From Alloascoidea africana (lineage: Eukaryota; Ascomycota; Alloascoideomycetes; Alloascoideales; Alloascoideaceae): a DNA stretch of 64,000 nucleotides. The stretch covers positions 1-64,000 of the forward strand of contig JAKTTT010000003.1 in NCBI GenBank assembly GCA_030581615.1. The letters run 5' to 3'. The notes under the pieces were generated by a model. The model did not search any database. It was not told the DNA's origin and was given only the letters and a program-made list of their open reading frames with translations. Within the stretch, counting starts at the first letter, position 1. Each line of letters begins with the position of its first letter. The position numbers were made by a program, and so were the translations under genes. This document shows, piece by piece, positions 1-64,000 of the stretch.

Positions 1-602
1 AAAATATTCACACAACATGGGCGTTAAGCAGCTCGATGAGCAAACACTAGAAGCTATTATAAAGAATGGTTACGTACACGATCTCAGAAAATCATAGTCC
101 ATGATTAAGAACGGTCAAGAGTCACAACTGTTGACAAGCACCCTAGTACGCATTGCTCACAAAATGTAATTCAATGTTTCCCTTCGCTCCACGAGATCAC
201 TGCAAATCAACTAGCTTTAAGCAGATCGGCAAAGTAGGACTTTAGAGAATGATCACATTCCAAGTCCAATATGCGACATCTACCATTTCCATTTGACAAG
301 TGGAGAGACAACCAATAAATTAAACCCTTTAATATTTTAATGTTACATGATAAATCATAGCGTTTAGTTTCTGAGGCTAAAATGTATTTATGCTGCCATA
401 AAACCATATGCTAAGCATGCTCGTTAAAAAAACAAAGAAATGAAGATACCACCGTGAAAAGCTTATGTATGTGAAGCACCAAGAGAAGAAACCTAATGCA
501 AACAAAAAGCGCCAGTAACAACAACAAAAGAAAAGTAGACAAGTAAAATGAAGACGTAAATTGAAACATAAGGATTCGTTCGTAGAACAGTGTTAATATC
601 GT
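1..602. other. Intergenic, 3' side of the F-box gene
   Basis: AT-rich DNA downstream of the leftward F-box gene. I see no reading frame of convincing length or composition, no tRNA and no clear repeat. Any gene to the left lies outside the window. Confidence 0.5.
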
Positions 603-2258
603 TTAACAACACGAGGAGACGTTGCGATTAATGTCCAAGAGCTGGCGCGAGACTTTTAAACGACTATCTCTCTCTTCTGCACTTTTGGGAAATGTTGACG
701 CTCTCTTTGTAGTTCTCGGCGAACGGGCATACAAATATGAACTGGATGAGCACAAAGGAGGGGAAACAGTTCTGTCCTTATTGACATTGCACAAACTTTC
801 AAAAACAGCCCTTAGATAATCCATACTGAAAGTATGGACATTTAGTTCATCGTCAAGAACCCAGTACACTTTTGACATTGCTGAATTTTTGAAAATTTCT
901 AATTCGTACAGCTCTCGCTTTGCAAAATCAAAAACAAAGTAAGAATTTGCCCAAACCTGTTTGCTCTTTATGGTAGTCGCATAGTCAGAAAGGCCTCCTT
1001 GGCAAATCAGATACCGTTCACAACCACCAATTTGCAAATCCCAAAGTGTCAGTCGAGATGAGAACAGGATATGCCACTGTGATGGCTGAGGATTCATTTT
1101 TGGCGAACGGACATGGTTATACAGCTGAAAACCTTTGCAAGAGTCACTGTTATATGCCGGGCGGTAAGTGCCTGAATTGTTCTCTTGTAAGCCTGCAAAA
1201 AATTCCTCAAACGAAAGATACATCAATTCTGTTCCATTTGAAATAAAAATATGTGTAGAGCTGATGCACAACGAGGTTGACATGCCAGACCGTAATAGAC
1301 AAGATGTTCTCCCCAACTCTTCTCCAGTTTCTTTCAAGATCACAAATAGATGGAAATCTCGAAATCTAACGTTATGCTGCCACTCAAACACTTCGGTGTA
1401 GCATAGTAAAAATATATAATGTTCATTTGAGACCCACGTGTAAAAGTATAGCTTTTTGGAAGGATATGATAACTTGGTCTCCCAAATAACCTGCATTTTG
1501 ACTTTACTTGTTGCGGTAACTTTCATATCTTTATCCGCTGACGGTGTTATGCGATACTCCATACCATCAGGGTACTCCAAAGTATTTGACGATACAAGCG
1601 GTTGCTCCATCCAAGAGAGCTCAGAATCTATTCGATATGACCCTTTTTGGAAATCGATAAGGAGATAATGGGAGGAGCTCATGGGGACCATCATCTTCAT
1701 GCAATTATTCTTCGTCCTGTCCAGCCTACAAAAGCTAGGCATGTATAGACAGTTCAATGGCGAGCTGGGTAGTGTGTTGGACAAGAGTTGGAACAAATCA
1801 CGAACTGGCCGATGGTCGCTGTGATCACGTTCAGATTCACGTTCAAGCCCATCTTCAGAATCATCGTCATCATCCCGCCTTGGCCTGGGGTGTTTGAAAG
1901 CCACCCTCGCTTCAATATCCACCTGGTATTTTGCTGCTATCCTAGGGTATGATGTCTCCAGCCCATTATAGAATAGATAATAAGTTTTTGTAGCCTCCAC
2001 CAGAGCCTTACAGTGATACCGCTGTCTGCTTTGTGTCAAAAAGGGGTAATGATGTTTGATGAGCAGCTCCATGAAGGTGGCATCCTGTAGATATCGGTAT
2101 AGGCCCTTACAAGTCAGCGATAAAAAAGTAAAGTCCTTGACTGAGATGATAGAGACTATCCGGAAGAAGATCTCAAAGGGTAGTTTTAAAAGAACTGGCG
2201 AAGTTGCCACAGTGCCAGTGCTGGTCTGTGTGCTTGTGGTTAGGTCCATCACCTCCAT
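603..2258 (-). CDS. F-box protein, substrate unknown
   Basis: Uninterrupted 551-residue protein. Residues about 22-70 form an F-box: LLKLPFEIFFRIV, then a hydrophobic helix ending in LSLTCKGLYRYL, as in fungal F-box proteins that bind Skp1 in SCF ubiquitin ligases. An acidic/basic low-complexity stretch follows near residues 120-150 (RPRRDDDDDSEDGLE). The rest looks like a globular domain rich in Tyr, Phe and Trp, but I recognise no WD40 or LRR signature, so the substrate cannot be named. The first ATG is used; another Met follows three codons later. It diverges from HOL1 with about 500 bp between the two starts. The F-box call is firm; the ubiquitin-ligase role is inferred from the domain. 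Confidence 0.85.
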   Translation of the reverse strand: MEVMDLTTSTQTSTGTVATSPVLLKLPFEIFFRIVSIISVKDFTFLSLTCKGLYRYLQDATFMELLIKHHYPFLTQSRQRYHCKALVEATKTYYLFYNGLETSYPRIAAKYQVDIEARVAFKHPRPRRDDDDDSEDGLERESERDHSDHRPVRDLFQLLSNTLPSSPLNCLYMPSFCRLDRTKNNCMKMMVPMSSSHYLLIDFQKGSYRIDSELSWMEQPLVSSNTLEYPDGMEYRITPSADKDMKVTATSKVKMQVIWETKLSYPSKKLYFYTWVSNEHYIFLLCYTEVFEWQHNVRFRDFHLFVILKETGEELGRTSCLLRSGMSTSLCISSTHIFISNGTELMYLSFEEFFAGLQENNSGTYRPAYNSDSCKGFQLYNHVRSPKMNPQPSQWHILFSSRLTLWDLQIGGCERYLICQGGLSDYATTIKSKQVWANSYFVFDFAKRELYELEIFKNSAMSKVYWVLDDELNVHTFSMDYLRAVFESLCNVNKDRTVSPPLCSSSSYLYARSPRTTKRASTFPKSAEERDSRLKVSRQLLDINRNVSSCC

Positions 2259-2763
2259 CGCAGGACCAAAGGAGGAAGGATGCTTTTAGTACCAAAACTC
2301 GCGTGGTCTCCAGCGTCACATGACATGCGGCTCTGAATTTTTCGTTATCTCGAGATAAAATCCCCCAGAATCTCTTTCTTTCCTCATCATTTTGCTTTGA
2401 CTTTTATCCCCGTTCTATCCATTTTCGTTTGTTAGCAGTTGATTTAGAAATTTGTGATCTTACAAAGTTTTTCTGTCTCAACTACCGACACTCACAAAGT
2501 CTCTGAAAGCTTACATTCCATCATTTCACGCTTCAACAAGAACCCCCATATCTGTTCCTTTGATTCTGTCGTTTTGCTCTTCTCATTGTTGAATAGTAGC
2601 AATAGCTCAATAGCCTCCGACAGCCAGCCTCAGCAGCAACTCCTTATATACACAGCATATAATCACAGCAAACCACCCTAACAGGACCCAACTTTAAAAA
2701 CCAAGAGTTCATATTATTGTGGACAAAAAGCCCAGCGGTAACGTGAACTAGTTAGAGGCCAGG
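2259..2763. promoter_or_regulatory. Shared divergent promoter, F-box gene / HOL1
   Basis: About 505 bp between two divergent starts. A TATATA box at 2645-2650 lies about 115 bp before the HOL1 ATG. No ATG occurs on the + strand between 2327 and the HOL1 start, so a HOL1 transcript starting near the TATA box has no AUG upstream ORF. The leader is pyrimidine- and CA-rich. Confidence 0.5.
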
Positions 2764-4398
2764 ATGGAGCGAGACATGAGAGAAACCCGCACTGGCGATA
2801 GTGGCCAGATTCCTGGGACATCGCATCTCCTGGCAATGGAAGAGGAAGTTTTGGAGAGTGCTGCTGAAGTGAAAAAATCAGGGAACATTATCCTCTTGCC
2901 CCAGCCCTCTGATTCTCCCAACGATCCTCTGAACTGGGGAAAATGGCGCAAATTTTACCATTTCGTCTTGGTTAGCTACATCACTGGGTTCACTGCAGCG
3001 ACAGCGAACGACGCAGGCGCTGCCCAGGATGATCTTAACCGCAAGTATGGCATCTCCTATGACGCTATGAACACTGGCGCGGGTGTCCTTTTCATTGGCA
3101 TCGGCTATGCGGTTTTGTTGCTCTCCCCGACGGCATTTTTATACGGCCGCCGAATAGCGTACCTCTTTTGTATTCTGTCTGGGCTTCTTGGCGCGGTCTG
3201 GTTTGCACTTTCGACCAAGACCTCAGACACAATTTGGAGTCAGCTTTTTGTGGGCATATCGGAGGCCTGTGCTGAGGGTCAAGTCCAGCTTTCTCTCTCC
3301 GACATTTATTTCCAGCATCAACTGGGTTCGGCTATTACTGTGTACATCTTGGCCACCTCTGTTGGTACCTATCTGGGACCTCTAATCGCCAGTTTCATCG
3401 TTCACAGCCAAGGCTTCAGATGGGTGGGTTGGTGGGCAGTCATTATATCTGGCGTCACCCTTGGGGTACTGGGACTGTCTTTGGAAGAGACGTATTTTGA
3501 CAGAAGTTTGTACATGTCGAAATTTTCGAACTCAAATGACTCTGTTCTAGATGAAAAACAAGATGTAAAGGGAGAAGTAGCTCAGCTGGACTCGCCAAAA
3601 ATTGACCCCACCACCGAGAAAAAAAACTCCTACTGGAAACAAATTGCTTTGATCACACCTGCAACGAACTTGAAGGGCTGGGGTTTCAAGCAGTATCTCC
3701 ACAGACTGCTCCATACTCTCCGCGTTTTCATCTTCCCTGCAGTTCTTTACTCAGGCCTTCAATGGGGTGCCCAAGACGCCTGGCTTACATTCTATCTCAC
3801 AACAGAGGACGATGATTGGTATGGCCCTCCATGGAACTATAGCAATATCGGAGTGGGATTAATGAATGTGCCTTGTTTGATCGGTGCAGTCATTGGATGT
3901 ATATATGGTGGAACATTCTCTGATTACTTTGTCTTAAAAATTGCAAAGCGAAGAAAAGGAATTCGTGAAGCCGAGGACCGTCTATGGTTGATGTTCCTTG
4001 CAGCTCTAATTAGTCCGGCGGGGATGCTGATGTTTGGAATTGGCAGCGCAAAGGGTATGACATGGCCTGTTCCGTATGTTGGACTTGGTTTCATCGGCTT
4101 TGGCTGGGGCTGCGCCGGAGACATGAGCATGTCATACTTGATGGATAGTTATCCAGGTATGGTTTTGGAAGGGATGGTTGGTGTGGCCGTCATTAACAAT
4201 ACCTTGGCATGCGTCTTTACTTTTGTGTGTTCATATTGGCTTGAAAGTGCGGGAACACAAAACACTTATATTGCCATTGGGGTTTTGGACTTTTTCTTCA
4301 TCATGCTGACGCTTCCCATGGTCATCTATGGAAAAAGGTGCCGAATTTGGACCAAAGATTATTACCATGATTTCATCAAACTTCGTGATGGCATTTAA
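2764..4398 (+). CDS. HOL1: HOL1-type MFS polyamine/cation transporter
   Basis: A 544-residue, 12-helix major facilitator (DHA1 drug:H+ antiporter family). It aligns throughout with S. cerevisiae Hol1 as I remember it. The N-terminal PQPSDSPNDPLNWGKWRK block precedes TM1. Shared blocks include AATANDAGAAQDDLN, GISYDAMNTGAGVLF, WSQLFVGISEACAEGQVQLS, LTPATNLKGWGFKQY-like central-loop sequence, PPWNYSNIGVG, and the C-terminal KLRDGI (RDGV in S. cerevisiae). Hol1 is the high-affinity polyamine importer of the yeast plasma membrane, and mutants take up cations and histidinol. The cytosolic central loop (residues about 250-300) is shorter than in S. cerevisiae. It starts at the first ATG after a clean leader and has no introns. 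Confidence in orthology is high; transport of polyamines is inferred from the family. Confidence 0.93.
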   Translation: MERDMRETRTGDSGQIPGTSHLLAMEEEVLESAAEVKKSGNIILLPQPSDSPNDPLNWGKWRKFYHFVLVSYITGFTAATANDAGAAQDDLNRKYGISYDAMNTGAGVLFIGIGYAVLLLSPTAFLYGRRIAYLFCILSGLLGAVWFALSTKTSDTIWSQLFVGISEACAEGQVQLSLSDIYFQHQLGSAITVYILATSVGTYLGPLIASFIVHSQGFRWVGWWAVIISGVTLGVLGLSLEETYFDRSLYMSKFSNSNDSVLDEKQDVKGEVAQLDSPKIDPTTEKKNSYWKQIALITPATNLKGWGFKQYLHRLLHTLRVFIFPAVLYSGLQWGAQDAWLTFYLTTEDDDWYGPPWNYSNIGVGLMNVPCLIGAVIGCIYGGTFSDYFVLKIAKRRKGIREAEDRLWLMFLAALISPAGMLMFGIGSAKGMTWPVPYVGLGFIGFGWGCAGDMSMSYLMDSYPGMVLEGMVGVAVINNTLACVFTFVCSYWLESAGTQNTYIAIGVLDFFFIMLTLPMVIYGKRCRIWTKDYYHDFIKLRDGI

Positions 4399-6013
4399 GC
4401 CTTTATGGGTAGCCATTTTACCTACTCTTTTCGGTTACCCATTCGTATAATCATTATGAATAGCAGGTACTACCTGCTCTTTTTTGTTTAACCATTCGTA
4501 GTCATTCATTTGCTTTTTGCCATTGTCTAGGTAGTTTAATTGATACATTCGAAGTAAACTATTGCCTATTGATTATGAGAGTATGCCAAACGGGCGAAGT
4601 AAAACAGACCATTCGTGATACGGAAGGTTCAACCGTTGGAAAGAGAGTGGAAGAACAAGTCCCACTAGTTTTTGTTGGCTCAGTGGGGTATTGTCGATTA
4701 ATAAATGTCTCCATTGGCGGCCTCTACTCACTATTTCACAGAAACTGGCTTTTGTTTCCTCTACAGCTGAGTAATCACATTTCAATAAGCGCGGGCATTA
4801 GAGAAAAATGGTTGTTGGTCGGTTGCTGCGCCTGTCACTTCGCGTTCAGTTAAATACCAGCACAAAGCGACTGCGCCGATATATATATACCAGTAAAATA
4901 TACCTTAATTCCTTCAAGGTTCTCTCACAAGAGAGGCACAAACATCCAATAAACAACTATCTATAAACTTACCCTCTGAAAAGAAGTAAGGCGCCTCTTA
5001 AGAACTTTAAATGTAACGGCCAAACCCTACTTTTCAACAGGCTAGGTTCTTCTTCTTTGGGATTGAATTGATTAATCGGTCAGATTAATTCACCGTTTAA
5101 AGAGCAGGGGGGACTGAAACCGTCTACCGTGGTCAAAATGCCCATGTAAAATATGTAAGCGGAAAAACTTGAAATGCCAGTCTCGTACACGATACGAGTC
5201 ATGCGACCTCTGGCTCGTATTTTTAGATGTTAGGTCAGTGTAACTTGGAAACTTACAACGCAATCCATCCAAGATTTGGAATAAAAAACATAGGGAGAGA
5301 TAGCTAACCAAATGGGTATACGTACATTGCCACTTCTCTCTTAGGTCCACAAAAGTAAAGCCAAGGAAACCGCAGCATTTGGCTGGAAACTATTTATAGG
5401 TGTATGCTCACTCAACCTTTTCCATCTAAGGCATTTCCCACTAAATGAGAAGATCATCGGTTATATTTACTACCTTGGCAAGGCCAAACAAGCATTTCCC
5501 AACTCTACCGGGAAAAATCAATGCTTGTGGGGTTCAAAGACCATGGGTAAATCGTTAACTGCACTCTACTTCAAGTTTGAAGACTAATGCCACAGACGTT
5601 GAGCAGATCAGCGAGGGTCTATCTGGGGGTACAAGTCTCCAAATATTTAGAGGAGTCTTTTTCTCTCCTGATAGTTTATGAGTAGTCCGCCAATCACCTT
5701 CAGAGTTCAACGCCCAAAGTTCTTCGGCAACGGCGTGTTTTTTAAAATTTAGAAATTAAGTTCAAGAATCATCACTCCTGCCGAAGGGCTAACCAATTCT
5801 AGGCGCGCCCTAGATCGAATAGTATATAACATTCCTTCCAACTTTTCTCCGACTCTCTTTTTCTTTTGCTCATCTTTCTTCTTGCGGCCGCTATCACTCG
5901 CTTTCTCTTCTACTTCATTTCCTTTCACTAACCATCTTGGTTATATAACCTATTATTCTGTCGTTTTGACCAAGAAATTCTCACCCGAAAGTCGCCGATT
6001 GCTTCCTACTAAT
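4399..6013. other. Long intergenic region, HOL1 to UTR2
   Basis: About 1.6 kb without a credible gene; the short open frames here lack protein-like composition. Visible structure: a TATATATATA tract near 4880; an inverted repeat with arms CTCGTA at 5182-5187 and TACGAG at 5193-5198; and the UTR2 promoter at the right end. I looked for a solo LTR (TG...CA ends with a target-site duplication) and found none. Confidence 0.5.
5798..5829 (+). promoter_or_regulatory. UTR2 core promoter with GC palindrome
   Basis: TATATAA at 5823-5829 is about 185 bp before the chosen ATG. Just upstream, 5798-5814 is an inverted repeat (TCTAGG, five-base CGCGC, CCTAGA) centred on GGCGCGCC, and CCAAT occurs at 5793. 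The palindrome may be a protein-binding site; no factor can be assigned from sequence alone. Confidence 0.5.
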
Positions 6014-7393
6014 ATGAGGCAATCTTTTTTCATTTCTCTTTCGCTCCTATTCCTCCAGGCTGTTTGGAAGGTAGATGCCGCAGTAACCTGTAACGCGACA
6101 AACCACTGCCCAGAAGATCTCCCATGTTGTTCCCAATATGGAGAGTGTGGTGTCGGTGCTTATTGTCTCGGAGGTTGTGATCCAACACAGTCCTTCAACC
6201 TGACGGCTTGTATGCCAATGCCTGTGTGCCAAAATACCGATACCAAGTTTTCAAAAGATTCTTTGATCTCGAATACGAAATATCTTGGCAATGCAAGCGA
6301 CTCTGACTGGGTTTATACTGGTTTTGTTACCGACTTCAACGACGACTTGTTAGTTCAGATGCCGAAGGACTCGGGTGGTTCGGTTATTTCCAGCACTCGT
6401 TACCTTTGGTACGGAAAAACCTCCGCTAGGCTAAAGAGTTCTCATTTGAAGGGTGTTGTCACCTCGTTCATTCTTTTTTCTGACGTCAAGGATGAAATCG
6501 ATTACGAATTTGTCGGTGCAGATCTGAACACTGTGCAAACAAACTTTTACTTCCAGGGTGAGCTGGACTATACTCATTCTAAAAACATTTCTGTGGACGA
6601 TACTTTTTCAGATTTTCATACATATGAGCTTGACTGGACAGAAGATCAAATTACATTTTCAGTAGATGGAAACGCAGGAAGAGTTATCAAGAAATCAGAT
6701 ACCTACAACGAAACAACCAAGTTGTACAAATACCCCCAAACCCCATCCCGTATCCAGATCTCTATCTGGCCAGGTGGATTGGAATCAAACCCCATCGGTA
6801 CAAAGAACTGGGCAGGTGGTGAAATCGACTGGAACGCCCCCGATATTCAAAAATATGGATATTATTATGCTGTACTTGATGAGGTTAAGATTGAATGCTA
6901 CGATCCTCCTTCCAATGTTGAGAAGAAGGGTTCCAAAGCTTACATTTACAAAAACACCGCTGGAACTGAATCTGATGTGGCGATTACAGATGACAACACT
7001 ATTCTCGGCTCTTTCGAAGCGACTGGTTTCGATCCTGAAAAAGGCAAAGAAGACGAGGACAATTCTAGCAAATCCAACAAGTCCAGTGCCAGTGGCAGCT
7101 CCAAGGCTACTTCTACAGAAGAGTCACACAGTGTTCCCACAGGAAATGGTAGTGGCGGTCATGAAAATGGTAGAGGATCAAGCTCGGACTCAAATTCGAA
7201 TTCAGGCTCCAGCTCAGGGTCTAACTCAGATTCCAACTCAGATTCTAGCTCAGATGGAGATTTCCACCAAGGAGGCGACTCTTCTTCATCTTCATCATCT
7301 TCCACATCCACATCTTCCAACAACGCGTTTACTGTTGGCAGTAGCATTCTTTGCATTGCCTTGGGTCTTGTACTGAACTATCTGCTTATCTAA
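6014..7393 (+). CDS. UTR2: Utr2/Crh2-type cell-wall chitin-glucan transglycosylase
   Basis: A 459-residue GPI-anchored GH16 enzyme that links chitin to beta-glucans in the cell wall. Order: signal peptide (residues 1-22, MRQSFFISLSLLFLQAVWKV...); a cysteine-rich CBM18-like chitin-binding module (about 26-72, eight or more Cys, with CCSQYGECGVGAYC); the GH16 catalytic domain with DEIDYEFVG (E161, D163, E165); a Ser/Gly/Asp-rich low-complexity stalk (about 350-430); and a C-terminal hydrophobic tail suited to GPI attachment. The chitin-binding module separates Utr2/Crh2 from Crh1. The open frame runs upstream without an ATG, so the ATG at 6014 just before the signal peptide is the start. It converges on the phosphatase gene to the right. 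Confidence 0.95.
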   Translation: MRQSFFISLSLLFLQAVWKVDAAVTCNATNHCPEDLPCCSQYGECGVGAYCLGGCDPTQSFNLTACMPMPVCQNTDTKFSKDSLISNTKYLGNASDSDWVYTGFVTDFNDDLLVQMPKDSGGSVISSTRYLWYGKTSARLKSSHLKGVVTSFILFSDVKDEIDYEFVGADLNTVQTNFYFQGELDYTHSKNISVDDTFSDFHTYELDWTEDQITFSVDGNAGRVIKKSDTYNETTKLYKYPQTPSRIQISIWPGGLESNPIGTKNWAGGEIDWNAPDIQKYGYYYAVLDEVKIECYDPPSNVEKKGSKAYIYKNTAGTESDVAITDDNTILGSFEATGFDPEKGKEDEDNSSKSNKSSASGSSKATSTEESHSVPTGNGSGGHENGRGSSSDSNSNSGSSSGSNSDSNSDSSSDGDFHQGGDSSSSSSSSTSTSSNNAFTVGSSILCIALGLVLNYLLI

Positions 7394-7850
7394 AATGTGG
7401 ATACTTTGGACCCTGGAGCGGTGGAATTGCTTGTTTGTGTTGTTGAATTGTTCTTAGTAAAGTTAATGTAAAATAGCATGCAAAAACAAAAAAATATGAT
7501 AAATTTTTTGATTCATTCAAGGCGTGAAACACCAGTAACAAGCATAGGTTTTATGCAGAGGAATACAAGAGGCATCTCACATGCCAAGTTTGAGAAATAG
7601 ATGATTGGGCGATCTTGTTGTTTAACTCGAAATCCAAAATCAATTAAGTTCTATCTAATTCAAAAACAAACAACAAAAACAAAGGACTCGGCACTTGGAA
7701 AAAAGAGCCTACCTAATAAATACGTGTAATACCCAAATGCTCTCATCTCAGTTTTATGATTGTGCCAACCCATTGTATCTCTTCCAGTACCCAAATTTAT
7801 GCTTCGTTTATATACGCTTTTTCTTTAATAATAATTTTTCTCCGTTAGAA
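7394..7850. other. Convergent intergenic, UTR2 and phosphatase 3' ends
   Basis: AT-rich 457 bp between two convergent genes, with poly(A)/poly(T) tracts and TATATA-like elements suited to 3'-end formation on both strands. I see no gene. Confidence 0.5.
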
Positions 7851-8837
7851 TTATGCCAAACGGAGATACCTTATTTTCGTGTTTGTAATATTATTTTTCT
7901 TTGAAAAATCCGATTTTGTCCTCAGCAGCTCCGGTCGGAGAGAATCAAAGCCGGTAGCTCTGCTGGTACCTATCCTGGAGACTGGAGCTGAGGGTGCACC
8001 TGACAATAATTGCTTCACAGTCTGTGTAATTGGGACCTCGATCTCTTCCTCTTCCTGTTGTTGCTGATGATAAATGTTATCTTCCAGCAATGGAGTGATC
8101 GCCTTTTGGATGTCTTCAAAGTTGTCGTATCCAATATAGGGAAGATTGTTCTTCAGACAGTACTTCTCTAATGACTCGCCTTTCCTAGCGAAAAGAACAT
8201 CAGAGTGGTTTGCGACAGGGATATCAGAAATACCATCCCCAATCATAATGACCATGGGTTCAATCAAGTACTCTGCAGCCTTTTCTTTTCGGAACTTTTC
8301 CATTGACAAAGACTTGTCATGACCCAGCTCAGAGTCATGGATCCAAACAGGCTTCCATGTTTCTCCGTTGTTATGGAGCTCTGCGTCATTTGAGATGATG
8401 TCGATGCTATCAGATCGGTCCTTGCTTAAGAATGCATCCAAAACAGTTCTCAGGATAGGTTTCAGTCCTGCAGAAATCACGGTAAAAGATACATTTCTCG
8501 ATTCAACGTAGTCAAAAAACTGTATCAGCTTTGTGTCAATAGTCATCTTCTCAGAAAGCGTCTTTGAGGCTTCCTTTGGAGAGACGTGAAGTGTAGCCCA
8601 CATGGTCTCAGAGCCACCTTTGAAAGTAAGCTTCCCTTCTTCGATGGCATCGGTCAGCTTTTTCCGTTCCTCTTGACCACATCCATGATTATCCACAAGT
8701 ACATGGCCAGTATCTTGCATGAACATTGTGCCATCAAAATCAGAAACAATACAGATTGGACGCTGGTAGCTTGCTGCCGTTTTCTCCTTTATGGAGGAAC
8801 AGTTCATATTCTCAGCACAGTGAAGAGTCAATGTCAT
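7851..8837 (-). CDS. PYP1: HAD-family phosphatase, PYP1-like
   Basis: A 328-residue haloacid-dehalogenase phosphatase of the MtnX/phosphoserine-phosphatase-like group, resembling S. cerevisiae YNL010W (Pyp1, a polyol-phosphate phosphatase). Motif I is DFDGT at residues 33-37 (nucleophile D33). Motif II is in FTVISAG, the motif III lysine probably lies in the FRKEKAAEYL region, and motif IV is MIGDGISDIPVA with two aspartates. After the domain comes a Gln/Glu tract (HQQQQEEEEIE) and a basic, probably disordered tail of about 60 residues, so it is clearly longer than the 241-residue S. cerevisiae protein. A second Met at residue 11 could be an alternative start. The fold is certain; the substrate is inferred. 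Confidence 0.85.
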   Translation of the reverse strand: MTLTLHCAENMNCSSIKEKTAASYQRPICIVSDFDGTMFMQDTGHVLVDNHGCGQEERKKLTDAIEEGKLTFKGGSETMWATLHVSPKEASKTLSEKMTIDTKLIQFFDYVESRNVSFTVISAGLKPILRTVLDAFLSKDRSDSIDIISNDAELHNNGETWKPVWIHDSELGHDKSLSMEKFRKEKAAEYLIEPMVIMIGDGISDIPVANHSDVLFARKGESLEKYCLKNNLPYIGYDNFEDIQKAITPLLEDNIYHQQQQEEEEIEVPITQTVKQLLSGAPSAPVSRIGTSRATGFDSLRPELLRTKSDFSKKNNITNTKIRYLRLA

Positions 8838-10597
8838 TTTGGTTTAGAGATGAGTAGAACTTTTTCTTTTTTCACCGGAGTGTTTGAGTTTGTTGAAGAA
8901 ATGCAGAAAGGGCAAAACAGATAGTTTTTATATTTTTCATCTAGCAGAGATCCCAGACATGCCTCGACCGTTGACGAGAGAGAATGACGCGCTCAATTTT
9001 GTATTATTTTTTACTCTGCCTTGGGACGAAAAGCTCTTTTTTCATGATCCGCCGTAAACAGCGAAGCGATCTCCAAACGATAACAAACACAGCTCAAACT
9101 TTAGAGATCTCGCCAACTCTTAACTTTGCTTGGTTACAACGTGCCATATAGACTTTCCAACAGAGTTCTTTATTCCAGAAAGAGACAGGACCATTGGCGT
9201 TACCCAGGATATCCTCATCTATGCTCCATCGTTTTCTACCGTGAAGGCAAGAACAGATCTGTCGACATCGATCTGAATGGATCTAAGACTACTTGAATAT
9301 TCTGCTGTTACGTCAGTGGTACCCGTCTGTTCAAACTGGCTAGTCCCACTCGCACATTTAGCAACAAGATCACGATCGCCTCAAGGACTGGCAGAGATCG
9401 CCAACAAACCGCAACAAATCGTAGATCTTTAGCGATCTTCTGTCCAATTTAAGAACATATTAAGTACAAACTAAGAATTTTTTCACACCGAATTCAACTC
9501 TGAGATCATCACTGGTGTGCGAACCAGGACTTTCCATAATACCACGTTTTGTGACAAAACGTGGCCGGCAAAAGTTGATTCTGTTATGGGCTTTGATTTG
9601 GTCTCTTTTGCCATGGCGGCGCCTTATTGTTGATACAAGGTGTATATTTCAACAGCTTTTTCTCTATGATCAACTCTGTTAGGCCAAAAAAAATATAACA
9701 ATAAGCAACCCGAGTGTTTTCGACGGACTTGTCTTGTAAAGCTTGCTCTGAAAGTTGCCGGATATTTCCAGTCCGTTAGTTACCTGATAGAATGAGAGAT
9801 TATCTGTGGCTGTGTTGTCAAGACGCTGTGATCTTCACCAATCTTCCTGCTATGGACGATTGGTGCAACATACACAAAGTTCTCTCTCTTTCTCTTGATC
9901 ATGCTGACTGTGCGTGAGTGTCTCTGTGTTGTAGTCGTTAGAGATGTCAATTGTGCATTTCCCAGAGCCTTGAATAATTCCATGAATGAATATACTGTTG
10001 AAAGGAGACTCTAGAGTATTTACTTTCCCTTTAGATGAGAAGCTTGTGAAACATTCTATTTAGCATATAGATCAAGGAGAAATTCACTGCGTATCACAAG
10101 ACCTCCAAATGATGATGACGACATGAAACACAATGCTTAAAAATCTAGAATCAGAAGCAGATGGTTATTCTGGACACGGTAAAAATTGCCGTAACCAATA
10201 TTTCAAAACAGAAACGTTAAAAGGGTTGAGAGCATTAAAGTAATAATGATAATAAAGCAGGTCCTGCATAGATAAGAGAGAGAAACCCTCTAAATTAAAA
10301 TCTTCATTCTGAGAATAGCGACTGGTTACTCTAAAATCTCTGATGTCAGAGTTCAACAAAAGACAGCGTTATATCTGATATGAACAATTGAATCAAAGTA
10401 GAAAGTCTGTTACAATGTAAAACATCGCCACACTTGATTCATAGCCCAACGGACTAGTTTCTGTTACAGAACCAAGCGAAAATGCCAACTGTTTGTAAAT
10501 AGAGAGCCAAAAAAAGGCAATCCGATAGATACAACGAGCAATTCATAACTCCTCATAATAATGGTAAGAGCTCAACTCATTTAGCTTTGCTTTCCCA
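8838..10597. other. Gene-free 1.76 kb with a perfect palindrome
   Basis: No reading frame above noise and no tRNA. The left part is the phosphatase promoter. A 23-bp perfect inverted repeat (arms of 11 bases, CCACGTTTTGT and its complement, one-base centre) lies at 9542-9564. GATCTCGCC/GCGATC-like words recur between 9060 and 9440. The function of this stretch is not evident. Confidence 0.45.
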
Positions 10598-10924
10598 TCA
10601 TCGCCCAAACGATTTTTCCAGCACGTTTAACCGTTCATTAAACTCAGATACAATGAGCCGAATCTGCTCAACCTTCATAAACTCCCTTTCAAGGCCATCA
10701 CATTCTTCAAGGAGATTCCCTAGCTCAGTAATTATCCGATCAGTCTCTTGAACAACTTCAGTATTGCACTGTCTGTTTGTGAAAGCTGTGCTCTCAAGAA
10801 CCTGAGTAGACAAGCTCTCAACTCGGGATTTAATCGCCTCAACTAACGCATTGAAATCTCGAGTCAAATCTTCAAGTGGAGCTGATGCTGTCGATGACAA
10901 GTCTTCCACTTCTCGCAAGGACAT
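10598..10924 (-). CDS. CNL1: BLOC-1 complex subunit Cnl1
   Basis: A 108-residue, mostly helical coiled-coil protein. Its order of conserved pieces matches S. cerevisiae Cnl1: LTRDFNALVEAIKSRVESLS near residues 18-37, then ITELGNLLEECDGLEREF and a final IVSEFNERLNVLE heptad stretch (the S. cerevisiae counterparts read roughly LTVDYDYLLYKIRDYV, LLEKCDTLENHYE and ITDTFKERI). Cnl1 is part of the yeast BLOC-1 complex on endosomes, which acts in Rab5/Vps21 regulation. The length is close to the family's about 120 residues and no intron is needed. It diverges from DBP10. Similarity is modest, as expected for such a small coiled coil, but the segment order is persuasive. Confidence 0.8.
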   Translation of the reverse strand: MSLREVEDLSSTASAPLEDLTRDFNALVEAIKSRVESLSTQVLESTAFTNRQCNTEVVQETDRIITELGNLLEECDGLEREFMKVEQIRLIVSEFNERLNVLEKSFGR

Positions 10925-11317
10925 TTGCGTATGCCATGAAATGTTTCTGTTTCTTTCCTTCCAGGCAGCTTTATGATTTACATCCGTACGCCCGAGATGT
11001 AGTTAGTTACTGAATAACGCTTTAATGAGACCCGTATGTGCTTCTCCAAGCGAAAATTGTGGTTTTAACAACTTGAAATAGAATTGTATGGTACACGATG
11101 CTTTAAAGTAAGCTCTTTAGCTCCTTTTCCCCTGTTGAATCGGATCAAAAGGTTTCCTCAATTCACCAACTTTGATTTCTAACCTAGTACGAGGAGAATG
11201 GATGTTTTCCTATTTAGATGTTTTAAGCGTAGCAGTACAGAACGAAAAAAAAAAAAAAAGTGAGAGCCAAAAATTTCATACCTCTTCATCTCAAGCTGTG
11301 CTTGTCCTAATTCCACA
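10925..11317. promoter_or_regulatory. Divergent promoter CNL1 / DBP10
   Basis: 393 bp containing a 16-base poly(dA) run near 11245-11260, and AAAAATTTCA at 11269-11278. The latter resembles the RRPE element (AAAAATTTTCA) typical of ribosome-biogenesis gene promoters. It is about 40 bp before the DBP10 ATG, closer than usual. I did not find a clear PAC element. Confidence 0.4.
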
Positions 11318-14254
11318 ATGTCAAGCGACGAGGAAGAAATTGACATTTCTAAAAAGATTGGTTTGGATCTTGAAGATAGCGAAAGCAGTAGTAGTTCGGG
11401 AGAAGAGGATTACGACCTTTCCGATGAGATTACCACCAGTGGTGAAGAAGACAATGAAGAGGATAAATCTTCTAATAAGCAGAAGTTCCCAAGGCTAGAG
11501 CTATCTGACTCTGAAGTCGAGGATGATGAAGGTGGCGAAGTCACGACACTTATGAAAAAAGCAATTTCTTCATCTTTCATCAGTAAGAGAAGCAGAACAG
11601 AGAATGATGATAGCGACGATGATGATGATGATGATGATGATGATTTTTCACAAAAGATAGATACCTCAAAAGAAATCAAATCGTTTGATGCATTCCGTTT
11701 GAACCCCCAGCTTGCTAAAAATGTTTCTAAAAAGGGTTTCAAAAGACCAACTCCTATTCAACAAAAGACAATCCCATTGCTTCTCAAGGGCAGAGATGTG
11801 GTTGCCATGGCCAGAACAGGAAGCGGGAAAACAGCAGCGTTTGTGCTTCCAATGATCGAAAAGCTAAAGGCACATTCTGCTAGAGTCGGCGCCAGAGCTA
11901 TTATCATGTCACCGAGCAGAGAACTGGCTTTGCAAACCATGAATGTTGTAAAAGATTTCACTAGGGGAACAGACTTGAGAACGGTGGTTTTGATCGGAGG
12001 TGACTCGCTTGAGGAGCAGTTTGGCTTCTTGATGAAGAATCCAGATATTGTTATTGCGACTCCTGGTAGATTTCTTCATCTTCAAGTTGAGATGAAGCTT
12101 GATCTTTCAACTGTCGAGTACATTGTATTTGATGAGGCTGATAGACTTTTCGAGGCAGGTTTTGCAGAACAGCTAAACGAGTTACTCCAAGCTTTACCTC
12201 CAACAAGACAATCACTTCTTTTCAGTGCAACATTACCAAAACTTCTTGTAGAATTTGCAAAAGTTGGTTTACAAAATCCAGTTTTGGTTCGTCTTGATTC
12301 TGAATCTAAAATTAGCGACAAGTTGGAAATGTCGTTTTTCTCAATAAAGAAACAGGAAAGAGAAGCAGCGTTGCTCTACGTGTTACAGGACGTTATAAAG
12401 ATGCCCTTTGCTACCACGGCGCAACTCAAGTTACTGGAATCAAAGGGCAATGATTCGGACGATGATTTGGAAGGAGGTGATAAAAAGAAACGGCTGAAGA
12501 ATATTAGGAATAAGAAGAAAGAGCAGTTTAAAAAATTCGGACGCTACATAAAACCTGGAGATGACAAACTACCATCTCCAAACTCTACAATCCTGTTTGT
12601 GCCCACCAAACATCACGTTGAGTACATTACAACACTGTTGAAGAAGATTGGGTATGCAACATCCTACATCTATGGAACCTTGGACCAGTACGCGAGAAGA
12701 GATCAACTGAACAAATTTCGCCGAGGAATAAGCTCCATAATTGTGGTTACCGACGTTGCGGCGAGAGGTATAGATATTCCTGTACTTGCCAACGTGATAA
12801 ACTATTCTCTTCCTGCAAGTCCCAAAGTTTTCATCCATCGAGTAGGACGAACAGCTAGAGCTGGACATAAGGGATGGGCATATTCGTTGGTTGGGGAAGA
12901 AGATCTTCCGTATCTACTAGACCTAGAGGTTTTTCTTGGGAAGAAGATGCTTCTATCGAAAGAGTACAAACAGGGTTCTACAACCCCAGGACCTCAAGTG
13001 TACAGTTCAAGGCTTGCCGTGGGAAGTCTACCGCGTATCGGATTGGAGTCAACAGTAGAGGTTGTTAATGCTTTCCTGGCCAAGGATTACGATCTTGAGA
13101 CGATGAGAACTGTCTCTTCTCGTGGTGAGAAGATGTATTCGCGTACAAAGTCTTTGGCTTCAGCCGAGAGTATGAAAAGGTCTAAAGAGTTGCTTTTGAC
13201 TTCAAGTACCAGTCTGGAGACAGGGAATTACAATGAACCTCTGTGGGATGATATACACTTACTTTTCACCAGTGGTGAGCATAATAACAAGGAGGAAGAA
13301 GCAGAGAAACAAAAGCAAGATTTTTTGGCAAAGTTGAGCAATAGAAGAAACAAAGAGACTGTTTTTGAATTTATGAATAAGGGAAACATGACAAGTGAGG
13401 CAGTTTTGCTGATGCAGAGGAGAAGAGCACAAATTGCACCGATACAGAGGAAAGCATTGGAGAGGAAACAGATCAAGGAAAAGGAAAGGGCAGCTGGGTT
13501 GATGCACAGTTCCAGTGAGGCTCTTTTAGGAGCCGCTGGGAGCTCAACGAAAGAGGAAGATAATGAGGAGATGGCGAGCGAGGGAGAGCTTGAGTCTGTA
13601 TTTGACAAGGCAGAGCCAACAGCGGCTGAAGCGAACAAGACGAAAAAAAGTTTTAAAGATCCAAAATACTACATTTCACATTTTTCAAGCACACAGTATG
13701 AAGATGAGGGTTACAAAGTAAACAATAGCTTTGTCACGGCAGCAGCAAGTGCAGCATTTGATCTCAACACTGATGACCATGATCATACACAAAAGCAAGG
13801 TATGATGAAATGGGACAAGAAGAAGGGCAAATACATAAATGCCGGCTCAGAAGGTGGTAAAAAGTATATCCGAGGAGAGAATGGAACAAGGATACCGGCA
13901 AGTTTCCAAAGTGGGAGGTACGAGAGTTGGAAACATGCCAATAAAAGTGGCGGCTTGAAAGTGGGAGCTTTTGAAGAAGGTGCAAACGGTAATGATCCGA
14001 ACTCGAATGGTAACATCATTGGCGTAAAGCGGTTTAAGCATAACAAGCAGTCCACGCCTAAAAAAGCAGACAAGTATCGGGATAATTATGAGCGGCAAAG
14101 GAAGAGAATCAAGGCCAATACCAGTGAAACTGGTAATGGTGCTGGTGGAGCTGCAAATGAGTTGAAGAGCATCCAAGAGATCCACAAACAACGGTCGCTG
14201 AAACAAAAACGGAGGGAGAAGAATGCAAGGCCGAGCAAGAAGAAGAGGAAATAA
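11318..14254 (+). CDS. DBP10: DEAD-box RNA helicase Dbp10 (60S ribosome biogenesis)
   Basis: A 978-residue nucleolar DEAD-box protein. After an acidic N-terminus with a poly-Asp run (residues about 99-112) come the Q motif (FKRPTPIQQKTIP), motif I (ARTGSGKT), Ia (PSRELALQ), GG, Ib (TPGRF), II (DEAD), III (SAT), IV (ILFVPTKHH), V (VTDVAARGIDIP) and VI (HRVGRTARAG). A charged insertion lies between the two RecA lobes (near KGNDSDDDLEGGDKKKR), as in Dbp10. The C-terminal half has the DBP10CT block (DPKYYISHF, then DEGYKVNNSF) and ends in a lysine-rich basic tail. Dbp10 acts in late 27S pre-rRNA processing and peptidyl-transferase-centre assembly. It is intact and intronless, and its length is close to the S. 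cerevisiae protein (about 995). Confidence 0.97.
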   Translation: MSSDEEEIDISKKIGLDLEDSESSSSSGEEDYDLSDEITTSGEEDNEEDKSSNKQKFPRLELSDSEVEDDEGGEVTTLMKKAISSSFISKRSRTENDDSDDDDDDDDDDFSQKIDTSKEIKSFDAFRLNPQLAKNVSKKGFKRPTPIQQKTIPLLLKGRDVVAMARTGSGKTAAFVLPMIEKLKAHSARVGARAIIMSPSRELALQTMNVVKDFTRGTDLRTVVLIGGDSLEEQFGFLMKNPDIVIATPGRFLHLQVEMKLDLSTVEYIVFDEADRLFEAGFAEQLNELLQALPPTRQSLLFSATLPKLLVEFAKVGLQNPVLVRLDSESKISDKLEMSFFSIKKQEREAALLYVLQDVIKMPFATTAQLKLLESKGNDSDDDLEGGDKKKRLKNIRNKKKEQFKKFGRYIKPGDDKLPSPNSTILFVPTKHHVEYITTLLKKIGYATSYIYGTLDQYARRDQLNKFRRGISSIIVVTDVAARGIDIPVLANVINYSLPASPKVFIHRVGRTARAGHKGWAYSLVGEEDLPYLLDLEVFLGKKMLLSKEYKQGSTTPGPQVYSSRLAVGSLPRIGLESTVEVVNAFLAKDYDLETMRTVSSRGEKMYSRTKSLASAESMKRSKELLLTSSTSLETGNYNEPLWDDIHLLFTSGEHNNKEEEAEKQKQDFLAKLSNRRNKETVFEFMNKGNMTSEAVLLMQRRRAQIAPIQRKALERKQIKEKERAAGLMHSSSEALLGAAGSSTKEEDNEEMASEGELESVFDKAEPTAAEANKTKKSFKDPKYYISHFSSTQYEDEGYKVNNSFVTAAASAAFDLNTDDHDHTQKQGMMKWDKKKGKYINAGSEGGKKYIRGENGTRIPASFQSGRYESWKHANKSGGLKVGAFEEGANGNDPNSNGNIIGVKRFKHNKQSTPKKADKYRDNYERQRKRIKANTSETGNGAGGAANELKSIQEIHKQRSLKQKRREKNARPSKKKRK

Positions 14255-14634
14255 ATAGAGACATATTGAGTTACTTCGAACTTGGACTTGTATTGTGTTA
14301 ATCCATTCCGTAACATAGAGAGTGAAAAAAATCACCGCCACATGTAGGAGAGCTAAAAACGGGAGGGATTAGGTTTGCCCGTTTCGTCATCTGCCAATTG
14401 TTGAGTCTCTTTGACATCGACAGCGTCAAACAAGCTCAGAGCGCACAAGGTTTAAAGCGATGGCCTTTGCATCCTCTTACAAATTTCAAATACCCGTACG
14501 AGGAAACAATGAACGAGAACGGAATGGGGAGCCGGCCAGAAGCATTGTCCAGGTTGCATGGAAAGGAGGGTAGGTAAGGGGGAGGTGGGCATCCATCCAC
14601 CCCAAGCGCCATATCACCATCCACACCAAACAGG
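14255..14634. other. Intergenic, DBP10 to orphan gene
   Basis: 380 bp between two rightward genes. It is moderately GC-rich near 14530-14625 (GGGGAGCCGG, GGAGGTGGGC). No gene seen. Confidence 0.45.
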
Positions 14635-17220
14635 ATGAGTAGCAGGACCAGCAGGACCAGACCGTCGTCTTCTTATGTGCCTGCATCTCTATCCCATCCT
14701 TCTCCATCCACGCCTACGCCTGGGTATTTTTCCGGGTTTGATAGTGTTTCTGTACAGCCAGCGAGTAATGGAGATGGAATTAGTACCGCCAGGGTGAGGC
14801 GGAACAGAGGATCGTTCTCGGACTGTAACTCCATAGACGAGGAAATAAGCTTTGGAGCGAGTCAGAGACATGTCACAGGCTCAACGAGAAGAAGTGCTAT
14901 GGGCAGGGGCACTCTAGAATTTGATGAAGAGCGAAAACAGGTCCAAGCGCCAGTTCAAGTACAAGATGTTAGGCCAAGCTTTACGTTCGAGGAAAAATTC
15001 GCCGAAGTTAATGGAACAGGAGCAGGAGCAGGAACTCAAGGGCGGTATCTGCCATACAAGTTTCCCAACACCAAGCGAATAGAACGTATGAGGTTTGATA
15101 ATCGTCATGGTGTGCCTTTGGTGGTGGGCACCACCACCAGTAACAACAGCGCCAGTCCATGGCAGTGGCCGCGTCATGGTCAAGGACCAAAACAATGGCC
15201 GCAGCAGCTCCATGACCATGGAAATGGAAATGGGCCACGGAGACGGGGGATTCGAGATGAAGAAAAAGAGAGCAGTGATTCATTTTTGAATGAAATCCGA
15301 TTTGTATCGAACCGAGTCAAATCGATCTTGAAGATGAACAGTCCCCGATCACCAGCACCTTTTGAGGTTGAGCCTGCTCCCATGCAGCCATCATCTGTCA
15401 ATGGGAATCATCTTATCTATACTCCGACCTCAGTGTACAATTCGCCTAGTATCCGGACGCCGAGATCAGCAGCCCCGATGGGACCAGAGGAAGAGGAAGA
15501 GGAAGAACAAGAAGACGAATATGAATATGAACCCCGCGTTTCTGGAGTAGGCGTTGGGATCAGCATTGGGAAGCGGTATCAGGATCAAGCCCCAATGGAG
15601 CCAGAAGCAGAGGCAGAACCCCCAATTGGAGGCACCACGCATAAGGTTACAATTGACGACTTTTTAACAACCCAAGAGGAATTGAATGAGCTTCTCAGTT
15701 CTTTAGGGTCACGACAAGCTGGTGAAGGTGGTTCGAATCTAACCACGAAAGTAGAGACTTTACAGACTTTTATAACGTGTTTTTATAAATTCCTAAGATC
15801 GCCTCTTTCAAGCGCAGTTAAAACCGGGAACAGAGACCCAGGCCATGGCCATGGCCATGGCCATGACCGGGTTGTAGACTGTGTGGATATTTCTGCGTTT
15901 GAACAATTACAAACCATGGTGAATTGTCTGTCGAGTCTTATTGTCTCTATGCTTGAAGAGGAACATGCGGATGAGAGTGGAAATGAGCAGCAGCAGCAGA
16001 AGCAGAAGCCGCAAATGGGGGATTCAGATAGATCTGGTACTCATAATCTTTCGCGATCCGAGATAGATGATGCCATTGGTCTGTCTGGAAAAGATTCTGC
16101 AATTGGAACGCCCAAGGATTTATCTTTGGATACAATTTATACAGAATCGGCATTACAAGGACCCCATTTATCGCAAATATCGTCTAATACAGATTCCAGT
16201 TCGGACGAAGATGATGAATTTGACGATGAGGAAGATGAAGATGAATTTGTCTCTATGCAGCAGCAGCAGCAGCAGCAGCAGGCTCCACATTTATTGTTAC
16301 CACCAACACGATCTCTATCGCCTCGTTCAAACTCGATTCGATCTGGTATTAGCAGTTTGGCATCAGCGTCTACGTTCCCACATCTAGATTCACCCATGCA
16401 GGCTTCTCCAATGGGTCAGCGACCACATGGGAATTGGACCCAGAGAGGTGGGGATGCGGTACTAAGTCCTTCGAAAACTGTGGGGACGAGGGACGAATTG
16501 TTTAGTCCCACGAGATCCAGTGTTTTGCACCGATCCAATACCAGTGGTGGTAACTATCCACAGAATTTAAGGACGCCACGACTTGGAGAAGGTGAGAAAG
16601 AAGGTGTACCATCTTGGTCGCCACGAACAGGGAATGGCATGGGTGGTGGCGCACCTTGGACTTTTAGGAGGTTTGAAGGAGATAATAGGCCTACGATATC
16701 ACGACGTAGCACACTTGGTGGCGCATCCAACAGCGGGATGAAAGGTATGATGATGGTTAATTCGTCACCATTGTCTGTTTCCACAGCACCTGGAGTGATG
16801 AGTTTTCGAGATAATGGAGATGTTGATCAAGATCAAGGCACGGCGGTTGGTTACTATGAGGATTCTAGAAGCGTTATGGGTATGAGAAGGCGATCCAGTG
16901 TTGTCAGCACGGCGAGTACTGGTATGAAAGGTCGACTTATGGCGATGGCTGGATCAGGTCCAGGTCCAGGTCCAGGTCCAGAGCCAGACCCAGGATCAGG
17001 ATCAGGATCAGGATCGTTTTCGAGATTATACAGTTTACGATCTTCTACAAGGCCAGCGATCCAGGGCGCTAGTTCGAACCAGCCAGCGAGAGATGTTAAC
17101 GAGGAACAGCAAGTTCAAACTCCAGCTCAAAACCCAGGCCAATTTCAGTTTCGAGAGCGACAACGGCCTGCTGGAGGCCACAACTTGAATGCAGAAAAGC
17201 GGCATACATTTTTCTTTTAG
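14635..17220 (+). CDS. Low-complexity orphan protein, 861 aa
   Basis: Long intact frame that I do not recognise. It is mostly disordered: a Ser/Arg/Pro-rich N-terminus, a conserved-looking patch RYLPYKFPNTKRIERMRFDN (about 140-160), acidic runs (EEEEEEQEDEYEYE, about 287-300), a possibly folded helical segment at about 340-445 (VTIDDFLTTQEELNELLSSL ... FEQLQTMVNCLSSLIVSMLE), an acidic stretch with SSSDEDDEFDDEEDEDEF, a glutamine run near 16258-16281, and Gly-Pro then Gly-Ser repeats near 16950-17015. The Gly-His run at 15842-15865 comes from a CATGGC repeat. Many SP/TP sites suggest phosphorylation. It is probably real because the frame is so long and varied. A cytoskeletal or cell-cycle regulator is a guess only. 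Confidence 0.75.
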   Translation: MSSRTSRTRPSSSYVPASLSHPSPSTPTPGYFSGFDSVSVQPASNGDGISTARVRRNRGSFSDCNSIDEEISFGASQRHVTGSTRRSAMGRGTLEFDEERKQVQAPVQVQDVRPSFTFEEKFAEVNGTGAGAGTQGRYLPYKFPNTKRIERMRFDNRHGVPLVVGTTTSNNSASPWQWPRHGQGPKQWPQQLHDHGNGNGPRRRGIRDEEKESSDSFLNEIRFVSNRVKSILKMNSPRSPAPFEVEPAPMQPSSVNGNHLIYTPTSVYNSPSIRTPRSAAPMGPEEEEEEEQEDEYEYEPRVSGVGVGISIGKRYQDQAPMEPEAEAEPPIGGTTHKVTIDDFLTTQEELNELLSSLGSRQAGEGGSNLTTKVETLQTFITCFYKFLRSPLSSAVKTGNRDPGHGHGHGHDRVVDCVDISAFEQLQTMVNCLSSLIVSMLEEEHADESGNEQQQQKQKPQMGDSDRSGTHNLSRSEIDDAIGLSGKDSAIGTPKDLSLDTIYTESALQGPHLSQISSNTDSSSDEDDEFDDEEDEDEFVSMQQQQQQQQAPHLLLPPTRSLSPRSNSIRSGISSLASASTFPHLDSPMQASPMGQRPHGNWTQRGGDAVLSPSKTVGTRDELFSPTRSSVLHRSNTSGGNYPQNLRTPRLGEGEKEGVPSWSPRTGNGMGGGAPWTFRRFEGDNRPTISRRSTLGGASNSGMKGMMMVNSSPLSVSTAPGVMSFRDNGDVDQDQGTAVGYYEDSRSVMGMRRRSSVVSTASTGMKGRLMAMAGSGPGPGPGPEPDPGSGSGSGSFSRLYSLRSSTRPAIQGASSNQPARDVNEEQQVQTPAQNPGQFQFRERQRPAGGHNLNAEKRHTFFF

Positions 17221-17577
17221 TCTTTTTTTCATACTGTACGTGTCGATGAAGTTTTTTGCATTACACTCACTGTCCAGAGTCTTTTCGTAAAAACCGTGTG
17301 TGCACGTAATATTATAGTGGTTTTGTTGTTGTGGCGGGAATGATGACACGCAGGCAGGTTTTCTCTGTTTTTTTTTTTTTCACTTTTTCCTCTACAAGCG
17401 CCAGTTCTAGTTCGTACCGTGGACTTTCATATCCACATCCACATCCATCCACGTCCCTTTTTTTTTGTTTAGACTGTAGCAAGCAGGATCAGACAGCACT
17501 TTTTCAGTGAGTCGACAACGTATCCTGAAGCACGTCGAGTCCAAGTCCGCCGATTGAAAAGGACTTCATCACAAAAC
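17221..17577. other. Intergenic / ALG5 promoter
   Basis: 357 bp with T-rich tracts (17371-17382, 17459-17466) and CCA/ATCC repeats near 17430-17455. It supplies the 3' end of the orphan gene and the ALG5 promoter. No gene seen. Confidence 0.45.
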
Positions 17578-18822
17578 ATGATAACGCTCGTGGCAGCTAC
17601 GCTGATAATTCTGGTAAGCTGAGGATTATGGGATCAGGATTTTTCACCCACTACTACATAGGATGGTATTGTTGGTTTCTCTAGATCAAGCGAGATGATC
17701 TCTCACATTTGTTGATCATCCACCACCACATATCGTCCCGATCATATAGCACCTACTAACGCAGAGGTGCACGTTTACTAGGCGGGTCTTGCACTGTTAC
17801 TGGTACTGGTATACCTATTTGTCTATTTACTGTCACATCAACCACGAGCACCGTTCCCATCGGAGCTGGAATACATAACGTTTGATGCCCAGGGCCAAGC
17901 GACGGAACCGCGACCTTTACCGAGTATAGAGGAGGAAGCAACGCTGGCGCTATCTGTAGTCGTGCCTTGCTACAACGAGGTGAAGCGGATACCTGTGATG
18001 CTGGAGGAGGCCGTGCCCTATCTACAAGAGAAATATGGGAGACACAATGACAAGAACAAGAACAAGAACAAGAGCACCAGTACGAACTTAGGATGGGAGC
18101 TGGTGGTGGTGGATGACGGGTCCTCGGACGGAACGCCGCGGTTCGTGCTGTCCGAAATGCGGCGGCTGGGTGTCGCGCCCGAACAGCTGCGAGTCGTCCG
18201 GCTGGAGAAGAACCGCGGCAAGGGCGGCGCGGTGACCCACGGTCTCCAGCACGTCCGCGGCCGGTACGCCATCTTCGCGGACGCGGACGGCGCCAGCCAG
18301 TTCTCGGACGTGGGCCGGCTGGTGTCCGCCGTGGAGCGCCAGGAGCGCCAGCAGCGCCAGCAGCGCCAGGAACAGGCCGGGAACGCTACCGCGGGCGCGA
18401 TTGCCGGCGCGATCGCGGTCGGGAGCAGGGCCCATATGGTGCAAACGGAGGCCGTCGTGAAGCGCTCGCTGGTGCGCAACTTCCTCATGTACGGGCTCCA
18501 CGGGCTGGTGTGGACGTTTGGCATTCGCGGCGTGGGCGACACGCAGTGCGGATTCAAGCTGTTCAACCGCGAGGCCATCCGCCAGATCTTCCCCCACATG
18601 CACACCGAGGGCTGGATCTTCGACGTGGAGGTGCTCATTCTGGCCCAGCGCAAGGGCGTGGGCATCGAAGAGGTGCCTGTTTCGTGGCACGAGGTCGACG
18701 GCTCCAAGCTCGAGATCGCCAGGGCGAGTCTCGAGATGGCCGTGGACCTCGTGGTGACCCGCCTGGCGTACCTGCTTCGGGTATACTCGGACGGCGGCCC
18801 GGGTCACGAGAAACGGGCGTAA
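17578..18822 (+). CDS. ALG5: Dolichyl-phosphate beta-glucosyltransferase Alg5 (2 exons)
   Basis: Two exons: 17578-17613 (12 codons) and 17782-18822, giving 358 residues. The 168-nt intron is phase 0 with donor GTAAGC, an exact TACTAAC branch site at 17754-17760 and acceptor TTACTAG. Splicing joins MITLVAATLIIL to AGLALLLVLVYLFVYLL, making one continuous N-terminal membrane anchor, which supports the model. The GT2 domain follows: LSVVVPCYNEV, VVVDDGSSDGT, NRGKGGAVTHGL, FADADGASQF, DTQCGFKLFNREA, GWIFDVEVL, WHEVDGSKL. Alg5 makes Dol-P-Glc on the cytosolic face of the ER for N-glycan assembly. Length fits S. cerevisiae Alg5 (334). From about 18100 the gene is very GC-rich (75% in 18241-18300), unlike its neighbours; this also creates long antisense open frames that are artefacts. 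Confidence 0.95.
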
Positions 18823-18939
18823 TACTCATTCAGTACTAATCAAGTAACTCTCCTGGTGCCAAATTAAGAAAAAAATAGTCTTGCTTTTCTTGGCCCTTTC
18901 TCCTAGACTATAGCATTAATACCTACCAGTGTAATCTTC

Positions 18940-20616
18940 ATGTACTCCAACCAGTACAACCCGTTCCAAAAGTCCCAGGCCTGGCATCACAGACTTTCGG
19001 GAGGTCTCCAAAAGTACCTTCGCTTCGTGGGTCCGGGCCTACTTGTGGCCGTCGCCTATATCGATCCCGGAAATTACTCTGCTGCCGTCTCTGCGGGTGC
19101 TGGTCATAAGTTCTCCCTTCTTTTTGTCCTCCTGTTGTCCAACATCTTCGCCATCTTTCTCCAAAGCCTGTGTATCAAGCTTGGATGTGTGACCGGTTTG
19201 GATCTCGCAAGAGCCTGCCGCTCATATCTGCCCCGTTGGCTGTCCCTTGTGCTCTACGTTCTTGCAGAAACTGCAATCATCGCTACAGATGTTGCCGAGG
19301 TCATTGGTAGCGCAATCGCTCTCAATATCTTGCTTCATATTCCTCTAGCCGCAGGCGTTTGTATCACCGTTGTGGATGTTCTTTTCGTCCTAATGGCTTA
19401 TCGACCCGGTAGTTCGATGAATTTTGTCCGAACGTTCGAATACGCAGTCGCCGTCCTCGTCTTTGGAGTCGTGATCTGTTTCTGTATCGAACTCTCAAGA
19501 ATGCCCCCGACAAGTGCAAGAGAAATCTTTAGAGGGTTTGCTCCTTCAAAAGAGATGTTTGAAGGTAACGGTGCTTACGTCGCCTGTAGTTTGCTTGGAG
19601 CCACTGTCATGCCCCATTCTTTATACCTGGGCTCAGGTCTCGTTCAGCCGCGGCTTCGAGAATTTGATATTGCAGCCGGTCATTTACCACCGTCTCAACA
19701 GCAACAAGCCGAAATTGAACAGCAGCAACAACAAGAACAATTCGGAACAGATGAAAAGAAGAAACGGAGATGGAGACAGAATAGAGACGATAGTGAGGAA
19801 GAATACTATAGCTACCGTCCAACTGTCTACGCCATGAAATATGCCCTCAAATACTCCATCATTGAACTTGCCGTGACCCTCTTCACTTTTGCTCTCTTTG
19901 TCAACTGCTCGATTTTGATCGTTGCAGGTGCTACGCTCTCGGGTACACCAGACGCCGAGGATGCGGATCTCTACACCATTCATGACTTACTTTCCTCGCT
20001 CGTGGCTCCTGCAGTCGGTACCATCTTTATGGTCGCCTTGCTCATGTCGGGCCAGTCAGCGGGCATTGTATGTACCATCGCAGGTCAGATGGTTAGCGAG
20101 GGTTTCCTGAACTGGACGATAAAGCCCTGGCTTCGACGTGTAATCACAAGATCAATTGCAATTGTGCCTTGTCTTGCCATATCACTAGCCATTGGTAAAA
20201 ACGGTTTGGCAACTGCTTTGAATGCCTCCCAGGTGATTCTCTCCGTCCTACTTCCCTTTCTAACTGCACCCCTGATTTACTTTACCTGCAGGAAAAAGTT
20301 CATGAGGATGGATCTCACTGTGGACCAACTCAACACCGGTGAGTTTAAAAAAGCAGTATTGCTTGATGAGAATGGAGATGATGTTCGAGGCCATCGCCAG
20401 GAAGACCAAGGAATTGAGTTGGCCCCTGTTAGAGATAATGAAAGTGGTAATAATGGTGTTCCTCAAGCCTCAATCGTCAGTGCATCCCAGAGAATTGGTG
20501 GTTATCTTGATATGTCAAACACTTGGCTTACTGCAGTTTGTGCCTTTTTGATTTGGTCCTTCATCTCGGGTCTCAACATTTACATGATTGTCATGCTGGC
20601 CATGGGAAATTCCTAA
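18940..20616 (+). CDS. NRAMP divalent metal transporter, SMF family
   Basis: A 558-residue member of the NRAMP (SLC11) family, which moves Mn2+/Fe2+ with protons. The TM1 metal-binding motif DPGN is at residues 42-45, within VGPGLLVAVAYIDPGN. The TM6 motif MPHS is at 224-227 (GATVMPHSLYLGSGLVQPRL), as in yeast Smf proteins. A charged, glutamine-rich cytosolic loop (about 247-285, with runs of Q and KKKRRWR) follows TM6, and a second long loop lies before the last helix. Which of SMF1, SMF2 or SMF3 it matches cannot be settled by eye, so plasma-membrane, vesicular and vacuolar locations remain open. Intronless. It lies about 115 bp after ALG5 and converges with the TNA1-like gene. Confidence 0.92.
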   Translation: MYSNQYNPFQKSQAWHHRLSGGLQKYLRFVGPGLLVAVAYIDPGNYSAAVSAGAGHKFSLLFVLLLSNIFAIFLQSLCIKLGCVTGLDLARACRSYLPRWLSLVLYVLAETAIIATDVAEVIGSAIALNILLHIPLAAGVCITVVDVLFVLMAYRPGSSMNFVRTFEYAVAVLVFGVVICFCIELSRMPPTSAREIFRGFAPSKEMFEGNGAYVACSLLGATVMPHSLYLGSGLVQPRLREFDIAAGHLPPSQQQQAEIEQQQQQEQFGTDEKKKRRWRQNRDDSEEEYYSYRPTVYAMKYALKYSIIELAVTLFTFALFVNCSILIVAGATLSGTPDAEDADLYTIHDLLSSLVAPAVGTIFMVALLMSGQSAGIVCTIAGQMVSEGFLNWTIKPWLRRVITRSIAIVPCLAISLAIGKNGLATALNASQVILSVLLPFLTAPLIYFTCRKKFMRMDLTVDQLNTGEFKKAVLLDENGDDVRGHRQEDQGIELAPVRDNESGNNGVPQASIVSASQRIGGYLDMSNTWLTAVCAFLIWSFISGLNIYMIVMLAMGNS

Positions 20617-20717
20617 AATGTTTGCTAATTGTGTTCATTATCCAAAGTACTTGAAGACAAAAAAAAAAAAAAATAGTAAAAAAAATAGTAAAATAGACGT
20701 CAAAAAAAGTCATAAGT

Positions 20718-22220
20718 CTAATAGCAATACTTGAAATCAAGAGCTTTATCACCAGTCCTATCACTTCGAGGATCCTCAATCTCTCCATTTAAAACCCTCT
20801 CCTTGATACGGTTTTCTCTCCACAATATAAAAGTCATCGCCACGGTTGAAATCATAGAAACTCCAATACATCCAACAGAGAATGCATTCCCAAGGACATA
20901 GGGTGGTTTCCGATAAACCTGTCCTGCGATTGCACCAGCAACATTTCCAAATGTCTGGTTGGCGCCTAATGCTGTAGCTCTACGATAATGCGGCGCAAAA
21001 TTGTTTGTTAACCAAGCAATGTTTAGACCTGTACCCGTGTAAAGTGAAAATGTTATGAGATAGCAAGCAAAGTATTTTACTGCGCTGTTACCAACTGAAA
21101 GCAACAAAATGTAGCCCACCATGCCGACAATGTTGTAGCAGAAGAAAATTGGTCCTCGTACTTGGAACCTATCAGACAGAAACGCCGAAATGAGAAACAC
21201 AAGTCCCGCTAGCAGGTAAACGGGGACGCTCATATACTGAGATTTGAGAGAGTTATAACCAAGTCCCAATTTGAGAATTGATGGCAGGAAAGTTGAGTAG
21301 CCGTAGAGAATAATATCTTGACAAAATTGGATGGTCAAACTGAGGAGGCACCGTATGTTGAAAAGTCCCTTGCGAACCTCGATCCACTCAAACTTTTCCG
21401 AGCCCATGTACTTTTCCCTCTGGGCAGCACGAATTTTCATGATTTCTCGTTCTCGCTCCGTCAATGCGAAAAGATTCTGTGGTTCATCAGGAAGCCCGAA
21501 GAAAAGCCAAAAGGAGGCCAGAATTGAAATGCCACCTTCGATAATGTAGAGATATCGCCATCCAGCTAAAGATCCTCCGTGGATTTTCAGCAACCCTGTA
21601 CAGATAAGTCCTCCAAATGCACCGCTAAAGGCGGCAGAACCAAACAGATAAGCAATTCGCCTTGCCTGTTCCTCCCTCTTATATGTCATTGTAATGTAAA
21701 GCGATAGACAGGGGAAAAATCCACCTTCGAAAAGTCCCAACAGTAGCCGCGTCGTAAGTAATCCTCCATAATTTTGAACAAAGGCTCCACATAGAGTTAT
21801 CAAAGACCAACAAAAGACAAGTGTGGATAGATAAACATGTGGCTTGAGTTTTTTCATAAGCAACACGGCCGGCGTCTCCACGCAGACATAAGGTGCATAA
21901 AAGATGGAGACTGCTGTACTGAATTGCGAACTTGTCAATTTCAAATCCTCCATTAGTCCAACGGGACCAGCGTTACCAATGTTGGAACGATCTAGAGATG
22001 AAAGGAAATACATAGTGGCAAACAGTGGCATTAACCAAATATCAAACTTTCGAGTCAGCTGGGCTTCTTCTTCTGGATCAACATCCAATGACAAATTCAC
22101 AACTCCAAGTTCTTTTTCAAGATCGTCATCCAAAGTTTCTTGTCTATCCCGATGCTTAGTCCCATCACTTCCGGAAGATAACGAGGATACATCTTCCTTT
22201 ATCGTTCCTTTTTTCTCCAT
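20718..22220 (-). CDS. TNA1-like permease (Dal5/anion:cation symporter family)
   Basis: A 500-residue, 12-helix MFS permease of the allantoate/nicotinate family. An acidic cytosolic N-terminus (about 55 residues) precedes RKFDIWLMPLFATMYFLSSLDRSNIGNA, the family signature. Other hallmarks are RLLLGLFEGGFFPCLSLYI, WRYLYIIEGGIS, ALGANQTFGNVAGAIAGQVY and a C-terminus DFKYCY that echoes the EFKYMY end of S. cerevisiae Tna1. Tna1 imports nicotinic acid; related proteins carry pantothenate, biotin, allantoate or peptides, so the substrate is uncertain. The frame stays open upstream to 22529, but that part is low-complexity and crosses a GT repeat, so the Met at 22220 (MEKKGTIKED) is preferred. Confidence 0.85.
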   Translation of the reverse strand: MEKKGTIKEDVSSLSSGSDGTKHRDRQETLDDDLEKELGVVNLSLDVDPEEEAQLTRKFDIWLMPLFATMYFLSSLDRSNIGNAGPVGLMEDLKLTSSQFSTAVSIFYAPYVCVETPAVLLMKKLKPHVYLSTLVFCWSLITLCGAFVQNYGGLLTTRLLLGLFEGGFFPCLSLYITMTYKREEQARRIAYLFGSAAFSGAFGGLICTGLLKIHGGSLAGWRYLYIIEGGISILASFWLFFGLPDEPQNLFALTEREREIMKIRAAQREKYMGSEKFEWIEVRKGLFNIRCLLSLTIQFCQDIILYGYSTFLPSILKLGLGYNSLKSQYMSVPVYLLAGLVFLISAFLSDRFQVRGPIFFCYNIVGMVGYILLLSVGNSAVKYFACYLITFSLYTGTGLNIAWLTNNFAPHYRRATALGANQTFGNVAGAIAGQVYRKPPYVLGNAFSVGCIGVSMISTVAMTFILWRENRIKERVLNGEIEDPRSDRTGDKALDFKYCY

Positions 22221-25200
22221 CTTATAAATATCGGTGGGTTTTTGATTTCCACACACACACACACACAGTCCAAAAGAGATGGAAAAAAGAGTTAAATGGA
22301 CTTGGTTAAGAACTATCTGTGCTCTAACCTTTCCCCTTTGTAAATTACCACGGTTGTCGTTTGATGTGGTTAATTGGCGGCGGATTATTGAATTTCGTTT
22401 AAATATACTTGAAAGTTTTCTCCCATGATGCAGTGTTCTGGGATACTTGCTTAATTTATAGATAACGGGATAAAAAAGAAAAAAAGGAAAAAGGAAACTT
22501 ACAGGGGTGATCAGAAAGAGTAACCGCAAGATACCGCCAACAAACTATCTTAGCGTCAATTCTTATTTACGTTAGCGTCGAGGTGAGAGGGGAGGGGGAA
22601 AGGATTCCAATCTGTAAGTATCTCAGACATCCTTTCTCTACCCCTTTCCATTTCCATTCTCTTTCTCTTTTATCTTGATTCTTCCTCATCTCTGGCATAA
22701 TTTTTCTTCTTTTTCTTTTTTGGGGTAATCTATACTTGGTCTTGTGGATATCTCGGCCGTTACATAATAAAAATATAAAACAAGCATTGAGATGCATTTC
22801 AAAGTTAGACTTTTAGATCTCTCAATGTGGCCTAATCTTCGATAAGGAACCTCAGATGCAGTATTGTATATGAAAAACTCGATCGTGCTTGCTTTGTGGT
22901 TCGCGTTTTTTTTTTTTTTTTTTTTTTTTTGGGTTTTTAACCGGGACCTTTCTTATCGATTGACAAGGTGTATTAAATATGTTTCTGAAACCATGAAAAA
23001 GAACAATGTTTTTTGGGGGTGTTGTAAAAATAGTAGAAGGAGGAAACAGTTGGCGATACGTGTGGAATAGAGTGGGCATATCTAAAGAGGGTACGAGAAC
23101 CTGTTTGTTCAAACGATTGATCAATTGATTGATTGATTGATTGATTGATTGATCATTACCTGTCGAATAATAAACTTGGGGCAGATCAAGAGATGAGATC
23201 AAAAAAAAAACTCAATTGAAAAAAGTGAAGACGACAAAACATGAAAAAGCAAAAAGCAAAAGGCAAAAAGATTGATATAAACTGAACGGAACTGGAAAAA
23301 TGATCCCTAAATGAATAAACGAATTCTTAAAACCCATAAATTTGCATTCACGTACCTTAAATGTGTCTGTCCACTTAACAATTCCCCCCCTGAAAAATAA
23401 AACTTTGATCATATCGTATACAAATATCAATGTCTTGGTTTAATCCTCGGTATCACCATTTTAAAAAAAAGTGAAAGAATGTTCGACGTCGTGAATACCT
23501 TGGAGGTGTAAATGTGGTAACCAACTAAAAGTGTTCTTGTCTTAGGTATATGTCTCAAGTAATGCGAGCGTACTTTTTTGTTCACAGTTTTTTTTTTTTT
23601 TTTCAGATTTTGACTTGATCCATTCTCCAGATGTCCCTAACCGGACAAACCAATTCTGATTTACATTGATCCGCCTACTATTATGCTAAAATTTTATTTT
23701 ACAATTATACGTTTCTGAGATTGTTAGAATTCAAATGGTCAAACCTCATACTGAAATTTTCTAGTTGTTCAACCGGTTTACATGCTCTCAATTGAGAAAA
23801 GCAATGGGGTCGGAATTTCAACCAAGACAACCAAAAAAAAAAAAAAAAAATATTGGCATCATTGTGGAATTAGCTCAAGCTTTGAAGTTAAAGTGGGTCA
23901 TTCTGTACAATGTTTTGGGTCACACTGGTTATTATTCATTTCGTTTTTTTTTTCTTTTCTCAAGCTGGACTGGGTCCAAATTAAAAAGAGCACATTATAC
24001 CTTTGTATAAAAAATGGATGATCTTTCGATCTTTTTTTTGACTTTTTCTAGTGCTCTGTTTAATGCTTTATCATAATCTAAAAAACAAAAAAATCATTGA
24101 TATTTAAAAATTTCCAGAGCTAACTTACCCCTGATGAAGCAACCAAACTACAAAGTACCACAACAGAATGCGCCAAGCAGTGGTCTCTTGGGCGCCTAGA
24201 ACTATTGTTATCAATAAGACAATGATAAATGTGATGACCACCATACCATGACACCATTAGGATTGTAACTAAATGAAAGATTAGGTTCCTTTAATTGAGT
24301 GTTCTTTTAACTAACTTATTGAGATGGGATTTTGATCTACCAAATGTTAAACCTGAATTGTATTTTCGTGAAAAAAAGTGTAGAGGAAGATCTTTGCGTC
24401 GCCTTTATGGGCCAATGCTGGGCATTAATGCGGCTTCTTGATTATACATTTTTACCTTTCGTTTAAATCAAGGTTGTTTTTATTTGATTTAACGAACAAG
24501 TTTTTCATTTTGCTGTGTTGGTGAAATTGGCTTGTTCAGACAGATAAGCGACGGAAAAACTTGGGAATAAAGATAATTGCATGCCGCACAAGCTTCTGCA
24601 ATTCTACATTTTTGATAACGCATCCAAACCATCAGGGAAAAATAAACACTACTACACCCATCTCCAAATAAAAATCGGGCCCAACTACCACCACGAGATC
24701 TCTCCCGTTTAATAAGCATTTTGAATAGGCTGGAATGACTTCACTACTCTTTGATGGATTATCATCGCGTGGGGAATTCTGGGCTCATGCGAATTCCCAT
24801 ATTGGATATAGGCCGCGGTTGATTATGCCATATAGGCTTTTAATTAATGCTTAGAGAGGTGATAGAAATTTTGAAAGAGAAAACAACTAGCATTCTTCCC
24901 TATCATTCCTGACATTCTGAACAAGTGTTTTGGAATTTTAACACCGAAACTTGGCTCTATATAAGATCCGAAATTGAACTAACAAGATGATAAGATTCAG
25001 GGGTAATGATGTGTACTTCTTGGAAGTTTATCCGAAATTCCATCCAGATCCACAGTACCATTTGTCGTTGCAACATATTTCTCGATTTTTTGTTTGTTGT
25101 TTGTTTTCACAATAGAGCCTAGAGTGCCGTTTTGTCTTACGTCATGTTTCAAGATCTCTCTCTGATACAGTTATGGTACCCCCTTTGAATCATCCACCAA

Positions 25201-25551
25201 ACATCTGGCACAATTAGAAACAAATGACATAGGCACCAAATAAAAAAGTTTAAAATTAAAGGGCTAAAACAATCTAGTTAATACAGAAAATATCTATATA
25301 TGAGGTATTGTCAGTGAAATGAAGAGCTAAAAGTGTAAAGTGTCAGTGTAGTAGTAGTAGTAGTGTCTTTTAAAAAAGTAGAGAAAAAAAAAGCAATGAG
25401 ATATATATGAGTTTGGATTTTGCGTGGGAACAGATTTAGGTGATCAATACAAAGTGTGAAAAAATCAATAGGGCTCCAAATGAACGAATGAAAAAACATC
25501 AAAGACAGAGAAACAGATAGACCGGCCAACTGTCGGTTTCCGATTTTAAAA
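22221..25551. other. Gene-free 3.3 kb region
   Basis: The longest stretch without a gene in the window. It contains the promoter of the TNA1-like gene, an AC repeat at 22250-22267, a 25-base T run at 22906-22930, a GATT repeat near 23115-23154, further A/T runs near 23590 and 23834, and an inverted repeat at 24772-24798 (arms GGGAATTC and GAATTCCC, 11-base spacer). Small open frames here depend on homopolymers or have no protein-like composition. A regulatory RNA, origin or centromere-associated region is possible, but nothing in the sequence proves any of these. Confidence 0.5.
23115..23154. repeat. GATT microsatellite
   Basis: Roughly nine copies of the tetranucleotide GATT/TTGA, bordered on both sides by TGATCA, so the tract is nearly flanked by inverted copies. 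It lies in the gene-free region. Confidence 0.9.
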
Positions 25552-26490
25552 CTAAAAGTTGCTTGCAGTGGTGACTTGGCCCGGTTTATGGTACTGGTCA
25601 AGGTTTGCACGGAATACATCGTCGTTGTCTCGGTCCAATTCAACGCTTCTCTTGTCGTAGTTGATGAAATCAACGTCATTAGCTCTCGCGATCGATTTTC
25701 TTCTCCTTATCCACCAAACCACACCCATCACTGTAGCTACAAGGGGCACACCCAATCCTACAACACAACCGATAACAACGTTTCTCGTTTTGGTAGAATC
25801 GTCGTTGTCTTTTTGGTCACTTGCTGCTGTGGCAGTAACGGTTGAGGTTTTGTCTTCCGAGGACTTTGTGGGTGATCCAGAGTCCGAGTTCACAATCGTT
25901 TGGGTTGTTTTTACGTAAACTGTTGATCCACCTTGGTTGGTAGTGGCTTGTGAAGTAACAACAGTCTTTGTATAAGAGCTCTGAGAGGTGGACTCTTCCT
26001 CTTCGGTGGAAGAGCTAGAGGTCGAGCTGTCGCTGGATGTGGAGGTCGAGGAGGTTTCGTCACTCGAGGTTGATGTGGATGATGACTGGGTAGAGGTAGG
26101 AGTAGGGGACGAGGTCTTGGAAGTCTGTGTCGAAGAAGAAGTGGTCTGTGAATCGGTATCGGTGTCTGTCGAGGTTGGGCTGGTCGAAGACTTAGCCGTG
26201 GAAGACGCGGTTGCGGTGTCAGAAGTCTCTGACGTGCCAGATGAGGCAGCCTCAGTGTCTGTCGTGGAAACGTCGTCCACGCCGTGGACCTTGAAATATC
26301 CGTTAGCCATGTCTCTTTTGTGTAGGCGTCTCTTCTCTACAGAACCATCGAAGCCGGCGATTTCGTAGTCTGCTGGCAGCCTGTCCAGATCGTAGCTGTT
26401 GTACACAGAAATGTCTTGTGGATCAACGTCATCAGCGAGCGATAGCCCTGCAAGAGCCGCAAAAACCAGAAGGCCAAATCTCTTGTTCAT
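25552..26490 (-). CDS. Mid2/Tda7-like Ser/Thr-rich single-pass surface protein
   Basis: A 312-residue type I membrane protein. Signal peptide, residues 1-19 (MNKRFGLLVFAALAGLSLA); a short N-terminal region with dibasic EKRRLHKRD (about 52-60), a likely Kex2 cleavage site; then a Ser/Thr-rich, presumably O-mannosylated stalk of about 140 residues; one membrane helix (VVIGCVVGLGVPLVATVMGVVWW, about 236-258); an RRRK stop-transfer; and a roughly 50-residue cytosolic tail (NYDKRSVELDRDNDDVFRANLDQYHKP). The architecture is that of Mid2/Mtl1/Wsc sensors of the cell-wall integrity pathway, and of the Tda7 group. No WSC cysteine domain is present. The architecture is certain; a signalling role is inferred. 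It shares a 282-bp divergent promoter with the ZZ-finger gene. Confidence 0.75.
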   Translation of the reverse strand: MNKRFGLLVFAALAGLSLADDVDPQDISVYNSYDLDRLPADYEIAGFDGSVEKRRLHKRDMANGYFKVHGVDDVSTTDTEAASSGTSETSDTATASSTAKSSTSPTSTDTDTDSQTTSSSTQTSKTSSPTPTSTQSSSTSTSSDETSSTSTSSDSSTSSSSTEEEESTSQSSYTKTVVTSQATTNQGGSTVYVKTTQTIVNSDSGSPTKSSEDKTSTVTATAASDQKDNDDSTKTRNVVIGCVVGLGVPLVATVMGVVWWIRRRKSIARANDVDFINYDKRSVELDRDNDDVFRANLDQYHKPGQVTTASNF

Positions 26491-26730
26491 GGTTCTGACT
26501 ATCTGGCCTGTTCTCCAATACTCTAATTTGTTTGAATCGGCTCTCTTTTACCGAATATTGTGTTCAGCGAAAGTGTAAAGAGAAAAATGAGCGTGGCGGT
26601 GGGCCTAAAAATAACAGGAGGAAAAAGCCCGAGGAAAAAAACAGAAGGTGACTTTCCCATTCTGCCACGCAGTCACGTGCGCACATCTCTTTTCTCGCTC
26701 GCTGGCGCTGACCGCGAAATTTGGCCATGG

Positions 26731-26766
26731 ACACTTTTGTGAACACTTTTGTGAACACTTTTGTGA
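26731..26766 (+). repeat. Three tandem 12-bp repeats just before the ZZ-gene start
   Basis: Three exact copies of ACACTTTTGTGA end six bases before the chosen ATG at 26773. They lie inside an overlapping out-of-frame reading frame beginning at ATG 26727 and ending near 26927, where they read as repeated Asn-Thr-Phe-Val. The repeat would sit in the 5' UTR and could change leader length or initiation. Confidence 0.9.
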
Positions 26767-26772
26767 AGGCAG

Positions 26773-28752
26773 ATGTCGTCCTCGATAGTTGGCTACCTGC
26801 TGTCCTCGGTTTCGAGATGGCTGCTGAGCGACGAAAAGCCGAATGGCAAGAAACAGGAGCTGGGGGACAAAGGGAGCACCGAGCATTTGGACAAGAGCAC
26901 CGCATGTTCTGGACATGGTGGGAATAGTCCCATTGCCAAAGAGACTGGCCTTGACAAAAGGAAAGAAGATAAAGACGATGATGAGGCGTTGTTTAAACGT
27001 CTAGAATCGCGAAGGTCAAACACCACGGTTTTCAATGCTTCAAAGCACAAATTTTCTGCCCCTATGGTGAAAGGGAGACCTGAAGAGTACTCTCCAGCTT
27101 TTGGCCGTGATGATTTGGATCCAGGAAGCACAGGATTCCCCAAGACATCGAAAAACTACATCGAGGGTCAAGAGCTGGATGATGTTTTCAACCTGATATA
27201 CGACTCCACTATACCCAAAACCAGGTTGGCTTTTAAAAACATTGAATTGAAATGTAACGAGTGCAATTCGGTCATACTATCAACTCCTTATTTCCAATGC
27301 ATGACTTGTGCCATGGATGCCGCAGACGACATTGAAAAGCTGGATTTTGATGGCATGACATACAAACCTGGCCATGATACGAGAAAGCCTGTGGTCTTTT
27401 ACATCTGTAACGAATGCCGTCAGGGACATGATATCTCCCATAACCTTTTACTTTTCAGTTCCACATATCCCCCGAATTATTACAACTTTTCCCCCGAGAC
27501 CACAAGCCATGCTTTACTCAAACTGCACAGTGTTGGCCAGCTTTACAACGATATATCTACAGTAATTTACATGGTAAGAAACCTGACCTCTTTCACAAGA
27601 GAAGAGCTGGAATCTTCATACTACAAGTATAAAGAAATGACCACACAGACAGACTCGCTGGACTTGGAGGTAACTTTCAGTTGGATCGTTTCAAAAGAAG
27701 TGCTTTGGGAGCACTTGCCAATTTCTCCAACTGGAAGAGGTGTGTGTATTGCTCAAGGTCTATTTTACATCTATGCTCCAAATTCAATAGCAACATCATC
27801 ACCATCTACTTCAGCTAACTATACAAAAAGCATAGAGAATTTTATAACTTTTGAGCGGTTTCTTAAAACATCCGAAATTCTGACAAAAGGTACAAGAGCA
27901 AAACGAGCTGCACTTGCATATAGTGCGATTCAAAAAGCTTCGCTCGAAGAAACTATTTTAGAATGGAAGAAAAATCATCGAAATGCTTTGTTTTTGGAGG
28001 GCATTCCTCGAGAGGCGCTCGTTAAGCACTTGATCAGTTATTACTATCAGATTCAGTACACCATTCAGAAGGTGACACAGATCCAAGAGGCAATAACGAG
28101 AGATAAAATTGCAGATTTAGAACTAAAGACTCGAAATGAGAAAAAAATGAAAGATATACTAAAGCAACAGGAACAATATCTTAGTCAGAGCCAAAGCAAA
28201 GGCAAATCTGGCTCTAAATCCAAAAAGTCAAAACAAAAAGCTGTACAGAACGACAGAGCTACGGCTTATGAAAAGTTAGCAAACGATGCAAACGAGTATA
28301 ATCATCAATCCAACAACTTAAAGAACTCAGACCGATGGTGGGAAATAATGGGCAAGTATCGAAAGATTTCAGATTTAGATTTTAGCAGTCCAAGAACAGA
28401 AGGAAACGAGAAAAGTCATACTTTTCCTTTTACAAACGACGCTATCATTGACCTGAACCTCGTAATAAACGGAGCTTCCAATGCATCAGCAGAGGAACAA
28501 GGCAAATACCAATATTCAGAAGAGATACACGACCTGGTATCTGAATCAATTGAGGAACTGGTGGATGCCATGTTTGAATTTGTGGGCGCTGGCAAGGAGG
28601 ACGCGAATGGGTATAGTGTCATCAAGGAGAATGAATTTATTGCAGCCAGTCTTGGAGAAAACTACAAAGACGTACAAGTCAGGAATGGGAATGGCTCGAA
28701 AAGAGAGTATTTTGGTCCTCTGGTTAGTTGGATCAATTTAGGCATTTGTTAG
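26773..28752 (+). CDS. Split ZZ-type zinc-finger protein, function unknown
   Basis: A 659-residue intact frame. An amphipathic N-terminus (MSSSIVGYLLSSVSRWLL) is followed by a charged linker. Residues 161-223 carry C161-x2-C164, C176-x2-C179, C212-x2-C215 and H219-x3-H223. This is the ligand order of a ZZ finger (compare ELKCNECNSVILSTPYFQCMTC and YICNECRQGHDISHNLLLF), but with about 32 residues inserted between the second and third Cys pairs. The middle region (about 250-450) is helical, with a segment near FITFERFLKTSEILTKGTRAKRAALAYSA that could be a degenerate EF-hand-like unit. A lysine-rich coiled coil follows (about 455-510), then an acidic C-terminal region. ZZ domains usually bind protein N-termini or Ub-like partners. 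I know no S. cerevisiae ortholog. Confidence 0.78.
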   Translation: MSSSIVGYLLSSVSRWLLSDEKPNGKKQELGDKGSTEHLDKSTACSGHGGNSPIAKETGLDKRKEDKDDDEALFKRLESRRSNTTVFNASKHKFSAPMVKGRPEEYSPAFGRDDLDPGSTGFPKTSKNYIEGQELDDVFNLIYDSTIPKTRLAFKNIELKCNECNSVILSTPYFQCMTCAMDAADDIEKLDFDGMTYKPGHDTRKPVVFYICNECRQGHDISHNLLLFSSTYPPNYYNFSPETTSHALLKLHSVGQLYNDISTVIYMVRNLTSFTREELESSYYKYKEMTTQTDSLDLEVTFSWIVSKEVLWEHLPISPTGRGVCIAQGLFYIYAPNSIATSSPSTSANYTKSIENFITFERFLKTSEILTKGTRAKRAALAYSAIQKASLEETILEWKKNHRNALFLEGIPREALVKHLISYYYQIQYTIQKVTQIQEAITRDKIADLELKTRNEKKMKDILKQQEQYLSQSQSKGKSGSKSKKSKQKAVQNDRATAYEKLANDANEYNHQSNNLKNSDRWWEIMGKYRKISDLDFSSPRTEGNEKSHTFPFTNDAIIDLNLVINGASNASAEEQGKYQYSEEIHDLVSESIEELVDAMFEFVGAGKEDANGYSVIKENEFIAASLGENYKDVQVRNGNGSKREYFGPLVSWINLGIC

Positions 28753-28876
28753 GTGATATAATAGTAGTGTTACCCGGACGATGAAGAGGAAACCATCTCG
28801 CGGTAGACTGTCAATTTCATGAAATGAACAGATTTTAGATTGCTTGTTCCAATCTTGACTTCTATAATATAAAAAT

Positions 28877-30077
28877 ATGGATTCAGGACTATCTTCTCTC
28901 TATCCGCCGCCGCCTCCGTACATCAAGTTTTTCACGGACGAAAATGTGGCCAAGTTTAGAAAGCATCGGAAGGATCATGTTCTTGGTAGAAAAACCAAAG
29001 AATCTGGAATATCCTCGTCATCAGGAAATAGCAGTGAGGATAAATTTATCAAAGATGGCGACACAGATATGAGCGAAGCAATAGATTCTCTAGATCCCTT
29101 GGCGCCTACAACGGCTGTCGCTGAGATAGATGTGCCGAGTTTAAACGCCCAAGAGACGGAATCAGAGTTTTTGGAAAAGAATCCCGAGCTCACGTTTTTA
29201 ATTCCCCCTGATTTGCCGGAAGGAGGATCATACAGATCGTTTGGAAATATATGGCAGGTATGGAAGGCTTTGTCTTTTCGAGATCCGTGCTATTTGAATC
29301 ACACTGACCAACAAAAAACATAGATTGAGGATAAGATCCCAAGCTTAACGGAAATGGGAATCACACAACTGTACCAAACACCAAAGAGGAATGATGAACC
29401 AACCGCAACAGAAACAGCAATTACGAGAGAGGCTTCGGAAGAAGAGAATAAACCATCTACAGCTGTTCAAGAGCGTCCCAAAGAGGCCGAATTGTCTCCA
29501 GTGACAAGGATCGAGGAGTTGAAAAAGCTACTAAAGAGTCTACTGGTTAATTTTCTAGAGCTCGTTGGAATTATGGATATTGCACCCGAGCAGGTATGAA
29601 TATTAGAACAAGAGACACTTGTAAACAACCGATTCTAACATTTTGGAATAGTTCCCAAATAAAGTCGAGAACATTCGAACTATTCTCGTAAATATACATC
29701 ATCTTTTAAATGAATATCGACCTCATCAATCACGCGAATCGTTAATACTGCTAATGGAGAACCAGATTGACCGGAAAAGGAAAGAAATTGAGCAGATCGA
29801 AAAAACGTGTAAGGAAGTAGAAGGGCGGATCCAGCAATTGACCGAAAAGTTTACAAAGGAGAAACAGATTGATCTCCAGAACGAGATGGAAGAGCAGGAA
29901 GATAAAGAAAACGCCATCAGCGGCAGCGGCAGCGGCAGCAGTGGTAATGCTAGTAGGGACGATACAGAAAATAGAAGCAGTGATGACTCCGATGTTCAGA
30001 AAAAATGGGCGAGAGAACTGGAGCAGCGTAAAGAGAGAGTTATTTGGGAAGTTCTCAACGAGGAGATGAACCAATGA
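28877..30077 (+). CDS. MED7: Mediator subunit Med7 (3 exons)
   Basis: Exons 28877-29257, 29324-29593 and 29652-30077; both introns are phase 0 (66 and 58 nt), with GTATGG and GTATGA donors; intron 2 has TTCTAAC at 29633-29639. The spliced protein has 358 residues. It opens with YPPPPPYIKFF; IPPDLPEGGSYRSFGNIWQ spans the first junction region; then PSLTEMGITQLYQ, KSLLVNFLELVGIM, and NIHHLLNEYRPHQSRESLI, all Med7 hallmarks, followed by a coiled coil that pairs with Med21/Med31 partners in the Mediator middle module. It is longer than the 222-residue S. cerevisiae protein because of a Ser/Asp-rich insertion near residues 45-80 and an acidic extension toward the C-terminus. The frame is only continuous if both introns are removed. 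Confidence 0.95.
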
Positions 30078-30243
30078 AACTGTAATTGGAGATGGAAATG
30101 GGAATGGAAATTGTTATGAGTGTTGTATATTAGTTCGCCATATGATTTGGACCCTCTAGTCATCTCTCGCTTTGGGCGTATGGACGTGTAACGAAACTCC
30201 AAAAAACCACAACTCCAGTTCACAACGGTAAGCTACAGCCATC

Positions 30244-30923
30244 ATGGCAGACCACATGGAATTGGACGTCGAGGGAGACCAGCCGGCTCCTATCACGCCT
30301 ATTCAGAATCTCACGGGGGAAGGGCATCAACATTCACACTCGGGGACTGTCGACGCTCCCCTGCCAGATCACTCGCACTCACACACACATCATGATGGCC
30401 CAGCGACAGATGAAAAACCTGCTGGTGGCAAGCTAAGGTTCCAAGTGAGAAAAGTATGCGCCTATTTTCTCTCCCGCTTGAACAATGAATATTGCTGAGA
30501 CTTGAGATAAGTTCTAACAAAATCCAGTGGAATGCAGTAGCTTTCTGGGGATGGGGTAGGTGGCCAATATCTGGAACATATACAGGAGCATCAAATTTCA
30601 ATTACTAACAACAAACTCGATAGACATTGTGGTGGATACATGCGCCATTTGTCGTAATCATCTTATGGAGAATTGTATCGAATGTCAGGGATCAAACGCT
30701 AATACGGAGTCTGCTGGCGAATGTGTTGTAGCCTGGGGCGAATGTAACGTAAGTTCAAAGACATGTAATGGGCGCTTGAACGGTATCGATCTGACTTTTC
30801 TTTTGTTTTTGCTCGTCTTTTCAGCATGCTTTTCATTTACATTGCATATCAAGGTGGATCAAGTCAAGAAATGTGTGTCCTTTGTGCAATAGAGAGTGGA
30901 ATTATCTGAAATACGGCAACTAA
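30244..30923 (+). CDS. HRT1: SCF RING-H2 subunit Hrt1/Rbx1 (4 exons)
   Basis: Exons 30244-30453, 30528-30555, 30624-30748 and 30825-30923; 153 residues. Exon 2 is only 28 nt. Branch-like TTCTAAC and TTACTAACA precede acceptors one and two. Splicing restores KKWNAVA-like [21 protein letters not shown], then [30 protein letters not shown] and [17 protein letters not shown]. Rbx1/Hrt1 recruits E2 enzymes to cullin-RING ligases. Two unusual points: the N-terminus has a His-rich stretch ([13 protein letters not shown]), and the last zinc ligand is Cys (CPLC), where human RBX1 and S. cerevisiae Hrt1 have Asp (CPLD). The WDI segment and overall length indicate Rbx1, not Apc11. Confidence 0.95.
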
Positions 30924-31052
30924 ACAACTATATATACTCTTCCATGAAGAATGGAAGGGACACGACAAGTTCGAAAAGAAAGCGTTTTAATGACTTTTTC
31001 TACTTACTATAGTTACAAGTTTCTATAGAAGCATAATGGTTAAAGGATCTTT

Positions 31053-32169
31053 TTATATTCGTCCGTCCCAGTATGATTCATTTCTCGGGAAATTTCCATG
31101 AATGTGTATTTTCAAACAAAAGGGCTGCAATTGCTCTACAATCTTCTCATTTGTAAGTATGCTTTCGCTGATCTTGTCAGTCACAAATTCCACAAAAAAT
31201 ATGTAACTCCATGGCTGAGCTTTTGAGGGCCGCGAGGTAATAGATGTAAAGTTCACACCATTATCCTTGAACACTTTGAGAGCATCGCAGAGCGACCCCG
31301 GGTTTTCATTTTCGACAGTAAAAGATAAAAGTGTAACGATTTGGTCCTTACTCCGGCCACTGTCAGTTCCAGTCCTGCTCTTTGTGGAAATCGGCGTTGG
31401 CGATAGAAGATCACTGCTATTCCTACCAAGAACCAAGAATCTCGTTATGTTGTTCGACATGTCTTCAATGTTTTCTGCAAAAACAGGCATGGAAAAGACA
31501 TGGGCAGCAGCGACACTGGCTACAGCAGCAGTATGACGGCCCTCAATACTTGCCAATTCTGCTGCTTTTGAAGTGGAACTGACATCCAATTTTGCAGCTT
31601 TTTTCAGAGTTGGATTGGACTCCAAATACTTGGTGACCTGACCCCAAGCCTGTGGATGGGAATATATTGTTGTGATCTCGTCAAGGGACTTTGCTGTTGT
31701 TAAAAGACAGTGATGGACTGCTACGTATTGTTCTCCAATCACTGTGAAGCTCGGCTTGCCTTTGATTTGGTCGCTTTTATTCTTTAGTCTATGTGACCAG
31801 TCTCGTAGCAAATCATACGTGAAAATTACACTTCCATTTGTGGAGTTTTCAAATGGGACAACGGCGTAGTCCACATCAGCGTTGTTAATAGCCTCGAAGC
31901 AATCTAATCCAGTTAGTCATAATTTTTCACCATCTTTCACACTCTCGCTTGGAAATAACCAAGAAAAAAAGCATTACCTCCGATTGTTACTTGAGGAACC
32001 AATTCATATTTTTCCTCGTCAAACTGTTGAAGAACAGCCTATATAATAACCAGTAATAGTGAGTAAAAAAATGCATACTTGAAGAAATGCAGCCTGAGAA
32101 TCATACCTGATGAGAGTAGGTTCCTAGTGGACCCAGGAAAGCAGCTTTTCTCAGAGTGTGGCTCCCCAT
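31053..32169 (-). CDS. PHA2: Prephenate dehydratase Pha2 (3 exons)
   Basis: On the minus strand, exons are 32107-32169 (21 codons), 31978-32038 and 31053-31903; 324 residues. Donors are GTATGA and GTAATG; a CTAAC branch motif precedes the second acceptor. Exon 1 gives MGSHTLRKAAFLGPLGTYSHQ, exon 2 AVLQQFDEEKYELVPQVTIG, and exon 3 DCFEAINNADVDYAVVPFEN, an unbroken run of the dehydratase domain. The catalytic TRF is in NNITRFLVLG. A C-terminal ACT domain follows (NPGSLCDALKVF, then SITSRPSK), the phenylalanine-sensing site. The enzyme makes phenylpyruvate in phenylalanine synthesis. Length matches S. cerevisiae (334). It converges with HRT1, 129 bp between stops. Confidence 0.95.
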
Positions 32170-32405
32170 TAGAAAGTTCAGTGTATAGGCGATAGTGCAC
32201 TGGTTTTGGATAAATATAATCTAAACTCGGTTATCAGGGCAATTATTCTTCCATCGGCTTTCTCGTTTTACAAGTAGAGTGAACTTTCCAAAGTTCGATC
32301 TAGAGAACGAACTCAAAAAGCGTTGCCTCCTTACACCACCACCAAACTTCATGGTTGATCCGTATTTACACTAAGCTATTCAATCTGTTTTTGGTGAAGA
32401 GGAAT

Positions 32406-33491
32406 CTAATCCAGCTGCTCTGCCTCTTTTATCAACTCCTCTACACTGAAATCTTTGCTTCCAGTCGAGAACTGCTGGAGCATCTCAACTCTCTTCCTTG
32501 CCCGGTCTGTATCTTCCATTGAACCGTAGAATCTTTGCGTATTTAGAACCAGAAGCTGAGCCTCGGGTAAACTTATCCCGACATTCTTTTCAACTGTGCC
32601 GTTCATCAGGTATATACCCTTTGAATCATTCAACTCATGGTGGAACATGAGCGTTGTGTGGGGTCGCGCGTATTCTCCGTGCAGTTGATAGTCTCCCAAC
32701 GTTGTAATTAGCATGTGGGTGGTGTTTGGACCAATAAAGCACCATTGTATAAAGTGCATCTCATGTCCTTGGCCTTCCTTTGGTAATGGCATGATGAACT
32801 AAAGGAGAAATCCGGTGGTCAGCGTTGCTCTTAAATATTGGGACAGAAAGTGTAGAAAACCCACCATAGGATACCTGACAGCATTTTGAAAAAGACGCTC
32901 GTAAACAGGCTTTTCAACAACTGCAATCAGAGAATCATCTTTATTGCCGAATCGAGACTTCCAAATGAATTCAATTTCTTGTGGACTTAGATTCGACACT
33001 TTTCCAACATCAATGAAAGAGTTTAGAGTTTTGACCTGCTCTGACCCTGAAGAACCAACCGAGCTTGCAAATGGTTTCAAAGGAATGGTGCGATTTGTCG
33101 AAGATCCGGCTTTCTTTTCATATTCCTCCAACTCTTTAAGAGGATCTACTTTATTGTACTCCTTTTTAGTCCGTTCAATGTCTTCTTTCAAAACTTCCTT
33201 CAATTGTCCCACGTCCCCTACCCCCATCCTAAAAACCATTGGATTAATCATTTGTGAAAAGTCTCAAACGCCTGCTACAAATTCAAACACATACTCTTTC
33301 GCTTTTTTCTGGAGTTTCTCTTTATATCTCGTTAAAACTGCATCGTTTGCATTGGATTGGAGAAATCTATAATTCACAACCCGGGCACCTCTTATCAAGA
33401 TATTTCGAGGAACAGGAGAAAAATTTCCTACTCTTTTCAAAAATCCAGGCTTGCCGCTTCTCTCTAACAAGGGTCTAATTCCAGGTATCAT
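32406..33491 (-). CDS. ATP11: F1-ATPase assembly chaperone Atp11 (3 exons)
   Basis: Exons on the minus strand: 33295-33491, 32865-33228 and 32406-32798; 317 residues, essentially the S. cerevisiae length (318). Intron 1 (66 nt) has donor GTATGT and acceptor TTTTTAG. Intron 2 (66 nt) uses the less usual donor GTGGGT and acceptor CCTTTAG, chosen because it joins AVRYPM to FIMPLPKEGQGHEMHF, the conserved Atp11 sequence. An N-terminal basic, Ser-poor presequence (MIPGIRPLLERSGKPGFLKR) suits mitochondrial import. Other family blocks are LSPQEIEFIWKSRFG and MHFIQWCF. Atp11 binds free F1 beta subunits in the matrix before they pair with alpha. It follows PHA2 on the same strand and precedes a tRNA gene. 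Confidence 0.93.
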
Positions 33492-33583
33492 CGTTTAATC
33501 AGCAGAAGGAGATTCATCTTCACTTTCCACCGTTTTGAGAAAATAAACAGTTACCCGGATATGCCCAGTAGTATTTGCAAAAT

Positions 33584-33589
33584 AAAAAA
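33584..33589 (-). terminator. RNA polymerase III terminator of the tRNA-Ser gene
   Basis: Six consecutive T residues on the minus strand start right after the discriminator base. Confidence 0.85.
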
Positions 33590-33684
33590 CGACAGACGCA
33601 GGATTCGAACCTACGCGGGCAAAGCCCAATTGATTACATGAATCAGATTCAAGTCAATCTCCTTAACCACTCGGACAGCCTGTC
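33590..33684 (-). tRNA. tRNA-Ser(UGA) with a 13-nt intron
   Basis: A 95-nt gene read on the minus strand. Acceptor stem GACAGGC/GTCTGTC, D arm TCC...GGA with GG in the loop, anticodon stem ATTGA/TCAAT, loop C-T-TGA-A...A, long variable arm TGGGC-TTT-GCCCG, T arm GTAGG-TTCGAAT-CCTGC and discriminator G, all serine features. The anticodon loop is seven bases only after removing 13 nt (33635-33647) directly 3' of position 37. The intron contains ATTCA, complementary to the anticodon region TGAAT, the expected anticodon-intron pairing. A run of six T follows the 3' end. Confidence 0.95.
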
Positions 33685-34489
33685 AATTTTTTAGTTTTAA
33701 AATTTTGGTGATATTTAAACACAAACCCAATATCTTAGAAATAACTGTCCGTTTGTGAAACATTCTTGAAGCATAAAATGCCACAATCACTAAGGTTGGT
33801 TACGAGTAGAACGCCTGCATTAGGACAAGTTTAAGACTGTTACCTTTAGTGGCCTTATTAATTAATCAGGAATGAAAATCTTTACTTCGAATCTCTTGAG
33901 TAGTTTTAACCATACTAAAAATGAATTGTTTGTGTAGGCCTTTTTCAAGAAGCGCCAATCATCTTGAATAACGCTGTATAAGAGCTCTCGGTAAAATTAA
34001 ACAAATAAGCAGCCAATAGGAATCTAGTAAGTTACAACCTATGCTCCCACAATAGTATATCGTGGCTGAGCTTTCTCTCTTAGTATTTGAGATAAACGTC
34101 TCTGTTCGCATTTACAAGCAAGGGAATAGTTAGTAGATAGGCATAATAAAGTCATGACATCTACAAGGCTTGCGACAAAAGCCATAGTTTTGGTTATAAA
34201 TTAGAAAGCGTTGTAATCTTGAGCAAATTCAAAAAAATATCAATAATTAACTACAAGTATATGCTAAACGAAAACGAAGAAAAAAACATGAAAAAGTGAA
34301 CTAAATCAATTAAACATTGTAAATTTGCAATCGTCAAAAACCATTAGAAATAAATGTCAAACCATTAAAACTTTTTAGAAAGATAGTCTAAAATTTGGCA
34401 CTGAAATTTTGCCCCGTCAAAAGAAAGATCAGAAAACTCTTTGGCGATTGTGTAGTTAATGCAAAAACAGTCAAAACATCAGAAGTGGG
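33685..34489. other. Intergenic, upstream of tRNA-Ser and 3' of the Ser-rich orphan
   Basis: About 800 bp of AT-rich sequence with no gene that I can support. It holds the 5' flank of the tRNA and the 3' end of the gene on the right. Confidence 0.5.
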
Positions 34490-36769
34490 CTACAAGTTTC
34501 TTTCATTCATAAATCCAACGTTGCTCCCTTTTCCTATCATATTATGTCCATGCACAGAAACATTCTCGAATGGACCTTTCGACCTGGTATTTACCATTTC
34601 TCCTAGAAAAACATCTCCATATTTAGGAGATGCTTGCACATTAGACTTGCTTTGCCAAGTCGTGGGGACGTTAACCGAATTATGGCGATGTTCGTTTAAA
34701 TTTGTTGGAGAGGGCCATGATGGTGAGTGAAGACTTCCCGCACAAAAAGAGGAGGAAGAGGGCGGCCAGGAAGGGATATGATTGGTTCTGTCTTCGGATC
34801 TAGTATCTGTTGTTGGAGTAATAGCCAATTGTGGCACACCAGATTGAGGATAAAGGGGAGAGACGGAGCCAACGCTATTAGCAGCAGCGGTTGCGGTCCC
34901 CATTGCATTCGCAGTAGTAGCTGCTGTTGAAATGATTTCAAACTTCTGCGTGCTTCCCATGCCAATACTAGTTCGGCATGGAAGGCTCAAGTTTGAGTTG
35001 ATGCTATGCCTGTAGTTATAGTGATTGGCATTGCTATTTTGAAAGCTGAATCTCCCCGTGGGTTCCAAAGGTGAAATTCTATCTAGTTGATTATCTTCAA
35101 ACTCTGATCGTTCTGGGACCTCGCAAAGATGGCCCGCCTCGGGACTCGCATCGGGCAAAGAAGGGATCGATTCAAGATCTGCATAATGTACACGGGATTG
35201 GGTAGAATGAGCTTCAACTGATGAGTTAGATGGTGATGCAAGGAGTGGAATTTCTCGATTTTTCTCCATCTCCGAATTATCTTCCAATGAAGCTTTTCCA
35301 TTATCCTTTTTGGTGTTTTCTTCAGTTCCATAAGAATTGTTTGTAGGACTTATATTTTGCTCTTTTTTCTTGTGTCGTTGAATGGGCTTTCCCATAGTGA
35401 ACCCAAATTGTAGAGATCTATGTTTATTCTTCTCTTTATCCTTGTCCCTGTCCTTTGATTTATGCTTAATAGTATGTTCCTTTTCACTTTTATCTTTATC
35501 TTTATTCTCTTCTCCTGACAGTCGGTGCTTAGAAGTTGAAATTTGCCTATACAAAAAATGCATTTTGGTCTCGTTAATCGACCTCCTCCTTTCACTTGTC
35601 ACAGACTTTGGACTCTCAGGCACATTTTTTGACCCCCTTGTTCCACTTATTATGGAGCCTGGAGAAGAAGAAGAGGGAGAAAGGGAGCCCGAGTAGGTTG
35701 ATGAGCAATGCCGAGCCGTATATCTGGGTGGACTAGTCGGCAACAGTCCATCATGGCTTTTGGAGCTTGAACTATTATTTTTCTCTCCTCCACTATGACT
35801 ACTCCCACTGCTGCTTTTGCTACTATGTCCTATAAAACCCAGCCCACTACGTCGTTTCAGCTTCGCCAGAGAAGTGGCCGATTGGTTTTTTCTAATATTT
35901 GCTGAATTTTGCTCCTCGCAGTCCTTCGGGTTTTGTTTCGGCTGGTATAGTTGATGTTGAGTATTGGGAGAGTATGATTTCCAAGTTGGTAGTATTGGTC
36001 TCTTTCTAGCATCATAAGGGGTTTCAGGGGTTGGCTTTAGGCATAACGGGTTAAATTTTTGGGCTCTCTGTACCTTTCGCGCATTTCGAAGGCTAACATG
36101 AAGCAACTTTAGAGAATTTTCGGTAATAACACGGGCCCTCTTCATGCTTTGTGATTGCTCGCTATATCGTTTGGGGTTATAGGTTATCGATTCGATTTTG
36201 ACTGTTTTCATTCTGTTTTGATTTTGTAAGAATGCTGGTGGCGGTGATATTGGCGTCCAGGAGAATCGTGCCTGACTATGCCTATTGTTATTTTCTACAT
36301 TCTTTTTGTTTTGCGGTCTAGTGAAAATGCCCTCATCTACATGATCCTCTCTAGTAGGAGAGGCATTGATGAAAGCGCTTCTATGACGAGAACGAGCTCC
36401 TTGAACCGAGGAAGGGGATAAGGCGGCTTGATCAATGGATCCGAACATTCCCACCCGACTTGCATCTGATAGTGAGTAGGGTCTTCTCGATCTACCTTTG
36501 GGGCTGACATTCAGATTTTGAATGCTGGAATACTTGTTATCAAAGTTCTGGGAACCGATGGGAGTGTTCAGTGCAACTGGAGTGTCTGTGGAGTTGGAAG
36601 AGAATGAGGAACCATAATGAGTCGAGTCTTCGACTCCTTTTGGCTTGGACTTTTGGGTTGGTGACAGGACCGGAACCTGGAAGCCCTTTGCGACCACTTC
36701 ATCAAAGGAGGCTTCATCACACAGCTGTTCCATAAGCTGATTAAAAACAGGGTCTTTGTTTATGAGCAT
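34490..36769 (-). CDS. Ser-rich, basic orphan protein, 759 aa
   Basis: Long intact frame that I cannot assign. The N-terminus is the most ordered part (MLINKDPVFNQLMEQLCDEASFDEVVAKGF). It is followed by Ser/Arg motifs (GRSRRPYSLSDASRVG), a basic helical patch at about 205-260 (KRARVITENSLKLLHVSLRNARKVQRAQKF cannot be matched to a family), a long Ser-rich linker, a Lys/Asp/Lys stretch (DKDKSEKEHTIKHKSKDRDKDKEK, about 425-450), and a weakly conserved-looking ESIPSLPDASPEAGHLCEVP segment. A 5' exon is conceivable: GTAAGT at about 36914 could splice to the CAG at 36772 and keep frame, adding residues upstream, but I do not adopt it. A phosphoregulated cytosolic or nuclear protein is a guess. Confidence 0.72.
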   Translation of the reverse strand: MLINKDPVFNQLMEQLCDEASFDEVVAKGFQVPVLSPTQKSKPKGVEDSTHYGSSFSSNSTDTPVALNTPIGSQNFDNKYSSIQNLNVSPKGRSRRPYSLSDASRVGMFGSIDQAALSPSSVQGARSRHRSAFINASPTREDHVDEGIFTRPQNKKNVENNNRHSQARFSWTPISPPPAFLQNQNRMKTVKIESITYNPKRYSEQSQSMKRARVITENSLKLLHVSLRNARKVQRAQKFNPLCLKPTPETPYDARKRPILPTWKSYSPNTQHQLYQPKQNPKDCEEQNSANIRKNQSATSLAKLKRRSGLGFIGHSSKSSSGSSHSGGEKNNSSSSKSHDGLLPTSPPRYTARHCSSTYSGSLSPSSSSPGSIISGTRGSKNVPESPKSVTSERRRSINETKMHFLYRQISTSKHRLSGEENKDKDKSEKEHTIKHKSKDRDKDKEKNKHRSLQFGFTMGKPIQRHKKKEQNISPTNNSYGTEENTKKDNGKASLEDNSEMEKNREIPLLASPSNSSVEAHSTQSRVHYADLESIPSLPDASPEAGHLCEVPERSEFEDNQLDRISPLEPTGRFSFQNSNANHYNYRHSINSNLSLPCRTSIGMGSTQKFEIISTAATTANAMGTATAAANSVGSVSPLYPQSGVPQLAITPTTDTRSEDRTNHIPSWPPSSSSFCAGSLHSPSWPSPTNLNEHRHNSVNVPTTWQSKSNVQASPKYGDVFLGEMVNTRSKGPFENVSVHGHNMIGKGSNVGFMNERNL

Positions 36770-38807
36770 TATCTGTATCTTGGAGGATTAACGTTTGTGA
36801 AAAGATCGTGTATGGTTGGGAGGAGAAAAAAGAATGAAAAGAAAAGCCTATTAAAAAAACACAAGATGCTCATTCTTGGAGTATTAAATATGGGCCAGAT
36901 CAGCTCAGTACTTACTCCTGGCGCGCAGTCCTGCATGACGCCAACGGTCAAGCATCTGGCCCTTCCGGGCCTCAAGCCCAGGGTGCTGTTAATTAGAACC
37001 ACAGGCTGACTCCCAGAGATCATCTCCGCATTTTCTGTTCGCAACTACCATGTGCTGCAGTGCTTCTCATCGAATGGACATTGATTCACGATCTCGCGGG
37101 CTTTGTGGGTGTCATGCCATTCCAGGACCGGTTTTTGAGATGAGGATTTTCTGGCAAGGAACAAGCTTTTCCATCCAGCCGAAAGAGTTGATCCGAGAGG
37201 TCTTGAACGTGCAGGGCTCTCAGTCACAGTTGGCAGGTCGAGAGATAGTCTTGTAAGGATAAGAAAAGAAAGGAGGAGAATTATATTACCATGGGAGCTG
37301 ATGTGATTGTGTGCTTCCTCAACCAGATTCCTGAGATTATTATTCCGCCTTGAAAAACTCCATTGATAAAATATATTGGACTGCCTGGAGCTTTTGAAAG
37401 ACAAGAGACAATGTCTCTTTGAATCCTCAAATCAATTCCAGATGAGATTTATTAAAACAGGGAATAGGTCATTGAGCACGCCTTTTGCTGGAAGGATGTC
37501 TTGAGCTGCCTTCATAACCAATGCTATCTATGCAGTAGAAGACGCGGCTGCTATAAGGTACGGTCAGTTAATTGAAATGGAATAAGGTACCAAGTGCTTT
37601 GTTTCTTCTCCAGAAGAAAGCGCCTGATTTTCTGCAATTACAGTCGCTCACAAGGGCTGGGCTTGCTCTTCAGGCTTATGTTTCTTGCTTGAAATCTTTT
37701 GCTCATTCTGAAGGTTTTCATGGTCATCAAAATAAAAATCCAGTCACATGGTGTTGATTTCTCATTGTAGGGTCTTTGTTATCTGCGCACATTGAGTGTG
37801 CAATGCTCTCTGCATGTAACCATATAGAACAAGTCATTTATGAGAAAACAGTAATGAGATGCTGCCTTCAGCTCATGATCATTAGAACATTATAGTCTCC
37901 AGAGATGCAGGTTGATGGGAGAGAGTCTGCCATGATAAAATGCTTTGGTCCAATATCATGTTAATCTTTCTTCGAGAGAGTGTGTTATGCACTTCCGAAG
38001 AAGACTGATGACTCTCAAAATAGGAATAGAAGAGAATAAAACAGAGCGTTGATTGGTTAAGTTTACAGAGAGACACCATTATTACTGACTGAAAGTGTCA
38101 TCCAAAGTCTATCATATAATGTCTAAAAAAAGATACATAGATTTTTGATTTTTTATTTCAACTTGAATAAACAAGCCATTCAATAACAAAAGAATTTACC
38201 AAAAATCCTAATCTAAGAATTAAGTTCTGTAGGTCGTGTTGTGATTGCTGGTATATGCGAAAGATTTGGTTGGCATTTTACGTCTTCAATTTCCCGATAC
38301 TGCCGCTAGGTAAGTCAATATCACAGCGCCTCGTCACAATAGACAAATGCTTGATAGTATTCATTTTCGGGTCAAAAATGGTCTTTTCTCCATGCTCTAC
38401 AATGTTTAAATGTAAAAAAATTTGACTGTAAATTTCTAAGATAGAATACATAGATACAAAGATGCTAGATTTTTAAAATTTCTTCAACTAGAATAAATAA
38501 ACAACTGAAGAACAAAAAATCCCCCCAAAAAATGCCAGTCTCAAAATGAAGTATTGCTGAAAGTCTTGCTGTGACTTTTGTTATGTGAAAAACTTGGACG
38601 ACATTTTTTGTCTCCAATAAACCGATGCCGCCGATAGGTGAGCCAACATATCAGTTCCTCATCACAATAGGAAAACACTCGATAATTGTCACTCTCAACC
38701 CCTCCTCGCAATTGGAAAACACTTGTCAGTCTTCACTCTCAGGTTCCAAATAGATTTCTCGCCACGCTATATAGTATCATATGTAAAAAACAAAAAAAAA
38801 GGCGGCA
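36770..38807. other. 2 kb without a clear gene, including a GC-rich block
   Basis: The left part, about 36900-37260, is distinctly richer in GC than the flanks (57% in 36961-37020) and can form hairpins such as GGCCC-TTCC-GGGCC near 36958. Neither strand gives a convincing protein, but three short frames abut on the minus strand. The middle (37440-38100) is ordinary. The right part is a diverged tandem duplication, listed separately. Confidence 0.5.
38130..38790. repeat. Diverged, nested tandem duplication 3' of MAP1
   Basis: Two diverged copies of a roughly 300-bp unit: about 38130-38420 and 38446-38790. Shared words in the same order include GATACATAG/CATAGATAC, ATTGCTG, the CCGAT-x-CTGCCGC / CCGATGCCGCCG block, GGTAAGTCAATATCA / GGTGAGCCAACATATCA, CTCRTCACAATAG, and the TGTAAAAAA end. 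Copy 2 contains a further internal duplication of about 45 bp (38657-38699 and 38700-38745, both with GGAAAACACT and CACTCTCA). Neither copy encodes a plausible protein. Confidence 0.8.
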
Positions 38808-39917
38808 TTAAATACGTGCAATGGCTCCTCCAGGAGATGATTCGGTTCTCTTAGTTAGAATCTCCACCCCAGTCTCCGTAACCAGGAGGGTATTTTCAAA
38901 CTGGGCACTAGGTCCACCATCTGCAGTTGAAGCAGTCCAATCATCCGGCCACATTCTATCCTTGTAGGATCCGATAGTCAACATAGGCTCGATAGTAAAA
39001 GTCATGCCAGGTTTGGCAATTCCAGGAGTCTTGTTTTTGGCAAAATGACACACATCAGGAGCACAGTGGAACAAATCGTTAATTCCGTGGCCAGTGAAAC
39101 TTCTGACCACTTGACAATTGTGCTGTTTTGCGTATTTTTCAATCAATTTGCCAATGTCCCTGAATAGCATTCCAGGCTTTACAATTTGGATAGCAAGGTC
39201 CAATGATTCCCTAGTTGTCTCCACCAAATTCACAATTTGGGGATCTGCTTTTGCCTTGTCTCCAACATAGTAAGTTTCGTTGAGATCTCCGTGGAAGCCA
39301 TCATGATAAACCGTGACATCAAGGTTTACAATATCACCATCTTCAAGAGGCCTCTGATCGGGAATACCGTGACAAATGATTTCGTTAACAGAAGTGCACA
39401 AGGACTTGGGGAAATTGTAATAGTTCAAAGGAGAAGGATAGCAATCTCTCTCAACGGCAGCTTCGTGGACAATCCTGTCAAGTTCATCGGTCGTCACTCC
39501 AGGACGAATTGCCGCAGCAGCGGTATCCAAAACTTCCCGTGCCAATCTCCCTACTTTCCTCATTTTCTCAATCTCCTGAGGAGATAAAACTCTTGCGAGC
39601 TTAAACCCAGATTTATGTTCGCCAACTGGGATCCCATCCGAGGCATAATCAGGAGTTTCAATATGGTCAGGAACGGTTCTTCTGGGACTCAAAGGATAGA
39701 CCGCTCTCAACTTGCCAGCATACTTGAAGCTGGGAAATGGCTCATACACAGTGCTACCCTCTTTCTTGTGAACAGCTTTATGAGTTTTCCAAGTTCTCTT
39801 GAAACATTCCTGGTTACAAAAGTAGTTATTCAAATGCTGTTTCAAACAGATAGGACACTCAAGAGAAGAGCTTGTCACTCTTCCACAGTCAGGTGCTGCG
39901 CATATTCTTGTACTCAT
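38808..39917 (-). CDS. MAP1: Methionine aminopeptidase 1
   Basis: A 369-residue type 1 eukaryotic MetAP that removes the initiator Met cotranslationally. The N-terminal ribosome-associated zinc finger has C-x4-C and CPIC, CNQEC, then KTHKAVH ligands within the first 50 residues. The pita-bread catalytic domain follows: GDIVNLDVTVYHDGFHGDLNETYYVG (metal-binding Asp pair), GHGINDLFHCAPDV (His), FTIEPML (Glu) and AQFENTLLVTE (Glu). Every metal ligand is present. Length is close to S. cerevisiae Map1 (387). Intronless. Downstream lies the nested duplication; upstream is about 730 bp of promoter. Confidence 0.96.
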   Translation of the reverse strand: MSTRICAAPDCGRVTSSSLECPICLKQHLNNYFCNQECFKRTWKTHKAVHKKEGSTVYEPFPSFKYAGKLRAVYPLSPRRTVPDHIETPDYASDGIPVGEHKSGFKLARVLSPQEIEKMRKVGRLAREVLDTAAAAIRPGVTTDELDRIVHEAAVERDCYPSPLNYYNFPKSLCTSVNEIICHGIPDQRPLEDGDIVNLDVTVYHDGFHGDLNETYYVGDKAKADPQIVNLVETTRESLDLAIQIVKPGMLFRDIGKLIEKYAKQHNCQVVRSFTGHGINDLFHCAPDVCHFAKNKTPGIAKPGMTFTIEPMLTIGSYKDRMWPDDWTASTADGGPSAQFENTLLVTETGVEILTKRTESSPGGAIARI

Positions 39918-40644
39918 TTGAAAAAGAGGTTATCACTTTTTTTGTCCTTGTTATATTTGTTTGCAAATCTCAATAGGAGTTTAGAAGATTTGGGGGAAAT
40001 AGGAGGGGAAAGCGCAAGTCTTGAAAAAGATTTGGGTTACTCGAAAAAGCTCATCTGAAGACCAAAATATACACTTTTCAACGGGTAATTGCCATCACAA
40101 AAGAATATGCATGCAGGTGCACCTAAACATATATCACGTGCGTTCATATACAACCATGCACCCGTTCTTCTCATACAGTGTTTTTCGGCAGCCGTGCAGA
40201 TGGGATTTTTTTGGGAAAGTCCTCCTTAACACGAACCCTGACCATGGCATCGGGTCCCGGAGCATCGAGATGGCACTAGCGCTTTGAATAATGTGAGTTG
40301 GTACAAGTTCCTGATTGAACATTTTTCAAGCCAGTGAGTTGAAAGTTTAGGTCCTTATCATGCAGGCACCTGAAAGAAATTTGTATCATGGTCTTAACTC
40401 ACTTCAAACAATGTGACTACGAAAAAGAATGTATCGTGATCATATGCTCTAATTTATTTCTCTTTAAATAGCATAATACAGAAAGATAATTGAAAAAAAG
40501 ATTGAAAGCAGATAGTTATAAGTTATGGGTACTTCAAATAACAGAAACATTGTATTTTTGGTATGAATTATACCAAAGGCATAAAAAGACAAAACGCTTA
40601 CATAAAATCTTCAAACTCATTCAATTATAACAAACAAAGCTGTT
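39918..40644. other. Intergenic, SCS2 3' end to MAP1 promoter
   Basis: 727 bp with an E-box CACGTG at about 40136. Short open frames here are not protein-like. Function: MAP1 promoter plus SCS2 3' end. Confidence 0.45.
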
Positions 40645-42286
40645 CTATAACGAACCGCTACCATTTCCACTTACAGTCCCAGTACTTACAGCAATAGATG
40701 CGCTTGCTGTTTCCAATAGATTCAAAGATTGTCCCTTTTGCAGTAGTTCTGGGTCTTGAATTATAGCAACCAGTAAATCAAAAAATTTACCAAACAGAAA
40801 AGCAATAATTATCAGGAGGAGTGTTATAATCGTAGACAATGCGCTGCTGCCACTCTTTGGCTTCTGGATCTGAGCAGTCTTTTGTTGTGGAGGTTTGGAA
40901 CAGGTGGTGGCAGCTTTTGAAGTCTCTTTCTTAACTTCTTTAGTCTTAGCAATTGAGGTCCCGGCCTTTTTCTCTTTAGTCGCATGATCTTCAATCGACA
41001 GTCCGACTTTACTGCTCACTCTAGGAGTTGAGGTTGCAGAAAAGATTTCAGTATCACCCTCGTTCTCTGCTTCTTTTGCTGCTGGAGATGACGATTTAGA
41101 GTCTGGTGTGTCTATGCGCACTTTTTTCTGCCTTACTGCTTCTTCCCCAGACTCGTTCGAATTTGAACTTGCATTTCCATTTTCCGCAACTGTCACTTTC
41201 TGTTTTTCTTTTGATTGCATTGGTGACCCAAGCGTAGCCACTTTGGAACTACTTTGAAGTTGTAGCGGGCTGTATCTGTAGATAACCCGAACTTTTTTGT
41301 TTATAATCTCGGAACATCGAGTCTGTTCTAGGTCCTTCCACATTTTGGAAACTAGCTGCTGAGCCCTTTTCAATGCCGGAGGGGGAGACGAAGTAGAGGG
41401 TTCCTCTGCTTCAGACATTTCTTTTTCATACTCCTGGTAATCGCTATTATCTTTATTGAGAGGCACGGTGAGCACTAGAAACTTATCGCGACATTTGTAG
41501 CCAGGTTCCGGTTCAGCTTTCAAACCTTGTAAAATTACTATCAAATTTGTTAGTTTTTGCCCTTTGTGCTAACTCCGATGATGATGGCGATGATGGTGAT
41601 GAGAATATGCACGTGAAGAAAAAAAACTTACCAGAAACTTGCACTTGTTCTCCTGGTTGGATGATTGAGGCATTCGGTCTTACGCAATATCTAAATGGAC
41701 CCATATTATTAGAAATGATCTTTTTTTTTGGACTGAAATAGTTCCATTGGTGGTGGTGCATACGTTCTTGGTGCTGTAGTTTTGACTTTGAAAGCATAAG
41801 GAAGAGGAGACTTATTTCTCAAGGTCAACACTTCAGTTGACAGTTGAGTAAACGGAGCTAGCTCAAAATGACTCTGTTAGGTTAAATTTTTAAAAAAGGG
41901 GGATCAGTTTATACGGAATTGCCGGATTGCAACTGCTTTTGGTGGATAAATTGGGCCCCTGAGCTTGAGTTGGTCCTATTGAGCATGAGCAGGCACTGAA
42001 GACGGGCCAAATTCAATTGTCTCTAGTAGCTTTAACCAAGAGTCAGAGATCGGTGTAGAGCACCTTCAATCCTTTTTCCTGCTCGTTTCTGATATCTGTG
42101 GATTGGGAAATGTACTCAACAGTGCTCTGATCTGTCCTTTAACAAAAACAGTTGGGCCCCCTAACTGTCATCGAAATAGAGTTAAACGCCAGCCAGGGAA
42201 CCACCAGCTGACCCGCCGAAACCAGGCAACAAGAAGCAACGTCAACACATACAAAAAAATTGTAAATAAGCTGGAATAACCTCCAT
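40645..42286 (-). CDS. SCS2: VAP homolog Scs2, ER-tethered MSP protein (4 exons)
   Basis: Minus-strand exons 42253-42286 (11 codons + 1 nt), 41764-41857, 41632-41690 and 40645-41537; 348 residues. Introns are 395, 73 and 94 nt, with donors GTATGT, GTATGC and GTAAGT; CTAAC branch motifs occur at 41876-41880 and in intron 3. Splicing gives MEVIPAYLQFF-SPFTQLSTEVLTLRNKSPLPYAFKVKTTAPR-TYCVRPN...GEQVQVS-VILQGLKAEP, the FFAT-binding MSP domain in full. A coiled coil (residues about 135-160) and a low-complexity linker precede a membrane helix (STIITLLLIIIAFLFGKFF). Unlike tail-anchored VAPs, about 40 residues follow the helix (Ser/Gly/Thr-rich). Scs2 links the ER to plasma membrane and regulates phospholipid synthesis through Opi1. 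Exon 1 is my inference; the rest is firm. Confidence 0.88.
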
Positions 42287-42498
42287 TTTTTATAATACAA
42301 TAAAGAGAGGGGTGAAAAACACGATCGAAATAAATGCAAGCAAAGTAAGTAGGAGATTGATTTTTCATCAAAGTTGGCTGGTCATATATAATGTGGGTGC
42401 ATGGGTGTTTTGCCAAGACCAAATAAAAAGGAGACTAAAATAATTAGTCCTGTTGAGTGAGACGGCGATATAAAAAAGGGAAACAGGAACAGAGAGAA
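42287..42498. promoter_or_regulatory. Divergent promoter SCS2 / EHD3
   Basis: 212 bp between the two ATGs after SCS2 is extended to its small first exon. AT-rich, with TATATA near 42386. The earlier-looking long gap here disappears once SCS2 exon 1 is recognised. Confidence 0.4.
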
Positions 42499-44049
42499 AT
42501 GACTGTTCTGCGTCCTAGAGTTCTACAGGCTCTTTCTCGGTTAGACCAATCACTAGGCAGTGCAAAGCGGGCGCCAGTGGGATTACAGCAATGGGTAAGT
42601 TGACAATCACCTGTGAGTTTTGAAAACCACAAAACTGATCTTTTTTTATGTCTGTAGCGTGCATACTCTTCAAGTTCATCATCCCTTGGCTTTGTGTCTG
42701 ATCCCAATGATGTCGTGTTTGGGTCTAATGGGAAAGTGCGTTCGATAAATCTGAACAGGCCCAAGAAGCTGAATGCACTGAGCCACAGCATGATTGAAAA
42801 GATCACCGCACAGTTGCAGATCTGGGCTAAGGAAGAGGAAGACACGGTCGTGGTGCTCAAGGGAGCCGGATCCAGGGCCCTATGCGCAGGGGGAGACGTA
42901 AAGGAGCTCGCAGAGCTGAACAAGCATGGCAAGGAGGGCCAAGATCTTTCTTCAGAATATCTTGCAAAGGAGTACACACTGGATTTTGCAACAGGGACGT
43001 TTCCCAAACCATACGTTTCTATTATGGATGGCATAACCATGGGAGGCGGGCTGGGGATTTCTCGCCATGCTCCGTTCCGCGTGGCCACTGAGAATACGAG
43101 AATCGCCATGCCCGAAACCGAGATTGGGCTGTTCCCAGATGTTGGCGCCAGCTTCTTTTTACCGCGAGTAGACGGCTCTCTGGGGGTGTATTTGGGGCTA
43201 ACTGGTAGAGATCTATTTGCAGAAGATGCTTTTATAACCGGGTTTGCTACCCATTTTGTGAAAAGTGCCAATCTGGAGGAACTAGAGTCCTGTTTGGCGA
43301 GCTTGAAGCATTCTAATGTAGATGACGTTAACTCTGCCATTGAACAATTTGCCGAGCCAATCCCAGAAGACTACAAGTTTGTGTTTTCAGACGAGGAAAG
43401 GGACCTTATCGATGCGGCCTTTTCCAAAAAGAGCGTGGAGGATATTGTGGAGACGCTAAAAAAGCATGCAGAATCTTCAGGTTCTGATGCTCAGTCTCGG
43501 CTCGCAGTTTCCACGTTAGAAACGCTCGCAAAAAGACCACCTCTGAGTCTGAAATTGGCTCTGGAATTGATGCAGAGAAACTCTGATCAGTCTCTTTTTA
43601 ATGCTCTTCAAGGAGAGTGGTACGCTGGTGACTGGTGTTTACACGGCCATGACTTTACAGAAGGAGTCGATGCAAAGCTGCTCTCGAAACCTCCTCGTGA
43701 GCCACAATGGGAACATCAGCGCTTAGCCGATGTTCCCCTGAGTACTGTTAAAAAGTACCTGCAAAAACGGCCGGACGAGGACGGGCACCAAAGGGGACCT
43801 CAAGTGCAAAATCTGTTCAATGTGGACTACGAAGAATATCCACACAACATGGGACTTCCCAGCGAGGAACAGGTCCGTCAGTTTATTACCGGCGAGGATG
43901 ACAGCGGTCGGAAATATCTTCCCACCACGGACGAGGTTTTCGAGCACTTTGGCAACAAGAAAGGGGCGCGGTGGAAGATTGGCAGCATTTTGAAGCGAAA
44001 GACTCGCCCCAACAAGCATGAGCCCGACTATATAGAATGGATATACTAA
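42499..44049 (+). CDS. EHD3: Mitochondrial 3-hydroxyisobutyryl-CoA hydrolase Ehd3 (2 exons)
   Basis: Exons 42499-42594 and 42658-44049; 495 residues. The 63-nt phase-0 intron has GTAAGT, a CTGAT branch region and TGTAG. Exon 1 encodes an arginine-rich amphipathic presequence (MTVLRPRVLQALSRLDQSLG ... QQWRAYSSSS across the junction), typical of mitochondrial import. The body is crotonase-fold: GAGSRALCAGGDVKEL, KPYVSIMDGITMGGGLGIS, and RIAMPETEIGLFPDVGASFFL. The S. cerevisiae homolog degrades valine intermediates and is also found on the mitochondrial ribosome (mS47). Length matches S. cerevisiae (500). A C-terminal extension of about 100 residues includes VPLSTVKKYLQKRPDEDGHQ and FEHFGNKKGARWKIG, as in the family. 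Confidence 0.95.
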
Positions 44050-44295
44050 AACGTAGCCCGCTAGAATGAGGAAGAAAGTATAAATAGTTTTTTTGCCAAT
44101 TTTTTGCAATCTCCCTGGCTCCTTGAAGAGGCGTGCATGCGTGGCCAGGGCTGTCCATCGTCTATTTCTCCCTTCTCAGCATCTACTCTTTTTTCACATC
44201 GCCATCCCGCATCAGTACCAAACATCAAAATTCCAAACACCAGTGCCGGTCTCAGCACGAAACTCTCGCTCGACCGCACAACACAGTAGTAAACC

Positions 44296-47200
44296 ATGTC
44301 ACTGCCCTCCCAAAATCCTGATGTCACCGGCGGGAGCTCCTCTCACTCTGATTCGGGCAGTGAACAGAGGCCACTGAGATCTTCACATAGCAAAAATCCG
44401 TTCTTGAATATTCCCACGCTCCAGACCACTTCTGGCCAGCAAGACCGTCAACAGCAACAGCAGGGAAGACAAAATATCCCTCCTCTTACGCTTGATACAG
44501 ATACCACTCGCCTCACAGTGCCGCCTAGCCCTTCTCGACTGGAACCCGAGCTCCATTCGCCAACTTCTCCTGTGGCTGGACAGAGTAGACTCACGCCAAC
44601 CTCATCCTCAGATGCCAGGGGTAGATTCAGCTTTTCGCGGTCCATGAGACGAAACACCTCGACTGTAGGCTCTCGCCCGCGGAGCAGATCCCCGTTGAAG
44701 GAATGGAAAGAGAGCATTTCACCATCTCGTGGGACAGACTCCCAGACTCAATCTCAATCTCAAAACCAACAGCCTCTGCTGATGGAGGCCGCAGCAGAGG
44801 CAAATCTGGATGCCATTAGGAGCGGACTCAGTATCGCACTGGGAGGCGAAGGACTGAGCCAATGGCTTCCGTCATCAGACGATGAGAGAAAGTCTCCTGT
44901 GCGGGAGTCTTTCAAGAACTCTTCTCTTTATCCTCGTTCGTCGTTGTCTGTCAGAGATTCTCAACAGCAGTCACAATACCAAAGGACTAAATCTAAAAGG
45001 GCCAACTCTCCAACGAGAGCTAATCTTACAGTTCCTACCATTTCGACTATAGAGCCTCCACATCTTTCAGAGGACGAAACAGACCTGGGTCAGGGCCCAG
45101 GACAACATGACAAGGCTATTCTTCTTCAGGATCTTCAATCCAAGCCGCATTTGAGTGTGGATGACCGCTTCTACATGGCCGAGGAAGGCAATTCAGCGAG
45201 CCATCTGTCACTTCAAAGCACGCTGTCTCCAGCTCATCACTTGTCAATGGCGGTTCGTCGTATATCCTCTCGAATTGTCAAGGGCACGAATGAAAACGCG
45301 GGCACGCAACAACAGCAGCTTCCTGGTCAGCTGTTACGAACAGATTCTGGACCAAGCACAAAGTCCCCACTGAGATACTCATTTGACGACCAGGATCGGG
45401 AGTCACTGGGTCCAGAACGAGATGACGAGTCGCCGGCCGCTTCTCCCCGTTTCGGAGCCCAGTCTTCGTCAGCCGCGGTCGATGAGGAACCAAGACCTTA
45501 CTACCCCAAGCCAAGTGCACAGGATGATGCCAAACCATTTGGTACTGATGCTCACGCGCAAGCACAAGCGCAAGCTCAAGCTCAAGCTCAAGCTCAAGGT
45601 GAAAATGACCATGGCGAGTTTCATCCTCTAGAGAGTGAGCAAGAGAAGCCGCCCGAGCTGCTGCCGCTTTTTGGAAAGTCTCTTACTTTTTTCGATGAGC
45701 AAAATCCTCTGAGAAACTTTGCCGCTGAAATCACTCTTCGAGTGTGGTTTGAGCCTATGGTTGTGTTTCTCATCATTCTCCACACGGTGCTACTGTCAAT
45801 TCGCCAGTGGAATCCCCCAAAATGGGGTTATTACTACAAAGGCTGGAACTGGATGGACTGGGGCATATTCTCTGTGAACATCTTCTATACACTCGAGATT
45901 TCTGCACGTATCATTGCCTATGGCCTCTGGGATGACCGGCAAATGTACGATGAGCTGGGCATTCAAAGAGTCTCGATCCGGTCAAAGTTTATGAAACGTC
46001 AGGATACACGCAAAATTGAGTATCAATACGAGAAGCCTGTCAGTTACACTTTCCATTACTCGGGCAAGAATGGATCGGAACCGCCGAACAAGAAAAAACA
46101 GCGCGCGTTTCTCAGGAGTAGTTGGAACAGAGTAGACTTTATCTCAGTCGTGTGTTACTGGATCTCGGCCCTTCTTGCCGTGACAGGTTACGACAAGAAG
46201 CATCATCTTTTCCTTTTCAGAGCTCTTGGGTGTCTTCGTATTCTGAGACTTACCAATATCACCAAGGGTACTGTTGCTATTTTAAACAGTCTCAAAGTCG
46301 CTGCCCCACAACTAATTGATGTTGCCGTGTTTGTTTTATTCTTTTGGCTCGTCTTTGCGATCATTGGTGTTCAGAGCTTCAAGAGCTCTTTTAGAAGACA
46401 ATGTGTTTGGATAAATCCCGAGGACCCGAATGATCGATTTGTGAACTCTGAACAGTTTTGTGGTTCCTATTTGAATGCTACCACGGGCGAAAAGATGCCT
46501 TTTTTACTCGCAGATGGTACTTCTTCAAACAAGTCTAAAGGGTTTGTTTGTCCTGCAAACTCTGTTTGCCAGGTAAGTTTTTTCCGATATTCTTTCGCTC
46601 TTGGGGGTATTGTGCTAACTCTATGTAGTATGTTGAAAATCCATATGCGGGCACTTTTTCCTTTGACAATATTGTCAATTCACTAGAAGTCATCTTTATC
46701 TTTATGAGTTTAAACACTTTTTCGACTGTAATGTACAACACGATGGATTCAGATGAGATGATTGCGTGTCTTTTTTCCATTATTGGTATCATTATTCTAG
46801 GTGTTTGGATCATGAACTTGCTTATTGCTGTCATTGTCGCCTCGTTTAAAATTACAAGAGAGGAAATGGCCTCTTCGAAAAAGGAACAAAAGGAAAACCA
46901 ACCAGCACTAATGATGGGTGAAGGTGGAGCTAACAACGGTTTTGTGGGGACACCTGGGGCAGCAGACGGGGGGCCCCAGACAAAACTTAAACGTCAAAGA
47001 CACAATTTTTTGAAAAAGTTGTACGATAAAACTGCTTGGATCTGGCTTCTTGTTATCATGGCTGATCTGATTGCACAATGTATTCGAACCTCTGACATTT
47101 CAGAAGATGAGAACTCTGCTCTTTTGCTAACCTCATTTTCCCTGGCCTATGCCCTTGTTTTTGAAATCTTGTTTCGATTTGTTGGATATTTCCCCAGTTG

Positions 47201-50200
47201 GCGGACATTTTTCAAGAGCAAGAGTAATTGTTTTGACCTGGCACTAGCTATCGCAACAGCAGTTATCAACTGGCCTTCTATCAGAGATAGATTGGGATGG
47301 GCCTATTACTGGCTCACGTTTTGCCAAATTGCCCGTTTTTACCGTGTCGTTGCCGGATTCTCGTTCACCCGAAAGCTCTGGCTCAAAGTTATTGGTAATG
47401 TCAAGTCTATTGCGAATCTGTCGCTTTTCTACATTCTCATTACGTTTTTGTGTACGATCATAGCGGCTACATTTTTCGAAGGCCATGTTCCATTGGAAGA
47501 TGCATCGGAAAAATTCATCTCTTTTGTAACGCTGCCCAATTCTTTCCTTGGAATGTATCAAATCTCTACAACTGAAAACTGGACAGATGTTTTGCTCTTT
47601 ATGCAAGAGTATGCCATTTCTCCTCAGGCCCGAATATTTGGGTCTGTTTTGATTATCGTTTGGTTCATTCTCTCACAGAACGTTGTTTTGAATATTTTCA
47701 TTGCTGTGATTGCGGAGAATTTAGAAGCAACGGAAAAGGAGAAGAAGAGACAACAGGTGAAACAGTTTATGATAAGTTTCAGCAAGAAACTGAAAGCAAT
47801 TCCTAACGAATCTGCGATTGCAAGGTTTAAACGAAGACTTTTCAAAAGAAACGTTTCTGGGAACAGCCATCAACAGGCAGCAGTCAATCTTTTACTACAT
47901 GGAGTTGCTGTAGAGGAGTTTTTAAAAGATGAGGAACACAATCCCAGTAGATCTCATCCAGAAGATGAGGAGAGAAAGAGGAAGAGGAAGCGAAAGACGT
48001 ATTTTGCTGCGAGAGGTTTCCATGATAACAACAGTGATAATGACATGGATGATCCAAATGGCGAAGACCTCCGTGCAATGACATCTTCCTGGAAACGATT
48101 TTTCTGGCCTGAGTACTGGAAGAGCTATAACATGCTTTCAGTCGTCAATAAAGAGAACCCTTTTTACAAGAAGAAGTCAAACCTTGCGGCCCGAACCTTC
48201 ATCAATCCATCAACACTGGTGAAGGACGTTGTACAAGAGAATGCAAAGTTCACAGCAGACCGAAACCGCTATCTCAAGGAGAATCCCGATTTCAACGTTG
48301 TTCTTTGGCTTTTCCCACCACGACATCCTCTGCGAAGACTATGCCAGAAAATAGTTGGTCCCAGTACTGGTGATAATAGGAAAGATGGTGTCTACCCCAA
48401 CAGACGCATCAGAGAGGCCTTTTCACTAATCATGTTTTTCGCAACGGTGGCATTGGTCTCCATTGCCTGTTACACAACGCCGCTTTACCGTACTGAAAAC
48501 GGCATGAACGTTGGTATTTTCAACTGGACAGTATACACAGATATTGCATTTGTTGTGCTTTTCTCACTGGAATTTCTGATCAAGGTGATTGCGGATGGAT
48601 TCATGTTTACGCCTAATGCCTACATCCGGTCTTCTTGGAATTTTTTCGATCTGATCGTTCTCGTAACGCTTTGGATTAACCTGATTGCACTGCTCAAGGG
48701 AGATGGTGAATTGGCCAGGGCCGTTCGTGGATTCAAAGCACTCCGTGCACTCCGTATTCTCACCATCAGCGAGCGTGCACAGGACACTTTCCACAATGTT
48801 ATGGTTGCGGGTGTGGGGAAAATTATCGGTGCAGCAATTTTAGCATTATGTCTGCTCTTCCCCTTTTCGATCTGGGGGTTAAACATCTTTAACGGCAGGC
48901 TTGGTTCGTGCACTGATGGGGAGCTGGGTGCAGGCGAATGTATCAATGAATTTGCAAGCGCTGTTTTCAACTGGGATGTCCAATCACCACGAGTTTTTGC
49001 CAACAGCTATTTTGATTTTGACAAGTTTTCGCATGCTTTTCTCGTTCTTTTCGAATTAACTTCACTGGAAGGCTGGACAGACGTGTTGGAGACTGCATTA
49101 AGCAGCACTGGGGTGAATACAGCACCGGAGGCATTTGCGACCCCAGTTAATGGCATTTTTGTGATTTTGTTTAACTTTGTCTCGACAATTTTCATCCTTA
49201 CTTTGTTCATCTCAGTTATTATCAACAATTACTCCAAGACTACAGGATCCGCATATTTGACAGATGAGCAACAAGCGTGGTACGAGGTTGAAAAAGTACT
49301 TAAACTCGTAAAACCATACAAGGGTCGAAACGTGAGAGAAATGAACGTTTTGACATCTTTCTGTTACAAAACAACCATTTTGAAAAACCGCCATTGGAAC
49401 AGGTTTCTTAATGCGGTTTTGGGCATCCATGTCATATCACTAATTCTCGAAATGTATCCGGATCATAAACAAATCAGTTTGGCGAGATATATAGTGTACA
49501 TTTTCACCACTTTTACATTGTTGGTGAACCTTGGTATGAAGATTATTGCACTTGGGATTTTGAGATTTTTCGCAAACAAGAGAAATGTAATTGAGACTGT
49601 GCTTGTTAGTGGAGCATTTTCCACCTCATTTCTCTCTTTTTTCATATCTCGTGATAATTACTATGCAAATGTGAACAAGTTGTTTCTGGTCGGGATATTG
49701 TTTTTGGTTGTATTCCGCAGTGATAAGTTGGATAGACTGATGAAAACGGCAGCAGCAAGTTTGCCCTCGATTGTTTCGCTGTTGTTTACCTGGGCGGTTC
49801 TCTTTCTGGTGTATGCAATTGCAACAAATCAAATCTTTGGTCTTACGAAAGTTGGTCCCAATGGTTCTGGGAACCTGAATTTTCGAACCGTTCCAAAATC
49901 ACTGATTGCACTTTTCAAACTGAGTTTTGGTGAAGGTTGGAACGCAGTGATGCACGATTACATTATCCAACCTCCTGATTGTATTTATTCAAACAGCATT
50001 GACTCTACGGATTGTGGTAGCAAACCATGGGCGTATTCACTTTTCATCTCTTGGAACATTATCAGTATGTACATTTTCCTCAGTATGTTTGTTTCTTTGA
50101 TAACGGAAAGTTTCCGATATGTGTACCAGAATTCGGGTCCCAGATCCAGTCTTACTTATTCTGAGATTCGCAAGTTTAAACGAGAATGGCAAAAATACGA

Positions 50201-51290
50201 TACGAGCGGGACCGGATACATTGATCCGGAAGACTTGCCCAAAGTGTTACGTGGGATTGATGGAGTGCTTTCATTCAAGATTTACGATGGTCTTTTATCG
50301 GTTAAAGAATTGGAGAAGAGGTGGTTCATGAGGCGGTCAGAACAAGATCCGTACGATATTGTGCCGAGCCACGAGGCGATAAAAGAGGTGTTGAGCTCTG
50401 TGGATGTGGACGCTGTTAAACGGCAACGGGCGGTCTACGAACGGTTTATCGAGGAGGCCCATTTCAAGATGGAACTCGGTGGAGAAGTTGGCAAGGGTAT
50501 TGCATTTAGCACAGTGCTGCTCCAAATTCCACTTTACACAATGTTTGACGAGTCAAACTGTCTCAAATTGGAGGATTTCTTGGAGCGTCATTTGCTTACA
50601 CAAAAGGTCAAGAAGCGGATTCAAGAACAGAAATTGTTCAATGCGGTAAGGACAATTGCATGTCGGTTCAAGTATTTACACAATCAAAACATCAACGATG
50701 ACATTATCGAGAGTTACTATGCTGCACCCACGAAGCCTCTTTTCAGTCTTCATACGGATGGTTATAATCCTTCGATCTACGTTTCGGATTATAATCAGGA
50801 TTCACAAGCAGAATCTCCTCTAAAGTATCGCCGGTCTCAGGCCCGGGCTCAATCCCAATCACAGCCTGGAAGAGTTGACAGTATTCTGAGACATGAAGAG
50901 TTACGAATAGCGCCTGTCCCCGTTGATTCAACAACGCCCATGACGCCGCTCATGTCAGCTACAGGATCCGATCATCGATGGGCAGAGACGCGGTATCAGC
51001 CCTCGGTAGGCAGTCGAAGAGGCAGCATTGGCGATGCTGGACCTTCTTCTTCTGCTGGTCCCCAACGGAGCTTCACCAGTGCTTCTGAATCGGACACAGA
51101 CCCACTCTCACAAACGGATCTGACACGATATCTTGCATCCCACAGTATAAGTGATGGGGATGGAGACGGAGACGAATTGGAATCGTTAAGTGAGAGATTT
51201 GATCGGTCATGGGGGGAAGTTATGCGATGGGTGAATCCTGATTTGGGGAGTGATACGAATCTGAACCGACCAAGACAGGAGGAACGATGA
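44296..51290 (+). CDS. CCH1: Voltage-gated calcium channel subunit Cch1 (2 exons)
   Basis: Exons 44296-46572 and 46629-51290; 2312 residues. The 56-nt phase-0 intron has GTAAGT, GCTAAC and TGTAG. Order: a 450-residue disordered, Ser-rich N-terminus with QA repeats near 45555-45598, then four six-helix repeats. S4-like segments include FRALGCLRILRL (I) and RAVRGFKALRALRILTIS (III); repeat IV is poor in Arg. Selectivity-filter positions are N788 (MSLNTF), E1075 (TENWTD), E1573 (LEGWTD) and E1861 (GEGWNA), so N-E-E-E. A C-terminal EF-hand-like loop follows (YDTSGTGYIDPEDL, near residue 1950) and a Ser-rich tail. Cch1 with Mid1 imports Ca2+ across the plasma membrane during pheromone and ER stress. 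Longer than S. cerevisiae Cch1 (2039), mostly at the N-terminus. Confidence 0.96.
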
Positions 51291-51765
51291 AGTTGAGATG
51301 TAGAAATAGGACCTGAGAAACTGCATTTTTGCATTGTTTTAAAATCATGGCATTAATAAACGATTGCTTGTTTTTTTGTTTTTATTTTTATATTTTTGGT
51401 TACATAGATAGAAATCATCGCATGAATGAATCATTAATACTAATAATACCAAGTCAAGTTTCTTTTCCACAACCCAAGAATGCTAAATGTAGACATGTTT
51501 TTTCTGTAATTTTTTGATGTAATTATTATTTTATGTTTTGAGTTAGATACTACACAGATGTCATGAAATGGAAAAAAAAAAAATGGTATACGACATCAAA
51601 CATTGCAATAGAAAAAAAGAGAGAGAGAGAGAGAGAAAAAAAAACAACCCCATAGTAAATTCGCTTTTTGGATTGTTCTCCCAATCAGACGAAAAAACCT
51701 ATTCTACACATTTCCATTTCCATTCGCATTTCAATTTCCAAATTTCCCATTTTTCAACTTGGATT
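51291..51765. other. Intergenic, CCH1 and SPO12-like 3' ends
   Basis: 475 bp between convergent genes. It contains a GA repeat near 51617-51637 and A/T runs. No gene seen. Confidence 0.5.
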
Positions 51766-52401
51766 TTAAACACCAAACTCTCTATTCTCTTTATCTCTGT
51801 TCAAATCAACAGTACGGTCTTCACGGGGGGTCCATCTATTATTTGAATCCTTTGGGGTTGTACTATTATTATTGTTCATTTGCATTTTCATTTTCATCTT
51901 CATGTTTAAAGATGTTGGTTTAATCCTGTGAAAAAAAATGTGTGAGTATATATACATATAGGTCGTTCGGATGGATCGATCCATTGCACAGGAAACTAAG
52001 AAAGTACTTACTTTGCAAAAAGGAGCTTGTTTCTATGTGCATTGAGTTTTTGCGTACATGGTGACAGCATACTATCTGTTGGAGAAGAGAGATTTCTACA
52101 TGGCTTGTTAGACTCCAGTTCAACACCACAAAAAGAGAAAAATAAGGGTGAATTTGGTTCGGTTTACTTACCTCACTGCTGGATTCATAAACATCTTTCT
52201 GTGAAGGTTCTCGCGGTTACTGAACGGTCCAGATGGAGCTTGTCCGTGTCCTCCTTGTGTTTGCACTTGACTCCTCTGTTCCCGAGTCTGGGCTGGTTGT
52301 CCTGTTCCTTGGTGTAAAGGTTGGACACTGTCAGCTGTATTTGGAGAATTCGTTCTTGACATTTGGGACTCTGATTGAAACCTCGTGGTACTAATAGACA
52401 T
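51766..52401 (-). CDS. SPO12: SPO12-like mitotic-exit regulator (3 exons)
   Basis: Minus-strand exons 52172-52401, 52012-52095 and 51766-51925; 157 residues. Both introns have GTAAGT donors (76 and 86 nt). Splicing assembles SPTDSMLSPCTQKLNAHRNK plus KIKPTSLNMKM, the Spo12/Bns1 core (S/TPTDxxLSPxxxKL...K), which no single open frame shows. The N-terminus is Gln/Ser-rich (MSISTTRFQSESQMSRTNSP). A run of Met-Lys repeats, Asn-rich tract and acidic end follow the core. In S. cerevisiae Spo12 (173 aa) belongs to the FEAR network that frees Cdc14 from the nucleolus in early anaphase. The core motif makes the family assignment good; Spo12 versus Bns1 is unresolved. Converges with CCH1. Confidence 0.85.
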
Positions 52402-52771
52402 TTGCAGTTTTTTCTTGGTGTTTATAGGATACTAACTGGTTGGACCAGATAACAGGAATATATAAACGGTGGTGAAGAGAAGAGAAGAGAAGAGGAAGAT
52501 TAAAGGGAGAAGAAACAAGTAATGGAGCAAGTCCATTTTCATCTCTTTCCTGTTTTGGTTTGTGTACTTGTTGCCTATTTAGGCAGATACAACACGTGCT
52601 TATTTTTTCTACAAAAGTGAAATGAATGTCGCTAACAGTCATAATAAGCACTTTGAGACATAATAGTAATAACAATAATAATAATAGTGATGATGATGAT
52701 GATGACAATGATACTTTATATCCTAGGGTCTAACTAGCCAAAACGAACGGTCCACTTATACCGCTGTCGCT
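52402..52771. other. Intergenic, SPO12-like promoter
   Basis: 370 bp with GAAGA repeats near 52475-52500 and TAATAA/GATGAT microsatellite near 52667-52705. It holds the SPO12-like promoter and the 3' end of the ECM3-like gene. Confidence 0.5.
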
Positions 52772-54406
52772 TCAAGTATGCGCATTTGCGGTTTTAGCCC
52801 AGTCCAAAACCTCCAAGCTGGAAACCACAATAATGATAGTTGTGGGCAAGGTCAGTACGACATAACCCCAGAACAGGACTCCGGCCATTTCTTGCTCAAA
52901 GATCTCATTCAGTTGACAGATCTGGGAGAGTTGGATTGCTGGAGGAGAGATTGTAAGTATAAAGGATACGAGGAGGAAGATAGGATCATCCAGGATCGAG
53001 ATGGGGATGTACCGCACGCATAGCGCAATCAGCGGAAGCAGGAACAACGAGGGTAGAATCATTCGCGATAGTAAAGAGCCAAACACGATTTTGACGTATT
53101 TGCGGCTTGCGGGTTTTGAGTTTTCGGGTGCCAAGTTACTGCCCAGAATGACGAGAATCAGCGGGATTGAGACGCCACCAAGCTCTTTGATGGCGGCACT
53201 TACAGTATTCTGTACAAATCCGTTGTTTTCAAAAAACTCACGCTGCAGAGGTGGCACTGATGCGACGATTACGGACAGCAGCATTGCCCAGAGGGGCGGA
53301 TTCATAACGGAGAGAAAGCTGTTGAAGAAAGCTTTTGCCAAGGCGACGGGTCTGTACCAGAATGTTTCCGGTTGAGGCTGTTGTTGTCGAGGAGGAGGCC
53401 GAGGTTCTGGGTTCACGATCAGGAGTAGAGGCTGAGTTTCATCGTTTGTTGTTTTGCTGGACTTGTCAGAGGAGAACGGGTCCTCTTGAATGAATTCACG
53501 GGAAAGGTCTGCAGAGGAGCTAGACGTCGAACTGGAGGCAGAGGCCGAACCAGAAGCAGACGCAGAGCCGGAAGATGAGGGATTGGCAGAACCCAGCAAC
53601 GGACGGTCCAAACTCGGGGGATTTTCGGTTCTAGACGTGGCAATGGCACCATAACCATCGGTGTTTGTGTTTGGGTTGGTGCTAACTTGTTCAGGTCCGC
53701 TTTCGCTTTCGCTTTCGCCATCGTCATTGGGCGCTGCTGCTGCTGCTGGTATCGGGGTTCCGCAGGCCAAGTTGTTGTTGGGGGACTCAACGTCCATGAT
53801 GTCCTGTTCATCATCATCGGGGTCAGATGGATCGGGCTTTTTCAGCAGAGTGTTGTAGCCCCAGGACCATCGGACTACCTGGCCCAGTTGCTGGAAGATA
53901 AGCAAGTAGAGAATGCCTCTTGAAGCAACCTTGTCCGGAGTATCATCTTCAAGATCTTCCCATGCAAGCACAGGCAGGGTGTAAGATAGGGCCACGGTGA
54001 GGGACACGGGCAGCGAGTTTGAATTGCCAAAGACGGCCATTGCGGTGACAAAGTTGCCCTCACGGGTGTTTAGACCAAGACATCTTGAAGTGATTTTGGA
54101 GCAGAGAAATGAGACTGCGGTGGAAATGACAAAGAAGATTGGGATAACGGCAATTTCGAGCAGTTTACGCAGGGAAAGCGATGGCGCGAGTTTTGAAAAG
54201 ATCAGACACGGGGTGAAGAGGTCGACATTGAGTCTGGAGATGAACTTTTGGGCAGCTGTGGGGAGAAGACCAGTCTTGGTGGCAACAAACCCGGTCAAGC
54301 AGATGAAAACTACCTCGACTACAGCTTGTAAAGTGAGAAAGGATAGATAAGGATAAGAGAGACTGGAATGGCCTGGAGACGAGGACGACCCTGTAGCTGT
54401 GAGCAT
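52772..54406 (-). CDS. ECM3-like auxin-efflux-carrier-fold membrane protein
   Basis: A 544-residue Mem_trans (PIN/PILS-fold) transporter like S. cerevisiae Ecm3, YOR092W and YNL095C. Ten or so helices are split by a long, acidic, Ser/Ala-rich cytosolic loop (about 210-330). Landmarks are FISRLNVDLFTPCLIFSKLA, AMAVFGNSNSLPVSLTVAL, MNPPLWAMLLSVIVASVP, and LVSFILTISPPAIQLSQICQL. Family members sit mostly in the ER; their substrate in fungi is not settled. The frame remains open upstream to 54781, but that extension runs through a GC-rich promoter and is basic and low-quality, so the Met at 54406 (MLTATGSSSS), just before the first hydrophobic helix, is the likely start. Confidence 0.88.
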   Translation of the reverse strand: MLTATGSSSSPGHSSLSYPYLSFLTLQAVVEVVFICLTGFVATKTGLLPTAAQKFISRLNVDLFTPCLIFSKLAPSLSLRKLLEIAVIPIFFVISTAVSFLCSKITSRCLGLNTREGNFVTAMAVFGNSNSLPVSLTVALSYTLPVLAWEDLEDDTPDKVASRGILYLLIFQQLGQVVRWSWGYNTLLKKPDPSDPDDDEQDIMDVESPNNNLACGTPIPAAAAAPNDDGESESESGPEQVSTNPNTNTDGYGAIATSRTENPPSLDRPLLGSANPSSSGSASASGSASASSSTSSSSADLSREFIQEDPFSSDKSSKTTNDETQPLLLIVNPEPRPPPRQQQPQPETFWYRPVALAKAFFNSFLSVMNPPLWAMLLSVIVASVPPLQREFFENNGFVQNTVSAAIKELGGVSIPLILVILGSNLAPENSKPASRKYVKIVFGSLLSRMILPSLFLLPLIALCVRYIPISILDDPIFLLVSFILTISPPAIQLSQICQLNEIFEQEMAGVLFWGYVVLTLPTTIIIVVSSLEVLDWAKTANAHT

Positions 54407-54951
54407 AAAAGTAGGGGGATGCTGACTGACACGAGATGACGCTGCAATGGGGGGGTGTTCAGGGACGAGCAGAGGAAGAAGAAGAAGAGAAGAAGAGAAG
54501 AGGAAGAGGAAGAGAAGAACAAGACGAAAAGAAATTGAACGGGCGGTTGACGAGAGACCGGGGCCCGATCCCGGGTCCTCTGCGCAGCACGGGCGGGTGC
54601 GGGTATCACAGGGCGCCGGGCTGTGAGGGCGCGGCAGCCAATCAGAGCCCAGCGTGTGACGCACATGTCTCGGGTAGTGGCGGGACCGACAGCGGCGGGT
54701 CCCAGATAAGCGCAACACTGCGAATCGCATACTGTGGGACCGGGTCGGGTCGCTGCTCATCGGGCACATGCATGGTGACATTTTTCACGTTTTATTTAGC
54801 AATGTTATGTAGCTTTTGAATATGGAAAAGGATATGAAGAGAGAGAGGAAAAAAGTGCAAAAAGTTCGTACGAGGACATGCTGGAAAGGACTAAACAGAG
54901 GAAAAACACAAACAGTATAGACATATAAACAAACACAGGGGCCAAAGGGCT
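54407..54951. promoter_or_regulatory. GC-rich promoter upstream of the ECM3-like gene
   Basis: Between about 54536 and 54760 the sequence is very GC-rich and dense in CCCGG/CGGG words, such as GGGGCCCGATCCCGGGTCC and ACCGGGTCGGGTCG, unlike other intergenic DNA here. These may be zinc-cluster factor sites. To the right (54770-54951) AT-rich DNA carries the 3' end of the FAD-like gene. Confidence 0.5.
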
Positions 54952-56457
54952 CTACAACTTGTACTTGACCTCCGTGGTGGTCGCGCTTCCAGCGTCTGTC
55001 TGGGTCTGGGTGATGGAAACGGGTGCAAAAGGAGCAAATGGTCCAGCGGTCGCAAACTTGCCAATGGCAGGTCCAACGGGGTTCACGGCAACGGGGACGG
55101 TGACGACGGGGCTGCTCTTGGTGGTGATGTTGTTGTTGAGGAAGAACTTGTCGCCGTACTCGACCACGTTCGCAATGTATTTGCCAACAGCGGGCAAATT
55201 CTCGGTGCCGAACTGCTCCTGGCCAGTTCCCAGAATCAGGTTCTTGTACTTGGGGTGTTCGCCCAGCAGGAATGGAGTAGGCGAAACTTTGGCAGCAGCG
55301 GGAGCAAAAGCAGCGACCTTGGGAACAGTGGGTGCTGGATGGGCGGCAGAGACGACGGTGGGAGCAACTGGGAAGCTGTTGATCTGGGTGGTCTTGGTCT
55401 CAACCTCGACCTCGACATTGGTGTTGGTGTTGGTGTTGGCATCTCCCTGGACCTCGGTCGTGGTTTCTGTCACGGTGATGCCAACGTCCCTGGCGTCTCC
55501 GGCAATAACCGTCTTGCTGGCGTCCAGCTTGAGTCCGTGCTCCGTGATGACGCCTGCGACCTTGTCATCGTTATCGAAAACGAGGGTTTGGACCTTGTCG
55601 GGAACAAACTTTGCACCGAGTTTTTCCAATTCTGAGTAGACAACCGCAAGACTCTCCTTTGGCTTGGGTCCCTCGTAGTATTGGTAGTTTGCAGACAGTT
55701 TCTGGTCGCCGTCAACGTTGTTCCACTTGTAAGAGGTGTATTTTTCATCGGAGGTTTCGTACTCGTCTGAGGCCTGGAATGTGCCCTTGAAAACAGGGTC
55801 TGCGGCCCATAACTTGGCAGATTCCTCGGTAATCGCTTCTACAACGGGGACAGCTGGACCAGGAGCATATGATGTGGTGGTCTCCTCGGTTTTCGTGACC
55901 GATCCATCGAAGTTGGCGGTGGTGGTGGTTTCCTCCTTTGTGACCACGGGCTCAGGAACGATGGAAGGTTGGACATAGGTGGTGGTCTCTTCCTTCACAA
56001 CGGCCTGAGGACCAACAACAGAGGGCTGGACATAAGTAGTGGTTTCCTCTTTTACAACGGGAGCGGGACCAGGAACTGGGACGGGCTTTGTAGGGAAGGC
56101 AAAGGCAACGTCTTCGATTGGGCGAGTGGGAAAGCCGACGCTGTAACCCTGTTCGGTTCTGAAATATGGTGGCAATGAAGGAACAATTTCGGGCTTGGTC
56201 TCGACTTCGACCTCGACCTCTTTGGAAACAGTGGTCTTGGGTCCAAAAGGAGTCGCTTCAGTGGTTGTCGTTGTGGTTGTGGTCTGGTTAACATTGTCAT
56301 CGATGGTCACTTCAGGAGCAGCTTTGGGGTCCACAATTGTGACGTTTTTGTAGTCGTTTCGGAGCAGCCATAGAGCTGTGGACAGACCGTAAGAACCACC
56401 GCCGACAATCAGAACAGGGGCGGTTTTATCTGTGGGGATGGAGATTGGATTGGACAT
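54952..56457 (-). CDS. Remodelled FAD-oxidoreductase-like repeat protein
   Basis: A 501-residue intact frame. Residues 15-49 form an FAD/NAD Rossmann motif (VLIVGGGSYGLSTALWLL, then NVTIVDP), like fructosyl-amine and saccharopine oxidases, and DDNVNQ echoes their GNDINK loop. Near the C-terminus, residues 397-433 (LLGEHPKYKNLILGTG, then ENLPAVGKYIANV) match the other FAD-binding end. ELEKLGAKFVPDKVQ...DDKVAGVITEHGLKL (278-311) also fits the fold. In between, residues 131-203 are four degenerate copies of an 18-residue KEETTTYVQPSVV-type unit, flanked by Thr, Val/Glu and Pro-rich filler. The family's substrate and glycine-rich blocks near the C-terminus are altered (GQEQFG). I infer a noncatalytic or redirected protein. 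The C-terminal YKL is not a standard PTS1. The codon choice is GC-leaning and C-ending, hinting at high expression. Confidence 0.85.
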   Translation of the reverse strand: MSNPISIPTDKTAPVLIVGGGSYGLSTALWLLRNDYKNVTIVDPKAAPEVTIDDNVNQTTTTTTTTEATPFGPKTTVSKEVEVEVETKPEIVPSLPPYFRTEQGYSVGFPTRPIEDVAFAFPTKPVPVPGPAPVVKEETTTYVQPSVVGPQAVVKEETTTYVQPSIVPEPVVTKEETTTTANFDGSVTKTEETTTSYAPGPAVPVVEAITEESAKLWAADPVFKGTFQASDEYETSDEKYTSYKWNNVDGDQKLSANYQYYEGPKPKESLAVVYSELEKLGAKFVPDKVQTLVFDNDDKVAGVITEHGLKLDASKTVIAGDARDVGITVTETTTEVQGDANTNTNTNVEVEVETKTTQINSFPVAPTVVSAAHPAPTVPKVAAFAPAAAKVSPTPFLLGEHPKYKNLILGTGQEQFGTENLPAVGKYIANVVEYGDKFFLNNNITTKSSPVVTVPVAVNPVGPAIGKFATAGPFAPFAPVSITQTQTDAGSATTTEVKYKL

Positions 56458-57677
56458 TTCGTAGTTAAGATGATATTTGAATTAGGTCTTGTCTTGACAA
56501 ATGATCTAGATCTATAAGGACTTAGAAAAATGGGAAGAGCACTAAAGAAGAGAAAGAAGAAAAAAACAAAATACAAACAGCATGCTTTATATGGGCCTTT
56601 TCAAAGAGGTTTTCCCATCGACGAGATCTCCGCCCTCTGTTTACAAGTTTCCAATTTGGGTGGCTTGTGTTTGTGTTTGTGTGTTATGCTTTGTGCAAAA
56701 TGTCTTTCAGGACCAACCTCTCCATATAAGAAATAAGAAACAAAAAAAAAAAAAACAGCCCAGAGTGAAAATAATACCAAATAATATTCGCGATGTGTAA
56801 GGAAAAGGAGGGGTGGAATTTTGGAGTACTGCCAAAGGCTATTTTTCTGCGGACTTTTAGAAGTGAACCTTGAAATAGTCCAAATCTGGATTAAGGTTGG
56901 GCTGTCAAACATGTTGTTATGAAAGTCTTTTTTCATTTGGATCAATGGATTGGGATAGACTTATGGGAATACATTTGGTTCTTTCCGAACTTGAATGAAA
57001 AAAGTCCCCGGTTTCTCCTCCTTCCTACAGTATTATTTATTATCATTATTTTATGGCTTTTGGAGTTCTTCACCTAGGAGTATTCATACTTCCACCAGCC
57101 ATGTTTACCAATTACCAATTTCCCAACTTTTACTGTTTGTTTTGTACCAGCCAGCTGAATTGTGTCTGCCAAGTCCACATCTGTGTGTCGGAATTGTAAG
57201 CAGGTTTGAGCAAGACGCTTTTTTTTCAAGGGGCTCTTGAACATTGGACAGAAACAGAGACAATAATACCTGGCCAATTATTCAAATGCATGTCTGTGTT
57301 ACTCCAAAAGTTTGCCAAAACAAGCTCAATGCTCGATGTTTACTGCTTGCCAGCCCTGTTTGTTATTCACGGCGTGCAAATCCTACATCTCTGCTAGTCT
57401 AGGCTTGGCGAGGAGAATTCTGCCCTTTGCTTTTTAACCATTCTTCTTTTTCTTTTTCTTTTGCTTTTTCTGTATTTGTTTTTGTTTCTTGGATTTTGCC
57501 TTTTGACCTTGATGTTCCGGGAGGTGGGCTAATTCGAGATAGGCATCTTTTTTCGTTCTTCAAACAGAGACAAAAAGCAACCCATTGTCTTGTTTTACTT
57601 TGTGACCTCCAGAAACTAAACCCATAAGCTTTATGGTGGTGTCCTGATAGCACTAGAGGTTACAACAAGACTAAAAG

Positions 57678-57751
57678 CCAAGGCCTAGGCCTTGGTCTAG
57701 GCTAAGGCCAACAGCCACGGAGGCAGCCACGGAGGCAGCCACGGAGGCAGC
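57678..57751. repeat. 18-bp palindrome plus 12-bp minisatellite
   Basis: 57678-57695 is a perfect 18-bp palindrome (CCAAGGCCT and its complement). From 57716 to 57751 the unit CACGGAGGCAGC occurs three times, followed by GGCAGC repeats. Confidence 0.9.
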
Positions 57752-57883
57752 GGCAGCGGCAGATGGTGCAACTGGACCAGTCAAGTCCACAACTTTCGCT
57801 TTCTGCCACGAACAATGACGCTTTGGGTTTATTTGTAAATTTGGCCTGAGATATCCCCAAATATAATGTCCAATGCAAAACAG

Positions 57884-57918
57884 TGCCAATTGCCAATTGC
57901 CAACTGCCAACTGCCAAC
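57884..57918. repeat. Five 7-bp TGCCAAY repeats
   Basis: Five tandem copies of TGCCAAT or TGCCAAC. TTGCCAA/TGGCA-like words can bind CCAAT/NFI-type factors, but in yeast no factor is implied. It may be a simple slippage repeat. Confidence 0.9.
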
Positions 57919-58424
57919 AACCAACAGAAAACAACCATAGAAATGTGGGTATGGCCATCCTTATCTCAATTATCCATTTTCCACCAACATACCAACTGAT
58001 TAAATACCAAGAATCGGTAATCGAGTTGTGATTCGTGAAACTCGAGAAATAATGTCCTTGTTGTGTTTCTCTGCAATCAAGGACAAGTAACCGCCGCTTT
58101 GTCCATCCCAATTTCATATCCATTTCCATATCCATTTCCATCCATGGAAACAGATTGGCTCTGCCTTTATTGCCCATTGGCGCTCGCTCGTTCGCTCGTG
58201 TGCAACCATCCCGACAATTCGAAGATGAAGATGAAGATGAAGATGAGGCCGGTGACGAATTCCTCATCTCGTGCCTTTTTGCGTCCCCCTCCCCCAAAAG
58301 CCAAAGATATATCATCTCAAACAATAGGACCTTTCCATCCGAAAAAACAAAAAAATGTTGTGCTTCCCCCATATTAAAATACACATTGCTACGGCCTCAT
58401 CACATTTCTTCCCCAGGTATTCAG

Positions 58425-58441
58425 TATATATTTATATATAA
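58425..58441 (+). promoter_or_regulatory. GSY TATA region
   Basis: TATATA at 58425-58430 and TATATATAA at 58433-58441, about 130-145 bp before the ATG. A CCCCT (STRE-like) word follows near 58477, in line with stress-induced glycogen synthase genes. Confidence 0.5.
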
Positions 58442-58570
58442 ATCTCTCACTCATCCTGGTGCAATTGCTTCTTCCCCCCTTTTTCTCTTTTCATTTCTTG
58501 TCTTCTCGCTCTTGTTGGATTACACAGCAGGGGAGTGTGTGAGTGAGGAGTGGAAAAATTTGGCACAATC

Positions 58571-59751
58571 ATGACGAGAGATATCAAAACGCATCTTTTG
58601 TTCGAGGTCGCCACGGAGGTCGCCAACAGAGTAGGCGGAATCTACTCCGTGCTCAAGTCCAAGGCGCCCGTCACCGTGAAAGAGTACCGGAACCGCTACG
58701 TGTTGATAGGCCCGCTGAGCCAGAGGTCTGCAGACATCGAGGTCGAGGAATTGGCACCGGCCAGTTGCTCTCGGGCACTGGCGCTCACGCTCGAGGCCCT
58801 GGGCGACAAGGGAGTTCGCTACGTGTACGGGCGATGGCTGATCGAGGGCTCGCCCCAGGTGCTGCTGCTGGACACGGGCTCGACGTATGGGCATTTGAAC
58901 GAGTGGAAGGCCGACCTGTGGACGAGCGCTGGGATCCCCACGCCGCCCAACGACTCCGAGACCAACGACGCGATCGTCTTCGGCTACACCGTCGCGTGGT
59001 TCCTGGGCGAGTACGTCCGGCACGACCGCGAGCACGCGGTCGTGGCCCACTTCCACGAGTGGCTGGCGGGCGTGGCTCTGCCCGTGTGCCGGCACCGCCA
59101 GCTGGACGTGGCCACGGTCTTCACGACCCACGCGACGCTGCTGGGCCGCTACCTGTGTGCGGGCTCTGTGGATTTTTACAACAACCTGGCCTCGTTCGAC
59201 GTGAACGCCGAGAGCGGCCGCAGAGGCATCTACCACCGCTACTGTGTCGAGCGCGCGGCGGCCCATTCCGCGGACGTGTTCACGACCGTTTCGCGCATCA
59301 CGGCCCTGGAGGCAGAGCATCTGTTGAAGCGAAAGCCCGACGGGGTGCTTCCGAACGGCCTGAACGTGGTCAAGTTCCAGGCGGGCCACGAGTTCCAGAA
59401 CTTGCACGCGAAGAACAAGGAGCGCTTGCACGACTTCATCAAGGGCCATTTCTACGGCCGGTACGATTTCGACCTGAATCAAACCCTCTATTTTTTCATC
59501 TCGGGCAGGTACGAGTATCGTAATAAGGGCGCGGATCTGTTCATCGAGGCGCTCGCGAGACTCAACTACCGGTTGAAAAAAACAGGATCTCGTAAAACCA
59601 TCGTTGCGTTCATCATCATGCCTGCCCGGACCCATTCCTACACGATCGAGACGCTGCGAGGCCAAGCGGCTAACCGAGCGCTGGAGTCCACAATCAACGA
59701 GATTGGCAAGATGATGGGGAAGCGGCTGTTTGAGCACTGTGCGAGGTACAA

Positions 59752-59787
<36 letters not shown>

Positions 59788-60784
59788 CACTCGAGGCCCC
59801 AGTACCAGCACGAGCAGTACGAACAACGATGGAGTGCCCCAGTTGGAGGACTTGCTCAAGTACGAGGACCGCGTGCTGCTGAAAAGAAGAATGCTGGCCT
59901 TGAAAAGAGACACGCTTCCTCCCGTGGTGACCCATAACATGGACGACGATGCCCACGATCCCATTCTGAACCAGATCCGCAGGGTCCAGCTGTTTAACCA
60001 TCCCTCGGACCGTGTCAAGATCATCTTCCATCCCGAGTTTCTCAACTCGAGCAATCCGATCCTGCCCCTTGACTACGACGACTTTGTGCGTGGATGCCAT
60101 CTCGGAGTGTTTCCCTCGTATTACGAGCCTTGGGGTTATACACCGGCAGAGTGCACGGTGATGGGCGTGCCATCCATAACAACAAACCTGAGTGGGTTTG
60201 GATGTTACATGGATGACCTTATTGAGAACACGAGCGACTACGGGATCTATCTTGTGGATCGGCGGTTGAAAAGTGTAGACGAGTCCGTGGACCAATTGAC
60301 AGAGATAATGTTTGAGTTTACCCAGAAATCACTACGCCAGCGAATTAACCAGAGAAACCGTACAGAAAGGCTTTCGGATCTGTTGGACTGGCGACGCATG
60401 GGGCTCGAGTACATCAAGGCGAGACAGTTGGCTTTGAGAAGAGCGTATCCTGATTCGTTCGAGGATGATGATCTCGACAGTTTGGTGAATCCGTTCCAGG
60501 ATCAGTATGGCGTAGAGGTTAACGAGGAAGGTCAAGAACGAAGAAGACAAAAGTTGACGAGACCGCTATCTGCTCCTGGATCTCCTCGGGATCGGGCGAG
60601 CCTCATGACCCCTGGGGACTTGGGTTCTTTACAAGAAATTGGGGAATCTTTGGAGACAGATGATTATGCTGGATTTTTCAAACTTCCTGAGGAGAGACAA
60701 GATAGTGATAGCGAGGAGGAGGAAAAAGAAGGAGAGGATCGGAACCAGATTAGTTTAAAAGGAGGTATCGTTGTTAGGGAATAA
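58571..60784 (+). CDS. GSY2: Glycogen synthase (GT3)
   Basis: A 737-residue glycogen synthase (S. cerevisiae Gsy2: 705; GSY1 versus GSY2 not distinguishable). The UDP-glucose N-domain opens with [27 protein letters not shown]. The acid pair E519/E527 lies in [19 protein letters not shown]. The arginine-rich regulatory helix for glucose-6-phosphate and phosphorylation control is conserved ([36 protein letters not shown]). The C-terminal phosphosites are in [11 protein letters not shown] and [11 protein letters not shown], then an acidic tail. An insertion after FEHCARYN (ten Ala from a GCA repeat at 59756-59785, then Ser/Thr) is absent in Gsy2. The ATG at 58571 is chosen over an upstream GTG. 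The first 950 bp are very GC-rich (72% in 58981-59040), the 3' part is near 45-50%. Confidence 0.96.
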
Positions 60785-61520
60785 ACAATTTTGGTAGATA
60801 ACATCTTAATTTTCTAATACATGTTGTTGTAATCTCTATTGATATCAAGAAAAAGATAAGGGAGAATGTTTGTCTTTGGTTATAGTATACAAAGTTGTAT
60901 TCCGCTGTGCTGCTGCTCATCGGTCAAATGTTTGTAGATAGTGTTTTTCAGTAACCACTCTCTATCTTGTGTGTAACTGAGAGGAATTGAGTGAGATCTT
61001 CAAAGTTTGACAAGTTTAAAAGAATTTAAGAAATCATGCATGGAAGAAAAAAAAATATAAATATATGGGTTAGTTAACTTTCGAGATAAACATTTTTTTT
61101 TATTTTTATTTTTGGTCGGTTCTTGATAAGACTTGGAGATAGAGGAGATAGGTACGAAAAAAAAAATGATAAAAAAGAGTCATAACTATTAACAACTTGA
61201 GCAAGCAAAGAGATGGCAAACAATAGTGATGCAAATTCATCACAATAATTGTGAAGCATTTTATTTTTTCAAGTTTGGGTGTCGAAAGAACAAAAGAGTA
61301 TTGTGTATCCAGTACACGCCATCGTGGTTGTTGATAGCAGCAACGCCATCCATGATTTTGTTACTTGTTATTTTTTACGTTTACTTTTAGATAAACAACA
61401 AACAGAAGTATGGCGTTAAGAAGAGAGGGAGGGAGGTCCAAAATACATAACAAAGTTGGTTTAGAGTAAACTTTCTTTTTCCCCATTTTTTGCCAATCTG
61501 GTGTAACTGACTATCCCACA

Positions 61521-61552
<32 letters not shown>

Positions 61553-62139
61553 CATCATGGATCAACACCCACAAGAGCACGTGCGGTGATGTCTCGACAC
61601 ACACAAAAAACCTTAAAAAACTTTAAAAGGAAAATCCACAGTGAATAACAGGAATGGTGCAATCTTGATGAAATCTTGATGAAATCTTGGACTTGTTGAA
61701 AAACCTGTCTATGGCGTGCTGACAAAACAAATGTGGGTGAAATGATGACACTGTTCATTCATCAGAAACATTTTCATTACGCTATAGTCCAGCATTCTTG
61801 CCTAACGCAAACAAAAACAACAGGGGAAGCAAAAATAAAGCGACCCGGTTTTTTTTCCATTTTTCACTCCTTGACTATACTTTTTTTCTCTCGTTGTGCG
61901 TTGCCCCGTGCAACCAGATCGACCCGGTGCACCCGGTACCCGGTACCACCCAGAAAAGCCCCGGATCCCGGCCCCGGGCGGAAATTGCACCGGGCGAAAA
62001 AGAAACGAGAGGCTCCACCAGTATTTTGGAAATATATATAGAGACCGTTCCCTTTCCTTCTTTCTCTTCTCCACCACTTTCTCTCCCCCCGTATCCATAT
62101 TCCGAACACAGCTACATCTATTCTGTTTCCCCTCTCCCA
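60785..62139. other. Intergenic, GSY to the Ecl1-like gene
   Basis: 1.36 kb. The left kilobase is AT-rich with no gene; an ATC/CAT repeat lies at 61521-61558. The right end is the Ecl1-like promoter: a GC-rich CCCGG-dense island at about 61905-61995 and TATATATA at 62033-62040, about 100 bp before the ATG. Confidence 0.5.
61905..62040 (+). promoter_or_regulatory. Ecl1-like gene promoter with CCCGG island
   Basis: Several CCGG words in ACCCGGTGCACCCGGTACC and CCCCGGATCCCGGCCCC, then TATATATA at 62033-62040. The repeated CCGG half-sites recall zinc-cluster sites, but spacing does not match a strict CCGGNNCCGG Leu3 site. CCCCGG words could also be Mig1-type sites. Confidence 0.45.
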
Positions 62140-62877
62140 ATGTTCTTCCACGACTTTTGCATCGTCTGCGATAAACAGTGCTCTGCCGGCAAGGCATACT
62201 GCTCCGCGACCTGCCGCGATGTTGACTGCAGAAACTCAACAAGGTGCTCAAGAAGCTCCATCTCTTCGCTCAACGATGCCCTCACCGGCAATGCAAATGT
62301 CAATTCAAATGGTAGCTCTTCGATATCAGAAGATTCTGGCTCTGGTCGCTGGCAAGCAACAACACAACCCGAGTTTGGCCACTACCCAAGTCCTATCTTC
62401 ACCCCAGATCCACTGATCGACGAGGAGGAGCATCTGAGTTATCCATCCAGAACATGGCCACACTCGCACACAAACGATGAGAATGACCATAATCTACTGC
62501 ATCTGAGCACGTATCGAGTGCCACTTTTAAGCATCGCCAGTAGTAGGTCGTCCTCAATATCTACAGATGCCTCTTTTTCAGTGCACGACCACCACCACCA
62601 TACAAACGCAACGGATGACCGATCTAGATCTGACTCACATAACAACAACAACAACAATAGCGTCACTTTGAACTTCAACTTTAACGAATTTAAACCACAG
62701 CTGATTCTAGATGAACTGGAAACGACAACCACAAAGTCTATTGGAATTCCAAACCGACCGAACAAAACGCCGACCCAAACTCAGAATACACAACAAGAAC
62801 AAGAACAAGAGGAAAACATGTTGACAATATCAAATTCTCCAGAAACTTACAAAAGGTGGCTTGATCTGGTACTTTAA
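62140..62877 (+). CDS. Ecl1-family short zinc-binding protein
   Basis: A 245-residue protein. Its N-terminus MFFHDFCIVCDKQCSAGKAYCSATCR carries the conserved Cys pattern of Ecl1/Ecl2-type proteins (CxxC...YCSxxC), known in S. pombe to extend chronological lifespan and respond to starvation. The rest is disordered: Ser/Asn-rich, an acidic patch (IDEEEHLS), a His run (HDHHHHTN), Asn runs (NNNNNNS), and a C-terminal segment PETYKRWLDLVL. The ATG at 62140 is the first that begins directly at the zinc motif; the open frame extends upstream through the GC-rich promoter without good coding character. The domain call is good; the lifespan role is from the family. Confidence 0.75.
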   Translation: MFFHDFCIVCDKQCSAGKAYCSATCRDVDCRNSTRCSRSSISSLNDALTGNANVNSNGSSSISEDSGSGRWQATTQPEFGHYPSPIFTPDPLIDEEEHLSYPSRTWPHSHTNDENDHNLLHLSTYRVPLLSIASSRSSSISTDASFSVHDHHHHTNATDDRSRSDSHNNNNNNSVTLNFNFNEFKPQLILDELETTTTKSIGIPNRPNKTPTQTQNTQQEQEQEENMLTISNSPETYKRWLDLVL

Positions 62878-64000
62878 GCATTTTCATATCCGATCCACCA
62901 CCACCACTATAATCTCCCTACTTACATCTCCATCCACCTTTTGTTAACCTACCCGATCGATGATGATGACCCACTCTGACCTTTGTTAATAGCCTTCTGG
63001 AAAAATTGTCATGTTGCTGTTTTGTGCCCCTGGTGTTTACGGTTGTGTTTTTTTTTTTTTTTTATTCGGCTCTTTGCGTATTCTCCACTTTTTGATTTAT
63101 TAGCACGTTTTTTAGGCTTACTTTTTCTGTTATTTTTTGATCTTCTAGTTATGGGATATGATATGATACTATTGATACTGATACTGATATGATAAAAAGA
63201 AAAAAAAATAATTATTTTAAATTTTTGATTAATTAGTTAATATTAATAGATTTTTGATTTTGGGTATGTGATGATTTATTCACTTTTTTTGTTCTCTGGT
63301 TCTCCTATTTTTTTTTTTTTTGTTTTTCACTTATTTCATTTTTGGTACTACTACCTTCACCTTCACCATGATGACAAAAATGAAAACTATTTGGATAAAG
63401 TTTATCCAAATAGTAAAGAAATATAACTGAAAGGAAATCTCTCTAGAGAAAGCGTATTTTTTTGTAGATTTTTTAGTACTGGAATAGTCATAAACAAAAC
63501 TGCTCATCATCTCCAATTGGAAAACTTTATCTAAATAAGTGAAGAAAATATAACTAAAAGGAAATCTCTCTTTAGAAAGCGTATTTTTTAGTAGAGTTTT
63601 TTAGTGTGTTGTTGGAAGAGTCATATACAAAACTGTTCATCATCTCCATCTTTTCATCATCCCTGGAAAAACAAAGTTTAAGAAAATGTAAGGGCAGGGC
63701 AGAGCAGGACGGAATTTCCCAATTGTGTTCATGTCACACACGATGATGATCCAGCCAGAAAACAGGCCCAAACGGCCTCTTTTTTTCTTTCATTTCCACT
63801 TGCTCTTTTTTCACTTTGTACTCTTGTCTCATCTTGCGCAATTGTGTAGTCATAAACCCAACCGCTGCTGCTGCTGCTGCTGTTGCTGTTGCTGGGGGTT
63901 AAACAAAGTCTGAAACCTTGTCCGATACCAGTTTCTCATCCGGAATTCTTACGGAGGAATAGTTCCAAATTTCCGGACAAGGGGAGGGAGAAGGATTCAT
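62878..64000. other. Intergenic right end
   Basis: 1.1 kb, AT-rich, with T runs, a duplicated 126-bp unit (listed separately) and a CTG/GCT repeat at 63864-63893. No gene recognised. Confidence 0.5.
63391..63648. repeat. Tandem duplication of a 126-bp unit with a 27-bp palindrome
   Basis: Copy 1 about 63391-63516 and copy 2 about 63517-63648. Shared blocks include TTGGA...TTTATC, AAATATAACT, GGAAATCTCTCT, AGAAAGCGTATTTTTT, GTAGA, TTTTTTAGT and TCATCATCTCCA. At the left edge, 63387-63413 is a perfect inverted repeat with 13-base arms (CTATTTGGATAAA and its complement) around one base. Confidence 0.85.

Follow-up and report, generated by a model that had tools for sequence, protein, structure and literature searches.

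The fructosyl amine oxidases, represented here by amadoriase II (PDB 3djd), amadoriase I (4wct) and PnFPOX (5t1e), are the described enzymes closest to the locus under study. According to the portions of PMC5459902 consulted, the FAD of PnFPOX is bound covalently to Cys343, which corresponds to Cys335 of amadoriase II, and its contacts include Asp41, Ser47, Ser50, Lys57 and Lys376, the last of which is replaced by Met375 in amadoriase I; a title cited in the same source describes Lys53 of amadoriase II as critical for activity. Among the titles and beginnings of abstracts listed in a search of the literature, none dealt with repeat-bearing relatives of these oxidases in fungi. The analysis reported here supports the descent of a small group of paralogs from an amadoriase-type oxidase, with loss of the flavin cysteine and of the stretches of the substrate domain, and with gain of strand-forming repeats.

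The window analyzed covers contig C3 from its start to 64 kb, and relatives of the protein of interest, designated C3 after its contig, were sought in the whole assembly (23.18 Mb, 138 contigs). The C3 frame lies on the minus strand (54952..56457), where it runs without interruption from an ATG at 56457 down to a stop codon at 54952 and encodes 501 amino acids with neither cysteine nor internal methionine, so that the intact frame reported in an earlier note on this DNA is borne out. Two further intact paralogs were identified on other contigs: C24 (L026, 1351-2994; 547 aa), which is 64% identical to C3 and presents its parts in the same order, and C61 (L027, 1471-4263, minus strand; 930 aa), in which an N-terminal beta-alpha-beta unit is followed by about 550 repeat-rich residues and then by a second half of amadoriase type that is mostly preserved. 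The C61 array interrupts the protein behind the second Rossmann strand; residues 667-905 match 3djd in one piece (E 2.3e-52), a fructosyl amine oxidase being the best PDB match. A genome search with the full C61 protein returned, besides itself, only C3, C24 and C9, an ordinary 434-aa FAD oxidase that matches amadoriase II residues 8-398 (E 2.3e-63) and in which counterparts of Lys53, Cys335 and Lys368 are present, while that of Glu280 is missing. A search with the DAO family, in which 14 of 39 candidates were scored and C3 was not listed, could have missed further worn relatives. In line with the reused enzyme fold proposed in the earlier note, C24 and C61, the two paralogs that bear repeats, each lack part of the catalytic set.

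The standard reading of CTG was used throughout, because several CTG codons fall on leucine positions common to C24, C61 or amadoriase II, and alternative decoding of this codon was rejected. The neighbors of C3 in the window look like DBP10, MAP1, CCH1 and glycogen synthase genes, a gene content that indicates a fungus and probably a yeast; two adjoining plus-strand ORFs (44296-46686 and 46704-51290), separated by what is probably a short intron or a frame break, presumably belong to a single CCH1-like calcium-channel gene. Elsewhere in the genome, an ORF starting at position 4364 of L027 on the plus strand, which we assume to be metacaspase-like, stands head to head with C61, with about 100 bases between the longest frames, and a DAO-family gene on contig C53 (G000, 98326-99643) has stops in both of its matched pieces (two TGA and three TAA), which makes it a probable pseudogene or intron-containing oxidase. 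Outside this genome, one of 49 candidate stretches in prokaryote contigs proved to be an ordinary Borreliella DAO protein, and the corresponding count for C3 in viral contigs was none of 10.

The ancestry of C3 is apparent both at the family level and in its segment order. The protein scores 35.6 bits against the Pfam DAO family (PF01266; cut-off 27.9), with the best stretch restricted to aa 15-46, and the scores of C24 and C61 are 39.8 and 73 bits. Its top PDB matches are fructosyl amine oxidases (3djd, whole-protein E 1.3e-13), and four of its pieces, aa 10-59, 203-227, 268-320 and 389-433, are colinear with residues 4-54, 67-91, 162-217 and 338-382 of amadoriase II. The first piece is the only one that is significant by itself against 3djd (26.1 bits, i-E 3e-5). 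The C-terminal piece reaches 15.3 bits (i-E 0.056), but several fructosyl peptide oxidases find their best stretch here (6iwe, whole E 3.4e-7), and one single comparison pairs the piece with the ordinary oxidase C9 at E 1e-4. These matches uphold the amadoriase-type ancestry, the N-terminal dinucleotide-binding unit and the second FAD-contact block that had been read from the sequence earlier. Taken singly, the inner pieces are weak against 3djd (aa 203-227, 7.3 bits, i-E 5.8e3; aa 268-320, -1.2 bits, i-E 15). Both are supported by C61, where the equivalent of aa 268-320 starts a 155.8-bit alignment to amadoriase II 165-402, and the EESAKLWAADPVFK segment within aa 203-227 is also present in C61 and C24. 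Residues 92-161 and 218-337 of amadoriase II, which we take to form the substrate domain of the fold, have no match in C3. Hence, the replaced core described in the earlier note stands as far as the substrate-domain stretches are concerned, but it is not a complete replacement, since two oxidase stretches backed by C61 remain.

Read from its N-terminus, C3 begins with a beta-alpha-beta unit (aa 10-46; 56320..56430) that carries the glycine motif GGGSYG and an aspartate closing strand 2, both of which are retained in C3 and C24 by alignment. A short remnant of the flavin loop and a linker, first threonine-rich and then rich in proline and valine (aa 47-133; 56059..56319), lead to four KEETTT or TEETTT repeats (aa 134-197; 55867..56058). 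These are followed by the EESAKLWAADPVFK segment (aa 203-227; 55777..55851), an overlapping, new 45-residue block (aa 222-266; 55660..55794) that is identical at 43 of 45 positions in C24, and a middle alpha/beta segment (aa 267-325; 55483..55659). No Pfam match was obtained for aa 203-267, and the one PDB match to this region (E 0.82) was taken as chance. A second linker (aa 328-388; 55294..55476) stands in place of amadoriase II residues ~218-337, including Cys335, and precedes the C-terminal FAD-contact block (aa 389-437; 55147..55293), in which the ASGRGFK of amadoriase II aligns with QEQFGTE, in agreement with the altered glycine-rich motif noticed earlier. All these features lie on the minus strand.

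The positions that matter for flavin binding and catalysis have diverged to different degrees among the paralogs. Cysteine is absent from C3 (0 of 501 residues) and C24 (0 of 547), which makes the cysteine-linked flavin of the family impossible in them, and in C61 the flavin cysteine of amadoriase II aligns with Gly834. At the Lys53 position C3 has Gln58 and C24 a lysine by uncertain alignment, with threonine runs directly afterwards, and the N-terminal alignment of C61 ends at residue 47, before this position. On the other hand, C61 keeps Lys775, Glu779 and Lys867, which align with Lys276, Glu280 and Lys368 of amadoriase II, the first two of them presumably active-site residues. With glycine at the flavin cysteine and these three residues kept, C61 looks like an intermediate state. 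The FAD-contact lysine itself (Lys376 of PnFPOX, Lys368 of amadoriase II) is Glu419 in C3 and also glutamate in C24, a change that is not decisive because amadoriase I, which is active, has Met375 there according to the consulted parts of PMC5459902. The case for loss of catalysis is carried by the missing cysteine and the missing substrate-domain stretches of C3 and C24.

It could be argued that C3 is still a redox flavoprotein, with FAD held non-covalently in the Rossmann half, an oxidase or electron-transfer role at a new active site and repeats that only recruit partners. Preservation of the GGGSYG unit, of the middle alpha/beta segment and of the aspartate that follows strand 2 is compatible with such a function, as are the three aligned residues of C61, the lysine that C24 may keep at the Lys53 position and the dispensability, within the family, of a FAD-contact lysine that is methionine in amadoriase I (PMC5459902, in the part consulted). 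The absence of any cysteine and of the ~218-337 stretch from C3 and C24, together with the glutamate at the FAD-contact lysine, speaks against it, and we consider a surviving redox function unlikely.

EETTT occurs four times in C3 (first glutamate at aa 137, 156, 175 and 191), three times as KEETTT and once as TEETTT, and was seen at most once in any of 20,000 shuffles of the protein. The four KEETTTYVQP-type repeats recognized earlier are thus present as EETTT, but the full KEETTTYVQP is found in only two of them. When folded alone, aa 128-202 are predicted to form four beta strands, one per repeat, with a pLDDT of 82.6, a value to be read bearing in mind that AlphaFold can over-predict strands in alternating sequence rich in threonine and valine. 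Modeling of the whole protein from its single sequence gave a poor result (pLDDT 40.3, pTM 0.24), but one in which the N-terminal beta-alpha-beta unit and the same four strands are visible; the Rossmann core envisaged in the earlier note is supported by the sequence and not by a reliable whole-protein model. A structure search with the repeat model gave 563 matches up to E 10, with none at E <=0.001 among the best 50 of 563.

In C61, six units of 59 residues share 46-58% protein identity in pairwise comparisons (average 52%) and 56-66% identity at the DNA level. Synonymous sites are heavily changed among them (mean pS 0.74) and mean pN is 0.31, so that the units look old and constrained. Each unit consists of two tandem hairpin-like halves with glycine at the turn, and a seventh, shorter unit can be aligned to the final KEETTT pair of C3 and to its C24 counterpart. 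On the basis of this alignment of short sequences, the KEETTT repeats seem to belong to the C61 repeat family in a shortened form. The four predicted strands and the likeness to the units of the C61 array suggest that the C3 repeats are probably not mere filler. A profile of the C61 repeats had no PDB match at E up to 10, and one of the six units matched a Pfam family at E 0.19, which was taken as chance. Reading C3 as a hydrophilin or LEA protein was abandoned, valine making up 12.6% of its residues. KEETTT did not occur among the literature matches listed, and, with regard to a septal-pore link, the consulted parts of PMC5309816 and PMC10023807 make no mention of FAD or oxidoreductase.

Comparison of C3 with C24 reveals that conservation follows the oxidase-derived parts. 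Identity amounts to 82% in aa 1-46, 87% in aa 203-263, 75% in aa 264-327 and 83% in aa 389-437, and drops to 49% in aa 47-202 (linker 1 and repeats), 43% in aa 328-388 and 54% in aa 438-501. The corresponding dN/dS values of 0.08 (aa 1-46), 0.51 (linker 2) and 0.30 (tail) are rough, because synonymous change is saturated in four of the seven segments. Thus, within the limits of these rough estimates of constraint, the oxidase-derived blocks have been conserved between both proteins while the flavin cysteine and the substrate-domain stretches were lost. Aa 19-44 and 238-266 are the longest identical runs, standing out against diverged linkers, and they might be taken to indicate a nucleotide sensor, in which FAD, NAD or ADP-ribose bound to the Rossmann piece would control how the repeats or the 45-residue block are assembled or exposed. 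Conservation of a glycine-rich turn may, however, be structural, and this alternative seems doubtful.

The tail of C3 (aa 438-501; 54955..55146, minus strand) ends in EVKYKL, and its last six residues are the same in C24. Fungal oxidases of the amadoriase kind are often peroxisomal, and a structural role in peroxisomes could be envisaged from these identical endings and from the SKI at the end of C61. SKI and YKL are not known as canonical targeting signals, and the ordinary oxidase C9 ends in TLK, which leaves a peroxisomal structural protein as an improbable explanation.

Codon use and composition point to abundant products. Codon adaptation was measured with a reference set from this genome, six ORFs that should be highly expressed (one partial EF-1A, two GAPDH and three HSP70, labeled from family searches and scoring 0.650-0.782 themselves), and reaches 0.707 in C3, 0.735 in C24 and 0.727 in C61, as compared with 0.609 in C9 and 0.519-0.679 in 16 other window ORFs. 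Composition contributes to these values, since the conserved core of C3 scores 0.663 when taken alone, below two ordinary window genes (0.669 and 0.679), and its linkers 0.743; ORFs taken for mitochondrial HSP70 and EF-Tu are also high (0.785 and 0.763). The strong expression proposed in the earlier note is therefore probable, but its argument from GC-leaning codons does not hold here, because the genes expected to be highly expressed favor codons such as GTT and GCT. Methionine is absent after the start from all three proteins (0 of 1,975 residues), with chance probabilities of 3.0e-5 for C3, 1.2e-5 for C24 and 4.0e-9 for C61 at the rate of 2.06% observed in the 16 window ORFs, and the cores are equally devoid of it (0 of 219 core residues in C3, 0 of 379 in C61). 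Sulfur sparing and avoidance of oxidation are possible reasons for this absence. Together with the adapted codons, the lack of internal methionine suggests that C3, C24 and C61 are probably abundant.

The promoters of C3 and C24 share, on the same strand, the 15-base word GTAAACAGAGGGCGG, located at -187 (56630..56644, minus strand) and -116 from the respective ATG. In 200 mononucleotide shuffles the longest shared word reached 14 bases once, and the 13-base core of GTAAACAGAGGGCGG occurs twice in the genome, in these two promoters, as against one occurrence of its reversed control. The word may have a regulatory function or be left over from the duplication. STRE, HSE, Ste12, Tec1, TATA, FAR and UASINO motifs, in the consensus forms that we assumed for them, show no excess common to the C3, C24 and C61 promoters over mononucleotide shuffles.

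These data also bear on the possibility that C3 is a decaying pseudogene or a functionless relic, as the disappearance of its flavin cysteine and substrate-domain stretches, together with its low-complexity expansions, could suggest. With three intact frames, core segments conserved better than the remainder, adapted codons and a promoter word found before C3 and C24 only, this reading was rejected as very unlikely. Finally, the abrupt switch from oxidase-like to repeat sequence might betray an assembly chimera or retained introns that create a false composite frame, a concern already raised in the earlier note, but related layouts in two paralogs on other contigs, linkers that diverge in frame between C3 and C24 and the codon adaptation of the C3 linkers make such an error hardly credible, and it was rejected.

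We therefore favor, with a probability of roughly 0.55, the explanation that C3 is a non-catalytic and probably abundant Rossmann protein that displays beta-strand repeats, acts as a scaffold and perhaps binds a dinucleotide. In the scenario that we envisage, an amadoriase-type FAD oxidase was duplicated and gave rise to a family of non-catalytic proteins. A strand-forming repeat array would first have entered the loop that follows the second Rossmann strand, with loss of the flavin cysteine, yielding the state of C61; the substrate domain would then have been deleted and the repeats reduced to a few short KEETTT strands, yielding the state of C3 and C24, an order of events that is deduced from three paralogs of one genome. 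What remains of the FAD-binding half would probably form a single small domain that brings the repeat loops together. The beta repeats would bind one another or a partner, the protein being abundant and serving as a scaffold, and the GGGSYG unit might still hold an adenine dinucleotide, either for stability or as a switch. A more speculative extension, which we regard as rather unlikely, is that the family consists of abundant structural proteins in which the residual Rossmann half binds a flavin or another dinucleotide that switches the assembly of the repeats, resulting in a scaffold controlled by redox nucleotides and built with almost no sulfur amino acids.

When set against the systems described so far, C3 presents the same order of segments as amadoriase II, amadoriase I and PnFPOX, with which it shares the GxGxxG beta-alpha-beta unit, the aspartate after strand 2, the W..DP.F segment, the middle alpha/beta segment and the C-terminal FAD-contact block. 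Unlike these enzymes, C3, C24 and C61 lack the flavin cysteine and carry inserted repeats, and C3 and C24 in addition lack the substrate-domain stretches and have glutamate at the position of Lys368. Within the genome, C9 belongs to the DAO family like C3, but it has no repeats and its codon adaptation is lower. C61 shares with C3 the N-terminus, the place of insertion, a KEET...DG...KEE unit and the conserved core blocks, and differs from it in that the oxidase's second half is largely kept and that six 59-residue repeats take the place of short KEETTT strands. As in pseudoenzymes in general, judging from the parts of PMC10211241 consulted, conserved catalytic motifs have been lost from a known enzyme family; in contrast to them, C3 has lost stretches of a whole domain and has repeats inserted into its fold. 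Pseudoenzymes are common, but the genome analyzed here seems to hold, side by side, an ordinary relative, an intermediate that combines much of the fold with a repeat array, and end states in which mere pieces of the cofactor half are left, so that along the series formed by C9, C61, C3 and C24 the disappearance of an enzyme and the emergence of a repeat protein can be tested one step at a time.
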